The notes under the pieces were generated by a model, which was not told where the DNA came from, did not search any database, and saw nothing but the letters and a program-made list of their open reading frames with translations. A DNA stretch of 36,619 bases from a virus, in the IMG/VR virus record IMGVR_UViG_3300025889_000376, positions 1 to 36,619 of that record; one strand, 5' to 3'. Of this stretch, positions 1-36,619 are shown in pieces. The position numbers and the translations under genes are program-made. Positions within the stretch are counted from its first letter, which is position 1. Each line of letters opens with the position of its first letter.

Positions 1-83
1 GAAAAGTGGCAATGGAATACGATACGACCAACAACAAGCTCTACATCTACAACGGCGGATGGAAGTCCGTCACTCTCGCCTAA
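1..83 (+). CDS. C-terminal end of a phage structural protein (partial)
   Basis: The window opens inside a gene. The frame starting at base 3 reads 26 codons to a TAA at 81-83 and ends with residues like NNKLYIYNGGWKSVTLA. This resembles the C-terminus of a tail or baseplate-associated protein, where a short 'tells what was drawn' type repeat ending in YNGGW is common. It is followed directly by small rightward tail-region genes. Too little is visible to assign a function. Confidence 0.6.
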   Translation, partial: KVAMEYDTTNNKLYIYNGGWKSVTLA

Positions 84-92
84 TCTTCACCC

Positions 93-416
93 ATGCAAAC
101 TGCAATCACTCCCGTCGCCGTCTATCCCTCGACGGCCAACGTCCTTCTGATCCGCTCCATCACGCTCGGCCCGCCGCCCAGCTACTACTACGAGCTACAG
201 AACGTCATCGTGGTGCCTCCTGTCTCCGAGCAACTCGACCCGACCACCGGCGCGGTGCTGATCGCGGCGGCTCCTGAGCAGACCATCGTCACGGTGCTGA
301 AGAACGGCAACGTCTCGATGACCGAGGCCCAATGGAACGCTTGGCCCGCTGATGCGGACGACGACAAGGTGCAGCTGGACGCCATCTCGGCCAACCTCGG
401 TTTGACCCGCGTCTAA
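93..416 (+). CDS. Small hypothetical tail-region protein (107 aa)
   Basis: The 107-residue ORF starts at an ATG nine bases after the stop of the preceding gene. Its stop overlaps the next start (TAATG). The sequence is polar, with a proline-tyrosine patch (GPPPSYYYELQ) near residue 30 and an acidic C-terminal third. I see no signal peptide or membrane segment. The position among tail genes suggests a minor virion or assembly protein. I do not recognise the family. Confidence 0.65.
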   Translation: MQTAITPVAVYPSTANVLLIRSITLGPPPSYYYELQNVIVVPPVSEQLDPTTGAVLIAAAPEQTIVTVLKNGNVSMTEAQWNAWPADADDDKVQLDAISANLGLTRV

Positions 417-568
417 TGACTAAATCCAAAGAACTCATCAAGGCCGAGTTGATCAGTCAGATCCAGCAGCAGTCCATGGCCACCCTCGTTGACTCGCTCA
501 CCGAGGCCATCGCCAAGATCGCTGAACTGGAAGCTAAACTGGCGGAAGCCAGCAAGCCGCAGGGTTAA
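416..568 (+). CDS. Short coiled-coil protein (50 aa)
   Basis: A 50-codon ORF begins with an ATG that overlaps the upstream stop (TAATG) and ends at TAA 566-568. The product (MTKSKELIKAELISQ...) is almost entirely heptad-like, with the end reading IAKIAELEAKLAEASKPQG, which predicts one amphipathic helix or coiled coil. The tight overlap with its neighbour and the lack of any competing frame support it as a real gene. The function is unknown. It could be a small trimerising or chaperone-like partner of a tail protein. Confidence 0.6.
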   Translation: MTKSKELIKAELISQIQQQSMATLVDSLTEAIAKIAELEAKLAEASKPQG

Positions 569-580
569 GGACTGCCGACC

Positions 581-1048
581 ATGGCGGGTCTCAAGGATAC
601 CCTGCGGGCCGCCTTTACCTTCTGGCCCTTCTGCTTGGCGACCTACGTCGCCCTGATTGGGGCTGCATGGCTGCTGATTGGGGGCTGGAAGCCCGTTAAA
701 CGCGATTTCCCCGTGTATGTGGTAGCTGACCCTGCCGAGGCTGCCAAAACGGCTGGAATCGCCCTTAACGGGCAGATTTGGGCCGTTGGGAACACGGGAT
801 CCATGAAACCCCTGCTGCAAGGCGGGGAAATGGTCGTTTCAGTCAAGAACTACCCTGCCATTGAGCTAGGGCAGGTGCTGATCTACTCAGCTACCTACCA
901 CGACAAGCCGATCATTCACCGTGCCGTGGAGAAGGATTCTTACGGTTGGCTCATGTCGGGCGACTCCTCTCCGCGTTCAGAAAGCTGGGCTAGGGTGACG
1001 GAAAAGAACTACCTCGGCACCGCTGTTGCCGCCTACCGGAAACTTTAA
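581..1048 (+). CDS. Phage-encoded type I signal peptidase-like protein (S26 family, Ser-His type)
   Basis: The 155-residue protein has one N-terminal membrane helix (about residues 14-34, FWPFCLATYVALIGAAWLLI) followed by an extracytoplasmic catalytic domain. The family boxes are visible. The nucleophile box is SMKPLL with Ser74. Box D is IIHRAVE with His113 where bacterial enzymes have the general-base Lys. Box E is SGDSSPRSES around Asp128. The His version is the one known from eukaryotic ER and archaeal/SipW-like enzymes. The length is near the minimum for the family. The gene sits between tail genes, and its stop overlaps the start of the tail hub gene (TAATG), so it is co-translated with virion proteins. 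The substrate could be a phage virion or lysis protein or a host exported protein; this is inference. Confidence 0.75.
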   Translation: MAGLKDTLRAAFTFWPFCLATYVALIGAAWLLIGGWKPVKRDFPVYVVADPAEAAKTAGIALNGQIWAVGNTGSMKPLLQGGEMVVSVKNYPAIELGQVLIYSATYHDKPIIHRAVEKDSYGWLMSGDSSPRSESWARVTEKNYLGTAVAAYRKL

Positions 1049-3660
1049 TGGATCGTTATCGCTCATACGGCCAGAATGACGACCAGCCAGCCCAAGTGGG
1101 GGATAATTCCCTGCTTGGGGTGGACGAGTACAACGCGCCTGAGAACATCAAGCCGGGCAACGTCCAGAACGCCGTAAACGTCGATTTCAGCCCTCAGGAT
1201 GCCACGACGCGGGGTGGGTTGGTCTGTATGCCGGAACTGGGCAACGAGCCGTTTGGCTACAAGCTGTCCAACAGTGACATCGGGGCCACTGGAACGGCTG
1301 TTAGGGACGGCGTGTATGCTGGCGGGTACTACGTCATGGCCGGTTACAGCGGCAACATTTGGATCAGCACGGATGGCGTTACTTGGTCAGCCAACATTAG
1401 CCCCTACAGCGGACAATCAGTACGCTCTGTGGCTTACGGCGGAACTACGACCAAGTACTGGGTGGCGGTAGGCGACAAGGTGCTAAGTGGTGGCTACTAC
1501 AAGTCGATTAGCCGGACGACTGCTCCGAGCATGACTCCGACTGTGTGGACTCCGTGCAATCAAGGTTTTGAAAGTTATACTGACATCTGCTTCGGCAATA
1601 ATTTGTGGGTGGCGGTAGGGCCATATGCGGTCGGTTATTCATCGGATGCGAATAATTGGACCGAAAGCACGGCTAATGGTTTTACTTCGGTAACTTACGG
1701 CAACGGTCTCTTTGTCGCCGTTTCCGGTTTTGGAACGTACTATTCAACTGATGGCGCGACCTGGACGCTCGGCACAGATTTCAGCACGCCATTCATTGCG
1801 GATGGGTACACCGGCTCGTTCTCTAAGGTCCGCTTTGGGGCCGGTCGGTTTGTAGCCATCACCAACGGCCAGCACCCGCAGTACGTTTACTCGGATGATG
1901 GCGTTACCTTCCAGTACGCACCGTTTAACCTAGAATACCCTGAGAACTGGAACCTCAACGCTTTGGCCTACGGGAATGGCCTGTGGGTGGTTGCTGGGGC
2001 CGCTGGCACAACCCGCAAGGTCTGGGTATCGACCGAGGGCACCGGCTGGCAGGCAGTCAGTATTCCGGCATCTGCCGCTGGGGACTACTTCGGGGCGGTC
2101 TACGGTAACAACAAGTTCATCTTTAGCGGGGATTCCAACGCTGGGATGACGCTTAACTGGTACGGAGCGGCAATTTTTGCTTCTGGGCTGTTTTCCGACC
2201 CCAACGATGCTTCTCAAGTTTGGATCGTCCTAGCTGGGTACGACCGCGTTGGTTTCTACTCCAACGGACGGACATCCAAGTCCATTTCCTACGCAGCTAG
2301 TGAGTACCTGACCACGCAGGGAACCATCGTCCAAGCCAACAATCAGATTTACCTGTTCCGTGGAGCTGACCAGACCCCGCTGTACTGGGACGGTAACTGG
2401 AACGGGACGTTTGCGTTAGTTCCCGACACCACGCTACCGGGCAGCTTCAACAGCATCCCCAACAGCAACCAAGCCACGTTCTACCAGAACCGGCTGTGGG
2501 TGGTTGACGGCAAGGATGACATCGCGGCCTCGGATGTCCTTTCGTTTACGGACTATGACCCGCTGGCCAACGAACTGTCCACCAACACGGGCAACAGCGA
2601 TTACGTCGTAGCCACTTTCCCGTTTGGCCAAAACAGCCTCATCGCCTTCAAGAACAAGAGCATCCAGTTGCTCCAGAACTGTGAGGGCGGCCTGTCGGAT
2701 GTCACCACGACCGAGATCACCCGGCAAGTTGGTCTGATCGGCATTAATGCCGTCTGCTCGGTTGGACCCGATCTGGCCTATGCCAGCTACGGCAACATCA
2801 ACCTGCTGACGCTGACCAGCACCAACAACAGCCTCCAGCACAAGACCCTGCCATTGTCCGCCAAGGTCCGTAAGATCATGGAGCGGGTGAACTGGCAGGC
2901 GGGGACCAAAATCAGCATGGGGTACTGGAGCAACCGGCTTTACGTCGCCTTGCCGCTGGATAACTCCGAGCGTTGCAATGCTCTGATCGTTTACAACTTC
3001 ATCACCGAGAACTGGTACGGTGAATGGAACTTTGATCCGTTGATGTCCATGAACCTGCAAGGGTTCCAAGTCATCGACTATCTCGGCCTCCAGCGGTTGC
3101 ACGCCATTACCGAGGATGGGCGTATCTTCGTGACGGACGAGGGCTATCAGGACATCAGCGGCAGTACGCTGGCTGAAATCTCCTACAACCTGACCACCCG
3201 CGCCTACGACACGAGCAACCTGGTGCACTTCCAGCGCCGGATGTTCATGGATGTCGGCACCATCCGTCCGTCCTTCTCGGTCTACTCGTACACGGAAGGC
3301 GCCAACGAGGTCAGCACGCTCATTGAGGATCAGATCTACAGCCGGTCCGAAAGCTGGAAGTTTAACGACTCGGACTACGATCTGACCAACGCCAACGACG
3401 ATTACAACCGGCCCTACCGCAAGGATTACTCCAGCGGTCCGTTGGCGGCTGGCAGCACGTCTGGATTGCCCGCCACCGGCCTGCAATGCGGCAGCGGCTT
3501 CCAGCCTGAGATGTACCAGGAGTACCGCTTCCCGCTGCTTACCCGCCGGCAAGGCCGCCTAACGTGGCTGCAACTGACCAATTCACAGGGATACCTTAAA
3601 CTCATGTCCATCGGTGCAGAAGCGCGGATGGGCCAGCGTTCCAGCCTCGTCACCGTCTAA
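1048..3660 (+). CDS. Large tail hub/tubular-type protein with an inserted beta-propeller (870 aa)
   Basis: Residues 1-90 and about 400-870 look like one phage tail protein. The N-terminal part has the 'APENIKPGNVQNAVNVDF' type start seen in hub or tail tubular protein B-like proteins. The C-terminal part contains WYGEW and a long beta-rich section. Between them, about residues 90-380, are at least five imperfect repeats of the form (Y/V)-GNG-L/FVAVxG followed by YSTDGxTW, for example STDGVTWS, STDGATWT, SDDGVTF and STEGTGW. These are Asp-box/BNR-type blades of a beta-propeller. The protein probably forms part of the short tail, with the propeller exposed and possibly binding a surface glycan. 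The start is the ATG overlapping the signal peptidase stop. Confidence 0.7.
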   Translation: MDRYRSYGQNDDQPAQVGDNSLLGVDEYNAPENIKPGNVQNAVNVDFSPQDATTRGGLVCMPELGNEPFGYKLSNSDIGATGTAVRDGVYAGGYYVMAGYSGNIWISTDGVTWSANISPYSGQSVRSVAYGGTTTKYWVAVGDKVLSGGYYKSISRTTAPSMTPTVWTPCNQGFESYTDICFGNNLWVAVGPYAVGYSSDANNWTESTANGFTSVTYGNGLFVAVSGFGTYYSTDGATWTLGTDFSTPFIADGYTGSFSKVRFGAGRFVAITNGQHPQYVYSDDGVTFQYAPFNLEYPENWNLNALAYGNGLWVVAGAAGTTRKVWVSTEGTGWQAVSIPASAAGDYFGAVYGNNKFIFSGDSNAGMTLNWYGAAIFASGLFSDPNDASQVWIVLAGYDRVGFYSNGRTSKSISYAASEYLTTQGTIVQANNQIYLFRGADQTPLYWDGNWNGTFALVPDTTLPGSFNSIPNSNQATFYQNRLWVVDGKDDIAASDVLSFTDYDPLANELSTNTGNSDYVVATFPFGQNSLIAFKNKSIQLLQNCEGGLSDVTTTEITRQVGLIGINAVCSVGPDLAYASYGNINLLTLTSTNNSLQHKTLPLSAKVRKIMERVNWQAGTKISMGYWSNRLYVALPLDNSERCNALIVYNFITENWYGEWNFDPLMSMNLQGFQVIDYLGLQRLHAITEDGRIFVTDEGYQDISGSTLAEISYNLTTRAYDTSNLVHFQRRMFMDVGTIRPSFSVYSYTEGANEVSTLIEDQIYSRSESWKFNDSDYDLTNANDDYNRPYRKDYSSGPLAAGSTSGLPATGLQCGSGFQPEMYQEYRFPLLTRRQGRLTWLQLTNSQGYLKLMSIGAEARMGQRSSLVTV

Positions 3661-3662
3661 CC

Positions 3663-4277
3663 ATGCCTTCCGTCACTCCCGGCTATTCCTTTACGGGTCC
3701 GACCGACCCGATCACCTACACCAAGCTGAACCTGCTGGGTCAGCCTACGGTGGCTGCCGTGTCCACGAATGACGTGACCACCAGCACGATTGCAGACTTG
3801 GCGGTTACGACGGCCAAGTTGGCTGACGATGCGGTAACGACGGCTAAGATTGCGGATGATGCGGTTACCAGCGATCAGATTGCCTCAGGAAACACTTACG
3901 ATGCGGTTACGTTGTCTGGCGGGGTTACGATCACGCAGGCAACGCCGGTTTACGAGACTTACAGCACGGTGCTGTTCGGCAGCACGATTTCCCTGACGTT
4001 TGGGGCTACGGACGGAAACACTCGCCGCATCGCCTGCTCCAGCAGCACCGCAGCCACGATCAATGCAGCTACGGTCCCGAGGGCTGGCTACATGCTTCAG
4101 ATCACGTTTACGACCGACGGTACGGGCGGGAACGTAATCACTTTCGGAACTGGCTTTAAGACGCTTACAGCCACTTCCACGCTGACCCTGACCGGCACCA
4201 ACAAGTACTTTCAAATCGCGTTCGTTTCCGATGGCAGCCACCTGCTGGAGATGAGCCGCACCGCAGCTGTTGGCTGA
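3663..4277 (+). CDS. Short tail fibre-like protein with TTAK(L/I)ADDAVT repeats (204 aa)
   Basis: After a short N-terminal segment (about residues 1-40) come tandem repeats of the form VTTAKLADDAVTTAKIADDAVTS at about residues 42-75. This is a collagen-like or trimeric fibre shaft motif common in phage fibres. The C-terminal 120 residues are rich in Thr, Ser and Gly and predicted to be beta-structured. The gene starts three bases after the tail hub stop with the leader TAACCATG. A trimeric short fibre attached to the hub is the likely role. Receptor specificity cannot be read from the sequence. Confidence 0.65.
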   Translation: MPSVTPGYSFTGPTDPITYTKLNLLGQPTVAAVSTNDVTTSTIADLAVTTAKLADDAVTTAKIADDAVTSDQIASGNTYDAVTLSGGVTITQATPVYETYSTVLFGSTISLTFGATDGNTRRIACSSSTAATINAATVPRAGYMLQITFTTDGTGGNVITFGTGFKTLTATSTLTLTGTNKYFQIAFVSDGSHLLEMSRTAAVG

Positions 4278-4284
4278 TCCCACC

Positions 4285-6876
4285 ATGGCTATCAAAACTG
4301 ACAAGAGCACCACGGATGACGAGTTGGACTTTCTGGAAGGCGGCTCGACCGGCAGCAATCCTGAGATGCCCGATTTTACGTCTGGAGGCAGCATTTTCGG
4401 CACTCCTGGCGGTCTGTTAGGGTCTACGACGATTGGGGCTGATGGTGGCACCCCTGGTGGATTTCTGACGGGTGCTGCACCTACGTTTGGCGTACCGGGG
4501 CTGGTGCCCGGCACTACGCTAGACAGCATCGGCACGTTTGACCCGTCCGGCACGATGATGGGCAACACGTTCCTCAACAGCCCGTCCGGCCTTGGGCCGT
4601 CCGGCATTGATTGGAGTACTAAAGGAGGGGATTGGTGGAATAACACGACCACGGCTGCTGATCCTGATATGAGTGGCGTTGCTTTGGGCAGCGCCCCTTT
4701 CCGCAACATAAGCATTGCGACCGGAACTCCATCTACCACGGGGGGCGTTACGACGTTGACCGAAACTCCCAATGTGGGAGGAAACGTCACGACTGATGCT
4801 ACTGGAGACGTAGTAAAACTTGATCCCTTTAAGGTGGGTGCTGGCAGTCAGGGTCCAGATTTCCTAGCTCCGGGATACATTTCAACGCCAGTCACCGGAG
4901 GAAATGCCCTCCTTGGAGGAATAAGCACGGGTGCGGCAAATGCTGGCGGCGTTACCGTCATGGATCCGTTCCAAGTGACGGACACCAATCTGCCCAAGGT
5001 CTCATTTAACTTCAATCAGTCCACGGAAACGACGCCGAGTACGCCGGGTGCTACTGGAACAACGGGTGGATCAGATGTCACCACGCTTCCGACGATGACG
5101 GTCACCGGAAGCAGGGTTGATAACCCCAATCCATTTACCACGCAGGATGCCATTGATTTGCTTAACAAGGCTACTGCTAACTGGGGTCCAAGGCCAATCA
5201 CCCTTCCTCCGGTTACAGCTACGGCCACAAGCACGGCTACGACTACATCCACTAACACAATAACTCCTACGATTACCTGTCCATCGCCTGAAACGCCAAT
5301 TCTGTTGGCCGATGGATCTGAGATTGCTGCTGGCAAACTGAAGGTAGGCGATAAAGTTCGGACCTCTCACGAGCATACAAAAGCGTGGGGCGATTTTACC
5401 GTCACGCATGTTGAAACCGTCAAGAGCCACCGTTTGTGCCTAGTTCTGGATCAAGGGCGCTTCATTTGCTCCCCGACGCACAAGTTCAGTACTGGCGATG
5501 GATGGAAGGAGGCCAAGGATTACAAATCGGGCGACAAGCTGCAACATCGCACCGTCCTTGCCACGGTTGGTCTTGAAGATGGCGATGTGGTCATCATCAC
5601 CGTTAATGACGCCCACACCTATGTTTCCCAAGGACTTCTATCGCATAACAAGTCGATAATAACTCCGCCGCCTCCGCCTGGTCCTATCATCGGCCCTGGC
5701 GTTACTGTTCCGCCTCCACCTCCTCCCCCTCCTCCCCCGCCTCCTCCGCCTCCGGGTGGCACTACTGGTCCTACGACTTCTGGACCGGCGACTCCCAGCA
5801 CTCCGACGTCTACCACTTCCTCCGCCATGAACCAACGTGATCTTGAGGCAGAACTCGGCAAAAGCCTTTCCGCCTTGCAGAAGTATCAGCCCCAGATGCT
5901 GGGGATGTACAAGGACATCTACAACCAGTTCATGCCGGAGAGCCTGACGGCTGCCTCTCGGTCTGCCCTTGGTCAGTTGCAGGCCGATGAAGCCAAGCTC
6001 GCCCGCCTCCGCGCTGGTCAACTGTCCCCCGAGGATGTCCGTCAGTCCCAGCAGGCTGCCCGTGAAGCCTACGGCGCCCGTGGCCAGGCCATGGGAACCG
6101 GAGCCATTGGAGCGGAGATCCTGAACCGCGAGAACATCCGTCAGCAGCGTGAGGATCAGGCCCGTGCCGCCTACCAGCAGTCCATGGGTAACTTGTTCAA
6201 CACGGCCAACCTTCAGACCGGCAACATCTTCAACCCGATTGCCAGCCTGATCAGCGGTTCCTTTAACCCGTTGGGCGCTTACCCAGCTGACGTGTACGGC
6301 ACCAACGTGAATGCCCAGTTGGCCCGCGACATTGCCCAGAAGAACTATGAAGCCGCCGTTCGTTCTGCTGAGTTGCAAGGCTCTGCTGCCAAGTCGGCTG
6401 CTAACACCAGCATTTTTGGAGACGTTTTGAAGGTCGGAACTGAACTTAAACTGTTGTTCAAGTGTCTGCCTGGCGATCAAGCTATTGACACGCCTACTGG
6501 CTCCAAGGCTATTGAAAGCATTCGTGGCGGCGATGAAGTCATCGGCTACGATGGTCTGCCGCATCGTGTGTTGCAGGTTTGCTCATACGTCGAGAATCCT
6601 GAGACCGAGTTCCTGACGTTCACCCTTGAGAACGGTAAAACGATTACCACCTGCGACAAGCATCGGATCCTCGACATTCCTGCCATGGAGTGGGTGGTTG
6701 GCGCCAAGATGAACGGCCTTGAGATCAAGAGCATCCACAAGAAGGTTGGCATTACTACCAGCTATGACCTTGTGACAGAAGTTGGCGGTTACCAGATCGC
6801 CGGTGTTCCGGTAAATTCGATGATCCCTGAGATGCTGGCGCTGACCATGCAACTCGTAGCCCTCAAGCACGCCTAA
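4285..6876 (+). CDS. Virion protein with two Hint (intein/hedgehog-like) self-processing domains (863 aa)
   Basis: I start at the ATG at 4285 (CCACCATGG); a TTG 15 bases upstream is less likely. Residues 1-330 are Gly/Thr/Pro-rich low-complexity sequence. Hint 1 spans about residues 332-455. It starts at Cys332 (CPSPETPILLADG), has a block-B-like CSPTHKF, and ends YVSQGLLSHN with Asn455, followed by Lys rather than Cys/Ser/Thr. Next comes a linker with a run of about 15 prolines. Residues 540-720 are a helical, Gln/Ala-rich domain like an internal virion protein. Hint 2 spans about residues 727-844: it starts at Cys727 (CLPGDQAIDTPTG), has CDKHRI, and ends AGVPVNS with Asn844-Ser845, where Val replaces the usual penultimate His. 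Only 18 residues follow. The context implies a tail or ejection protein. Protein cleavage at the Hint borders is inference from the family. Confidence 0.75.
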   Translation: MAIKTDKSTTDDELDFLEGGSTGSNPEMPDFTSGGSIFGTPGGLLGSTTIGADGGTPGGFLTGAAPTFGVPGLVPGTTLDSIGTFDPSGTMMGNTFLNSPSGLGPSGIDWSTKGGDWWNNTTTAADPDMSGVALGSAPFRNISIATGTPSTTGGVTTLTETPNVGGNVTTDATGDVVKLDPFKVGAGSQGPDFLAPGYISTPVTGGNALLGGISTGAANAGGVTVMDPFQVTDTNLPKVSFNFNQSTETTPSTPGATGTTGGSDVTTLPTMTVTGSRVDNPNPFTTQDAIDLLNKATANWGPRPITLPPVTATATSTATTTSTNTITPTITCPSPETPILLADGSEIAAGKLKVGDKVRTSHEHTKAWGDFTVTHVETVKSHRLCLVLDQGRFICSPTHKFSTGDGWKEAKDYKSGDKLQHRTVLATVGLEDGDVVIITVNDAHTYVSQGLLSHNKSIITPPPPPGPIIGPGVTVPPPPPPPPPPPPPPPGGTTGPTTSGPATPSTPTSTTSSAMNQRDLEAELGKSLSALQKYQPQMLGMYKDIYNQFMPESLTAASRSALGQLQADEAKLARLRAGQLSPEDVRQSQQAAREAYGARGQAMGTGAIGAEILNRENIRQQREDQARAAYQQSMGNLFNTANLQTGNIFNPIASLISGSFNPLGAYPADVYGTNVNAQLARDIAQKNYEAAVRSAELQGSAAKSAANTSIFGDVLKVGTELKLLFKCLPGDQAIDTPTGSKAIESIRGGDEVIGYDGLPHRVLQVCSYVENPETEFLTFTLENGKTITTCDKHRILDIPAMEWVVGAKMNGLEIKSIHKKVGITTSYDLVTEVGGYQIAGVPVNSMIPEMLALTMQLVALKHA

Positions 6877-6877
6877 C

Positions 6878-8563
6878 ATGCCCTACGCACCTGGAATCCA
6901 AGACATCAGCGGTCAGTTGATCGCTCAAGGAATGTCGCAGGCTGGTCAGACAAGGGCGCGTGCTATAGCTGGGCTTGGTGAAAAAATTGCCGACACAGTC
7001 ACGGGAGGCATTAAGCAGTACCAGCAAAATCAACTGATTACCAATCAGGCCCTTGGTAAGTTTGGTACGGCTGTTTACAACGACCCGCAGTTCAAGAGCT
7101 ACGTCCAGTCGATTGTTCAGGACGACCCAAACGCCCCGCAAGTCCCAGATGCCCTTAAGAAGGCGTTTAAGAACGCTTCTTCCGGCAAGGTAGACATCTA
7201 CGATGCTGCCCTGCTTGGAACGGCTGCCGACGGTTTCCAGCAGGCTCGTCAGTTTCAGCGCCAGGGAGCGTTGGCTACGGCCCAAATTAACGCTCAACAG
7301 GCAGAAACCTATCAGAAACTGCTGCAAGGCGTGGCGATGGAGAACGCTCGCCGTCGTGGCGAAGGTCAGCCGTTGCTGGCTACCCCCGAAGTACCAGCGA
7401 TGGATGCTACGGGCCTCTTGCAGTTTGCCCGCCCTGGACCCGTAGCGCCGGGTGCGCCTGCCGGTATCGGTCAGTTCACCCAGCCGACTGAGACTGTCGG
7501 CAAGGTTCCTGGCGGACTGGATCCCAACCTGTATGCTTCAGCGGAAGCCGAAAGCTGGGCCGGTGTTGCCGCCGGAAAAGGATGGACGCCTCCGCTGCTC
7601 AACTATCAACGGTTGCAGCGGGCTAACATTGAGGCGCGTCGTGAGCAGGTTGCGGCAGAGGCTGAATTGTCGCTTGCGGACGCTCAAAAGATGGCGGCTG
7701 AGAAGACCGCAAGCGCCGAGAACCTTGCGAAGCCTTACGGTCAACGGTTGACCTACAAGGCGCAGCCTAGCGCGTCTGGCAGGGCTTATTCCGTGACCTC
7801 GGAGGTTGCTCCTAAGACCCGAGAGGAATTGCAGGCGGAAACCTCGACCGTTGAGGAGGAAAAGACGCGGTTTGCTGACATTGGAGACCGCAAGAAATCA
7901 GCCCGAGTTGAGGCCGAGTCGCTTCCGATCATTAAGCAGGCGCAACGTGGCTTGCGTCAGCTTTACGAGCGCGGGGAACTCGTTGGCGATCAGCTTGCTG
8001 CTGCCAAGGCTCAGGTTACCGGCTTTGCTCAGTCCTTGGGACTGCCCGTAAGCCAAGAGGCCCTTGCAGCCAAATCGACGACTGAACTGGGGCAGGCGTT
8101 GATGAACACACTCATCGTGCCCCTGATGGAAAAATTCAAGGGATCCACGTCAGACCGCGACGTGATCCTGATGAAGAGCTTCTATCCGCAGCTCTCCACG
8201 AATCCCAAAGCGGCCTTGGCCATGCTGGATCTGATTGATGCCCGCATTAAGTACCAGGAACAGCTTGATGACCTTGGATTGCAACACAGCGCGGGAGACA
8301 TAAGCGCCAAGGAGTATTCTCAAAAGACTCGTGCGTTGCGTAAAGAGTTCAACGACTCCCTGCCTACTCAGACCGATTTCGCCAAAACCTATGGATTGCA
8401 GCCGGTGGCTGGTGCCACTGGAACGGCTCAACCTGCTGGCGCTGCCGCTCAACCGACAGCGGGTGGAGGCATGACGTATCAGCAGGCCATTGAGGCTGCA
8501 AAAGCCAAACCAGGCTCTCGCATCATTAGTGCTGGTGGCGGTATGTTCCGCGTTGAAGGATAA
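6878..8563 (+). CDS. Putative internal virion/ejection protein (561 aa)
   Basis: The protein is Gln/Ala-rich and largely helical. A glycine-rich start includes GLGEKIADTVTGGIKQYQQNQ (about residues 28-48), and a long coiled-coil stretch runs over about residues 245-345. There is no signal peptide and no enzyme motif. It ends with a short basic-aromatic tail (PGSRIISAGGGMFRVEG). Its place between the dual-Hint protein and a 1063-residue protein matches the order of internal core or ejection proteins in short-tailed phages. The start ATG follows the upstream stop by one base (TAACATG). The assignment is by context and composition, since I do not recognise a named family. Confidence 0.6.
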   Translation: MPYAPGIQDISGQLIAQGMSQAGQTRARAIAGLGEKIADTVTGGIKQYQQNQLITNQALGKFGTAVYNDPQFKSYVQSIVQDDPNAPQVPDALKKAFKNASSGKVDIYDAALLGTAADGFQQARQFQRQGALATAQINAQQAETYQKLLQGVAMENARRRGEGQPLLATPEVPAMDATGLLQFARPGPVAPGAPAGIGQFTQPTETVGKVPGGLDPNLYASAEAESWAGVAAGKGWTPPLLNYQRLQRANIEARREQVAAEAELSLADAQKMAAEKTASAENLAKPYGQRLTYKAQPSASGRAYSVTSEVAPKTREELQAETSTVEEEKTRFADIGDRKKSARVEAESLPIIKQAQRGLRQLYERGELVGDQLAAAKAQVTGFAQSLGLPVSQEALAAKSTTELGQALMNTLIVPLMEKFKGSTSDRDVILMKSFYPQLSTNPKAALAMLDLIDARIKYQEQLDDLGLQHSAGDISAKEYSQKTRALRKEFNDSLPTQTDFAKTYGLQPVAGATGTAQPAGAAAQPTAGGGMTYQQAIEAAKAKPGSRIISAGGGMFRVEG

Positions 8564-8580
8564 CACGTCCCTTACCTGTC

Positions 8581-11500
8581 ATGGCCGATCCCAATTCCTC
8601 AATGATTCCCGTGCAGGTAGGCGGGCAAACGATCTACTTTTCCAAGGACACACCAGAATCGGAGGTGCTGGCTGAGGTTAAGATGATTGAGCAACAGCAG
8701 CAGATGGGGACTGCACCCGTCATGCCCAGTTCGTTTCAGACGCCGACGCCGACTCCTGTTAACGTAGCTGCTGGACGCGCCTTGGCCCCCATTACGACAA
8801 GTGCAGCGGAAATGGGCGGTGCGGTTCTTGGTTTAATGACGTTAGGGACTCGCGGCAGGCCAGGGGTGCCAATGACGATGGGGCAGAGGATTAGCGGTCA
8901 GATGGTTCCCGCCGGATTCGGGGCAGGAGTTACTCGTACCGGCATTGAGACGTTGCGTCCATTTCTGACCAACGAACCGCCTCAGTATTCTTCCGTTGCC
9001 CCTGCCGTTATCGGAGGCGCTGCATTAACTGCTCCCACGATGGGACTAGCTCGCGCTGGCCTGTTTCCCGGCATGGGATCTTTGGCTAAGGAAGCCGTTT
9101 ATCAAGGCGCTGTAGGCGGGGTTATGGGTGGGGCGGAGGAATTGGCCAAGGGTCAAATGCCTACCTTGGCAGGTGTGGCTGGTCCCGGCGTTGTTGGCGG
9201 CGCCCTGGGTGCGCTTGCGGGAGTTCCTACCGTTTACGGGCAGCAATTCATGGATGCTGCTGGTAAGGCGATCACCAACATCAATGCGTTTGTTAACGCT
9301 GGGATTAAGAACGTGACGCCAGCGATGGTGAATCCAGCCCGTTACGGCAAGGAAGAGGCCAAGCGTCTGAGTAACGGTCTGTTTGATTCTCAAGGCAGGG
9401 AAGTCGTCAATCGGCGTAATTCCGTTTACGCTCAACTGTCAGACGGCGTCACTAACAGCGTCGGCGCCCGACCGGAAGGAGCGGCGCTCGCCTCGACCAT
9501 TCGTGAGCGAGTTATGACGATACCTGAACTGGAAGCCGCCCGCACCAAGGCGATAGCGGTCAAGGATCAGTCTCAGGCCGAGTTGGCTAGGGCGGCGGAA
9601 GCTCGCAGCAAGGCCGAGGCTGCTAATTTCGCAGTAAAGACCGAAGAGAGCCTTAAAGCCCACAAGTTGGCCGTTACGGCGGAACAAAAGGCGTCTGAGC
9701 GCAATTTTGAGGCCACGATGCGGTCGTTGGTTGAGGATGCTCGGACCATGTCGTTGGAGGCCTTGCAGCAAACCGGACGCGGCGCGGACGCCCCTGCGGT
9801 ACGCCAGTCATTCGTTGATCGGATCGTAAAGCCCATGAAATCGGCTTACGATGATTACTTCACTAGGGGTTTTGAGGCCGTTCCCAACGACGTTGCCGGT
9901 TTTGATGCACGTCCTGTCATCAAGGAAGCCAAGGCGCTACGGGACAAGTTGGCGAAAACCGAGAACGTAAACTCGCCTGAAATCAGCAAGCTCAACGCTG
10001 TCATCGCTGACCTGGAGGGAACGGGACGGCCTGTTGCTACCCGTGAGTTTGGACAGTTCGGGATGTTTTCTCCCGTCCGTGAGGTGACCCAAGAGCCCGC
10101 GTATCAAGGTCTGACGCTCAAGCAATTGCGTGACATACGCGATGCGCTCTACAACTTTGGCCAAGTAGGAGAGGTCGTCGGCCCTAACAAGACGCAAATC
10201 AAGGGTCTGGGTCGCTCTATCAGCAAGCAGATTGAGGAGCAGGCCGAACGAGTTTATGGCCCCGAGATTGGCTCCCACCTCAAGGGAATCAGCGCGGATT
10301 ACCGTTTCTACAAGGACCTGACGGAACGTGATGGGTTCAGCGCGCTTTTCTCCAGCGATGCCAATTCCAAGGCGGTCAATTCGCTTGTTGATGACGTTCT
10401 TAATCACGGCCCCGGCATTGAGTCCTACGCTAACGTCGTGTCTTTCATTGAGAACCTTGCTGCTCCCAAGCAGGGAATGACCGTGGCGAAGACCGAGGCT
10501 GGCCCTGTTCTCATGCAGGGAACGACGATCATAGCCCCAGAAATGGCTGCTGCGATGAAGGGCCACTTAAACGGCCTGATTCACTCCAACCTGCTCAAGC
10601 GGGCGGAGGCTAACGGAAAGATCAACAACACGGTCCTGTCCGGCCTATTTGAGAAGATCGGCAATCACGAAGGTCTGCCTGAAATGATGGGGTACTCCCG
10701 TGGCGACATCGCCAACTTCTCAGCGATGCTGAAGGATTTCCCCGATGTTGGTCGCCTGACCGAGCAGGACATGGCGACCTACTTGACCAACCCGTATTTC
10801 CGTAAGCTGGCAGAATCGCGTGGAACGGGCCTTTCCAGCATCATCCGCATGGACATGGCGGAACGCGCCGTGCAGGAGCGGATGAATCAGGCCACGCTCA
10901 TGGAAAGCGCGGGCAAGGTTGCCGAGGCTCGTCGCCTGTACGATTCCGCTCAGGCTATTGCTGCCAAGAACGGCATTGATGCAGCAGCGGCGGACGCCAA
11001 GTACAGGGCCGCCCTAGGAACGCCGGGATTGCGAGTATTCGCTCCTGGCGTCAAGGGCAGCCCCGAGGGACAGATTAACGCCGAAAGCTATCGGACCATC
11101 CTTAAGACGTTGTTTGATCCTGCGGCTGGTGCCACCAGCAACAAGTACGTTGAGAACATCTTTACTTACTTGCGGTCCAGCCGCGATCCTGCGGATAAAC
11201 AGCTTCTGAAAGACCTTCAGGCTTCCTACGTTAACGACTACCTAAACCTGTTTCAGACCGAGGCGCGAGGAGGGATGCTTGGAGAAGTGCCGTCAGCCCG
11301 TAAGTTTGCTGAGTACTTTAACCCGCTTCCAGGCGCCCCTGCGGCGGCTGAAATGCAACGCGCTCAAATCGTCCTTGATCCTGCTCAGTTCGACGCGATG
11401 CAGAAACTGTTCAAGGCCGGTGAGCAGCTTCGTAAGTACGAGTTGGCGCTACCGGAACCCTCAGGCCGCAAGGCTGACGGCAAACTCAGCCGCGAGCAAC

Positions 11501-11772
11501 GGACCTTGTTTGGTGAGGCTACCAAGATCTTTTATCGTGGCATTGAGGGCGTCGCTGACGCCATGCGTCGCGGGGACTACAACAGCGCCCTTGCCGGCCT
11601 GATGGATCCCGACAAGTACGCCAACCGCCTGTACGCCAACGGAGAATGGATAACCCTTGGAGGACGTGCGGCTGGGTTTGCTCCTACCCGCGCTTACATG
11701 GAGGCTCAGAACCGTGGCCAACAGCCCATTCCTCCGTACTTGCAACGCTTCATCCCGCAACCGACCCGCTAA
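8581..11772 (+). CDS. Very large internal virion/DNA ejection protein (1063 aa)
   Basis: This is the largest gene in the window. The N-terminus has a short beta motif (VQVGGQTIYFSKDTPESEVLAEV, residues about 11-33) that I associate with N-termini of large phage virion proteins. Residues about 60-220 are small-residue-rich with GxxxG repeats, possible membrane-inserting or transmembrane segments. Residues about 310-400 form a strong charged coiled coil. The rest is helical. I see no transglycosylase catalytic motif. A channel or ejection role across the cell envelope fits the size, the glycine zippers and the last place in the tail cluster, but this is inference. Confidence 0.6.
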   Translation: MADPNSSMIPVQVGGQTIYFSKDTPESEVLAEVKMIEQQQQMGTAPVMPSSFQTPTPTPVNVAAGRALAPITTSAAEMGGAVLGLMTLGTRGRPGVPMTMGQRISGQMVPAGFGAGVTRTGIETLRPFLTNEPPQYSSVAPAVIGGAALTAPTMGLARAGLFPGMGSLAKEAVYQGAVGGVMGGAEELAKGQMPTLAGVAGPGVVGGALGALAGVPTVYGQQFMDAAGKAITNINAFVNAGIKNVTPAMVNPARYGKEEAKRLSNGLFDSQGREVVNRRNSVYAQLSDGVTNSVGARPEGAALASTIRERVMTIPELEAARTKAIAVKDQSQAELARAAEARSKAEAANFAVKTEESLKAHKLAVTAEQKASERNFEATMRSLVEDARTMSLEALQQTGRGADAPAVRQSFVDRIVKPMKSAYDDYFTRGFEAVPNDVAGFDARPVIKEAKALRDKLAKTENVNSPEISKLNAVIADLEGTGRPVATREFGQFGMFSPVREVTQEPAYQGLTLKQLRDIRDALYNFGQVGEVVGPNKTQIKGLGRSISKQIEEQAERVYGPEIGSHLKGISADYRFYKDLTERDGFSALFSSDANSKAVNSLVDDVLNHGPGIESYANVVSFIENLAAPKQGMTVAKTEAGPVLMQGTTIIAPEMAAAMKGHLNGLIHSNLLKRAEANGKINNTVLSGLFEKIGNHEGLPEMMGYSRGDIANFSAMLKDFPDVGRLTEQDMATYLTNPYFRKLAESRGTGLSSIIRMDMAERAVQERMNQATLMESAGKVAEARRLYDSAQAIAAKNGIDAAAADAKYRAALGTPGLRVFAPGVKGSPEGQINAESYRTILKTLFDPAAGATSNKYVENIFTYLRSSRDPADKQLLKDLQASYVNDYLNLFQTEARGGMLGEVPSARKFAEYFNPLPGAPAAAEMQRAQIVLDPAQFDAMQKLFKAGEQLRKYELALPEPSGRKADGKLSREQRTLFGEATKIFYRGIEGVADAMRRGDYNSALAGLMDPDKYANRLYANGEWITLGGRAAGFAPTRAYMEAQNRGQQPIPPYLQRFIPQPTR

Positions 11773-11774
11773 CC

Positions 11775-11924
11775 ATGCCATTCCGATCCAAAGCCCAGCA
11801 ACGGGCCTGCTACGCATCCAAGGGCTTCGATGGAGCCGTTGATTGCATGAAGTGGGCTAAAAAGACCAATTTCGGCAAGTTGAAGGAGCGCGTCCACAAG
11901 CCGATGCGTAAAAGTTACAAGTAA
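11775..11924 (+). CDS. Small basic phage protein (49 aa)
   Basis: The start is the ATG in TAACCATGCC, directly after the large virion gene. An upstream in-frame ATG would run far into that gene. The product begins MPFRSKAQQRACYASKGFDG and ends in a basic tail. The 'MPF-SKAQ-RACYA...W.KKT' pattern is a recurrent short protein family in phage genomes, and I recognise the pattern but not a function. It has many Lys and Arg and two Cys (residues 12 and 24), so a nucleic-acid-binding or small structural role is possible. Confidence 0.7.
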   Translation: MPFRSKAQQRACYASKGFDGAVDCMKWAKKTNFGKLKERVHKPMRKSYK

Positions 11925-11935
11925 ATACCACATCC

Positions 11936-12181
11936 ATGAAAGAGATCCCAATGAGTAACTACGGCCCCTGCTGCTGCTACGCGCAGAAGGAGAGCCGCAT
12001 CACCAACATCCCCGACAAGATGCAGCGCCCGGCCCGCCGTGAGGTGGACGTGAACAGCATCGGGAAGGGCATGAAGTACTCCGACAAGGGGTACAAGTTC
12101 GTGGAGCCGTCCGCTGACACGGTCACCTCTCCGGTCAAGAAGACCTACCGTGAGATGGAGGCGATGGAGAGCGAGGATTGA
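11936..12181 (+). CDS. Small hypothetical protein with a CCC cluster (81 aa)
   Basis: Two starts are possible: ATG 11936 (MKEIPMSNYG) or ATG 11951 (MSNYGPCCCYAQ), which has an A/G-rich stretch (AAAGAGAT) upstream. The second would give 76 residues. Three consecutive cysteines lie near the N-terminus. The rest is polar and basic with no recognisable domain. It lies between the last virion gene and the membrane-protein pair. The function is unknown. Confidence 0.55.
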   Translation: MKEIPMSNYGPCCCYAQKESRITNIPDKMQRPARREVDVNSIGKGMKYSDKGYKFVEPSADTVTSPVKKTYREMEAMESED

Positions 12182-12184
12182 CCC

Positions 12185-12616
12185 GTGTGGGACTTCCTGA
12201 TGAGCGCCATGGGTGGGTCGCTGATCGGCGGCTTGACCCAGCTTCTCGGCATCTTCGCTGGCGAGGCCAAGGAATGGTCCGCCAGCAAGCGCCGGATCGC
12301 TGAATTGCAGGCGATCAAGGAGAAGGACATCGCCATCGGGGAACTGGAGGCATTCACCAAGGCGCAGGCTGGCACGCTGGCCAGCGCCTACCAACCACCC
12401 GCCAACGCCCCCATGGGAATGCACTGGCTGTTTACGGTGGTGGAATGCCTCACCCGCCTGATCAGGCCGCTCATGGTCATTGGAGCCTGCATCTACGTCT
12501 GGATGCTGCCCAAGGACACGCTGGGTAACCTACAGGCGGAAATCATCACCTTCAGCTTCGCCTGCGGCTACTTCTGGCTGGGAACGAGGCTCCAGGTGAA
12601 GGGGAGCCAGAAATGA
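12185..12616 (+). CDS. Membrane protein, candidate holin (143 aa)
   Basis: The ORF starts with GTG four bases after the upstream stop; an internal ATG at 12200 is an alternative. A glycine-rich amphipathic start (MGGSLIGGLTQLLGIFAG) is followed by a charged helical stretch (about residues 28-62) and then two strong membrane helices (about residues 82-107 and 118-137). This layout of a short N-terminal hydrophobic segment plus two C-terminal helices resembles three-helix phage holins. It is followed by a second small membrane protein with an ATGA overlap, which supports a lysis cassette. The endolysin is not adjacent but lies on the other strand at 15 kb. Confidence 0.55.
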   Translation: MWDFLMSAMGGSLIGGLTQLLGIFAGEAKEWSASKRRIAELQAIKEKDIAIGELEAFTKAQAGTLASAYQPPANAPMGMHWLFTVVECLTRLIRPLMVIGACIYVWMLPKDTLGNLQAEIITFSFACGYFWLGTRLQVKGSQK

Positions 12617-12777
12617 ACACGAAACCGTCTGATGTAATCGCCGCTACCGTCCCTCTTCTGGGCACAGTCACGCTCGGCCAGATCAATGATCTGGTGGGCA
12701 TTGCCGGCGGTATGCTGGGCATGGCCTACTTGGCCTGGCGGTGGCACCGGGATGCCAAGCAAAACAGCAAGCGGTGA
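12613..12777 (+). CDS. Small membrane protein, candidate holin/antiholin (54 aa)
   Basis: The start ATG overlaps the upstream stop (ATGA). The product reads MNTKPSDVIAATVPLLGTVT and continues with a hydrophobic glycine-rich segment (about residues 25-42) ending AWRWHRDAKQNSKR, a classic basic cytoplasmic tail. It has one or two membrane helices. Size, charge distribution and coupling to the preceding membrane protein suggest a holin or a holin inhibitor. Its 3' end overlaps the start of the phosphoesterase gene in another frame. Confidence 0.55.
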   Translation: MNTKPSDVIAATVPLLGTVTLGQINDLVGIAGGMLGMAYLAWRWHRDAKQNSKR

Positions 12778-13504
12778 GCGGTTCGTGGTGGTTTCGGACA
12801 ATCATGGCGACATGGTTGATCCGAGGTCAGCGGAAGCCCTCTGGGCGTTCCTGAAGGACTATCAGCCCACCATCAGGGTCCACGCTGGCGACAATTGGGA
12901 CTTTAGGAACCTGCGTCGTGGCGCCTCCGACGAGGAGCAGATGGGCACCCTGGAGGAGGACTGGGAGGCTGGGGTGGACTTCCTTGGCCGGTATTTTGAC
13001 GGCGGGAAGCAGAAGTGGTTCCTGCGGGGTAACCATGATGAACGGCTGTGGATCTTGGCCGGCAGCGCCAAGGGACTGGCTAGGGACTACGCCCACGATG
13101 GCATCAGGCGGGTAGCGCAACTGATGCACAAGCACGGGGCCAAGGTGTTGCCGTATGACTCAGCGGCGGGGGTGCTGGATCTGGGCAAGCTACGCATCCT
13201 GCATGGCTACCACGTCGGGGTGGGCGCCTGCCGATCCCATGCTCAGGTCTACGGCAACTGCCTGTTTGGCCACGTTCACAGCATTGAATCGGCCTCCGTG
13301 CCCAACCTGGTGCAGTCCGAGGCTCGCAGCATCGGGTGCCTGTGCAAGCGGGACATGGACTACGTTGCCAGCAAGACCGCCAAGCTCCGTTGGGGCAACG
13401 GTTGGGCTTACGGCGTCCTGTTCCCGGACGGCAGCTACCAGTTGTGGCAGACACGGAAGATCAACGACTCGTTCTATGCCGCGACGGACATCAAAGGTTA
13501 CTAA
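12752..13504 (+). CDS. Calcineurin-like metallophosphoesterase (250 aa)
   Basis: From the ATG at 12752 all metal-binding motifs of the family are in order: SDNHGD (Asp16, His18), HAGDNWD (Asp47), RGNHDERLW (Asn94, His95), HGYH (His151 region) and FGHVHS (His174, His176). These ligate two metal ions in phosphomono- and diesterases and nucleases of this superfamily. The protein is cytosolic with no signal. The start overlaps the small membrane gene by 26 bases; upstream in-frame starts exist but would run through it. The substrate could be DNA, a nucleotide or a phosphoprotein, since family members in phages vary. Confidence 0.85.
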   Translation: MPSKTASGERFVVVSDNHGDMVDPRSAEALWAFLKDYQPTIRVHAGDNWDFRNLRRGASDEEQMGTLEEDWEAGVDFLGRYFDGGKQKWFLRGNHDERLWILAGSAKGLARDYAHDGIRRVAQLMHKHGAKVLPYDSAAGVLDLGKLRILHGYHVGVGACRSHAQVYGNCLFGHVHSIESASVPNLVQSEARSIGCLCKRDMDYVASKTAKLRWGNGWAYGVLFPDGSYQLWQTRKINDSFYAATDIKGY

Positions 13505-13736
13505 CTGGGCCGCCAAGTTTGACCAACTGGAGCAGCAGAAGGTGATTGCTCCACCGGCTGGATTCTTCACCAGCCAGCAATGGATGAAGAAGCTAAAGTT
13601 GCGTCAGGCCCAGACACGTTTCCTGATCAGGCAGGCGTGCGATGCTGGACAGATGGAATGCCAAATGTTTCGGGTGCAGTTCCCTTGGGGGTCCAAGTAC
13701 GTCCCGCATTACCGGCTGATCAAAGCGCCTCGATGA
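13476..13736 (+). CDS. Small winged-helix-like protein (86 aa)
   Basis: I start at ATG 13476 (MPRRTSKVTNWAAKF), which overlaps the end of the phosphoesterase gene by 29 bases. The pattern IAPPAGFFTSQQWMKKLKLRQAQTRFLIRQACDAGQMECQMFRVQ has the spacing of a helix-turn-helix with a beta wing, ending in VPHYRLI. I recall this kind of short protein from other phage genomes next to nuclease or replication genes. It is probably DNA-binding. Its last 17 bases overlap the convergent RusA-like gene. Confidence 0.6.
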   Translation: MPRRTSKVTNWAAKFDQLEQQKVIAPPAGFFTSQQWMKKLKLRQAQTRFLIRQACDAGQMECQMFRVQFPWGSKYVPHYRLIKAPR

Positions 13737-14090
13737 GGACTTCCGTCCTCCGCTGATCCTTCTTCACCTTCTGCTGACGGAAGACGAAGTCGATGGTGCC
13801 GGGGTCGTCATCCGGTATCAGTCCCTCGTAACGGATGGCGTCTAGGAGCGGTTTGCAGCCTCCGGCCCCGTTGTCGATGTCGAGGAGCTTGCTGCCGTAC
13901 CTTGTGATCGTAACGCGGTAGCGAGGGCTTCCTGGGCCTCCTTCTTCAGCCGCGTCAGGATCCAATGGTTCCTTCCCAGCATCGTGTTGAGCGATGGCGT
14001 GACGTAGGTCGGCAAGACTAAAACCATCGACGACCCACGCTCCATCCCTTGAAACGGCTTGGACGCCTTTGGCTGCTTCTTGCGTTTCAT
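13720..14090 (-). pseudogene. rusA: RusA-like Holliday junction resolvase, split between two frames
   Basis: The N-terminal half is in the frame starting at ATG 14090: MKRKKQP..., then LVLPTYVTPSLNTMLGRNHW and ILTRLKKEAQ. The C-terminal half is in the frame ending at 13720: RYRVTITRYGSKLLDIDN, then KPLLDAIRYEGLIPDDDP and a TEVLIE end. Together they match the RusA plan, with the conserved acidic DIDN and DDDP clusters needed for cleaving four-way junctions. The join lies near 13925-13945, by a CCC run, and needs a -1 shift. The linker between the halves looks short, so a small out-of-frame deletion is also possible. As it stands, neither frame alone gives a complete enzyme. Confidence 0.65.
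13735..13750. terminator. Short hairpin at the convergent gene junction
   Basis: GAGGAC-TTCC-GTCCTC forms a 6 bp stem with a four-base loop. It lies exactly where the rightward operon ends and the leftward operon ends. No clear U-run follows on either strand, so termination is uncertain. Confidence 0.25.
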
Positions 14091-14438
14091 TCATCCTTGG
14101 GTTGCCGCTGAACATACCGGTAATGGCCGTTCTTGATCTTGGAAATGGTTGACTGCCTTACCTTGTAATGGTCCGCCAGCCACGTCTGCTTGGTTCCCCG
14201 TTTCAGTTCGGCCTGAATAGAAACGAGATCTTGGTCGGAAATCAGGCGGAGCTTCCCCCTTGAGCCGGTAAAAGTTACACACCTGCCAGCAATAACAGTA
14301 GGAGATCCCGAAATCCTTGGCGATGTCCTTGACCGGCTTCCCCTCCCAGAACTGCCGACGCATCTGGGCGACGGCTTCCGACGTGGTACGGGTACGGTAG
14401 GGGCCACGGCGCTTAGGAGTTGATGGCTCGCTGCTCAA
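14087..14438 (-). pseudogene. Tandem helix-turn-helix protein broken at a five-base homopolymer
   Basis: The frame from ATG 14438 encodes a first HTH (about residues 20-55: EAVAQMRRQFWEGKPVKDIA, then KDFGISYCYCWQV). A second frame ending at 14087 encodes another (ISDQDLVSIQAELKRGTKQT, then WLADHYKVRQSTISKIKNG). Skipping one base in the C5 run at 14255-14259 (G5 on the coding strand) joins them as ...FYRLKG-KLRLISDQDL.... The second frame's stop overlaps the next gene's start (ATGA), the linkage used throughout this operon, so it is the authentic end. The cause could be a real frameshift mutation or a sequencing or assembly indel. The joined protein would have about 117 residues and bind DNA. 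Confidence 0.65.
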
Positions 14439-15036
14439 GACGCTTACGGATGGAGGACTGGAGGCTGGATGACAAGGATGGCCAGCCCCGGCTGATGACG
14501 TAACTGATGGAGGCCGCCTCCGCCCCCTCCATCATGTCAGGCACGACATCCTGCCATCCCTGCGGTTCCACCGAGGTCTGGGCGGAGTAGGTCTTGGCAA
14601 TGTCTCCGTACCCGCATTCCCCCCAATGCTTGGTCAGGGCCATAGGCGTCAGGGGCCAGTCTCTATGCTTGTTCTTGTAAGTCCTTGCCCTAGAACCGAT
14701 TTCATCAGGGGTCACGTTGGGAGTGACGGTACGGATGTCAGCGATGGCCACGGCCACCGTCTTCTTCATCGCGGAAGTCGTTTCCAGTGGGTTAATTCCG
14801 CAAGCAAGGCAGAGCGCGTTGAATAGCTCAGTCTGCTGGCGGGATGAGATTCTGGCCGTTCTTTCGGTTTTACGGGCCTCTTGGCCTTGGAAAGCGACAT
14901 AGGCTTCAGATACCGCCTGAAGCCATTCTAGGCGGGTTAAACGGCGGTTTAGGGCCTTCCCACGGGCAGCACAGGCGGCGTAGGCTGCTTCAGCGAAAGG
15001 ATGGGTCGTGGTAGAGGTTGGCAACTCGTCTTCCAT
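14413..15036 (-). CDS. Hypothetical early protein (207 aa)
   Basis: The protein is soluble and helical with no membrane segment. A central stretch (about residues 100-140) reads DIRTVTPNVTPDEIGSRART and then WPLTPMALTKHWGECG. I associate this LTPxALxKHW pattern with helical domains of phage replication- or recombination-region proteins. The gene overlaps the lysozyme 3' end by 47 bases and the downstream HTH gene by 26 bases. A DNA-binding or replication-accessory role is possible but not shown. Confidence 0.6.
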   Translation of the reverse strand: MEDELPTSTTTHPFAEAAYAACAARGKALNRRLTRLEWLQAVSEAYVAFQGQEARKTERTARISSRQQTELFNALCLACGINPLETTSAMKKTVAVAIADIRTVTPNVTPDEIGSRARTYKNKHRDWPLTPMALTKHWGECGYGDIAKTYSAQTSVEPQGWQDVVPDMMEGAEAASISYVISRGWPSLSSSLQSSIRKRLEQRAINS

Positions 15037-15430
15037 AGTCGTCGTGTCGATGCAGTCGGTGGATCATCCCTTGGTAGCCCCAGCGCCAACGGACGGCGAG
15101 GAGGTGGATCGTCGGGTTGATCCGGTCGTTGTTCATCCGGCGAAGGGTGTCCAGGAGTACGGTAGTGGCGACTTCGTTCGCCCTTTCCGGCCTCTGCGCC
15201 ATGCGGTAGGGGTACTTGCTGTAGTCCCGCCAAGTCCCTTCCGTGAAGCCATACCGGCCCCCAGGACGCCACCACGGATTTCCTTCGACGGCTTCGATGC
15301 AGCGGAGGAGGCGGGGGATGTCGAGGGGTCGGATGGTATCATGGATGGCGGTCGGTGTCGCGGAGCGTGCGGTAAGCAACGTAGCCAAACCAGCAAACAG
15401 CCGCGAGAGCCAAGTAGTAAGTGATTTCAT
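14990..15430 (-). CDS. Lysozyme-like endolysin with an N-terminal signal/anchor (146 aa)
   Basis: The N-terminus (about residues 1-25, MKSLTTWLSRLFAGLATLLT) is a secretion signal or signal-anchor. The catalytic domain begins near residue 38: LLRCIEAVEGNPWW supplies candidate catalytic glutamates (Glu46 or Glu49), and GGRYGFTEGTWRDYS (about residues 57-71) fits the loop after the catalytic helix in lysozyme and soluble transglycosylase folds. The length suits a minimal muramidase or transglycosylase that cleaves peptidoglycan after export. Its position in the leftward operon, away from the holin candidates at 12.2-12.8 kb, is unusual. The 5' end overlaps a 35-residue membrane ORF in another frame. 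Confidence 0.65.
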   Translation of the reverse strand: MKSLTTWLSRLFAGLATLLTARSATPTAIHDTIRPLDIPRLLRCIEAVEGNPWWRPGGRYGFTEGTWRDYSKYPYRMAQRPERANEVATTVLLDTLRRMNNDRINPTIHLLAVRWRWGYQGMIHRLHRHDDYGRRVANLYHDPSFR

Positions 15431-15446
15431 CTGGGGTAGGGGTCAT
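15339..15446 (-). CDS. 35-residue single-pass membrane peptide overlapping the endolysin start
   Basis: The ORF starts at ATG 15446, which overlaps the stop of the 64-residue gene upstream (ATGA). It encodes MTPTPDEITYYLALAAVCWF and then GYVAYRTLRDTDRHP, one membrane helix (about residues 8-25) with a basic C-terminus. It overlaps the first 92 bases of the endolysin gene in a different frame. The coupling and the lysis neighbour suggest a small holin, antiholin or spanin-like role. A chance ORF is not excluded. Confidence 0.45.
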   Translation of the reverse strand: MTPTPDEITYYLALAAVCWFGYVAYRTLRDTDRHP

Positions 15447-15637
15447 TGTTTTCCTTCGTTTTGAGCCTTGAGTCTGGCGTACTCCACGAATGCTCGGGTG
15501 GACTCCTGAATGCTGTTGTCCCGGTAGGCATGGGCTAGGCGGGTGGCTACCCGCTTCCATTCCTCCAGTTGATGCTGGAGGGCGACGATGTCCCCTTCCA
15601 TGCGGAGGATCTCCCGCTCCAAGTCTTTCGTCGTCAT
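15443..15637 (-). CDS. Small coiled-coil protein (64 aa)
   Basis: The product starts MTTKDLEREILRMEGDIVAL and is a charged helix through most of its length. It is linked by ATGA overlaps at both ends to its neighbours. The position just upstream of the membrane peptide and the endolysin would suit an Rz-like lysis accessory, but it has no membrane segment of its own. It may simply be a small early protein. Confidence 0.55.
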   Translation of the reverse strand: MTTKDLEREILRMEGDIVALQHQLEEWKRVATRLAHAYRDNSIQESTRAFVEYARLKAQNEGKQ

Positions 15638-15876
15638 TTGAGGATCGTCTCAGGTTTGGTCCGGTTGGCCCAGAAGTACACCCACCCGTCGTGGATTTCC
15701 CTTCTCAGCCGCCCGTAGGCCACGACGGAGTCAGGTGCTACGGGATACCTTGTTCCCTTGGTGAACGTCTGCCGAGGCAGGCGCCGGTTGTACTTGCTGG
15801 CCGGATTCTGTCCCTCCGGTATCGGAGCTGCTTTCGGACGGGATTTTGATGAGTTTGCGGTACGTTTTGATGGCAT
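15634..15876 (-). CDS. Small basic hypothetical protein (80 aa)
   Basis: The first 50 residues are very basic and Pro/Ser-rich (MPSKRTANSSKSRPKAAP...). The C-terminal part (VAYGRLRREIHDGWVYFWAN) is more structured. The 3' end is coupled to the next gene by ATGA. The 5' end overlaps the upstream 122-residue ORF by 146 bases in another frame, unusually long for this operon, so either the start is too early or one of the two C- or N-terminal regions is not real. Confidence 0.5.
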   Translation of the reverse strand: MPSKRTANSSKSRPKAAPIPEGQNPASKYNRRLPRQTFTKGTRYPVAPDSVVAYGRLRREIHDGWVYFWANRTKPETILK

Positions 15877-16099
15877 TGGCTAGTTTTTTATCGTCGTCGT
15901 TTGAGAGTCCTTCCACGAACTGCTCGCAGCACTCCCGCCAACGGTCACGGGAAGCTCGGATCTTCTCGTTTTCCGCCGGCAAGGAATTGCGCTTGGATAA
16001 TTCTTCCACGGCATGGATCAAAGCCTTGGCCTCAATCCGGCTGCCGAACGGAGCAATCATCAGTCGCAGGATGGATACGGCATCAGCAGTCGTGTCCAT
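15731..16099 (-). CDS. Hypothetical helical early protein (122 aa)
   Basis: I start at ATG 16099 (MDTTADAVSILRLMIAPFGS), one base after the upstream stop (TAGCATG). An in-frame ATG 14 codons earlier would overlap the upstream gene. Residues 1-90 are a charged helical domain with a Cys pair (RWRECCEQF). The last 35 residues are Ser/Gly/Pro-rich and lie within the long overlap with the next gene. I do not recognise the family. Confidence 0.55.
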   Translation of the reverse strand: MDTTADAVSILRLMIAPFGSRIEAKALIHAVEELSKRNSLPAENEKIRASRDRWRECCEQFVEGLSNDDDKKLANAIKTYRKLIKIPSESSSDTGGTESGQQVQPAPASADVHQGNKVSRST

Positions 16100-16100
16100 G

Positions 16101-16322
16101 CTATGACTCCAGGATGGATAGGGTTGGGATGGTGTAGACATCGCGGATGCGGGCGGCGAGCAACTCGACCTTCTTGGGGTCGCCGGATTGCAGGCCGTGC
16201 TTCACCATGCGGCGCATCTCCTCATCCAGTTCCTGAAGGGCAATCCACGCCTCGCGGGCATTGACCGTCTGGCGATGCTCGTAGTCCTCCTCGGGGAGGG
16301 TGAACTCAATCGTGGCTTTCAT
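16101..16322 (-). CDS. Conserved-looking small phage protein (73 aa)
   Basis: The product begins MKATIEFTLPEEDYEHRQTV and continues NAREAWIALQELDEEMRRMV. This 'MKATxxFxLPEexxEhxxAvxg...WxxalxdLdxxLR' pattern is one I recall from small proteins of phage early operons. It folds plausibly as beta-hairpin plus helices. The function is unknown. The start lies inside the end of the upstream 51-residue gene (17-base overlap). Confidence 0.6.
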   Translation of the reverse strand: MKATIEFTLPEEDYEHRQTVNAREAWIALQELDEEMRRMVKHGLQSGDPKKVELLAARIRDVYTIPTLSILES

Positions 16323-16461
16323 GGGTCAGCTTCTTGATGGTTTCGGTTGCAGCGATCAGTTCGCGTTCCAACTGCCTGGCGAAGTCGGCCTTCACCTTGT
16401 AATGCTGGCCACCCTGGAGGACATCCAGGATGGCTGCGTCGGTGCGAGGGGTGTCGGTCAT
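16306..16461 (-). CDS. 51-residue phage protein
   Basis: The ORF starts at ATG 16461 with an ATGA overlap to the upstream gene's stop and ends at TGA 16306-16308. The product MTDTPRTDAAILDVLQGGQH...FARQLERELIAATETIKKL matches the recurring small phage protein pattern 'MTDTPRTDA...FARxLERELxAA'. It is a short helical protein, probably DNA-metabolism associated by context. The overlap and the pattern make it a real gene despite its size. Confidence 0.65.
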   Translation of the reverse strand: MTDTPRTDAAILDVLQGGQHYKVKADFARQLERELIAATETIKKLTHESHD

Positions 16462-16949
16462 CACCGGCTGGTCAGGCTGAACTCATGCGTTCCGTTGGAA
16501 CTGGATGCCTGACGATTCGCCATCCGCGCCTCCTCAATGAACTGGGCGAAGTTGATGGCTGAGTTGGTGCAGAACTCGTCGATGGAGTTAAGCCTGGTCA
16601 GCATCTGCTTCTGCACGGTCACCAGTTCACGAAGCACCTGCACCATCTCGTCGCCACCGGCCTCCTCTTGAGCGTCTACCCTCCTCTTCTTGGGCGATTC
16701 CTTGTACTTCCGGTAGGATTTTAGGTACGCCTCGCCATGCTCCTTGTTGACGTAGATGGCACCGGACGTGAGGTCTTTCATGTTCTTGACGATCTTGTAG
16801 CCTTGGATGCGGCCCGTGGTGATGGCTTGGCGGGCGGCACCCTGTTCATGCAGATCATCGGTTAAAGAGGTGAGCTTAACAGCCACCTCGGGTAGCAGGC
16901 TGACATCGCTGAAGACCAGCGTTTCGTAGGTATCTTGGATCATTTTCAT
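16461..16949 (-). CDS. Putative DNA-binding protein with an HTH-like N-terminal half (162 aa)
   Basis: Residues about 20-75 (LPEVAVKLTSLTDDLHEQGA, RQAITTGRIQGYKIVK, GAIYVNKEHGEAYLK) read like a helix-turn-helix of the MerR/excisionase kind followed by a beta element and a YLKSYRKYK helix. Residues 100-130 are a coiled coil (VLRELVTVQKQMLTRLNSID) that could mediate oligomerisation. Start ATG 16949 is preceded by the AACCA-type leader; a second Met at residue 3 is an alternative start. A regulatory role inside the early operon is likely. Confidence 0.5.
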   Translation of the reverse strand: MKMIQDTYETLVFSDVSLLPEVAVKLTSLTDDLHEQGAARQAITTGRIQGYKIVKNMKDLTSGAIYVNKEHGEAYLKSYRKYKESPKKRRVDAQEEAGGDEMVQVLRELVTVQKQMLTRLNSIDEFCTNSAINFAQFIEEARMANRQASSSNGTHEFSLTSR

Positions 16950-16961
16950 AGGAAAAGTTGG

Positions 16962-17252
16962 TTAAGTGGATATGATCAGTGAGCTAATCTTTTGGGCATT
17001 TTCGGCTGCATCAGTGTTGGGCAAATGTTTCTGAGCTAGAGCACAGACTTCACCCAACCTAGCTATGAATTCAGAAACGTCACAGACGTGCATGTCTTGG
17101 ATTCCGGCGGGATCGCACTCATCTATTGGCATTCCGTTGGAATGCACTACATCAAGGCATCCGTCCCACCTGATGTACGCCCGCCAGTACCCGCATGGCG
17201 ATTCTAGGTTTAAGTAATGCTCGCTTTGATCTTTGATGTTCCAGCGATTCAT
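16962..17252 (-). CDS. Hypothetical protein (96 aa)
   Basis: I choose ATG 17252, whose ATGA overlaps the upstream stop, over a longer ORF. The product (MNRWNIKDQSEHYLNLESPC) has a beta-rich N-terminal half with Trp and Tyr, then a helical C-terminal half ending EVCALAQKHLPNTD. Cysteines occur at several positions (CGYW, DGCLD, DECD, DMHVC), which might bind a metal, but no standard zinc motif is clear. The function is unknown. Confidence 0.5.
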   Translation of the reverse strand: MNRWNIKDQSEHYLNLESPCGYWRAYIRWDGCLDVVHSNGMPIDECDPAGIQDMHVCDVSEFIARLGEVCALAQKHLPNTDAAENAQKISSLIIST

Positions 17253-17557
17253 CACCAGCCGCCCTTCTGCATCCAGCGTTTGATTACCCTGCCATGCGCG
17301 GCAGGTGACTTGGCGGCCTCGTACTGGTAGCAAAGGTCGTTGCGTTGGGCGAAGGCCCGGCAGGCGGCGCCTATGGCATTGGGGTGGTGCGGCTGGCCCA
17401 CCACGGACACCACCTCTTCAGCCGTGAACGAGCCGCGTTCCATGAGTTCAGCGGCGGCCTCCTGCTCAAAGGCGGCGGTCCACTCGGGAGAAGTGCTGGC
17501 ACGCACACGGGCCATGCCAGCTTCCTTCAGTTCCTGTCCTGTCGTCGTCGTTGTCAT
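17252..17557 (-). CDS. Small early protein, HTH/wHTH-like (101 aa)
   Basis: The start is ATG 17557 with a run of ACN (Thr) codons. The core reads SFTAEEVVSVVGQPHHPNAI, then GAACRAFAQRNDLCY and AAKSPAAHGRVIKRWMQKGG. The pattern 'G.P.HPNA.GA.......G.i......S..p..HGR....W' is one I recall from small proteins in phage recombination and replication regions, probably a winged helix. The leader AACCCAG precedes the start in place of an SD. It is coupled downstream by ATGA. Confidence 0.6.
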   Translation of the reverse strand: MTTTTTGQELKEAGMARVRASTSPEWTAAFEQEAAAELMERGSFTAEEVVSVVGQPHHPNAIGAACRAFAQRNDLCYQYEAAKSPAAHGRVIKRWMQKGGW

Positions 17558-17562
17558 CTGGG

Positions 17563-18210
17563 TTAGAACGGGACTTCCTCGTTGATTTCCGGCAGTTCCT
17601 CTTCCGGTGCCGGCGGTGGCGTGGTCGGGGCGCCGTTCACGAAGTTGACGTACTCCTCCGATTTGGAGCACACGTCCGCCAGCCATTGCGGCATCTCGTC
17701 GGGGAACTCGACCTCCTTGCCGGACTTCCGCGCAGCCTCAATGGCGTCCGTAATGCTGAAGTTAATGAGGGTGCTTTCCGGCGTCTTAGGTGGCATCCCC
17801 TTGGGCAGCGGCATGACCGCGCCGACGTCAGCGAACACGCCACGAACCGTGTTCTTGTGGATCACGTTCACGAAGCACGCCTTGCCCAAAACGTTGGCCA
17901 GGTCGAACCCAGCCAGTTCTGGTCCGGTGAACGACCGGCCACGCCAGCCCTCCAAGTCCTTACGGAGAGTGGACTTCTCGTTCAGCGATGCGGTGTACCG
18001 CTTGGAGATTCCTCGCGGCAGGTTCTTGCCCTTCACCTCAATGCGCTCCTCGGGGATCTCCCAAAGGAGAGCCACCTTGCGCTTGGGGCCGTACTGCTCG
18101 GACACCTGGGTGCCGAGATCAACAACGCCGTAACAGACGGCGGCATGGGTGCCGGCGCTAACCGGCTCACTCTTGGGGCCGGATGAACCGGCAGTTACTA
18201 CGATGCTCAT
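17563..18210 (-). CDS. Single-stranded DNA-binding-like protein with acidic C-terminal tail (215 aa)
   Basis: The body is beta-rich (VCYGVVDLGTQVSEQYG, RKVALLWEIPEERI, FTGPELAGFDLANVLGKACF), consistent with an OB-fold. Residues about 198-215 form a Pro-rich linker and an acidic tip ending ELPEINEEVPF, like the acidic tails with terminal Phe of bacterial SSB and T7 gp2.5 that dock replication partners. The exonuclease and HhH genes are immediately upstream in the operon, as is usual for phage recombination modules. The start overlaps a 23-codon leader ORF (ATGA). It probably coats ssDNA in replication and recombination. Confidence 0.6.
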   Translation of the reverse strand: MSIVVTAGSSGPKSEPVSAGTHAAVCYGVVDLGTQVSEQYGPKRKVALLWEIPEERIEVKGKNLPRGISKRYTASLNEKSTLRKDLEGWRGRSFTGPELAGFDLANVLGKACFVNVIHKNTVRGVFADVGAVMPLPKGMPPKTPESTLINFSITDAIEAARKSGKEVEFPDEMPQWLADVCSKSEEYVNFVNGAPTTPPPAPEEELPEINEEVPF

Positions 18211-18278
18211 GGTTTTTCTTTTTTCTTGGTTGCATGGCCACGGGATGCGGCCAAAAGTTTTTGCGTCGTCGTTGTCAT
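18207..18278 (-). CDS. 23-residue leader ORF coupled to the SSB-like gene
   Basis: ATG 18278 opens MTTTTQKLLAASRGHATKKK and ends EKP-stop. Its TGA overlaps the SSB-like start (ATGA). It begins with the same ATGACAACGACGACG string as the gene at 17557. The product is short and basic. It may act mainly to deliver ribosomes to the next start. Confidence 0.4.
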   Translation of the reverse strand: MTTTTQKLLAASRGHATKKKEKP

Positions 18279-18282
18279 AGGA

Positions 18283-18310
18283 TGCCCCGCTGGGAACTCT
18301 CGGCGGGGCA
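18283..18310 (-). promoter_or_regulatory. GC-rich hairpin between exonuclease gene and leader ORF
   Basis: TGCCCCGC (18283-18290) and GCGGGGCA (18303-18310) form a perfect 8 bp stem with a 12-base loop. On the plus strand TTTT follows; on the coding strand AAAA precedes it, so it is not a canonical terminator for the leftward operon. Its place just before the leader ORF suggests RNA stability control, partial termination or attenuation. Confidence 0.45.
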
Positions 18311-18315
18311 TTTTG

Positions 18316-19092
18316 CTAGGCGATTGGTGGCTTGTAGCCCTTGAGGTACTGCCAGAGCTTGAGGGCCGCTTGGAAGGCATCCCATGCCTCCTCCAGTTGG
18401 GTCGCTGAGTAGTTCACGATCTCAACGCGGCCCTTCTCGGTGGTCGATATGTAGACGTTGGCCCCGGTGGTGTTGTGATGGATCCTGCCGAACTTGGCCA
18501 CGCAGTAAGCCGCGATCTGCATCGGCTCGGTCTCCCAAGGCGTGCAAGGTTGGCCAGGCTTGGTCTTACGGGACTTGAAATCCAAGATCCCGTTGAAGCC
18601 TATGCCATCGGTGAAAACCGCGTCTGTCGTACCAGCGTAGCCATCGCGCACGTTCACCAACCGCAGTTCATGCTCCCTGAATTTGATGCCTTCCTTTTCG
18701 ATTAGGCACGAAACGGGGTAAACGTAGGCGTCGTACCCATCCGGCACCGGATCGCCCTTAAAATGCGATTCTAAGGCAGCGTGGATGGCCGTGCCTAGGT
18801 CGGCAGCATCGCTCACCTGCTGGAAGGCGCCATCCGTGGCCCGGCGGGCGTAGCTGTCCACGCCTTCGTTGTCCTGCGGAGGGTTCCCGTGGCACCAGTT
18901 GCTGACCTGGGCGAGTTTCCAGTCCATCAACTGCGGCTTGTCCAGCACGCCAAGGACGGTGGTGACCGATGGGTAGAGCCCGAGCTTGCGGGCGTCTGCA
19001 ATGGTGGTAGGCCTAGTGCCGCCGCCCTTGGCCTTGGGAACCTCGAAGACGGCGGCACCTGTCCGGTCGTACCAATGTTGGGACTTACTCAT
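18316..19092 (-). CDS. PD-(D/E)XK family exonuclease (258 aa)
   Basis: The motifs of RecB/lambda-exonuclease-like nucleases appear in order: GTAIHAALE (residues 100-108), the metal-binding Asp of GYAGTTDAVF (Asp157), GILDFKSRK (Asp171, Lys173) and QIAAY (192-196). These form the catalytic core that degrades or trims DNA ends. With the SSB-like gene downstream and RusA-like remains further on, it forms a phage recombination module. A recombinase of the Bet/RecT type is not recognisable in the window, which is notable. The 5' end overlaps the HhH gene by 8 bases. Confidence 0.8.
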   Translation of the reverse strand: MSKSQHWYDRTGAAVFEVPKAKGGGTRPTTIADARKLGLYPSVTTVLGVLDKPQLMDWKLAQVSNWCHGNPPQDNEGVDSYARRATDGAFQQVSDAADLGTAIHAALESHFKGDPVPDGYDAYVYPVSCLIEKEGIKFREHELRLVNVRDGYAGTTDAVFTDGIGFNGILDFKSRKTKPGQPCTPWETEPMQIAAYCVAKFGRIHHNTTGANVYISTTEKGRVEIVNYSATQLEEAWDAFQAALKLWQYLKGYKPPIA

Positions 19093-19498
19093 CGTCCACC
19101 TCCTTCACCCGCTCGGCCAGCATTGCGTCGGCGTACTTGTAAGCCTGTTCAGCAGCCTTCATCGGTGAGTAGTCGCTTGACCAATGAGACGTCAGAGCCT
19201 GTCCAGCGAACCAGTCGCGCAGGTTCATAACTGGAGCGTTGGTATCCAACTTAATCAATGGACCGAGTGGAATTGGATTGTACGGCTTTCCGGTCCATTC
19301 AATGCCTGTGGCCTTAACCGCCTCCTTGATTTTCTCCAAGGTTCTTGGTCCCATGCCGCGAATCCGCCTTAACTCTCGGTCGTTTGTTCGGGCGAGTTTC
19401 TCTAAGGTGCCGTAACCGCAATTAGCCAGGTTATCTAGCACGGAATCAACGCCTTTGATTTGTAATGAGTGTATGGATGTGTCTTCGCTTTCACTCAT
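19085..19498 (-). CDS. Helix-hairpin-helix protein fused to a phage early domain (137 aa)
   Basis: Residues about 14-66 form an HhH domain like the RNA polymerase alpha C-terminal domain: VDSVLDNLANCGYGTLEKLA, then LRRIRGMGPRTLEKIKEAV. This binds DNA non-specifically. Residues about 88-135 (NLRDWFAGQAL ... MKAAEQAYKYADAMLAER) match the 'LRDWFAgqAL...AYxxADAMLAeR' pattern that I know as a separate small phage protein. A fusion of the two is less common. It may guide a nuclease or interfere with host RNA polymerase; that is speculation. Ends overlap both neighbours. Confidence 0.6.
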   Translation of the reverse strand: MSESEDTSIHSLQIKGVDSVLDNLANCGYGTLEKLARTNDRELRRIRGMGPRTLEKIKEAVKATGIEWTGKPYNPIPLGPLIKLDTNAPVMNLRDWFAGQALTSHWSSDYSPMKAAEQAYKYADAMLAERVKEVDDE

Positions 19499-19706
19499 GG
19501 TACTTCTCCTCCATGGCTTGGCAGTTCTCCTGCAATCGGTAGAGCACCTTCTCTACTTCGCCGCACGCCTTGTAGGCCTCTTGGTACTTTCCCTGAGCCA
19601 GCATGACGGTCACGACGGCAAGCCGCTCCATAACCATTACTGCTCCAAGTCCCGTAACCATCCGGTCAGCTTGCTCGCGCTTCAGGCTGTTTAGGTTGTC
19701 CTTCAT
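19491..19706 (-). CDS. Small helical hypothetical protein (71 aa)
   Basis: ATG 19706 is coupled (ATGA) to the upstream stop; the longer frame above it overlaps the neighbour gene. The product MKDNLNSLKREQADRMVTGL continues as an amphipathic helix and a second helix with YQEAYKACGEVEKVLYRLQE. There is no membrane segment clear enough to call. The function is unknown. Confidence 0.55.
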   Translation of the reverse strand: MKDNLNSLKREQADRMVTGLGAVMVMERLAVVTVMLAQGKYQEAYKACGEVEKVLYRLQENCQAMEEKYHE

Positions 19707-19942
19707 AGCCAGCCCTCCTGATTCCATACCTGGCGGTCCCACGTCTGGCACTCCTCGTGCATCCGCTCCCAGAAGTTGAGCGCCCATGCCTCGTCTAGAC
19801 CGGCGTCCTGCGGGCCGTGAATGGCATCCATGCGGTCCAGCCAGTTCTGATGCTCCACCTCTTCAAAAAACGCCTGCTGCTCGGCGTGGTACTGAACTGA
19901 GTCCCTAACGTGCTGATCTAGTTGGTCGTGTGTCGTCGTCAT
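19703..19942 (-). CDS. Acidic, Trp-rich small protein (79 aa)
   Basis: The product begins MTTTHDQLDQHVRDSVQYHA and contains several Trp and His residues and many Glu and Asp (for example FFEEVEHQNWLDRMDAIH). The start carries the recurring ACG ACG ACA codons and an AACCCAAAAAAC leader instead of an SD. Small acidic early proteins often act as inhibitors or DNA mimics in phages, but nothing proves this here. Confidence 0.55.
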   Translation of the reverse strand: MTTTHDQLDQHVRDSVQYHAEQQAFFEEVEHQNWLDRMDAIHGPQDAGLDEAWALNFWERMHEECQTWDRQVWNQEGWL

Positions 19943-19952
19943 GTTTTTTGGG

Positions 19953-20126
19953 TTATTGCTTGTTTTGTTTCCGTTGGCGGTTGGCCCACGAAATGATTAG
20001 GGAGCGGATGACGTAACTCTTCGTGCGGTCATTCCGTTCACAAAATTTCTCAAGGATTCGATAGGCAGAAAGCGGGATTTCCGCTGAAACGGTGGCGATC
20101 TGCCGGTCGGTCGTCGTGCTGTCCAT
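19953..20126 (-). CDS. Ribbon-helix-helix transcriptional regulator (57 aa)
   Basis: From ATG 20126 the product begins MDSTTTDRQIATVSAEIPLS and continues AYRILEKFCERNDRTKSYVI then RSLIISWANRQ. This is a CopG/Arc-like ribbon-helix-helix: a beta strand (TVSAEIP) and two helices, with a basic Lys/Arg tail. An ATG at 20162 would add 12 residues. It is the first gene of the long leftward operon and faces an AACTT-TAG-AAGTT dyad, which fits an autoregulated early repressor. Confidence 0.7.
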   Translation of the reverse strand: MDSTTTDRQIATVSAEIPLSAYRILEKFCERNDRTKSYVIRSLIISWANRQRKQNKQ

Positions 20127-20169
20127 GCGAGTGAGTGAGCAGGATGTTTCGCTGGTCGTCAACAGAAAT

Positions 20170-20213
20170 CTTTAGGAACTTTAGAAGTTTCTTTTTTTTT
20201 AAAAGACCTTTAG
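20170..20213. promoter_or_regulatory. Divergent control region with CTTTAG repeats and a dyad
   Basis: CTTTAG occurs at 20170, 20179 and 20208. The first two frame a dyad AACTT-TAG-AAGTT (20177-20189), which extends to 7+7 with one mismatch. A T9-T10/A4 tract at 20191-20204 may act as an UP-like element for the leftward promoter. The region separates the leftward operon (from 20126) and the rightward ORF (from 20230). It is a likely operator for the RHH protein. Confidence 0.45.
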
Positions 20214-20229
20214 ACCTCAACGGACAACA

Positions 20230-20448
20230 ATGCACCACTACGACATCGAATGGAATGCAACCGAAGTAGTTCATCCGTCGCCTATGATTCTTGACGACGG
20301 AACCACTCGCCCCCGCCCAACTGGGCCTGCTCGTTGCGGTGGACTCTTAAAAATTACCGCTGAAAACGCAGAAGGAGCAATCGCTCGCGTTAAGCTGCTG
20401 CTCCGCATGACTGGAAGCCCCAAGGATGTTGTGGTCAAACTTGCTTGA
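20230..20448 (+). CDS. Small hypothetical protein (72 aa)
   Basis: The product begins MHHYDIEWNATEVVHPSPMI and ends in a short helix-strand unit (ARVKLLLRMTGSPKDVVVKL). The C-terminal half has the look of a small alpha/beta fold. It is the first rightward gene after the divergent control region and directly precedes the structured non-coding stretch. I do not recognise it. Its expression may mark the transcription start for the RNA that follows. Confidence 0.5.
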   Translation: MHHYDIEWNATEVVHPSPMILDDGTTRPRPTGPARCGGLLKITAENAEGAIARVKLLLRMTGSPKDVVVKLA

Positions 20449-20469
20449 CGAATAGTCGCCGTTTGTTCT

Positions 20470-20809
20470 CTTGCCGCAATCCGGCAAGTCTGGACGGAAG
20501 TCCCCAGGCGCAGTGAGCGGCCACCCTAACAGGGAGCCCTGCCACGAACTAATCGGCAGCGGAAACGATCACCCGTCCGCGTAAGAGTGAAGGTTAAACC
20601 TAGTGAGCCGGTAGTCAGCCGTGTGCATGAGGCACCTCCGAGCGGCCCTACCAGTCGAAGCAGACACCCCGTCCAAGGCGCAGTAGCCTCTTCGATAGAC
20701 AGCTTGCCCCCGCTAGGGGTGAGCTGTCTCGCAACTGTTACCCGAGCCAAAACGCAATCAGCCTCTCCCAGCTTGCTCCCGCCGGTGCCAGCCGTTAACA
20801 GCCCGTGCC
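20470..20809 (+). ncRNA. Candidate structured RNA of about 340 nt before the receptor-binding gene
   Basis: No ORF fills this stretch, yet it is dense with perfect short stems. CTTGCCG/CGGCAAG is near 20470-20488. GGAC-GGAA-GTCC carries a GNRA-type loop. CTGCC/GGCAG and GCGGA/TCCGC follow. A nested arm at about 20609-20653 has GGTAG/CTACC outside GCCG/CGGC outside GTGC/GCAC. TCGAAG/CTTCGA encloses AGGC/GCCT. AGACAGCT/AGCTGTCT contains CCCC/GGGG (about 20695-20728). A distal CTGTTA/TAACAG pair closes the 3' end. The strand is inferred from the flanking rightward genes. It could be a trans-acting RNA or a long 5' leader. I cannot match it to a known class. Confidence 0.6.
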
Positions 20810-21472
20810 ATGAATTTCCTCCGTACCCAGTCGTTAATGCGGATAGCAGACACCTTGAAGGTAAAGCTGAACGGTGTCCTATGGAAGACCCAGTCCAACC
20901 TTAATGTGGTGGCCGGCCAGGGACTGACGTTCAGCCAGGTCGAGACCAAGGATACCAGCACGCTCACGGTCGGCCTCAGCACGGACGGCAGCTCTAGGGG
21001 CTACCAAGGGATGTTCTGGAGCCAAGTGAACCAGACGGCAGCAAACACGACCACGAGTTACTCGGTCACGTTCACCAACTCAGCGAGCTTCAACAATGGG
21101 GTGAGCTTGGTGGATAACAGCAAGATCACGTTCCAGCATCCTGGGGTGTACAACATCCAAATCAGCATCCAGTTCGTGAACACGGACAGCCAGATCCATG
21201 ACAGCACCATTTGGTTCAGGAAAAACGACAGCGGCACGTCAGGTGACATCGCTGATTCCGCCAGCCAAGTGTCAGTGCCAAACAAGCACGGCGGCGTGGA
21301 TGGGCATCTGATCTTTGCCGTGAACGTGCTGGATCAACTGGTGGCAGGGGACTACTACGAAGTGATCTGGGCGGTCACCAACACCAACGTGTCGATGCAG
21401 TATCTCGCCGGCACAACCTCACCCGTCAGCCCCAACATCCCGAGCATCATTCTCACGGCAACGCAGGTATGA
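20810..21472 (+). CDS. Receptor-binding/adhesin-type protein with a C1q/TNF-like jelly roll (220 aa)
   Basis: Residues about 15-60 form a short shaft-like region (LKVKLNGVLWKTQSNLNVVA). Residues about 75-220 read as a C1q-like beta jelly roll: YSVTFTNSASFNNGVSLV, then ITFQHPGVYNIQISIQFVN, then the last strands NVSMQYLAGTTSP and PSIILTATQV. The ITFxxxGxYNIxxSIQF pattern is typical of phage head or tail adhesins. The gene has no SD and directly abuts the structured RNA. It lies far from the tail cluster, in a separate rightward cassette, so it may be an exchangeable host-range module. Confidence 0.65.
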   Translation: MNFLRTQSLMRIADTLKVKLNGVLWKTQSNLNVVAGQGLTFSQVETKDTSTLTVGLSTDGSSRGYQGMFWSQVNQTAANTTTSYSVTFTNSASFNNGVSLVDNSKITFQHPGVYNIQISIQFVNTDSQIHDSTIWFRKNDSGTSGDIADSASQVSVPNKHGGVDGHLIFAVNVLDQLVAGDYYEVIWAVTNTNVSMQYLAGTTSPVSPNIPSIILTATQV

Positions 21473-21645
21473 CAAGGTGGGTGGATGCGGGCTGGAGGTT
21501 ACCAGCCTCGGCTAACCTGCCCGTGGAAGTTGTTCTGGCCGATGGCTCGACCGAGAAACGGGACACGCTGACGGGAGACTGGCGGCCCGTTGTCCGCTGG
21601 AGGACGGTTGACAAGGAAGCTGGGTCGCGGAAGAAAAAGGCATGA
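21469..21645 (+). CDS. 58-residue hypothetical protein
   Basis: The start overlaps the adhesin stop (ATGA), and its stop overlaps the next start (ATGA). The product MTRWVDAGWRLPASANLPVE continues VVLADGSTEKRDTLTGDWRP and ends basic (RKKKA). The small beta-rich Trp-containing fold is unrecognised, but the double overlap makes it a real gene. Confidence 0.6.
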   Translation: MTRWVDAGWRLPASANLPVEVVLADGSTEKRDTLTGDWRPVVRWRTVDKEAGSRKKKA

Positions 21646-21899
21646 GCATCACCTACCGAGGCGAGACCTTTTCTGGTTACAACAAGCCAAAGCGCACGTC
21701 CGGTGGTAGGAAGAAAAGCGCCGTCCTCGCCAAGAAGGGCAACAAGGTGAAACTGGTCCGATTCGGTGACCCGAAACTGTCCATCAAGAAGGATCAACCC
21801 GCCAGGAAGCGGTCCTACTGCGCCCGGTCTGCTGGCCAAGGGAACACCAGCAACATCTTCTCCGCTAATTACTGGAGCCGGAAGGCATGGTCGTGTTAG
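21642..21899 (+). CDS. Small basic phage protein (85 aa)
   Basis: The product MSITYRGETFSGYNKPKRTS with a repeat-rich basic middle and an end reading NIFSANYWSRKAWSC matches a small phage protein pattern I recall ('TYRGExFSGYNKPKRT...SAxYWSxKxW'). It is Lys/Arg-rich, with two Cys in the C-terminal third, and perhaps binds nucleic acid or DNA inside the head. It closes the rightward cassette just before a pair of hairpins. Confidence 0.65.
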   Translation: MSITYRGETFSGYNKPKRTSGGRKKSAVLAKKGNKVKLVRFGDPKLSIKKDQPARKRSYCARSAGQGNTSNIFSANYWSRKAWSC

Positions 21900-21902
21900 G
21901 TA

Positions 21903-21978
21903 CTGGCGGATTCGGTTGGTTCGCCCCTATGTCCGCCAGCCCCGTGCTTACCTAGGTCGTCAGCGCAACTTCTGCGCT
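21903..21978. terminator. Two hairpins between convergent genes
   Basis: CTGGCGGA (21903-21910) pairs with TCCGCCAG (21932-21939). AGCGCA (21962-21967) pairs with TGCGCT (21973-21978) over loop ACTTC, followed by ATTTAGTTGATTT. They lie between the rightward cassette and the leftward XRE gene, as expected for a bidirectional terminator. Confidence 0.5.
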
Positions 21979-21992
21979 ATTTAGTTGATTTG

Positions 21993-22187
21993 TCAATAGG
22001 GCACTACGCTTAATGTAAGCAACCGAGCAATCGCCCCTTCCTGCATCAGAACATGGGGGATATGCCGCTCTTCCCCCGCCTCCCAGTACTGGAGTGTCCG
22101 GCGGCTGATGCCAAGGTGAGCAGCGCAAGCGGGTTGGGACAGATGCAGTTCCAGGCGCATCTCCTTCAAGATTTCAGCGAAAGTCAT
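21993..22187 (-). CDS. XRE-family helix-turn-helix regulator (64 aa)
   Basis: The core is MTFAEILKEMRLELHLSQPA then CAAHLGISRRTLQYWEAGEE, a classic Cro/C1-type HTH with recognition helix SRRTLQYWE. It is a single-domain protein of a size similar to restriction-modification controller proteins. Its start is coupled (ATGA) to the stop of the methyltransferase gene. It may control the methyltransferase or a phage promoter. It is not next to any integrase or lysogeny gene. Confidence 0.75.
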   Translation of the reverse strand: MTFAEILKEMRLELHLSQPACAAHLGISRRTLQYWEAGEERHIPHVLMQEGAIARLLTLSVVPY

Positions 22188-23374
22188 GGAAACATCTCCT
22201 GCATCAAGGTTGTGAAGGCGATTGCAGCGGTTGCGGGTACAACTCCATTGCCGAGGAGCCGCAGTTCATCGGTGCGATTGTCACCGGACACGCACAGCTC
22301 GGCATAGTCCATCCCACCGGCAGGCCCATCAATGTTTCCACCCAGCGCGGGTTCAGTTTGCCGCCTGCTTGGCTGTTCAAATCCGAATGCTGAATTCCGT
22401 TCTGACAAGTGCCTCCTGTCATGTTTCGCGGCGTGGCCCACGACCCTTGGCGGCTCCCATTCGTACTGAGATTGACCTGGGCGGCTTGGCCAGAAGCTAA
22501 TTCCAATGTCGCTATCCGACGCAGTATCCGACCGCCCTTGTCCGCCTTGGCTAACGATTCCCAATTCGTTCCTTGATCTAGTGTCTCCAATGCTGTCGGT
22601 GTCGGCCATTGCTTGATTGAGCCCGCACGATCTTTCGTTAGCTTCTCCCTGTTTATTTTGCCGACTATCGCTGGATGATTGCTCAGGCAGATTTGACCAA
22701 AATTCGGTCGATTTCCTATCTTCCCTCCGTCTGCCGTTGCTGGAGTCGGCCAATTCTGAGCCGTGATGACCGCTTGATCTAATGTGTCCATAGCTCGGCT
22801 TTTTCCATCCGAGCGAATCAACGATTCGGGACGATATGGTCCTTTCCAATCCCGCGTCGTTGCGGTGGGCCAAGACAAAAATTCTTTTGCGCTGGTGAGG
22901 CGCGCCAAGTTCAGACGCCGAGAATAATCCAAACGCGACCTTGTAACCCAAGCCTTCCAAGTCGCTGACGACTGTGGAGAGTCCCAGCGAGATGTGTCCC
23001 TCGACGTTCTCGAAAAAACAGAGGGCTGGCTGGAGAATGGAAATTCCGTCTGCGATTGCTGGCCACAGGTGCCTTGGATCGTCTGCTCCCTTCCGCAGTC
23101 CTGCTGCGCTGAAGGGCTGGCAAGGGTAGCCTCCAGACAGGATGTCCACCTTTCCGCGAAAGCTGGCCCAAGGGAAGGTTTTAAGATCCGTCCAGATAGG
23201 TGCCGCGTCCAAGAATCCCGCTTCCATTTTAGCGACCAGGTTCGCGCAGGCGAATGCTTCGATCTCGCTAAAAGCGACTGTTCGCAGGCCTGGGATTGCT
23301 CGTTTAAGTCCGAGATCAATGCCTCCGTACCCGGCACAAAGGCTGAGGTGTGTAATTGCTTGGGTAGTATCCAT
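22184..23374 (-). CDS. dcm: C5-cytosine DNA methyltransferase (396 aa)
   Basis: The conserved motifs are all present: motif I LSLCAGYGGIDLGL (residues 10-23), motif IV GGYPCQPFS with catalytic Cys85, motif VI FENVEGH (121-127), motif VIII APHQRKRIF (158-166) and the final LRLLGNGVVPA (about 371-381). The variable target-recognition part (about 195-360) is polar. It transfers methyl from S-adenosylmethionine to cytosine in a specific DNA site, in the cytosol, probably to protect phage DNA from host restriction; no restriction enzyme is adjacent. A second 391-codon frame overlaps almost all of it. An extended -10-like element (CTGCCATAA, minus strand) lies about 80 bases upstream. Confidence 0.93.
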   Translation of the reverse strand: MDTTQAITHLSLCAGYGGIDLGLKRAIPGLRTVAFSEIEAFACANLVAKMEAGFLDAAPIWTDLKTFPWASFRGKVDILSGGYPCQPFSAAGLRKGADDPRHLWPAIADGISILQPALCFFENVEGHISLGLSTVVSDLEGLGYKVAFGLFSASELGAPHQRKRIFVLAHRNDAGLERTISSRIVDSLGWKKPSYGHIRSSGHHGSELADSSNGRRREDRKSTEFWSNLPEQSSSDSRQNKQGEANERSCGLNQAMADTDSIGDTRSRNELGIVSQGGQGRSDTASDSDIGISFWPSRPGQSQYEWEPPRVVGHAAKHDRRHLSERNSAFGFEQPSRRQTEPALGGNIDGPAGGMDYAELCVSGDNRTDELRLLGNGVVPATAAIAFTTLMQEMFP

Positions 23375-23379
23375 GTCAT
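22204..23379 (-). CDS. 391-codon ORF embedded in the methyltransferase gene in another frame
   Basis: An ATG at 23379, five bases before the methyltransferase ATG, opens a second frame that runs 391 codons to 22204 with no stop. It reads MTWILPKQLHTSAFVPGTEA at the start, has repeated WPT-P motifs (SWPTATTRDWKG, NWPTPATADGG, QWPTPTALET), and ends with LNPRWVETLMGLPVGWT. I recall this layout and these motifs from phage proteins, both overlapping C5-methyltransferases and apparently on their own. If made, it would be a basic, Ser/Thr/Trp-rich protein of unknown function. The alternative is that methyltransferase codon constraints keep the frame open by accident. No translation signal separates the two starts. 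Confidence 0.5.
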   Translation of the reverse strand: MTWILPKQLHTSAFVPGTEALISDLNEQSQACEQSLLARSKHSPARTWSLKWKRDSWTRHLSGRILKPSLGPAFAERWTSCLEATLASPSAQQDCGREQTIQGTCGQQSQTEFPFSSQPSVFSRTSRDTSRWDSPQSSATWKAWVTRSRLDYSRRLNLARLTSAKEFLSWPTATTRDWKGPYRPESLIRSDGKSRAMDTLDQAVITAQNWPTPATADGGKIGNRPNFGQICLSNHPAIVGKINREKLTKDRAGSIKQWPTPTALETLDQGTNWESLAKADKGGRILRRIATLELASGQAAQVNLSTNGSRQGSWATPRNMTGGTCQNGIQHSDLNSQAGGKLNPRWVETLMGLPVGWTMPSCACPVTIAPMNCGSSAMELYPQPLQSPSQP

Positions 23380-23434
23380 CGTGGTGGGCCGCGCATCAAA
23401 TGCCCTGGCTGCTCCATTCCAAGCTAAACCGCGC

Positions 23435-23521
23435 AACCTATGCGCCTATTAGCGTAGGTTATGGCAGACGTTAACAAGGATTAGGTCTGTTAAAGCAGAC
23501 GCCACCAATCGTTAATAGGCG
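23435..23521. promoter_or_regulatory. Promoter/operator region upstream of the methyltransferase
   Basis: A dyad AACCTA-TG-CGC-CTATTA-GCG-TAGGTT spans 23435-23460. CGCCTATTAGCG (23443-23454) recurs inverted, with one mismatch, as CGTTAATAGGCG (23510-23521). TTATGGCAG at 23459-23467 is, on the minus strand, the CTGCCATAA extended -10-like element also seen upstream of genes at 25999 and 32852. The region contains an ATTAGC half-site. It is placed to drive and control the leftward methyltransferase. Confidence 0.4.
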
Positions 23522-23534
23522 AAATGGTTCCGGC

Positions 23535-23769
23535 AAAAAGGGTTACGGTAAAATCCGCCCAGTAAAATGCCCGAGTTTAAAATGCCGCCGTCGTTTACGG
23601 TTTAAACGCAGGCACCCGGCTGGATGGCCGCCGAGCCATGGATGGCCTTCAAATGGCCTTAAAACGCAAGGAAAGGCCTGTTTTGGGCTTACGGGAGCAA
23701 GCCAGGGCAAAACGGCTGGGGCAAAATGCGTCCAGGTAAATGGATCGGGGCAAAATTAACCCGTCAAAA
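23535..23769. repeat. Iteron-like array of A-tract motifs at 14-15 bp spacing (origin candidate)
   Basis: Cores of (G)(C/T)AAAA(T)GC type start their A-tracts at 23535, 23550, 23564 and 23579, and again at 23709, 23723, 23738, 23752 and 23766. The steps are 15, 14, 15 and 14, 15, 14, 14. The gap of 130 bases between blocks is about nine periods, with degenerate copies and ATGGCC repeats inside, plus a GGCCTT/AAGGCC hairpin (23655-23678). No ORF is plausible in this stretch. It lies between a terminator and a promoter region, isolated from transcription. Iterons for an initiator, or a dense regulator array, would fit. Confidence 0.5.
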
Positions 23770-23880
23770 TGCAACGCCAAGCCGCCCGGACGCTGCCAAG
23801 CTGATAGCAACTAGGCCGCACGAAGCCTCAAAAGCGGGGCAATCGGTAGCAACTCGTTAGCCTAGGGTTGACGCGAGGGC

Positions 23881-23907
23881 AGAAAAAAAGGGCCGCGCTT
23901 GCGGCCC
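23881..23907 (-). terminator. Rho-independent terminator of the leftward small-gene operon
   Basis: On the minus strand GGGCCGC-AAGC-GCGGCCC is followed by TTTTTTTCT. The 7 bp GC stem, four-base loop and U-run are canonical. It follows the 60-residue gene that ends at 23924 and so closes the leftward operon starting near 25840. Confidence 0.85.
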
Positions 23908-23923
23908 CTTGGGTTGGGTTAGG

Positions 23924-24106
23924 TCAACGCATCAGTTGGGCGAACTCCTCGTCAGTTAATGGCAGCGCGCAACGGTCGCGCAGGTCTGTCAACATCAAGG
24001 CCCGTTGCTCACGTTCCCTAGGGTCGCGCAGAATCCAAGTTTGCTCGTCATTTAATGGCAGCAAGCGCAACGCAACAAGACGTCCGTTGATTTCGTCTGG
24101 AGTCAT
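23924..24106 (-). CDS. Small acidic hypothetical protein (60 aa)
   Basis: ATG 24106 has an ATGA overlap with the upstream stop; the longer frame above it overlaps the neighbour. The product begins MTPDEINGRLVALRLLPLND and has an Arg/Glu-rich helix (RDPREREQRALMLTDLRDRC). It is a helical protein without a recognised family, last in the operon before the terminator. Confidence 0.55.
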   Translation of the reverse strand: MTPDEINGRLVALRLLPLNDEQTWILRDPREREQRALMLTDLRDRCALPLTDEEFAQLMR

Positions 24107-24591
24107 TTGGTTTCCGTGGAGGCGTTCGCCCATTGTTCCTTGGCGCGGTCCCAAATGCTTTCCAGCGTGTCGAAATCGGAATCAAGGTTGGCTTGGGTCG
24201 CTAACCCTTCCTCGACGTCCCAAGGAAAAAAAGGCTCGCGCCCGTAAACCTCGGCGAAGGCGTCGATCAAAAGCTGGTTCGCGTCGCACAGGTCGTTGGG
24301 ATGCGCCTCGCCGCTTTCAATCTTGGCCCAATCGCCGCCGAGGTAGCTTTTCAACCGCGAGGTGAAGGCAACCGCAATTTGATTGACGAGGAATCGCCGC
24401 TTTCCCTCACGGGCACACTCGGCCTCGGTTGCGTTAAGCGCCCAACGGCAAAACTGTTCGTCATCCCGCCAGCGCCAACCCGCTTGTTCAGCTAGGTCAA
24501 ACACTAGGTTTGAAGTCTCGCCGCCGTCGTCGGCGCTTTCCGCGGCGTCGAAAAGCGCAAGGATGCGGTCTGTGCTTGTTTCGGTTTTCAT
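24103..24591 (-). CDS. Acidic hypothetical protein (162 aa)
   Basis: The product is rich in Asp, Glu and Trp (MKTETSTDRILALFDAAESA, WRWRDDEQFCRWALNATEAE, WDVEEGLATQ). The composition is strongly acidic throughout, with predicted helices. There are no catalytic motifs. Strongly acidic early phage proteins sometimes mimic DNA or inhibit host nucleases; here that is only a hypothesis. It lies directly downstream of the clamp-like gene (four-base gap). Confidence 0.55.
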   Translation of the reverse strand: MKTETSTDRILALFDAAESADDGGETSNLVFDLAEQAGWRWRDDEQFCRWALNATEAECAREGKRRFLVNQIAVAFTSRLKSYLGGDWAKIESGEAHPNDLCDANQLLIDAFAEVYGREPFFPWDVEEGLATQANLDSDFDTLESIWDRAKEQWANASTETK

Positions 24592-24595
24592 CGCG

Positions 24596-25123
24596 TTAGG
24601 CGGTACGCATTGCCATAAGAACGGCGATGACGTTTTGACCTTCCAACGGCCCGAAAAGAGGCGTCACACGCATCACGCGGCCATCCTCCGTTGCGAACGT
24701 CAACTTTACGCCTTCGTCGCTTCCGAGGGCTTTCGCAAGGTCGAACAACATTGAAGGGTTGAACGCGACGTGTGCTTGCGGGAAGCTGCCACCTTCAGGA
24801 ATCACTTGTTTCCAGTTAGGGAAACGCGACGCCGTTCCCTCCAATGGCCGCCGGTAGCTTGTACCGTCGACGAGGGTGCAAGCGCCATTGCAAGTGATGC
24901 GTTTTTCGTCCCAAGCCTTTTCCATCTTGCGCGACGCCTTTACCGCTTCAACCGCAACCCAACCGTCGACATCGTGTTCGTCGCGTTCAACTTCAACGGC
25001 CACAAGGGCGCGACCGTTCGTTGCGACGAGATAGTTCCCGTCAAGGTAAGGATTGGCGAGGGCATCGCGCAGCTTTTCGTTAGAGCAAACACGCTCGACC
25101 TGTAGTTCTTTATGCAGTTTCAT
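24596..25123 (-). CDS. Sliding-clamp-like (DnaN/PCNA-fold) protein (175 aa)
   Basis: The N-terminal part reads ERVCSNEKLRDALANPYLDG, NYLVATNGRALVAVEVERDE. The C-terminal part has FPNWKQVIPEG, then VAFNPSMLFDLAKALGSDEG and ends NVIAVLMAMRTA. The LVATNGRxLVAV segment, 'xxNPxxLxDLAKALG' helix and near-terminal 'xxMxMR' echo the beta-clamp domains, where a C-terminal MPMRL is typical. The protein is about half the length of DnaN, so it would be a two-domain clamp or clamp-like inhibitor. No phage DNA polymerase is present in the window. The leader ATAACCCGATAAAATG lacks an SD. Confidence 0.6.
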   Translation of the reverse strand: MKLHKELQVERVCSNEKLRDALANPYLDGNYLVATNGRALVAVEVERDEHDVDGWVAVEAVKASRKMEKAWDEKRITCNGACTLVDGTSYRRPLEGTASRFPNWKQVIPEGGSFPQAHVAFNPSMLFDLAKALGSDEGVKLTFATEDGRVMRVTPLFGPLEGQNVIAVLMAMRTA

Positions 25124-25170
25124 TTTATCGGGTTATGTTTTATCAGGTGGAATGACGTGCAACGTGCGCG

Positions 25171-25210
25171 CCGTTCCCCTATCCCCTCGCCGCAAGCGCA
25201 AGGGGAACGG
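25171..25210 (-). promoter_or_regulatory. Perfect 10 bp inverted repeat in the clamp-gene leader
   Basis: CCGTTCCCCT (25171-25180) and AGGGGAACGG (25201-25210) are perfect complements with a 20-base loop. It lies in the 98-base gap between the 48-residue gene and the clamp-like gene, about 48 bases before the clamp start. There is no U-run, so an RNA-stability element or a protein-binding hairpin is more likely than a terminator. Confidence 0.45.
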
Positions 25211-25221
25211 GCAACGGTGCG

Positions 25222-25368
25222 TCAGTCCTTCAGCGTTTTAAGATAGGCGCGAAACGCCGCGAGGGATTCGCGCTTGCTGTAGCCGTAATACGTCTTACTG
25301 ACCAAGCGTGCGCCAAGCATCGTCTGAACGCACCAACCACCAGAAGGGAAAAGCTGATAGGCGTGCAT
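25222..25368 (-). CDS. 48-residue hypothetical protein
   Basis: ATG 25368 opens MHAYQLFPSGGWCVQTMLGA and continues RLVSKTYYGYSKRESLAAFR to a TGA at 25222. It is compact, with a beta-hairpin-like start and an amphipathic helix end (AAFRAYLKTLKD). No competing frame is better. It sits five bases after the upstream 110-residue gene. The function is unknown. Confidence 0.55.
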   Translation of the reverse strand: MHAYQLFPSGGWCVQTMLGARLVSKTYYGYSKRESLAAFRAYLKTLKD

Positions 25369-25373
25369 GGGTG

Positions 25374-25706
25374 TCAGAAGTTAAGGACGACGACGCGACC
25401 GCTTTCGAGTTCAAGAATTGCCGTTTCATCGCGCAGAAACGCAACGGCGTCGTCTTCGCTTTTGTCGGCTCGCTCGTCGTCCGTTTCCTTCGCCTTGAAT
25501 CCGTAAGCCTCGGCGGCTTCAAGGGCGCTATCGTACTCCGTCCAATCGCAGCAGATGGCAATCGGGTCGAATTCAATTTCCTCGCAGCTGACGCTTTCCA
25601 AGTCCGTGAAATGCTCAAAGAGCGCAAGAAGCGCCTCACGGCTGAAGTTCCCGCGAATGGCGAGGAAACGGCTGATGAACTCTGATTCGGTGATGGTGAT
25701 TTTCAT
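25374..25706 (-). CDS. Acidic hypothetical protein (110 aa)
   Basis: The product begins MKITITESEFISRFLAIRGN and contains a highly acidic middle (ESVSCEEIEFDPIAICCDWT, ETDDERADKSEDDAVAFL). It ends with beta strands (AILELESGRVVVLNF). There is no known domain. The leader CAACCAGAAAACCAAAAACTACACAAAATG resembles those of other leftward genes and has no SD. Confidence 0.55.
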   Translation of the reverse strand: MKITITESEFISRFLAIRGNFSREALLALFEHFTDLESVSCEEIEFDPIAICCDWTEYDSALEAAEAYGFKAKETDDERADKSEDDAVAFLRDETAILELESGRVVVLNF

Positions 25707-25741
25707 TTTGTGTAGTTTTTGGTTTTCTGGTTGCGGGTTGC

Positions 25742-25840
25742 TCAGTCAAAAAAGCCGACAAAGCCGAGCGCGATCACGGCGAACAAGGCGCATAGGGAAA
25801 AGAACACGGCGAGGTTAGCTAGCGTGCGTAAGGTTTTCAT
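25742..25840 (-). CDS. 32-residue single-pass membrane peptide
   Basis: From ATG 25840 the product is MKTLRTLANLAVFFSLCALF, followed by AVIALGFVGFFD: a short basic start and one long hydrophobic helix. Longer upstream frames overlap the promoter region and are not convincing. It is the first ORF of this leftward operon. Membrane peptides of this kind in phages may alter the host envelope, but none can be named. Confidence 0.45.
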   Translation of the reverse strand: MKTLRTLANLAVFFSLCALFAVIALGFVGFFD

Positions 25841-25942
25841 TCGGCTATTGTTTTTGGTTGTGTGGTTGTGGTTACCTGACAGCGCACACCATGCGCCATC
25901 CCTCCCCATCTTACCAGCACAAACCCGCCGTCCTGGAATCCT

Positions 25943-25979
25943 ATTAGCCAAGCTAATTCCCTTGCGTCCCTGCCATAAT
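25943..25979 (+). promoter_or_regulatory. Operator ATTAGC-CAA-GCTAAT plus extended -10 (site A)
   Basis: A perfect 6+6 palindrome with a 3-base spacer occupies 25943-25957. CCCTGCCATAAT (TG-extended -10-like, CATAAT at 25974-25979) follows ten bases later, with no -35 box. The start of the rightward gene is at 25999. The palindrome occupies the -35 position, so its binder could repress or activate. The same pair of elements occurs upstream of the scaffold gene. Confidence 0.55.
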
Positions 25980-25998
25980 TTGCAAAGCCTCCCCCAAA

Positions 25999-26916
25999 AT
26001 GGAACCCTCCTCGCTTTCCCCCTCTCCTTTGGAGCCGAGCCTAACCCCTCCAAAGCAACCGAGGAGACGGTTGGACGGAACGTACCAACGGAAAACGGGT
26101 CGCCCTAGCAACAGGACAAAAGGGCAGCGCAACCGCTGGGTAGCATCCCTCCTTGCTGCTGGTAAGCTGGAACAGGCTGCCGCCTACGCTGCGCGTTACA
26201 ACCTAAGGCATCCAGCATTGCAGCAGACGCCCGCCACACCCGCCAGCGCGACCCTTGCCGCTGCGCTGCCTACGGCAGACGGGGGGGAGGGGGTCGACCA
26301 GGCGGCTGGGCGGGAAAATGGGGATAAAACCACCGCTACAGGTCAAATTTTGCAGTGCAGTTCCGCAGCACCGGCTGTCCCTGCGCTCATTCATGGCCTC
26401 CATGACGATTCGCTACCGCTCATCGTGGCCTCCCCTAGCGGGGAGGTGGAGGGGAAAACAGAAAACTGTCAATCAGGAAGTATAAGTGAGACTGATGGAC
26501 AAGGGGTTATGGTAGAAGATTCTGGGATGGAGAAGGGATGGCCGAGGCGGGCGGAGGCTTGGGTTGGGGTGAGGAGCAGGAACAAGGACTGGGTGGATGT
26601 GCAGGTGACGGAGAGCTTGTGGGGGAAGGCTTGGGCACGGGATGTGGTGGTGCAGTACGGGAGCAGGGAGCCGGTCAGGTTGCGGTGGGTGAGTGAAGAT
26701 GGGCGGGATGCGGAGTATGCCTTTATGAAGGGGTTCGCTGCTCGGGAGGTGGTGGAGGAGCCGGATCCCGTGGTGTTACCTATCAGCGACCCTGAGCCTA
26801 CTATTGCGGCTACTATTGTAGAACCCGCTGCAACAACAGCCCCGGATGAGAACCCGTCGGCAGGTGACTTCATGGAGCGGGCACGGATGCAGGCGTTCAT
26901 GGATTACATGCGATGA
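25999..26916 (+). CDS. Hypothetical protein with basic AT-hook-like N-terminus (305 aa)
   Basis: Residues about 18-46 are basic and Pro/Arg-rich (PKQPRRRLDGTYQRKTGRPS, NRTKGQRNRW), with a GRP core like an AT-hook. Residues about 75-180 are low complexity. Residues about 183-245 look folded (WPRRAEAWVGVRSRNKDWVD, GYG-like beta strands with EPVRLRWVSEDG). The tail is Pro/Glu-rich. Its position first in the packaging block, before the small-terminase candidate, suggests DNA-related packaging or regulation. The coding strand is very G-rich over about 26520-26760. Confidence 0.5.
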   Translation: MEPSSLSPSPLEPSLTPPKQPRRRLDGTYQRKTGRPSNRTKGQRNRWVASLLAAGKLEQAAAYAARYNLRHPALQQTPATPASATLAAALPTADGGEGVDQAAGRENGDKTTATGQILQCSSAAPAVPALIHGLHDDSLPLIVASPSGEVEGKTENCQSGSISETDGQGVMVEDSGMEKGWPRRAEAWVGVRSRNKDWVDVQVTESLWGKAWARDVVVQYGSREPVRLRWVSEDGRDAEYAFMKGFAAREVVEEPDPVVLPISDPEPTIAATIVEPAATTAPDENPSAGDFMERARMQAFMDYMR

Positions 26917-27452
26917 TCAAGAACGCTGGTTCACCTAAGCGCAGCTACCAGCCGCAGCGGCTGATCAATGCCGTGGCCAAGGCTACGATGGAAGGCAAGG
27001 GCATGGGGCTGGCCAAGCATCCGAGCTTGAAGGAAGTCTCGCCAACCGACCGGGCGATGCTTCAAAGGGTCGTTGGCATGAGCGTCGAAGAATTCAATCA
27101 GCGGCTGATGGGCAAACTGGACACCTTGGCGGACAAGATCCTGGACAGGATGTTGGACACCGTGGACGACACGCCGCTCCCGTCGCTCGGGTTCAACCTG
27201 TCCGTAGCCATCGACAAGCGGCAACGGCTGGCTGGGATGAATGCCACGGGCAACGCCAACGTGAACATCCAAGTCAACAACTACGGCGGGATGAGCAAGG
27301 AGGAGATCCTTGCCAAACTGACGGGGCGACCCGTGTCCGTGGAGCAGGCCGCCCCCGTGGAACTACCCGCCGCTGAACCTGTCAGCCCCGACGTTAAGAA
27401 GCCGACGCGGCAGCAGGTGGTGGCGGAAGCAATGAAGGCGGAAGAGGTTTAA
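26913..27452 (+). CDS. Candidate terminase small subunit (179 aa)
   Basis: The start overlaps the upstream stop (ATGATC). The N-terminus is basic (SPKRSYQPQRLINAVAKATM). A central helical region (VGMSVEEFNQRLMGKLDTLADKILDRMLD) could oligomerise. The C-terminal third has ANVNIQVNNYGGMSKEEILA then KLTGRPV, an NxNxQVNN-G motif I associate with small terminase C-termini. It lies upstream of the large terminase, separated only by the opposite-strand glycosyltransferase and one small gene. The assignment rests on context and motif, not on a clear HTH. Confidence 0.5.
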   Translation: MIKNAGSPKRSYQPQRLINAVAKATMEGKGMGLAKHPSLKEVSPTDRAMLQRVVGMSVEEFNQRLMGKLDTLADKILDRMLDTVDDTPLPSLGFNLSVAIDKRQRLAGMNATGNANVNIQVNNYGGMSKEEILAKLTGRPVSVEQAAPVELPAAEPVSPDVKKPTRQQVVAEAMKAEEV

Positions 27453-28318
27453 CCCTTCTTCAGCTTCTGGGCCGCAAGCATCTCGGTGCGGATGGCAGCA
27501 ATCTCTTCCTTACGCCACGGCTCACTCAGGCATTCCAGCAGTTGCGGGGTCTCAATCGGAAACGTGGTCGTCCCCCGATGACCCATGATCAGCTTGCTGT
27601 CGATGTGGATGTCGAACCCGCTGGCAATGGCTAGATCACAGAACTGGTAGTCCTCACTGATGAAAGCGTTGGGCTGATCGTACTGGATCGTGGCCAAGCG
27701 TTCGATGCGTTTGACCATAACCTCATGGCTGGAGGCAGGCTGGCTCAAGGCATCCGTAATTGATTTCAGTCGCTCCTCGGGCGTGCCCGGCCCCTTGAGG
27801 CCCATGGGAAACAGTTCCGGCATGGTCTGCGGGTTCTTGTTGGGATCCACCAGTACCGCCACCCGCCACGGGTTGTCCTTGGCGATTCTTTTGAAGACGC
27901 TTGTCTTGATCTTGCTGAAGCCGATGGCGCTCCGCGTCACCTTTTGCAGCCCCTCGTCGTCCGGCGTCTGCCCAGGGATCATGTTGATGTGCCAATGCGT
28001 GCGGATAGACCGCGTCGAGTAGATGGCGCAGACGATGTCCACGTCATGCTTGAGGAGCCGCAGCACGGCCCCCGCCGTCAGGTTCTCGCCGCCCTGCTCA
28101 CAGACCACGTCCTTGTCCCAAAACACAACTTCATCGAATCCCTGCTGCACGGCGTAATGTGCCAACTCGTTTCTGGCCTGCTGCACCGCCGGTCCGTCCA
28201 GCAAGCACCAGTCAAACTTGTAGTCCTTGCTGTTCATCGTAGCCAGTTGGAGGCTGGCCTTGAAGTAAGACGACGGAATGTCTCCCTTGAGGGGCGTGGC
28301 GATGAGGATGCGTTTCAT
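27449..28318 (-). CDS. GT-A fold glycosyltransferase-like protein (289 aa)
   Basis: The N-terminus is KRILIATPLKGDIPSSYFKA, followed by the nucleotide-binding half and WDKD (Asp68-x-Asp70), the DxD motif binding metal and nucleotide sugar. VDIVCAIYSTRS and a later SEDYQFCDLA (221-230) with His247 complete the typical family-2-like or ANP1-like order. It could modify phage DNA bases, virion proteins or host surface sugars. It is transcribed against the surrounding packaging genes and has its own intergenic control region with site B upstream, like an acquired moron. Confidence 0.7.
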   Translation of the reverse strand: MKRILIATPLKGDIPSSYFKASLQLATMNSKDYKFDWCLLDGPAVQQARNELAHYAVQQGFDEVVFWDKDVVCEQGGENLTAGAVLRLLKHDVDIVCAIYSTRSIRTHWHINMIPGQTPDDEGLQKVTRSAIGFSKIKTSVFKRIAKDNPWRVAVLVDPNKNPQTMPELFPMGLKGPGTPEERLKSITDALSQPASSHEVMVKRIERLATIQYDQPNAFISEDYQFCDLAIASGFDIHIDSKLIMGHRGTTTFPIETPQLLECLSEPWRKEEIAAIRTEMLAAQKLKKG

Positions 28319-28380
28319 AAAACCATAAGATTACACGCCTTGGCTCGTTGAAAACGGCAATTTTGATCACGGTAGGCGTT

Positions 28381-28395
28381 ATTAGCGTAACTAAT
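28381..28395. promoter_or_regulatory. Operator ATTAGC-GTA-ACTAAT (site B)
   Basis: This 15 bp dyad differs by one base from the perfect sites at 25943 and 32789. It lies in the 137-base gap between the divergent glycosyltransferase (start 28318) and the rightward gene at 28456, so it can act on both. No clear -10 element at the same spacing was found. Confidence 0.5.
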
Positions 28396-28455
28396 ACCCG
28401 TCTTACTGCCGGTTTGCGTCCTTTACGGCATTCAATCACCGCATAAGTTGCGGTA

Positions 28456-28653
28456 ATGATCACCAAGCGATGCGTTGATGAGTGGCTGATTGAGCCGGAC
28501 GTGGAAGGAGCGCGGGAATACGCCCGTTTGTCCGTTACCGCCGAGCCGGATGGACTAAACATCGACGGGCAAGGCGTCATTCCGTGGACGCAACTGATGA
28601 CCGCCCGTCAGTCCTACACGTTAAACCTCAAAAAGCGCGATGCCGCTCGGTGA
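28456..28653 (+). CDS. Small hypothetical protein (65 aa)
   Basis: The product begins MITKRCVDEWLIEPDVEGAR and ends WTQLMTARQSYTLNLKKRDA. It is short and mixed alpha/beta. It overlaps the large-terminase start by 14 bases. It might be a small packaging accessory by position. There is no family match I can name. Confidence 0.55.
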   Translation: MITKRCVDEWLIEPDVEGAREYARLSVTAEPDGLNIDGQGVIPWTQLMTARQSYTLNLKKRDAAR

Positions 28654-30280
28654 CGTTTACTTTGCCGACGACTTCAAGCCGTCGTTTGGCATCCCGTGGG
28701 TGGACATCCCGAATCGGGACATCCTAGCGTCGTGGCCGCAGGAGCAACTGGTCGAGTACTTGGCCTTCCGCGAGGAACGTAACCGGCAAGCCCTCGACAA
28801 CCCCGTGGGCGCAGGCTGGACGCTGCCCATGTGGCATGAGGTGATGGACGCTTGGAACAAGTACCAGAACATCATCATCCTTGGTGGCAACCGGAGTGCC
28901 AAGAGCGTGTTCGCCAGCCGCCTGTGCGTGTGGGCCGCCGGCACGATACCCGCCGCCGAGGTCCGTGCTTACCACGTCAACGAGGACCGGAGCATTGAGG
29001 ATCAACAGCGGATGATCTACGACGCCTTACCCGTTGGCATCCGTTCCTTACCGACCAAAAAAGGACTGAACCATTCGGTCCAGTATTCACAGAAAAACGG
29101 CTTCACCGACAACATCTGCATCTTGCCCCCGCTACAAGGCGCCCGTCGTGGTGGCAGCATCAAGTTCAGTAATTACCGTAGTTATCAAGCGGACGCGCAG
29201 GTGGCCGAGGGCTACAAGGCCCACGTCATCTGGTGCGACGAGGAATGTCCTCAGAAGATGTTTGAGACGCTCCAGTACCGCACGTCCGACTACCACGGAC
29301 GCATCATCCTGACGTTCACCACGCTGACCGGATGGACCCCGCTGGTGCAGGACATCCTTGGCAAGACCCGCACGATCAAGAAGCGGTTTGCTCCGCTGGT
29401 CGGCAAGGATTTGCCCGTCATCCAAGAGTCCATCAGCCGCCCCAACACGGTCATCTTCTATTTCTGGACGGAAGACAACGCCTTCCTAGATACTTCCGAC
29501 TTCTCCAAGAAGCTCCTTGGTCGTCCCCGCGAGGAAGTCCTTGCCCGCGCTTATGGCATTCCCACGAAGTCGATTACTTCCGTCTTCCCCGGATTCAACA
29601 AGGAGGTCAACGTCATCCCCCATGAAACGATTCCTTTCGTCCGTAACGCAGACTATGCGGTCACTCGGTACATGGCTGTGGATCCGGCTGGCTCAAAAAA
29701 CTGGTTCATGCTCTGGGTCGCCATCGACGCCGCCGGAACCTGGTGGGTCTACCGAGAGTGGCCCGATTACGACGACTGGGCCTTGCCCGGATCAACCGCT
29801 GAAGGAAAGCCCGGCCCCGCGCAAAAGGGCAGCAAGAAAGGCATCAAGGACTACGTCGAGCTTATCGGTCAATGTGAGAACGGCGAAACGATTTACGAAA
29901 GGTACATTGACCCGCGCCTCGGTGCAGCGGAAAGGCAGAGCGCCGAAGGAGCAACCACCATCATCTCCGAGTTGGACGATGTGGGAATGACGTTCATCCC
30001 CGCGCCCGGCGTGGAGATCGAGAACGGGCTGCAACTGATCAACGGGCTGTTGTCCTACGACGAGAAGAAGCCCATCTCCGCGATGAACGGCCCCAAGCTG
30101 TACATTTCGGAGCGGTGCCAGAATCTTGTCTACTCCATGCAGGAGTACACGGCCCGTGGCGGAAAGGATGAGGCGACCAAGGATCCCGTGGACTGCCTAC
30201 GCTACCTGCTGGTTTCCAACTGCGAATTCATCGACGGCAGCAAGGTTGAGGTGGAAGATAATCGGACGTGGAGTTATTAA
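28640..30280 (+). CDS. terL: Terminase large subunit (546 aa)
   Basis: The ATPase domain has LGGNRSAKSVF (Walker A-like, residues 81-91), VIWCDEE (Walker B with catalytic Glu, 196-202) and IILTFTTLTGWTP (coupling motif, 222-234). The RNase H-like nuclease domain has AVDPAGSKNWF (Asp348), YIDPRLGA (Asp424) and DPVDCLRY (Asp518). The ATPase packages DNA through the portal and the nuclease cuts concatemers. Length and motif order match the families of short-tailed and siphovirus phages with headful-like packaging, although the exact cleavage mode cannot be read. Confidence 0.95.
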   Translation: MPLGDVYFADDFKPSFGIPWVDIPNRDILASWPQEQLVEYLAFREERNRQALDNPVGAGWTLPMWHEVMDAWNKYQNIIILGGNRSAKSVFASRLCVWAAGTIPAAEVRAYHVNEDRSIEDQQRMIYDALPVGIRSLPTKKGLNHSVQYSQKNGFTDNICILPPLQGARRGGSIKFSNYRSYQADAQVAEGYKAHVIWCDEECPQKMFETLQYRTSDYHGRIILTFTTLTGWTPLVQDILGKTRTIKKRFAPLVGKDLPVIQESISRPNTVIFYFWTEDNAFLDTSDFSKKLLGRPREEVLARAYGIPTKSITSVFPGFNKEVNVIPHETIPFVRNADYAVTRYMAVDPAGSKNWFMLWVAIDAAGTWWVYREWPDYDDWALPGSTAEGKPGPAQKGSKKGIKDYVELIGQCENGETIYERYIDPRLGAAERQSAEGATTIISELDDVGMTFIPAPGVEIENGLQLINGLLSYDEKKPISAMNGPKLYISERCQNLVYSMQEYTARGGKDEATKDPVDCLRYLLVSNCEFIDGSKVEVEDNRTWSY

Positions 30281-30319
30281 CTTGTCTAATGTCAAGTCTG
30301 GCATTAGCCGCGTGCATCA

Positions 30320-32467
30320 ATGAGTTCCATCGACTCCATCCAGACTTCCGTGCCCAATGACCCCGGCTTGCAGTTGGCTCCCGTAGGAGACGCCGGCCCC
30401 AATTTCAACCTCCTCAAGAAGGCGTTTGAGGACTGCGTCCGTGACAACCAGCCGTACATCGACCAGTGCCGGCTGAACTACCAGACCCGCTACGCCATCT
30501 GGAACGGACAGTCCGCTGACGGCAAGAAGCACGCCCGTGAAGGCAGCAAGACCAGCCCCACTCCGTGGGATGGCGCGAGCGACCTGCGCGTCTTCCTGAC
30601 GGACAACATCATCAACAAGAAGGTAGCCATGCAGTGCATGGCATTCCAACGTGCTAATTTGTCGGCAGTACCCGTAGGTACTAACGACATGGCCCGCTCT
30701 CAGTTGGTGACGAACTTCATGCGCTGGCTGATCCAGACGCAGATTCCCGAGGTGGACCGCGAGGTGGAGATTGCATCCAACTACCTCAACGAAAAGGGCT
30801 TGGCCGTCATGGGTCAGTTTTGGGAAAAGCGTCGTGAGAAGGTGTTGGTCAACGTCCGCATTGAAGACCTCCAAGAGCAGTTCCCGCAGATCGACATCAC
30901 CGCCCTGATCAACGACAAGGGCGCCGAGAACGATCTAAAGAGCATTTTTGAGGAGCAGTACGGATGCTCCAAGGCCAAGGCCGCCTCCATGCTGCGGGAA
31001 CTCCGCAAGAGCGGCGAGACCAGCGTGCCGATGGACGGTCCCGAGCGTAGTTACCCCGTCCTCCGTGCGTTCAACCTGGACGAGAACCTGTTCATCCCGT
31101 CGTTCAGCCTCGACCTTGAGCGTGTCCCCGGCATCTACCGCGTTGAGTACTTCACCGCCGAGCAGCTCCGTCAGTTGGTTCGTGATGACGGTTGGGACAA
31201 GGACTGGGTGGAGAAGGCGATTGAAACGCAGCGTGGTCGTCTAATCACGATTAGTCCGTCCGAGTACCTTCAGCCGATCAGCCGTTCGTTTGTCTACACG
31301 CAGCAGCGGTTCACGGACAAGATCGGCGTCGTGTTCGCTTACCAGCGGTTGTCCGACGAGGACGGCATCCCCGGCATCTACTGCACGGTGTTCCATCCGA
31401 TGATGCCGCCCGACACTAACCACGAAGGCTACGCCAAGACGGGCCTCCTCGGTTACGCTCACGGCGAGTATCCGTTTGTCTTGTATCGCCGCGAGTACCT
31501 GTCGCGTAAGTTGCATGACTCCCGTGGCGTTCCCGAGCCGGGCAAGCCGTGGCAGGATCAGATCAAGGCGCACAAGGACAGCCGCATCGACGCCGCGTCC
31601 CTCGGAATTCTTCCTCCGATCTGCTACCCGCAAGGCCGCCCGCCGGGCCGCTGGGGTCCAGGTGCCATGATCTCGGAACGGCGTCCGAATGAGTACCATT
31701 ACGCCGACCGTCCGATACCGGACATGAACACGGAGAACTCTGAGAACCTGCTGGAAGCATCGTTCAAGGAGTACAACGGTTTTGCCAGCAAGGAAGGCGA
31801 TCCGTCCATTGACCCGATCTACAATCAGTTTGAGGTAAACAAATTCCTCACCTGCTTGGCCAAGAGCTTCCGACAGATCTGGAAACTGTACAAGCAGTAC
31901 GGCCAAGAACAGATCGTCTTCCGCGTCATGGGAGTAAAGGACGCCGAGAGCATGGTGTTCAACAAGGGAGACGTGAACGAGGAGTTCGACTTCTACCTGT
32001 CGTGGGACGTGCAGTCCACGGACTTCAAGCGGATGTCGGAAAAGTGGACGGCCATCATCCAAGGCGCCCAGTCGCTTGACCGCGACGGCGTCTGCGATTG
32101 GGCCGCGCTCTTCCAAGCGTTCGTGTCGTCCATCGACCCCAACATCGCGGAACGCATCATCCGTCCCGCCAAAGCTGGCCAGCAGCAGATCGTCAACGAC
32201 GAGCAGCAGGACTTGGCTCAGATTTTTGCCGGCATTCCCAAGAACATCCGCATTGGCACGCCGCCCCAGATCGGCCTGCAAGTCATGCAGCAGTACCTCC
32301 AGCAGCCCGACGTGCAGCAGCGGTACTCGCAAGATAATGCCTTCCGCGAGCGCATTGATGCACGGGCCAAGCAGTACCAGTTCCAAGCGCAACAGCAGCA
32401 GAACGCGCAGATTGGTCGCCTTGGTGCCGCGATGCCCGGCCCGATGCCGGCCACTACCACGCCTTGA
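30320..32467 (+). CDS. Portal protein (715 aa)
   Basis: The protein is large, soluble and follows the terminase. The first 130 residues (PYIDQCRLNYQTRYAIWNGQ, SPTPWDGASDLRVFLTDNII) read like the wing/stem start of P22-like portals of about 700 residues. It contains FWEKRREKVLVNV, further alpha/beta core elements, and a Gln-rich C-terminus (QQQQNAQIGRLGAAMPGPMP) like a barrel region. It forms the dodecameric DNA channel at the head vertex and binds the terminase. The assignment rests on position, size and overall pattern rather than a short motif. Confidence 0.85.
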   Translation: MSSIDSIQTSVPNDPGLQLAPVGDAGPNFNLLKKAFEDCVRDNQPYIDQCRLNYQTRYAIWNGQSADGKKHAREGSKTSPTPWDGASDLRVFLTDNIINKKVAMQCMAFQRANLSAVPVGTNDMARSQLVTNFMRWLIQTQIPEVDREVEIASNYLNEKGLAVMGQFWEKRREKVLVNVRIEDLQEQFPQIDITALINDKGAENDLKSIFEEQYGCSKAKAASMLRELRKSGETSVPMDGPERSYPVLRAFNLDENLFIPSFSLDLERVPGIYRVEYFTAEQLRQLVRDDGWDKDWVEKAIETQRGRLITISPSEYLQPISRSFVYTQQRFTDKIGVVFAYQRLSDEDGIPGIYCTVFHPMMPPDTNHEGYAKTGLLGYAHGEYPFVLYRREYLSRKLHDSRGVPEPGKPWQDQIKAHKDSRIDAASLGILPPICYPQGRPPGRWGPGAMISERRPNEYHYADRPIPDMNTENSENLLEASFKEYNGFASKEGDPSIDPIYNQFEVNKFLTCLAKSFRQIWKLYKQYGQEQIVFRVMGVKDAESMVFNKGDVNEEFDFYLSWDVQSTDFKRMSEKWTAIIQGAQSLDRDGVCDWAALFQAFVSSIDPNIAERIIRPAKAGQQQIVNDEQQDLAQIFAGIPKNIRIGTPPQIGLQVMQQYLQQPDVQQRYSQDNAFRERIDARAKQYQFQAQQQQNAQIGRLGAAMPGPMPATTTP

Positions 32468-32754
32468 TGCCAACGAAAAAGCACACGCTACTCACTCCCC
32501 GCGAACGCGCCGAGCGGCTGCAAACCGCTCTCGCTCGACTGATCGGCAACGATGCCTTTCAGGATTTCGTGGAGGGCTTGCGTGAGATTCAGCGCAACAC
32601 GCTGCTGGACTTGATGAATGACACGGTGGTGAAGGACGAACGCCTCACCGCCGCCGCCCTCGGTGAAATCCGTGCGTATGAAGCGATCATCAACCTATGC
32701 GATGATCACGTTCAGACGCGGTTGGCAGAAGCGGACGCGGAACAGGTTGAATAA
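32467..32754 (+). CDS. Small helical hypothetical protein (95 aa)
   Basis: ATG 32467 shares a base with the portal stop (TGATG); a TTG one codon earlier is less likely. The product is charged and helical (RERAERLQTALARLIGNDAF, QDFVEGLREIQRNTLLDLMN) and ends in an acidic helix. Position between portal and scaffold suggests a minor head or assembly protein. A similar 'RxxxFxxFLexlReexxxx' helical protein follows the portal in other phages, by recollection. Confidence 0.6.
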   Translation: MPTKKHTLLTPRERAERLQTALARLIGNDAFQDFVEGLREIQRNTLLDLMNDTVVKDERLTAAALGEIRAYEAIINLCDDHVQTRLAEADAEQVE

Positions 32755-32788
32755 ATCTTTCTAATACCGCTTGACAGTTGGTGTTTCG

Positions 32789-32831
32789 ATTAGCACGGCT
32801 AATGGCACTGGGCATCACGCCCTGCCATAAG
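32789..32831 (+). promoter_or_regulatory. Operator ATTAGC-ACG-GCTAAT plus extended -10 (site C)
   Basis: A perfect palindrome at 32789-32803 is followed after 16 bases by CCCTGCCATAAG (32820-32831), the same 11-mer CCCTGCCATAA as at site A. It lies 21 bases upstream of the scaffold ATG (32852). A TTGACA at 32771-32776 is further upstream with no good -10 at the usual distance. It is a likely promoter for the scaffold/capsid genes. Confidence 0.55.
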
Positions 32832-32851
32832 CCCTTGGGGGCCATAAACCC

Positions 32852-33958
32852 ATGTCTAACGAAACATCCTCCGCTCCTTCGCAGCCCGCTGAAGCGCAAT
32901 CCGCGCCCGAGGCAAAAGGCGATGCACCAAAAAAGGCCAATCTGAGCATCACCCAGGCTGCTCAACGCCTCCTTAACATGGAGGCCGAGAACGCTAAAGC
33001 CCAGGCGAAGCTAGTGGATCAGACGCCACAGCCGGAACCGGCTGAATCATCCGCATCAACCGAAGCGGCACCCGCCGAGTCGGTCGAACCCGAGGCGCAG
33101 GCTCCTGACGCGCAAGCGGAAGGCACCGAGGCCGAGGAAGATTCCGTTCCTTCACAGATCACGCCGGATCTTCAAAAGAAGATCGACAAGCGCATAGGCA
33201 AGGAGGTCGCAAAACGTAAAGCCCTTGAGGCCCAGTTGAACGAACTCCGTCTGGAAGTGGCCAAGGCGCAGCAAGGTCAGCAGGCGCAAGCCCCCGCTGC
33301 CCCGGTTGCTCCGCTCCCGCAAGGGAACCTGCCACTAGCCCAGATTGAGGACTTCAACCAGCTTCAGTCCCTCGCCCAACAGGCGAAGGAAGCCAAGCGG
33401 TTTGCCCAGCAGCAGTTAGCGCGTTCAAACTTTGAACCCATTCAACTGGGAGATCAGATTTTGGACCGCGAGCAGTTGAACACGATCATCATCAACGCTG
33501 AAAAGACGTTGGAGGATGACATCCCTGCCCGTACCGCGTTCTTGCAGCAAAGGCATCAGGCTCAACAGCTTGCCTACGAGAAGTTCCCCTTCTTGAAGGA
33601 CAAAAGCACCACCGAGTACGTCGCGGCCCAGCAGGCTTACCTGCAAATGCCGTGGCTGAAGAATCTGCCTAACTCGGACTGGATCATAGGGGTGCAGATT
33701 GAGGGTCTGAAAGCGTTGGAGGCCAAGGAGAAGGGCAAGTCCAAGTCTAACAAGACTGGGGTTGTTCCCTCCAGCAAGCCGCCCGCCGCTCAAACCGTTG
33801 CTACCACGGGTAGTTCCGAATCTCGGACGCCCAGTGGAACCAAGAGCCAAGCGCAAGTCGATGCCCTCCGAGCGCATCTGTCCAAGAAGGGTGGAGTCAC
33901 GACCAACGAAGCAGTCCAATTCCTCCTGGCCCGAGAAGCGGCCAAATCAACTCGTTAA
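32852..33958 (+). CDS. Scaffold-like capsid assembly protein (368 aa)
   Basis: The product is hydrophilic, with a long acidic Ala/Glu/Pro-rich N-terminal region (about residues 1-105: PEPAESSASTEAAPAESVEP) and a central coiled coil (about 110-145, KIDKRIGKEVAKRKALEAQL). The C-terminal part (about residues 325-368) is a basic helical module (TPSGTKSQAQVDALRAHLSK). This is the composition of scaffolding proteins, which direct capsid assembly and leave or are removed. It lies immediately before the major capsid gene. No protease is visible, so removal by exit is more likely than cleavage. Confidence 0.7.
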   Translation: MSNETSSAPSQPAEAQSAPEAKGDAPKKANLSITQAAQRLLNMEAENAKAQAKLVDQTPQPEPAESSASTEAAPAESVEPEAQAPDAQAEGTEAEEDSVPSQITPDLQKKIDKRIGKEVAKRKALEAQLNELRLEVAKAQQGQQAQAPAAPVAPLPQGNLPLAQIEDFNQLQSLAQQAKEAKRFAQQQLARSNFEPIQLGDQILDREQLNTIIINAEKTLEDDIPARTAFLQQRHQAQQLAYEKFPFLKDKSTTEYVAAQQAYLQMPWLKNLPNSDWIIGVQIEGLKALEAKEKGKSKSNKTGVVPSSKPPAAQTVATTGSSESRTPSGTKSQAQVDALRAHLSKKGGVTTNEAVQFLLAREAAKSTR

Positions 33959-33967
33959 ACATCTGTC

Positions 33968-34969
33968 ATGGCTCTATCAACTACTTACAATGTGGCGGGC
34001 GACCGTGAAGACCTCACGGACTTCCTGACCATCCTCGCTCCCGAGGATACTCCCAAGATCTCGACGTTCTCCAAGACGAAGAGAATGACCAATGCCTATC
34101 AGGAGTGGCAGGTCGATAGCCTTTCCCCGGTCGCCTTTGGTGGCGTGCTGGAAGGTCAGGATGTCCTCGCCTTCTCTAATCAGGCCGTCAACCGCGCTCG
34201 TATCGGTAACTACGTTCAGCAGTTCCGCGAGCAGTGGATGGTTTCCCGCCTCCAGGAGGCTTCGGACGTTGCTGGCGTGTCCAGCGAGGTTGCGAATGCC
34301 AAGATGAAGGCGATGCGCGAACTGAAGCGCGACATCGAAGCCTGCATCGGCTCCGACAATGATCGCCAGCAGGAGGCTCCGCCGGCCCCCTACAAGCTGC
34401 GTGCCCTCGGCAAGTGGATCAGCAACACGCCCGGTTCGGACGTGCCCGCTGCCTTCCGCACGCCCACCGGCAACATCAACTCGACCAGCACCAGCACCCT
34501 TGGTGAGTCGGCCTTCAACGACGTGTTCCAGTCGATCTTCCAGCAGGTCGGTGGCCGTCGCTCCTACACGCTGTTTGCCGGTCCCTCGCTCAAGCGTGCG
34601 ATCAGCAAGTTCCAGCGCACGGAAGGTTCTTCCGGCACCACGAAGACCTACATGGTCACGCAGGATGCCTCGGAGCATCAGATCGACCTCGACGTGACCG
34701 TTTACGTCGGCGACTTCCACACCGTGACCATCGTCCCGGACCTGTTCAACGGCATCCTTGATGGCGGCGATCCGTCGTCCACCACGGACCAGCAGAAGGC
34801 CCGTGGCTACGTCATCGACCCCGAGCTGGTCGGCATCGGCTATATGCTCGGTATCGAAAGCAACGAACTTCCTGACCTCGGTGGTGGTCGTCGCGGGTTC
34901 ATCCTCGCGGCGTTGACCCTCATGGTTAAGAATCCTCTCGGCCTCGGCAAGTTCGCCGCGACGAGCTAA
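33968..34969 (+). CDS. Major capsid protein, DUF5309/SU10 type (333 aa)
   Basis: The N-terminus MALSTTYNVAGDREDLTDFL, then TILAPEDTPKISTFSKTKRM and a WQVDSLSPVAFGGVLEGQDV segment, fits the DUF5309 major-capsid family, an HK97-fold group that includes phage SU10. A helical spine (NAKMKAMRELKRDIEACIGS) and a beta-rich C-terminal half (YMVTQDASEHQIDLDVTVYV) follow. It starts nine bases after the scaffold stop without an SD. High expression is expected; codon use is visibly cleaner (GCC, CTC, GTC-rich) than in the early genes. Confidence 0.85.
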   Translation: MALSTTYNVAGDREDLTDFLTILAPEDTPKISTFSKTKRMTNAYQEWQVDSLSPVAFGGVLEGQDVLAFSNQAVNRARIGNYVQQFREQWMVSRLQEASDVAGVSSEVANAKMKAMRELKRDIEACIGSDNDRQQEAPPAPYKLRALGKWISNTPGSDVPAAFRTPTGNINSTSTSTLGESAFNDVFQSIFQQVGGRRSYTLFAGPSLKRAISKFQRTEGSSGTTKTYMVTQDASEHQIDLDVTVYVGDFHTVTIVPDLFNGILDGGDPSSTTDQQKARGYVIDPELVGIGYMLGIESNELPDLGGGRRGFILAALTLMVKNPLGLGKFAATS

Positions 34970-34980
34970 CCCTCAACCAT

Positions 34981-34985
34981 AGGAG
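34981..34985 (+). promoter_or_regulatory. Strong Shine-Dalgarno (AGGAG) before the decoration gene
   Basis: AGGAG lies nine bases before ATG 34995. It is the only clear SD I find at an annotated gene start, which suggests separately boosted translation of this abundant head protein. Confidence 0.7.
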
Positions 34986-34994
34986 ATCACTACC

Positions 34995-35462
34995 ATGGCT
35001 GATACTGCTGTCACCATCGCCCGCGCCCGCACTTCTGAGCTTTCGCTTCAGGAGCAGGCTCGCGGCTTCTCGAACAAGTTCAACGTCAAGTACTCCGATG
35101 TCGCTTTCGGTTCCGGTTCGTCCGATACCGTCACGCTGACGCTGGGTGCGCTGCCGTCGAAGTATGTTCTCAACAATGCGCTGGTGAACGTCACGACTGC
35201 CTTTGCTGGCACGACTGCCTTCACCATCCAGGTTGGCACCACGACCACCACGAACAACCTCGTCACCGCTCAGTCGGTGCTGACGGCTGGCGTGCTGGCC
35301 GGCGTTCCGACGACCGCCACGATCCGCACCGCTACGGCGTCTGCGAACCTCGTTGCGATCTTCACGAATGCCACGGGTGGTTCGCCGTCCGCCCTCACGG
35401 CGGGCGAGTTGGACATCTACCTGAACATCGTTGATCTGACCGATCCGACCAAGCTCGGATAA
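34995..35462 (+). CDS. Putative head decoration/stabilisation protein (155 aa)
   Basis: The product is Thr/Ala/Val-rich and beta-structured (DTVTLTLGALPSKYVLNNAL, TAFTIQVGTTTTTNNLVTAQ), of the size and place of head decoration proteins after the major capsid gene. It has a strong SD. A terminator follows directly. The residues 1-45 are a helical arm. A minor capsid or fibre-like role is an alternative. Confidence 0.6.
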   Translation: MADTAVTIARARTSELSLQEQARGFSNKFNVKYSDVAFGSGSSDTVTLTLGALPSKYVLNNALVNVTTAFAGTTAFTIQVGTTTTTNNLVTAQSVLTAGVLAGVPTTATIRTATASANLVAIFTNATGGSPSALTAGELDIYLNIVDLTDPTKLG

Positions 35463-35469
35463 TGATACT

Positions 35470-35507
35470 GGGGGCATCCTGCAAAGGCTCTGCCCCCTTC
35501 CTCTTTT
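35470..35507 (+). terminator. Rho-independent terminator after the capsid block
   Basis: GGGGGCA (35470-35476) pairs with TGCCCCC (35491-35497), followed by TTCCTCTTTT. It closes the capsid transcription unit and ends right at the next start codon (35508), so some read-through for the neck genes is likely. Confidence 0.8.
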
Positions 35508-35870
35508 ATGGTTTCTGACGAGCCTCAAGTCATCGCCTCCCTGCCGCCGTCGCTTGTCCGCGAATTCTGGCGTGAGGTCGAGGAGGGTCTGCCCGACGAG
35601 AAGGTCAAGGCAGGTCTGCGACAGGTGGAACAAGCTAAGGTCATGCGTGCCCAAGGCTCCACCAAGATTGAGGGCTTGGGGCAGATGGCGGCCCGTATTG
35701 ACCCGCGTCTGTTTTTCCGCCTCCAGCAGCAGCACGGAAATGCCGTGCATGAGTGGATGCCGGAATACTTGAAGGACAATCCCGACATGTGCGCCAAGGG
35801 CTACCGGCCTAAGGTCAGCGCCGCCCGTCACGGTCTTACCGGCGGGTGGTACGCCAATAAGGATTCTTGA
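35508..35870 (+). CDS. Hypothetical neck-region protein (120 aa)
   Basis: The sequence LPPSLVREFWREVEEGLPDE then KVKAGLRQVEQAKVMRAQGS, TKIEGLGQMAARIDPRLFFR and a GYRPKVSAARHGLTGGWYAN end recalls a phage protein found after major capsid genes in short-tailed phages. It may be a head-completion or connector accessory. It starts with ATG immediately after the terminator. Conserved residues around PDMCAKGYRPK might be structural. The function is not known to me. Confidence 0.6.
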   Translation: MVSDEPQVIASLPPSLVREFWREVEEGLPDEKVKAGLRQVEQAKVMRAQGSTKIEGLGQMAARIDPRLFFRLQQQHGNAVHEWMPEYLKDNPDMCAKGYRPKVSAARHGLTGGWYANKDS

Positions 35871-36619
35871 GGACGATCCCCTACAGTACCGCGTTGTCAC
35901 GGCTGACCAGCCTCATCGGCATCCCGATGAGCAGGCTGACGACGGAACTGGCGGATACCCTCAACACGCTTTTCAACAGCAACGTCCGACAGATCTGGGG
36001 CGCCGGTAACTGGCCCGATCTCTCAATCTGGGGTGAGGCACGGTTTGCCGGTGACCTACTGACGTACCCCAACGACCTTAGCCAAACAAGCGTCTGGACG
36101 GCCACCAACCTGACCGTAACGGCTAATTCCATTGCTAACCCTGCGGACAACCGGGTAACGGCCAACAGGCTGCTGGAAACGGTCACTAGCGGCCAGCACA
36201 GCGTTTCTCAGGCGATTAGCGGGTTTCCGAGCACGCAGTACCAAGCCTCGGTCTACGCCCGCCCGAATAGCCGCGATTACATCCGGCTGGCGGTTAATGA
36301 CGGCACCACGACCTTTAGCACGTTCTTCAACGTGCAAGCAGGCACAATCGGGACGCAATCTGGCGTCACCTCCGCCAATATCCAGCAGTGCCCCAACGGC
36401 TTCTTCCTCTGCACGATCACCTACACGACGGGTACGGCCTGCACCGCCCAGACCTACTCGGTCAACGTGTCCACCGATGGCAGCACGATCTCCTACGCGG
36501 GCGATACCGCCAAGGGCGTGTACCTCTGGGGCAACCTTGTGGTGCAGCAGACGAATGTCAGCCCCAACCAGTTCATCGTCCCGTACGACCAGACTGGCGA
36601 GAAGGTGATTGATGCCTTG
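35867..36619 (+). CDS. Neck/adaptor-type protein with a lectin-like insertion, cut by the window end
   Basis: The frame is open from a TTG at 35867 (TTGA overlap with the upstream stop) to the last base, at least 250 codons. Residues 1-60 (RTIPYSTALSRLTSLIGIPM, then ELADTLNTLFNSNVRQIWGA) look like a head-to-tail adaptor start. The following stretch (SVYARPNSRDYIRLAVNDGT, TTFSTFFNVQAGTIGTQSGV, VYLWGNLVVQQTN) has the pattern of phage concanavalin/laminin-G-like domains ending in ylWGaqlexg. The gene is incomplete. A TTG start is less certain than an ATG. Confidence 0.55.
   Translation, partial: MRTIPYSTALSRLTSLIGIPMSRLTTELADTLNTLFNSNVRQIWGAGNWPDLSIWGEARFAGDLLTYPNDLSQTSVWTATNLTVTANSIANPADNRVTANRLLETVTSGQHSVSQAISGFPSTQYQASVYARPNSRDYIRLAVNDGTTTFSTFFNVQAGTIGTQSGVTSANIQQCPNGFFLCTITYTTGTACTAQTYSVNVSTDGSTISYAGDTAKGVYLWGNLVVQQTNVSPNQFIVPYDQTGEKVIDAL

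Follow-up and report, generated by a model that had tools for sequence, protein, structure and literature searches.

Protein architecture

The 863-aa product of a gene in virus record IMGVR_UViG_3300025889_000376 is read here, with about even confidence, as a virion structural protein, modular and probably of the ejection type, which would process itself at two places by means of Hint domains of two lineages. This reading is based upon modelled folds, intact catalytic residues, family-wide conservation, and module mobility. The window, i.e., the whole stretch of DNA analyzed, consists of this single record (36,619 bases). The gene and its parts are laid out as follows:

4285..6876, + strand, gene for the 863-aa virion-type protein, from its ATG start through the stop codon
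4285..5277, + strand, Gly/Thr-rich N-terminal part, residues 1-331, pI 4.1, aligning with relatives L088 and L089
5260..5267, + strand, ATAACTCC, an 8-bp direct repeat (left copy), next to Hint1
5278..5649, + strand, Hint1, residues 332-455 (C332 ... H399 ... AHTY ... SHN455), type A BIL-like
5650..5652, + strand, Lys456, directly behind the terminal Asn of Hint1 (+1), a Lys conserved across the family
5650..5829, + strand, Pro/Thr-rich linker, residues 456-515
5659..5666, + strand, ATAACTCC repeat (right copy), on the other side of Hint1
5710-5754, + strand, 15 prolines, residues 476-490, inside the linker after Hint1
5830..6384, + strand, conserved core, residues 516-700, common to 10 aligned relatives
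6439..6462, + strand, hydrophobic/basic N-flank of Hint2 (TELKLLFK), residues 719-726, with Lys at -5/-6 in 15/20 Hint2 domains
6463..6816, + strand, Hint2, residues 727-844 (C727 ... H793 ... D828 ... PVN844)
6817..6873, + strand, 19-residue C-tail (SMIPEM...), residues 845-863, predicted helix, travelling with Hint2

The key residues were taken from the translation: C332, H399, H454, N455, and K456 for Hint1 (SHN/K456, the slash marking the junction after Asn) and C727, H793, D828, V843, N844, and S845 for Hint2 (PVN/S845). The opening residues at the ATG at 4285 (MAIK) are common to the window protein and L088. The N-terminal part is acidic and the core is basic (pI 9.1). A preliminary description of this DNA had proposed two unlike Hint domains and a poly-proline linker in one protein, and both proposals were borne out: the catalytic Cys, block B His, and terminal Asn are intact in both domains, and the linker carries its 15 consecutive prolines.

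Fold assignment of Hint1 and Hint2

Pfam PT-HINT matched residues 343-457 (3.7e-6), with a whole-protein score exactly at the cut-off and a Hint1 domain-only score under it (23.2 vs 27.7 bits). Pfam Hint_2, Hint, and Hom_end_hint matched parts of residues 726-795 (E 2e-4 to 2e-3, all under the cut-off), and NCBIfam returned intein-type matches only. When the whole 863-aa protein was used as the query, phmmer matched mostly Pro-rich chains and one intein chain, and a related-locus search found none.

AlphaFold2 models of both domains were built from alignments of relatives. Modelling, which had been suggested earlier as a check, returned a Hint fold for Hint1 (pLDDT 94.6, pTM 0.86) as well as Hint2 (pLDDT 92.1, pTM 0.82), and the top of the Foldseek and VIA lists for both models was made up of Hint-fold structures only (inteins, BIL, Hedgehog; VIA Z 16-18). 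The best Foldseek match of Hint1 was Tetrahymena BIL2 (E 7.6e-9); its highest VIA Z (18.4) was shared by 6fre and 6y75 with many ties (6y75: 129 aligned, 2.0 A), and 2lwy was aligned at Z 17.3 (123 aligned, 1.7 A, 28% identity). For Hint2, the best Foldseek match was the MchDnaB intein (E 7.3e-7), and the VIA list was headed by Hedgehog 1at0 (Z 17.3; 118 aligned, 1.8 A), the Z values of inteins differing from it by about 1 at most. Because the Pfam and NCBIfam signals (present at both places, though mostly weak), the models, and the tops of the structural lists agree, both Hint folds are more than chance. Profile-profile comparison of Hint1 with Hint2 gave E 1.9e-5 over the first 90 columns at 18% identity, and on these sequence comparisons the two are distinct, mutually distant lineages.

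The block B Thr is replaced in both domains (by Ser in Hint1 and mostly by Cys in the Hint2 family, C790 in the window), and Hint2 lacks the penultimate His. These changes count against processing at two sites and would fit a reading in which neither domain is active and both act as folded spacers or decorations. We consider that reading very improbable; the Cys, His, and Asn are invariant across Hint1 relatives (33-52% identical to the window) and Hint2 relatives (38-65%), which argues against it and is consistent with the preferred reading of two active domains.

Genome context

Terminase (28640-30280), portal match (30320-32467), and major head protein (33968-34969) genes lie in one stretch of the window. 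The start of the window holds, in order, a head-closure-like gene (1048-3660), a tail-fibre-like gene (3663-4277), the 863-aa gene, and two large genes without an assigned role. Two genes downstream of the 863-aa gene, a 1063-aa protein is encoded at 8581-11772 that had no match in Pfam, PHROGs, or phage records. The same gene order was observed in phage C75C1 (OQ984151), in which head closure Hc3 and tail fiber genes are followed by a large gene. By eye, the C-terminal part of that gene's product resembles the core, and no Hint-like stretch was seen within the 2,524 residues inspected.

From synteny and from relatives that fall in "virion structural protein" PHROGs (an assignment present in relatives only), we infer that the 863-aa product is a virion protein; that its location is deduced in this way counts against the two-site reading. 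Short-tailed phages keep internal virion proteins at this place (see also PMC10386132), and this gene position therefore points to a role that is probably of the ejection type. The helical "ejection-type core" of the preliminary description is thus plausible by gene order but found no counterpart by homology: the core profile had no match in the PDB at E 1, so no link to a known ejection protein was obtained, and PHROGs gave one weak match (1 of 11).

Hint1 as a cassette in the linker

In the Hint1-free alleles L088 and L089, both Hint1 flanks align across the missing domain, and alignment scores were higher without Hint1 than with it (1091 vs 967 for L088 and 1162 vs 1038 for L089). Hint1 therefore behaves as a cassette in the Pro/Thr linker. 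A distant core relative (L123) carries a Hint1 domain in the same slot as the window. The ATAACTCC copies at 5260 and 5659 flank Hint1, 399 bp apart and in frame, and the window has a single further same-strand copy, at 2960; the repeat is possibly the footprint of cassette entry.

Hint1 family and the conserved lysine

Nine Hint1 query sequences were used in a scan that retrieved 112 viral relatives, 80 of which were kept. Counts were made on 74 of these 80 loci, leaving out L197, L236, L239, L263, L266, and L281 (apparent repeats or already seen); 11 duplicates were removed and 62 distinct domains resulted. L295 is absent from this count and by eye ends SSN/IK. Of the 62 domains, 38 lie at the extreme C-terminus, with no more than 20 residues beyond the Asn and in most cases preceded by a stretch rich in Gly or Pro; 23 are internal, many between Pro/Thr-rich linkers, and one is cut by a contig end. 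Carriers include a lambda I-like tail assembly protein (phrog_32), a tail protein (phrog_376), phrog_1101, J-like central fibre proteins (phrog_5616, phrog_31), and phrog_358/DUF4815 proteins. Since these are unrelated tail or virion proteins, Hint1-type domains have been added many times.

Nine columns were invariant across 63 aligned rows (C1, A18, H68, I107, A112, T114, Y115, H123, N124), covering Cys1, the block B His, and the terminal His-Asn. A Lys follows the terminal Asn in 62/62 domains, at +1 in 23 and at +2 in 39, and at +3 to +10 there are at most 2 Lys per position of 62. Internal domains mostly have Lys at +1 (19/23) and terminal domains at +2 (35/38). The +1 residue is K in 23, I in 14, V in 7, L in 5, A in 4, M in 3, R in 3, T in 2, and Y in 1 (n = 62); thus the window domain has no Cys, Ser, or Thr at +1 (Lys456), and two family members have Thr. 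That Hint1 with its Lys is not a standard intein had been proposed beforehand and agrees with this family-wide pattern.

The Lys after Asn was not part of the Hint1 search patterns. In a late scan, queries were trimmed at Asn and the Lys forecast was set beforehand; among 25 new contigs, Lys was present at +1/+2 in 20/20 distinct new domains. Eighteen of these belong to one "KG" clade, so about three independent lineages were added rather than twenty. L401-L426 form a clade of phage proteins, ~500-600 aa long, whose internal Hint1-type domain ends SHN/KG.

As a control, 22 distinct junctions were collected from bacteria by PF07591 searches of 299 and of 288 genomes, together with an A6 search. 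Lys was present at +1/+2 in 8/22 of these PF07591-type junctions, which rules out Lys at +1/+2 as a phage-specific trait: six are HN/KGGG in multi-Hint secreted proteins, one is HN/K at a frame end, and one is HN/GK. The other 14, including one that is probably a false regex match (L307), have no Lys at these positions. Lys at +1 after HN occurs in 7/22, which counts against the two-site reading. Separately, four bacterial secreted proteins (L331, L333, L334, L335) were observed to carry two or three tandem Hint domains with just K-G or K-G-G-G as spacer; behind them come a hydrophobic stretch and then a long C-terminal region.

Comparison of Hint1 with known systems

By sequence profile, the best PDB matches of the Hint1 family are two BIL groups, namely 2lwy (3.8e-12) and Tetrahymena BIL2 (6y75/6tmm, 7.8e-12). 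Hint1 resembles the type A BIL of Clostridium thermocellum (2lwy) in Cys1, the His-Asn end, the absence of Cys/Ser/Thr at +1, small size, a variable-region setting, and absence from close relatives; it differs in being placed in phage tail or virion proteins and in having Lys at +1/+2 in all members counted. On its sequence, Hint1 is a type A BIL-like domain of a phage branch and is predicted to be self-processing.

Pretoxin HINT (PF07591) is the Pfam family that matches Hint1 and some of its relatives. The pretoxin system is defined by a toxin domain after the Hint domain. This reading of Hint1 was rejected, as a phage structural-type core follows Hint1 instead of a toxin. Pretoxin-type bacterial junctions are of the kind AC, CG, TC, or DS and, except for one GK, are without Lys at +1/+2.

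Tetrahymena BIL2 of BUBL (6y75, 6tmm), the top Foldseek match of Hint1, is reported to form a Lys epsilon isopeptide bond on splicing, the nucleophilic Lys residing in the next domain (PMC8616854). Because of this precedent, an acceptor role for Lys456 is reasonable by analogy. The BUBL Lys lies in a downstream ubiquitin-like domain, whereas that of Hint1 directly follows Asn and no ubiquitin-like domain was seen; the Hint1-family Lys may also be structural. Attachment to another nucleophile, raised in the preliminary description, is accordingly a serious option that is now narrowed to the conserved Lys.

Proposed processing at Hint1

In the scheme that follows, here and for Hint2, the activity of the domains, the order of steps, the products, and the role in the particle are what we infer. 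Both Hint domains would process the chain during or after assembly. As a removable cassette, Hint1 would use Cys332 to convert the bond after Thr331 to a thioester; Asn455 would cyclise, and Lys456 (alpha or epsilon amine) would be the acceptor. The acidic N-terminal part would then be released, or re-joined to the basic core through Lys456.

Another possibility is cleavage without ligation at both sites, by which the N-terminal part, core, and C-tail would be separated in assembly as by a built-in maturation protease. We rate this as unlikely, though with a real share of plausibility. Type A BILs mostly yield cleavage products (available text of PMC4031507), Hint1 has no Cys/Ser/Thr at +1, and removal of the domain may suffice for the 38/62 relatives at the extreme C-terminus. 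However, the families conserve Ser+1 (Hint2) and Lys+1/+2 (Hint1) as they do catalytic residues, and pure hydrolysis would need neither. The cleavage proposed in the preliminary description is plausible for Hint1; for Hint2 it was too thinly argued, since none of the class 1 splicing nucleophiles is missing there.

Hint2 family and mobility

Scans for Hint2 covered viral contigs and species genomes and returned 22 loci, comprising 19 C-terminal Hint2 domains and three other inteins (L214-L216) that were not counted. With the window domain included, VN/SM is present in 20/20. Cys1, His, Asp, Asn, and Ser+1 are kept in 13 aligned rows, and tails range from 16 to 37 residues. Since Val precedes Asn in all 20 domains, it is a feature of the family, and Val843 as a decayed His was rejected.

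Hint2 was also found on carriers other than the core. For L207-L213, which are phage-type and mostly repetitive proteins, comparison with the core gave nothing better than E 0.56, so that no similarity was detectable. In Verrucomicrobia MAGs (L297, L298, L299), Hint2 follows a short hydrophobic stretch behind a lipobox (LSSC, LTGC, LGGC), forming small stand-alone lipoproteins; that of L299 is clearly chromosomal, between tRNA synthetase, NA37, SufBD, and ABC transporter genes. Hint2-free relatives lack the SMIPE tail, and the tail recurs on unrelated carriers. Given the same flank and tail on unrelated carriers, the unit of hydrophobic flank, Hint2, and SM tail moves as a whole.

Hint2 resembles class 1 inteins in Cys1, block B His, Asp at F:4, Asn, and Ser+1, and differs in having Val rather than His before Asn, no block B Thr, no endonuclease (118 aa), and a tail that is part of the module. 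A strict mobile class 1 intein was ruled out, as there is no intein-free extein and the tail moves with the domain; this behavior, unlike that of a mobile intein in a conserved extein, also counts against two-site processing. The preliminary description had taken Val in place of His as a sign that Hint2 does not splice. That argument is not supported: the Val is family-wide, about 5% of functional inteins have a residue other than His before Asn (available text of PMC4031507), and Cys1, Asn, and Ser+1 are kept. Given this retained class 1 set and these His-less inteins, splicing by Hint2 is a fairly likely possibility.

Under the preferred reading, Hint2 would be a portable C-terminal module in which Cys727 forms a thioester, Ser845 can take the acyl chain, and Asn844 cyclises without a penultimate His. 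Hint2 would be spliced out and leave its own 19-residue tail on the core; failing ligation, the core would be cut free and the tail discarded. Calculated masses are 89.6 kDa for the precursor, 32.8 for 1-331, 13.5 for Hint1, 28.4 for 456-726, 12.8 for Hint2, and 2.1 for the tail, and a doubly spliced chain would have about 63.3 kDa.

Transfer of the Hedgehog or BUBL kind was weighed as well, in which the thioester at Cys332 and/or Cys727 would pass to an outside nucleophile (a Lys of a neighbouring virion protein, a lipid, or other) and so cross-link or anchor the protein. Hint2 shares with Hedgehog Hog/Hint and Hint_2 (PF13403) its C-terminal position and short, here helical, tail; its Hint_2 match is partial and sub-threshold, and Hedgehog 1at0 stands first in its VIA list, level with inteins. 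The Verrucomicrobia lipoproteins and the Lys isopeptides made by BIL2 (PMC8616854) point the same way. Hint2 nevertheless keeps Asn and Ser+1, which are unused in Hedgehog processing, and has no sterol-binding region (19-aa tail only); we judge transfer to be improbable.

Possible significance for virion maturation

Maturation of phage particle proteins usually relies on dedicated proteases or S74-type chaperones. Here, two separate and little-described Hint lineages are spread as plug-in modules among phage structural proteins, and in the Hint1 lineage a Lys is kept as strictly as the catalytic residues. Both families recur in phage structural proteins, so the viruses that carry them may cleave, splice, or weld the proteins of their own particles once these have been made. 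If active, Hint1 and Hint2 would represent a new route of virion maturation or cross-linking, as well as compact tools to cut and join proteins. In a bolder version, which we hold to be distinctly doubtful, Hint1 would found a large phage protein-welding family, in which the Lys+1/+2 side chain attacks the N-terminal thioester for ATP-free isopeptide joining or cross-linking of tail or virion proteins (as in Tetrahymena BUBL), and Hint2 would splice a standard membrane-active tail onto ejection proteins.

Among the open-access papers listed in literature searches, none dealt with BIL domains or Hint domains of phage tail or virion proteins; subscription papers on BILs (Amitai 2003, Dassa 2004) may describe some phage BILs. 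The Hint domains described in the available text of phage papers lie in genes for terminase or for other enzymes (PMC5259590, PMC5526547, PMC3556154).

Core relatives and the C-terminal slot

A related terminase was present in 161 viral stretches, 80 of which were kept. Thirty-two of those 80 were searched with the window protein, and relatives were found in 11; most other records were short fragments. A second scan with the core as the query returned 80 ORFs (72 distinct), among which Hint1 occurs in one (L123), Hint2 in eight, a C-terminal module starting CWVAREVYG in five, and Peptidase_S74-like ends in two. Both Hint domains together were found in none of these 80 other core ORFs, the window being the only one so far. 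The combination, described earlier as unusual, is therefore unusual within the core family but less so beyond it, as tandem and triple Hint proteins exist in bacteria.

The Peptidase_S74-like ends of L132 and L134 (Pfam PF13884 for L132) fill the same C-terminal slot as Hint2; this intramolecular chaperone belongs to another Pfam family and has no Hint signature. Its presence in the Hint2 slot of relatives suggests that assembly aids sit at this end of the protein. The CWVAREVYG module (L105, L106, L119, L147, L157) is a conserved stretch of ~70 aa in the same slot, with its Cys directly behind a hydrophobic stretch.

Follow-up and report, generated by a model that had tools for sequence, protein, structure and literature searches.

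The window, that is, the whole stretch of DNA analysed (36,619 nt), is the record of a 36.6 kb phage encoding terminase (phrog_2), portal-like, capsid-like and exonuclease genes. The early genes form a leftward block, with the exonuclease at 18316-19092 among them, and the upstream side of this block ends near 20274. A short rightward unit starts past it, and the stretch described here (20470-20809) is located there (Table 1). Among the scanned proteins of this phage, no polymerase or helicase gene was recognised. Shine-Dalgarno (SD) signals are scarce genome-wide, an SD-like 4-mer preceding only 4 of the 29 genes, and this near-absence would fit a host whose translation does not depend on SD. 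Where distant portal relatives occur in genome contigs, these belong mostly to Verrucomicrobiota bins, which points to a Verrucomicrobiota host without proving it; on this weak assignment, the phage group probably infects members of that phylum.

Table 1 Parts of the RNA and neighbouring features in the window
Feature	Position	Strand	Basis
Conserved RNA (~245 nt)	20513-20755	+	Homology limits; narrower than 20470-20809
P1, 5' stem-loop GTGAGCGGCCACCCTAACAGGGAGCCCTGCCAC	20513-20545	+	97.2% of cells paired over 12 pairs; both-side changes in 4
Conserved core ATCGGCAGC ... CCAAAACGC	20552-20755	+	17 distinct homologues; model R1, 213 bits
P2 helix with invariant-looking internal loop AACGATCACCCG	20559-20580	+	Three pairs alternate between CAG/CTG and GGA/TCC types
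P3, small sequence-variable hairpin AGGTTAAACCT	20591-20601	+	Both-side changes in L224 and L145; missing in L142
P4/P5, three-layer arm GGTAG-GCCG-GTGC and partners	20610-20652	+	Helices 6-8 (12-sequence test)
P6, long hairpin	20697-20729	+	Helix 10 (12-sequence test) and alignments
3' conserved single-stranded tail GTTACCCGAGCCAAAACGC, conserved end of the RNA	20737-20755	+	Alignments
Spacer with promoter-like TTGCTC - 17 nt - TAACAG before ATG, without Shine-Dalgarno	20756-20809	+	
220 aa receptor-binding-like protein, first gene after the RNA in the window phage (variable cargo)	20810-21472	+	
85 aa phrog_7595 protein, most constant gene of the rightward operon	21642-21899	+	PHROGs, 3e-17

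Homologues delimit a conserved element

Starting from portal relatives, 18 contigs of the same phage group were collected, 14 of which share DNA similarity with the stretch. The homology spans 20513 to about 20755, and the sequences diverge immediately on both flanks. The preliminary description had drawn wider limits, 20470-20809, with the RNA ending at the start codon of the receptor-binding gene. The conserved end instead lies 54 nt before the ATG at 20810, and two hairpins that had been included (20470-20488 and 20492-20503, the 'GNRA' element GGAC-GGAA-GTCC) fall outside the homology, where relatives have other sequence.

The core alignment contained 17 distinct sequences and one truncated one, the full-length alignment 12; all were from uncultured phages of a single collection (IMG/VR), and the L176 contig probably contains frameshift errors. 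Nucleotide identity was 63-85% in the core versus 70-82% in the portal gene, indicating about equal conservation, with a mean column identity of 73% over the 17 core homologues. L117, L141, L143 and L208 have a different 5' sequence in place of P1, and in L219 other sequence has taken the place of the lost RNA. In L135, an insert of ~240 nt with GATCTA at both flanks lies between P1 and the core.

Searching IMG/VR for the invariant 15-mer CCCCGTCCAAGGCGC gave 67 stretches, among which matches to the core profile were confined to this phage group; the corresponding search for ATYACCCGNNNGCRTAAGAG gave 14, all from already-known members or contigs of theirs. Judging from these two-motif scans, the RNA appears to be known only from one group of ~36-40 kb phages. 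An exact 21-mer scan of IMG/VR gave no match, BLAST of the stretch against phage records gave chance pieces only, and the RNA was not found in distant portal relatives from Verrucomicrobia MAGs, most of whose contigs stop short of the locus.

Covariation supports a plus-strand RNA fold

Folding of the 340 nt stretch gave a z-score of -2.24 (3 of 100 shuffles folded equally well), and folding of the conserved 249 nt gave -2.72 (1 of 200), compared with -0.20 for the reverse strand of the latter. RNAalifold predicted the same helices from the 12 full-length and the 17 core sequences. Among the pair cells of the 12-sequence alignment, 93.9% were standard, and 18 base pairs showed compensatory changes on both sides; the 52 cells with both-side changes compare with 19.3 +/- 3.2 in shuffles, none of the 500 shuffles reaching this number. 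Sliding the structure along the alignment reduced standard pairing to 38-43%. The 17-sequence core gave a similar picture, with 96.5% of pair cells standard and 11 pairs contributing 51 both-side-change cells versus 15.4 in shuffles. Mapped onto a tree inferred from the unpaired columns alone, pairs with compensatory types require a minimum of 32 changes of pair type, so the covariation does not reflect one inherited change. Collectively, this excess of compensatory changes over both shuffled and slid controls, as expected of a conserved structured RNA, indicates that the stretch encodes such an RNA, with a fold shared by at least 17 distinct relatives.

G-U cells outnumbered A-C cells by 59 to 7 on the + strand, and only this strand folded better than shuffles; the + strand is thus the RNA strand, and the structure is that of the rightward transcript. 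All six reading frames are interrupted across members and length differences are out of phase, and the RNA is non-coding. Two candidate frames (105 aa on the + strand, 74 aa on the - strand) were dropped on account of stops and phase changes in relatives. The earlier reading of the stretch as non-coding and densely paired was borne out.

Individual helices show how the fold is maintained. A matched change in P2 distinguishes the otherwise near-identical L143 and L177, and in P4/P5 the A2 column pair 76-107 shows all four Watson-Crick types, with at least five changes on the tree. In P6, the 3' strand GGGGTGAGCT is nearly invariant and the 5' strand drifts via G-U pairs. Among the stems singled out from the window sequence alone, the AGACAGCT/AGCTGTCT hairpin enclosing CCCC/GGGG and the GGTAG-GCCG-GTGC arm proved to be conserved helices in relatives; the TCGAAG/CTTCGA stem is present here, but the alignment columns it occupies vary in length and the consensus structure does not include it. 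A scan for extra helices listed a possible contact between GTG (20587-20589) and CAC (20633-20635), co-changed in L137 and L168, and a GGGTGA/TTACCC pairing that competes with P6; support for both was too weak for inclusion in the consensus.

The RNA matches no Rfam family

Rfam 15 at gathering threshold gave no match in the whole window or in eight relatives, and permissive scans gave chance-level matches only, which were inconsistent between members. The best of these weak matches, ar14 at 23.7 bits (gathering threshold 58.8), fell in the hairpins upstream of the RNA in L116 and was seen in no other member. ARAGORN detected neither a tRNA nor a tmRNA. Likeness by eye to RNase P or group I/II introns was dropped, Rfam being silent. 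With no Rfam match and with covariation in relatives, the proposal of a new phage RNA holds: it belongs to no family in Rfam 15 and is apparently undescribed.

A packaging RNA was dropped as first choice, the Rfam pRNA model giving no match. The RNA shares with phi29 pRNA that it is a structured phage RNA, and relatives here have complementary loops; it differs in that Rfam is without a match, in its distance from the packaging genes and in belonging to a phage with an ordinary terminase large subunit (phrog_2). GOLLD, ROOL and OLE are large, highly conserved structured RNAs, some of them in phages, whose role is unknown or partly known (PMC12286853). They resemble the RNA described here in being conserved and structured, but they are larger and are Rfam members, whereas this one has no match and its position is linked to a gene a short way downstream.

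The RNA heads a slot of exchangeable genes

In 14 of 16 contigs, the first co-directional ORF starts 12-60 nt 3' of the RNA; a cis-acting leader RNA is expected to show such a short and constant spacing from the start codon of a gene on its strand. The distance is 49-60 nt in eight contigs, 12-16 nt in five and 35 nt in one; no long ORF is evident in the first 150 nt in L209 and L177. The identity of the first gene varies, with at least five different genes across contigs. It encodes a receptor-binding-like protein of 216-220 aa in the window, L132, L137, L168 and L224. Elsewhere it encodes a 61-102 aa protein, behind which L135 and L220 carry a fibre gene whose product has an N-terminal Mtd domain (PF18454); other first genes encode proteins of 61 or 306 aa, or are the gene of the phrog_7595 protein (85 aa). 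This protein recurs at the end of the rightward unit and is present in L116, L117, L134, L141, L145 and L208. Since the first gene differs between phages, the RNA stands at the head of a slot with exchangeable cargo, often host-recognition genes. The 220 aa protein of the window, a putative receptor-binding protein, had no match in Pfam or PHROG and has 50 relatives in IMG/VR, mostly in unrelated contexts.

The spacer between RNA and cargo differs between phages. In L168, the receptor-binding gene begins 12 nt past the RNA, leaving no space for a separate promoter behind it. The extra 38 nt in the class with a spacer of ~52 nt is promoter-like (TTGCYC, ~17 nt, a TA-rich hexamer, ATG), from which we infer a putative promoter giving a leaderless message; a scan for consensus promoters did not list the TTGCTC/TAACAG element. 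L219, which lacks the RNA, keeps this same element (38-45 nt) ahead of its receptor-binding gene, so the RNA is not required for this gene in all phages. The sequence that replaces the RNA in L219 holds a small ORF (~3900-4290, reverse complement). Within the promoter-like stretch of the window (20770-20809), the 5' strand of P6, CAGCTTGCCCCCGC, recurs as CAGCTTGCTCCCGC. The missing SD had been taken as a peculiarity of the receptor-binding gene. It is indeed absent there, but because SD is lacking almost everywhere in the window phage, the argument fails.

Most relatives carry a two-hairpin module upstream

In 14 contigs (L061, L116, L117, L135-L137, L141-L143, L145, L168, L176, L177 and L208), the region some 40-150 nt upstream of the RNA holds two hairpins: a GC-rich one followed by a T run, resembling an intrinsic terminator, and another hairpin 30-56 nt before it. 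In 13 of the 14, the two loops share 7-13 nt of complementarity. Mean complementarity was 8.0, versus 5.1 with loops swapped between phages, and nine different loop sequences occur, coevolving examples being GGTAGTAG/CTACTACC, GGTAGAAG/CTTCTACC and ATACGAG/CTCGTAT. The module is missing from the window, L132 and L224, where other sequence takes its place; in the case of the window this is a 72 aa ORF. Only 25-45 nt separate the end of the terminator-like tail from the RNA, a gap that hardly fits a full promoter and thus favours transcription of the RNA by read-through.

C4 antisense RNA and the P4 CI RNA are phage immunity RNAs. The module of the 14 relatives is similar in logic, having complementary, coevolving loops and a terminator-like end, but there is no Rfam C4 match here and no integrase was found in the 13 phages searched. 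The window, where the module is absent, has no complementary hairpin loops in a short terminated RNA of this type. As guesses, the loop-loop pairing might serve termination control or an immunity-like specificity.

Discussion

Weighing the position of the RNA against its structure, we favour, with about evenly balanced confidence, a model in which the ~245 nt structured RNA would be the 5' leader of the rightward operon, acting in cis on any cargo gene behind it. The simplest route to the RNA would be read-through, inside a leader transcript on which the cargo gene would be co-transcribed. It may work as an antiterminator or attenuator during transcription elongation, or at the start of translation, and its effect would be exerted in cis whatever cargo gene is plugged in. 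The preliminary description had proposed either a trans-acting RNA or a leader controlling host-range protein synthesis. The short, fixed position before a co-directional gene argues for the leader; specificity for the receptor-binding gene is unsupported, as the downstream gene changes. Gene-specific control is disfavoured by the diversity of the cargo, and a gene-specific riboswitch or autoregulatory leader, which would require a constant downstream gene, was dropped for the same reason. Against the leader model, phages with a ~52 nt spacer seem to have a promoter of the cargo gene's own, L209 and L177 are without a clear ORF nearby, and L219 kept its gene without the RNA.

The main rival of the leader model, which we consider possible if rather unlikely, is a trans-acting phage RNA (for example, one that binds a host protein or RNA) with its own promoter and processing, which would merely sit at the operon border. 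The conserved loops AACGATCACCCG, GACACCCCGTCCAAGGCGC and GTTACCCGAGCCAAAACGC are typical of tertiary structure or a protein partner, and the varying downstream gene and the promoter-like element 3' of the RNA in the ~52 nt class also speak for it. However, no terminator was seen past the core in the sequences read, the distance to the co-directional gene is constant and short, down to 12-16 nt, and there is no room for a promoter of its own between the upstream terminator-like hairpin and the RNA. A broader proposal, which we regard as unlikely, would have an RNA-only element drive the exchangeable cargo slot in SD-poor hosts, by antitermination or ribosome recruitment, with an upstream loop-loop lock of immunity-code-like diversity in most relatives.

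It seems distinctly improbable that the RNA is an RNA-only processive antiterminator, letting host polymerase read through terminators into late genes by analogy with HK022 put. put is reported to be a phage RNA that antiterminates by itself (PMC9378689), and this precedent resembles the RNA here: both are phage-encoded structured RNAs that sit on the nascent strand where a transcription unit begins, whichever genes follow, and the locus has terminator-like hairpins. The terminator-like hairpin nevertheless lies upstream of the RNA, not downstream, the genes beyond the short rightward operon lie on the opposite strand, and the RNA is several times longer than put and multibranched, with long conserved loops and no detected similarity.

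A DNA element, such as an origin, packaging or recombination site whose inverted repeats mimic RNA helices, is already disfavoured and highly improbable: the locus does sit between divergently transcribed blocks, in a phage without a recognised polymerase or helicase, but G-U usage is strand-specific, the + strand alone folds better than shuffles and GC skew, which gave no origin signal, does not turn at the locus. Chance pairing in a GC-rich intergenic stretch, suggested by the merely moderate single-sequence z-score, is refuted by the covariation in 17 homologues.

To our knowledge, few large structured phage RNAs have been described. The one reported here has well-defined limits, a structure tested by covariation and a short, testable link to a slot with interchangeable genes, and its alignment and model are starting points for an Rfam-type family. 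Should it be cis-acting, host-recognition genes and other accessory cargo would share a general leader in phages poor in Shine-Dalgarno signals, and the RNA would offer a way into how these phages initiate or prolong gene expression.

Elsewhere in the window, an 868 aa protein without PHROG match (4270-6876) contains two segments resembling the Hint/intein type (CPSPETPILLADGSEIAAGKLKVGDKV... and CLPGDQAIDTPTGSKAIESIRGGDEV...).

Follow-up and report, generated by a model that had tools for sequence, protein, structure and literature searches.

Two overlapping reading frames of a phage probably encode a split C5-cytosine methyltransferase

The window analyzed here, a 36.6 kb virus record (36,619 nucleotides), contains a C5-cytosine methyltransferase (MTase) gene that shares its DNA with a second long open reading frame (ORF2), which lies in the +1 frame relative to the MTase. 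We consider it probable that this two-gene overlap encodes a split C5-cytosine methyltransferase, with translation, assembly and activity all inferred. In the model we propose, frame 0 would yield an alpha polypeptide carrying motifs I–VIII (SAM binding and catalysis) together with motif X, and the +1 frame, from its own ATG 5 nt upstream, would yield a beta polypeptide in which an N-terminal region is followed by a variable W-P-T region and then motif IX. The two polypeptides, made from overlapping starts, would assemble in trans into one active enzyme in the manner of M.EcoHK31I; it would probably serve to modify the phage's DNA and so shield it from restriction by the host, and the W-P-T region may, by inference, contribute to target recognition. 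The features of the locus are as follows.

22184..23374 (−): alpha, the C5-cytosine methyltransferase frame, 396 aa (PF00145, phrog_363)
22204..23379 (−): beta, the overlapping +1 ORF (ORF2), 391 aa, with its stop ending at 22204
23372..23379 (−): overlapping start codons ATGACATG, with the beta ATG at 23379 and the alpha ATG at 23374
22868..23347 (−): MTase motifs I–VIII in frame 0, alpha residues 10–169 (profile match and sequence)
22876..23379 (−): ORF2 N-terminal region, residues 1–168, over motifs I–VIII, under purifying selection
22873..22977 (−): ORF2 residues 135–169, the sole confidently predicted helix (AF2)
22357..22875 (−): ORF2 variable region with W-P-T blocks
22872, 22752, 22608 and 22440 (−): W-P-T blocks in ORF2 at Trp170, 210, 258 and 314, respectively
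22306..22356 (−): motif IX in the ORF2 frame, LNPRWVETLMGLPVGWT, residues 342–358
22217..22279 (−): motif X in frame 0, NRTDELRLLGNGVVPATAAIA, alpha residues 366–386
21993..22187 (−): HTH (XRE-type) ORF of 64 aa, outside the pair; its ATG overlaps the alpha stop (ATGA)

The ORF coordinates confirm the two long same-strand frames, of 396 and 391 codons, described in the initial annotation, along with its placement of a second ATG at 23379 next to the MTase ATG at 23374; there is no stop in the ORF2 frame as far upstream as a TTG at 23436. The blocks quoted there for the second protein, HTSAFVPGTEAL at the N-terminus and LNPRWVETLMGLPVGWT at the C-terminus, are both present in ORF2, and the three W-P-T blocks correspond to WPT at residues 170, 210 and 258, with an additional WAT at 314. 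Alpha matches Pfam PF00145 (6.1e-35, residues 8–214) and phrog_363 (2e-57) and contains the PCQP and ENVEG motifs of SAM binding and catalysis in C5-MTases. Motifs I–VIII and X are present in frame 0, but a canonical motif IX is not.

The initial annotation proposed dual coding but overlooked what ORF2 is: judged by the alignments described below, it is the carrier of the missing motif IX. By the same comparison, the ORF2 end LNPRWVETLMGLPVGWT is motif IX of a C5-methyltransferase, and ORF2 is not an unrelated protein. Homologues of the second protein encoded without an overlap were sought, and its C-terminal part was found in frame inside single-ORF MTases. In the unsplit genes L293, L301 and L317, the W-P-T blocks and the LNPRWVE segment both lie in the MTase frame between motifs VIII and X, and the segment alone does so in L356, Gordonia phage Baddon and Mycobacterium phage Estave1; the segment therefore occupies the place of motif IX. 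For comparison, motif IX of M.HhaI reads MHPRECARVMGYPDSY. When the in-frame protein L317 is aligned with the frame-0 products of five split loci (L258, L255, L249, L323 and L291), residues 1–175 (about half identical) and 300–356 match, but residues 270–300 yield only 2–3 matches; against the +1 products of the same loci, 14–18 of about 25 residues in that interval match. The AF2 model of unsplit L317 has a pTM of 0.76, with pLDDT 91–94 in the motif IX helix, and superimposes on M.HhaI with Z 24.0 and rmsd 3.3 for 244 residues, over model residues 1–356. The Pfam and TIGR00675 profiles stop short of motif IX even in unsplit MTases, and a HMMER alignment to M.HhaI ended after motif VIII. We therefore assigned motif IX from the in-frame order VIII–IX–X, the structure model and the L317 comparison, and not from a profile hit. 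Because motif IX resides in ORF2, the alpha and beta products are most likely complementary parts, or subunits, of one enzyme, their assembly being inferred. Three of the unsplit genes (L293, L301 and L317) retain a partial ORF2-like +1 frame of 164–199 codons, which persists over motifs V–VIII.

Frames were tallied across the loci in which motifs VIII and IX could be located: 189 have motif IX in +1 and motif X in frame 0, 6 have the two motifs in frame 0, 2 (L294 and L295) have them in +1, and 6 look shifted by an indel. In 3 further loci no motif X was found and, with the patterns used, 45 had no recognisable motif IX and 54 no recognisable motif VIII. Motif X is also found in the ORF2 frame in L294, L295 and L262. 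In L050, L059, L064, L065, L067 and L240, motifs IX and X lie one frame further on and frame 0 ends early; this shift resembles an indel that moves both readings and could reflect either assembly errors or a genuinely different layout of the genes.

The +1 frame is open over its length in 80 of 80 IMG/VR loci collected with the MTase protein as query, so that the stops expected in homologues if this were a shadow frame did not appear; the rare stops in these loci (1–3 per gene) are at the C-terminal end of ORF2. Among 102 distinct genes, the ORF2 span contains 0 stops compared with 529 expected when MTase codons are shuffled synonymously, and the +2 frame of the same genes contains 1757 against a null of 1755. 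The span was ended at the ORF2 stop, making the zero partly a matter of construction, and the MTase-ascertained count is the less biased of the two. The second frame is +1 in all 102, with an offset of exactly 5 nt in 95, and the +1 overlap is present in 307 of 308 loci. Synonymous shuffling of the window gene gives a mean of 5.7 stops in +1, with none of 200 shuffles free of stops. The ORF2 ATG lies 1–4 codons upstream of a conserved Trp in every locus with a readable start (99/99), and the MTase start in those loci varies between ATG and GTG. Unsplit MTases with in-frame motif IX carry 6–19 stops in their +1 frame.

Selection was examined in both frames. For 75 non-redundant genes, pairwise identity in the ORF2 frame over the catalytic region is 54%, compared with 33% for a synonymous-shuffle null, and identity at fourfold sites is 0.64, compared with 0.32. 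This null disregards shared ancestry, and the comparison of fourfold sites with control genes gave only a moderate excess of about 0.04–0.16; we therefore turned to frame-aware ratios on 47 disjoint pairs, which are simple counting estimates. In the catalytic region, ORF2 has a dNN/dNS of 0.53 (0.45–0.60) and a dSN/dSS of 0.41 (0.35–0.49), compared with 1.66 and 0.89 for the +2 control frame. Past motif VIII, dNN/dNS falls to 0.17 for ORF2 and is 2.56 for the +2 control. MTase-silent changes that would create a stop in ORF2 occur at 0.023 per site, compared with 0.242 for other MTase-silent changes; the corresponding control values are 0.198 and 0.236. The synonymous constraint at issue in the dual-coding proposal is thus borne out, in that synonymous change is reduced and nonsynonymous change in ORF2 is suppressed relative to the +2 control. 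These substitution patterns show protein-level selection on both frames. Its balance varies along the gene: in the E. coli and Firmicute types, the ORF2 ratio between motifs VIII and IX is 0.23 and that of the MTase frame 0.82 (0.57–1.16) for 41 disjoint pairs, such that the MTase frame there is, by these estimates, near neutral and hardly more than a passenger. Between motifs VIII and IX, then, selection acts mainly on the ORF2 frame. In the upstream region of these types, where ORF2 has often not yet begun, its ratio is weaker (0.81).

A map of codon phase locates these effects. ORF2 residues 1–12 are ORF2-dominated, motifs I, IV–VI and VIII are MTase-dominated, and ORF2 residues 25–48 and 133–156 reflect both frames; further on, the first W-P-T block and the LNPRWVETLMGLPVGW segment are ORF2-dominated and motif X is MTase-dominated. 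Over the LNPRWVE segment (motif IX), entropy at ORF2 codon positions 1, 2 and 3 is 0.20, 0.05 and 1.03, whereas over motif X, a few codons further, it is 0.13, 1.39 and 0.36, the free position being the MTase wobble position. At the motif IX site it is position 1 of the frame-0 codon that is free, and the conserved reading is +1. The entropies thus show selection that changes frame between motif IX (+1) and motif X (frame 0). Constraint at the level of DNA or RNA was ruled out as an explanation, as conservation tracks codon phase and changes frame at the motif IX/X junction. On the comparative evidence, the +1 frame is a real gene and not a shadow, its translation being inferred, and the dual-coding reading of the initial annotation is upheld by the open frame, the selection and the homologues without overlap, again short of translation.

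What a subunit supplying only motif IX would not need is the selected N-terminal half of ORF2, and this counts against the split-enzyme model. One possibility, which we hold only tentatively and at somewhat less than even odds, is that the N-terminal 168 residues form a separate functional domain overprinted on the catalytic core, so that the whole MTase gene is dual-coded. The same residues are the support for supposing that ORF2, though a genuine second protein, acts separately from the MTase and merely descends from a piece of one. Such a protein could be a regulator, a counter-measure against restriction or acting at DNA ends, or a factor that interacts with the clamp. The N-terminal residues are under selection and have no match to a known fold or family beyond phrog_1008, which is labelled DNA methyltransferase. 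We regard this explanation as unlikely, however, because motif IX is nearly invariant in ORF2 and absent from frame 0, an MTase without motif IX would be incomplete, and a few loci (L294, L295 and L262) have motif X in the ORF2 frame as well.

The order of motifs, I–VIII in frame 0 followed by IX in +1, is also compatible with a single programmed +1 ribosomal frameshift after motif VIII, which would place I–VIII, the W-P-T region and motif IX on a single polypeptide, and in the three loci with motif X also in +1 one such shift would produce a whole enzyme. In the 189 loci where motif X is back in frame 0, however, two shifts would be required. Moreover, selection in the ORF2 frame already acts on ORF2 residues 1–12, which are upstream of and at the MTase start, with the ATG kept in 99/99 loci, and ORF2 is selected over motifs I–VIII, which a late frameshift would leave unused; we consider this explanation very improbable. 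That ORF2 is a shadow frame held open by conserved MTase codons can be dismissed almost entirely: although conserved motifs do force similar +1 peptides and ORF2 tracks the MTase codon phase over motifs I, IV–VI and VIII, the stops, the synonymous conservation, the selection ratios with their +2 control, the start-codon retention, the phase switch at motif IX and the +1 stops of related MTases with in-frame motif IX all contradict it.

The split-enzyme model has a precedent in M.EcoHK31I. The small gene of this enzyme sits within the large gene in another frame, and its beta subunit is about 176 aa. M.EcoHK31I, which recognises YGGCCR (Lee, Kam and Shaw 1995, summarised in PMC3404938), is a heterodimeric C5-methyltransferase whose larger subunit carries motifs I–VIII and X and whose smaller subunit carries only motif IX (PMC3404938). 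The window pair shares the division into two polypeptides, the larger set of motifs (I–VIII and X) on one and motif IX on the other, but differs in that beta is 391 aa, covers the whole alpha gene and begins upstream of it, has an N-terminal half under selection and also bears the W-P-T region. The new elements are thus the reach of beta across the whole alpha gene, its start 5 nt upstream and the selection on its N-terminal half. Assignment of the W-P-T region as a target recognition domain (TRD) remains unproven, and by analogy would be uncertain, since the predicted TRD of M.EcoHK31I is placed in the larger subunit (PMC3404938); the region is predicted by AF2 to be disordered even in unsplit L317. 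Fragments of C5-methyltransferases can complement in trans (PMC3404938). M.AquI is likewise split, a C5-methyltransferase whose second polypeptide holds motif IX, but its small subunit carries both motifs IX and X (PMC3404938), whereas motif X of the window, as in the 189 loci, stays in frame 0 with I–VIII. Actinophage DNA methylases can contain the ShiLan domain, an HNH endonuclease encoded out of frame by a mobile element inserted locally (PMC11855218). ORF2 resembles it in being an out-of-frame ORF within a phage methylase gene, but extends along the gene and codes for a segment of the MTase. No Pfam family matches ORF2 at E up to 1, and a homing nuclease in the second frame was rejected for want of Pfam support.

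A search of PDB sequences with the ORF2 alignment gave no match up to E 10. Modeled alone with AF2, window ORF2 is poorly predicted (pLDDT 57, pTM 0.26) and the model does not match a PDB fold; such a model might fit partner-dependent folding, but also a disordered protein. Window ORF2 matches PHROG 1008 (6.2e-17, residues 79–358), as do the E. coli type (7e-62) and the Paenibacillus type (6e-72), so that this 'DNA methyltransferase' profile matches ORF2 of all three types. Unlike ORF2, the profile has a motif X tail, which matches the C-terminus of the window MTase; some members therefore probably have ORF2, IX and X fused in a single frame. Firmicute-type ORF2 (L164, L262 and L311) begins with QLTLF, similar to a motif that binds the sliding clamp; this resemblance was set aside because the same letters are also the +1 reading of MTase motif IV (IDIVSGG).

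Nested pairs occur in Escherichia phages K1G, ESSI2_ev129 and vB_Eco_K-01, and tblastn shows that many Kagunavirus phages and E. coli phages of the BASEL collection carry one; others are found in Paenibacillus phage Jacopo, Lacticaseibacillus phage R9.1, Phage C75C1 and Synechococcus phage Ssp-JY39. The second ORF is already in GenBank for K1G ('Mte8-like') and some Paenibacillus phages. In K1G, ORF30 ('putative Mte8-like protein', ADA82276) is nested in ORF31 ('C-specific methylase', ADA82277), and in Jacopo gp57 is nested in gp56. Both nested genes share the +1 nesting, W-P-T blocks and C-terminal motif IX of the window, but their starts are 88 or about 200 nt into the MTase gene, their products are 230–234 aa long, and their annotations do not state the nature of the second protein. 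No paper explaining the second ORF was found in the literature searched. Annotation pipelines usually dismiss long overlaps between genes on the same strand; the one described here is about 1.17 kb, with both frames clearly selected, and the nested pair is present in hundreds of phage records as well as prophages, where most annotations give only a single 'DNA cytosine methyltransferase'. If the split-enzyme model is correct, many methyltransferases of phages would show no activity when only the annotated ORF is cloned, and the in-frame, split and fused versions would form a natural series for the origin of a split enzyme by change of frame. If the overprinted N-terminal domain is also real, the nested pair would be among the most widespread long same-strand overlapping phage genes.

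Annotation of individual copies varies. In Synechococcus phage Ssp-JY39 (L309, 569–1684), the annotated 'hypothetical protein' is ORF2 and the stop-free MTase frame is unannotated. The copy in the E. coli Ec1117 prophage (L396, 789–1958) appears in RefSeq as two incomplete 'DNA cytosine methyltransferase' pseudogenes, and in other prophages of E. coli the annotation gives one gene and omits the second ORF. A Klebsiella aerogenes plasmid match was considered as a possible relative of M.EaeI and set aside: its surroundings are phage-like, and no restriction enzyme is annotated there. Close relatives of the window type are found on Verrucomicrobia contigs, such as those of Geminisphaera and Pedosphaera, which suggests the host. 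Elsewhere in the window, an ORF at 24596–25123 (−) matches two PHROGs, one for a RusA-like resolvase (1.5e-8) and one for a DNA polymerase processivity factor (6.6e-7). An exonuclease at 18316–19092 (−; phrog_298, 7e-20) and a terminase large subunit at 28640–30280 (+; phrog_2, 6e-19) are consistent with a tailed phage.
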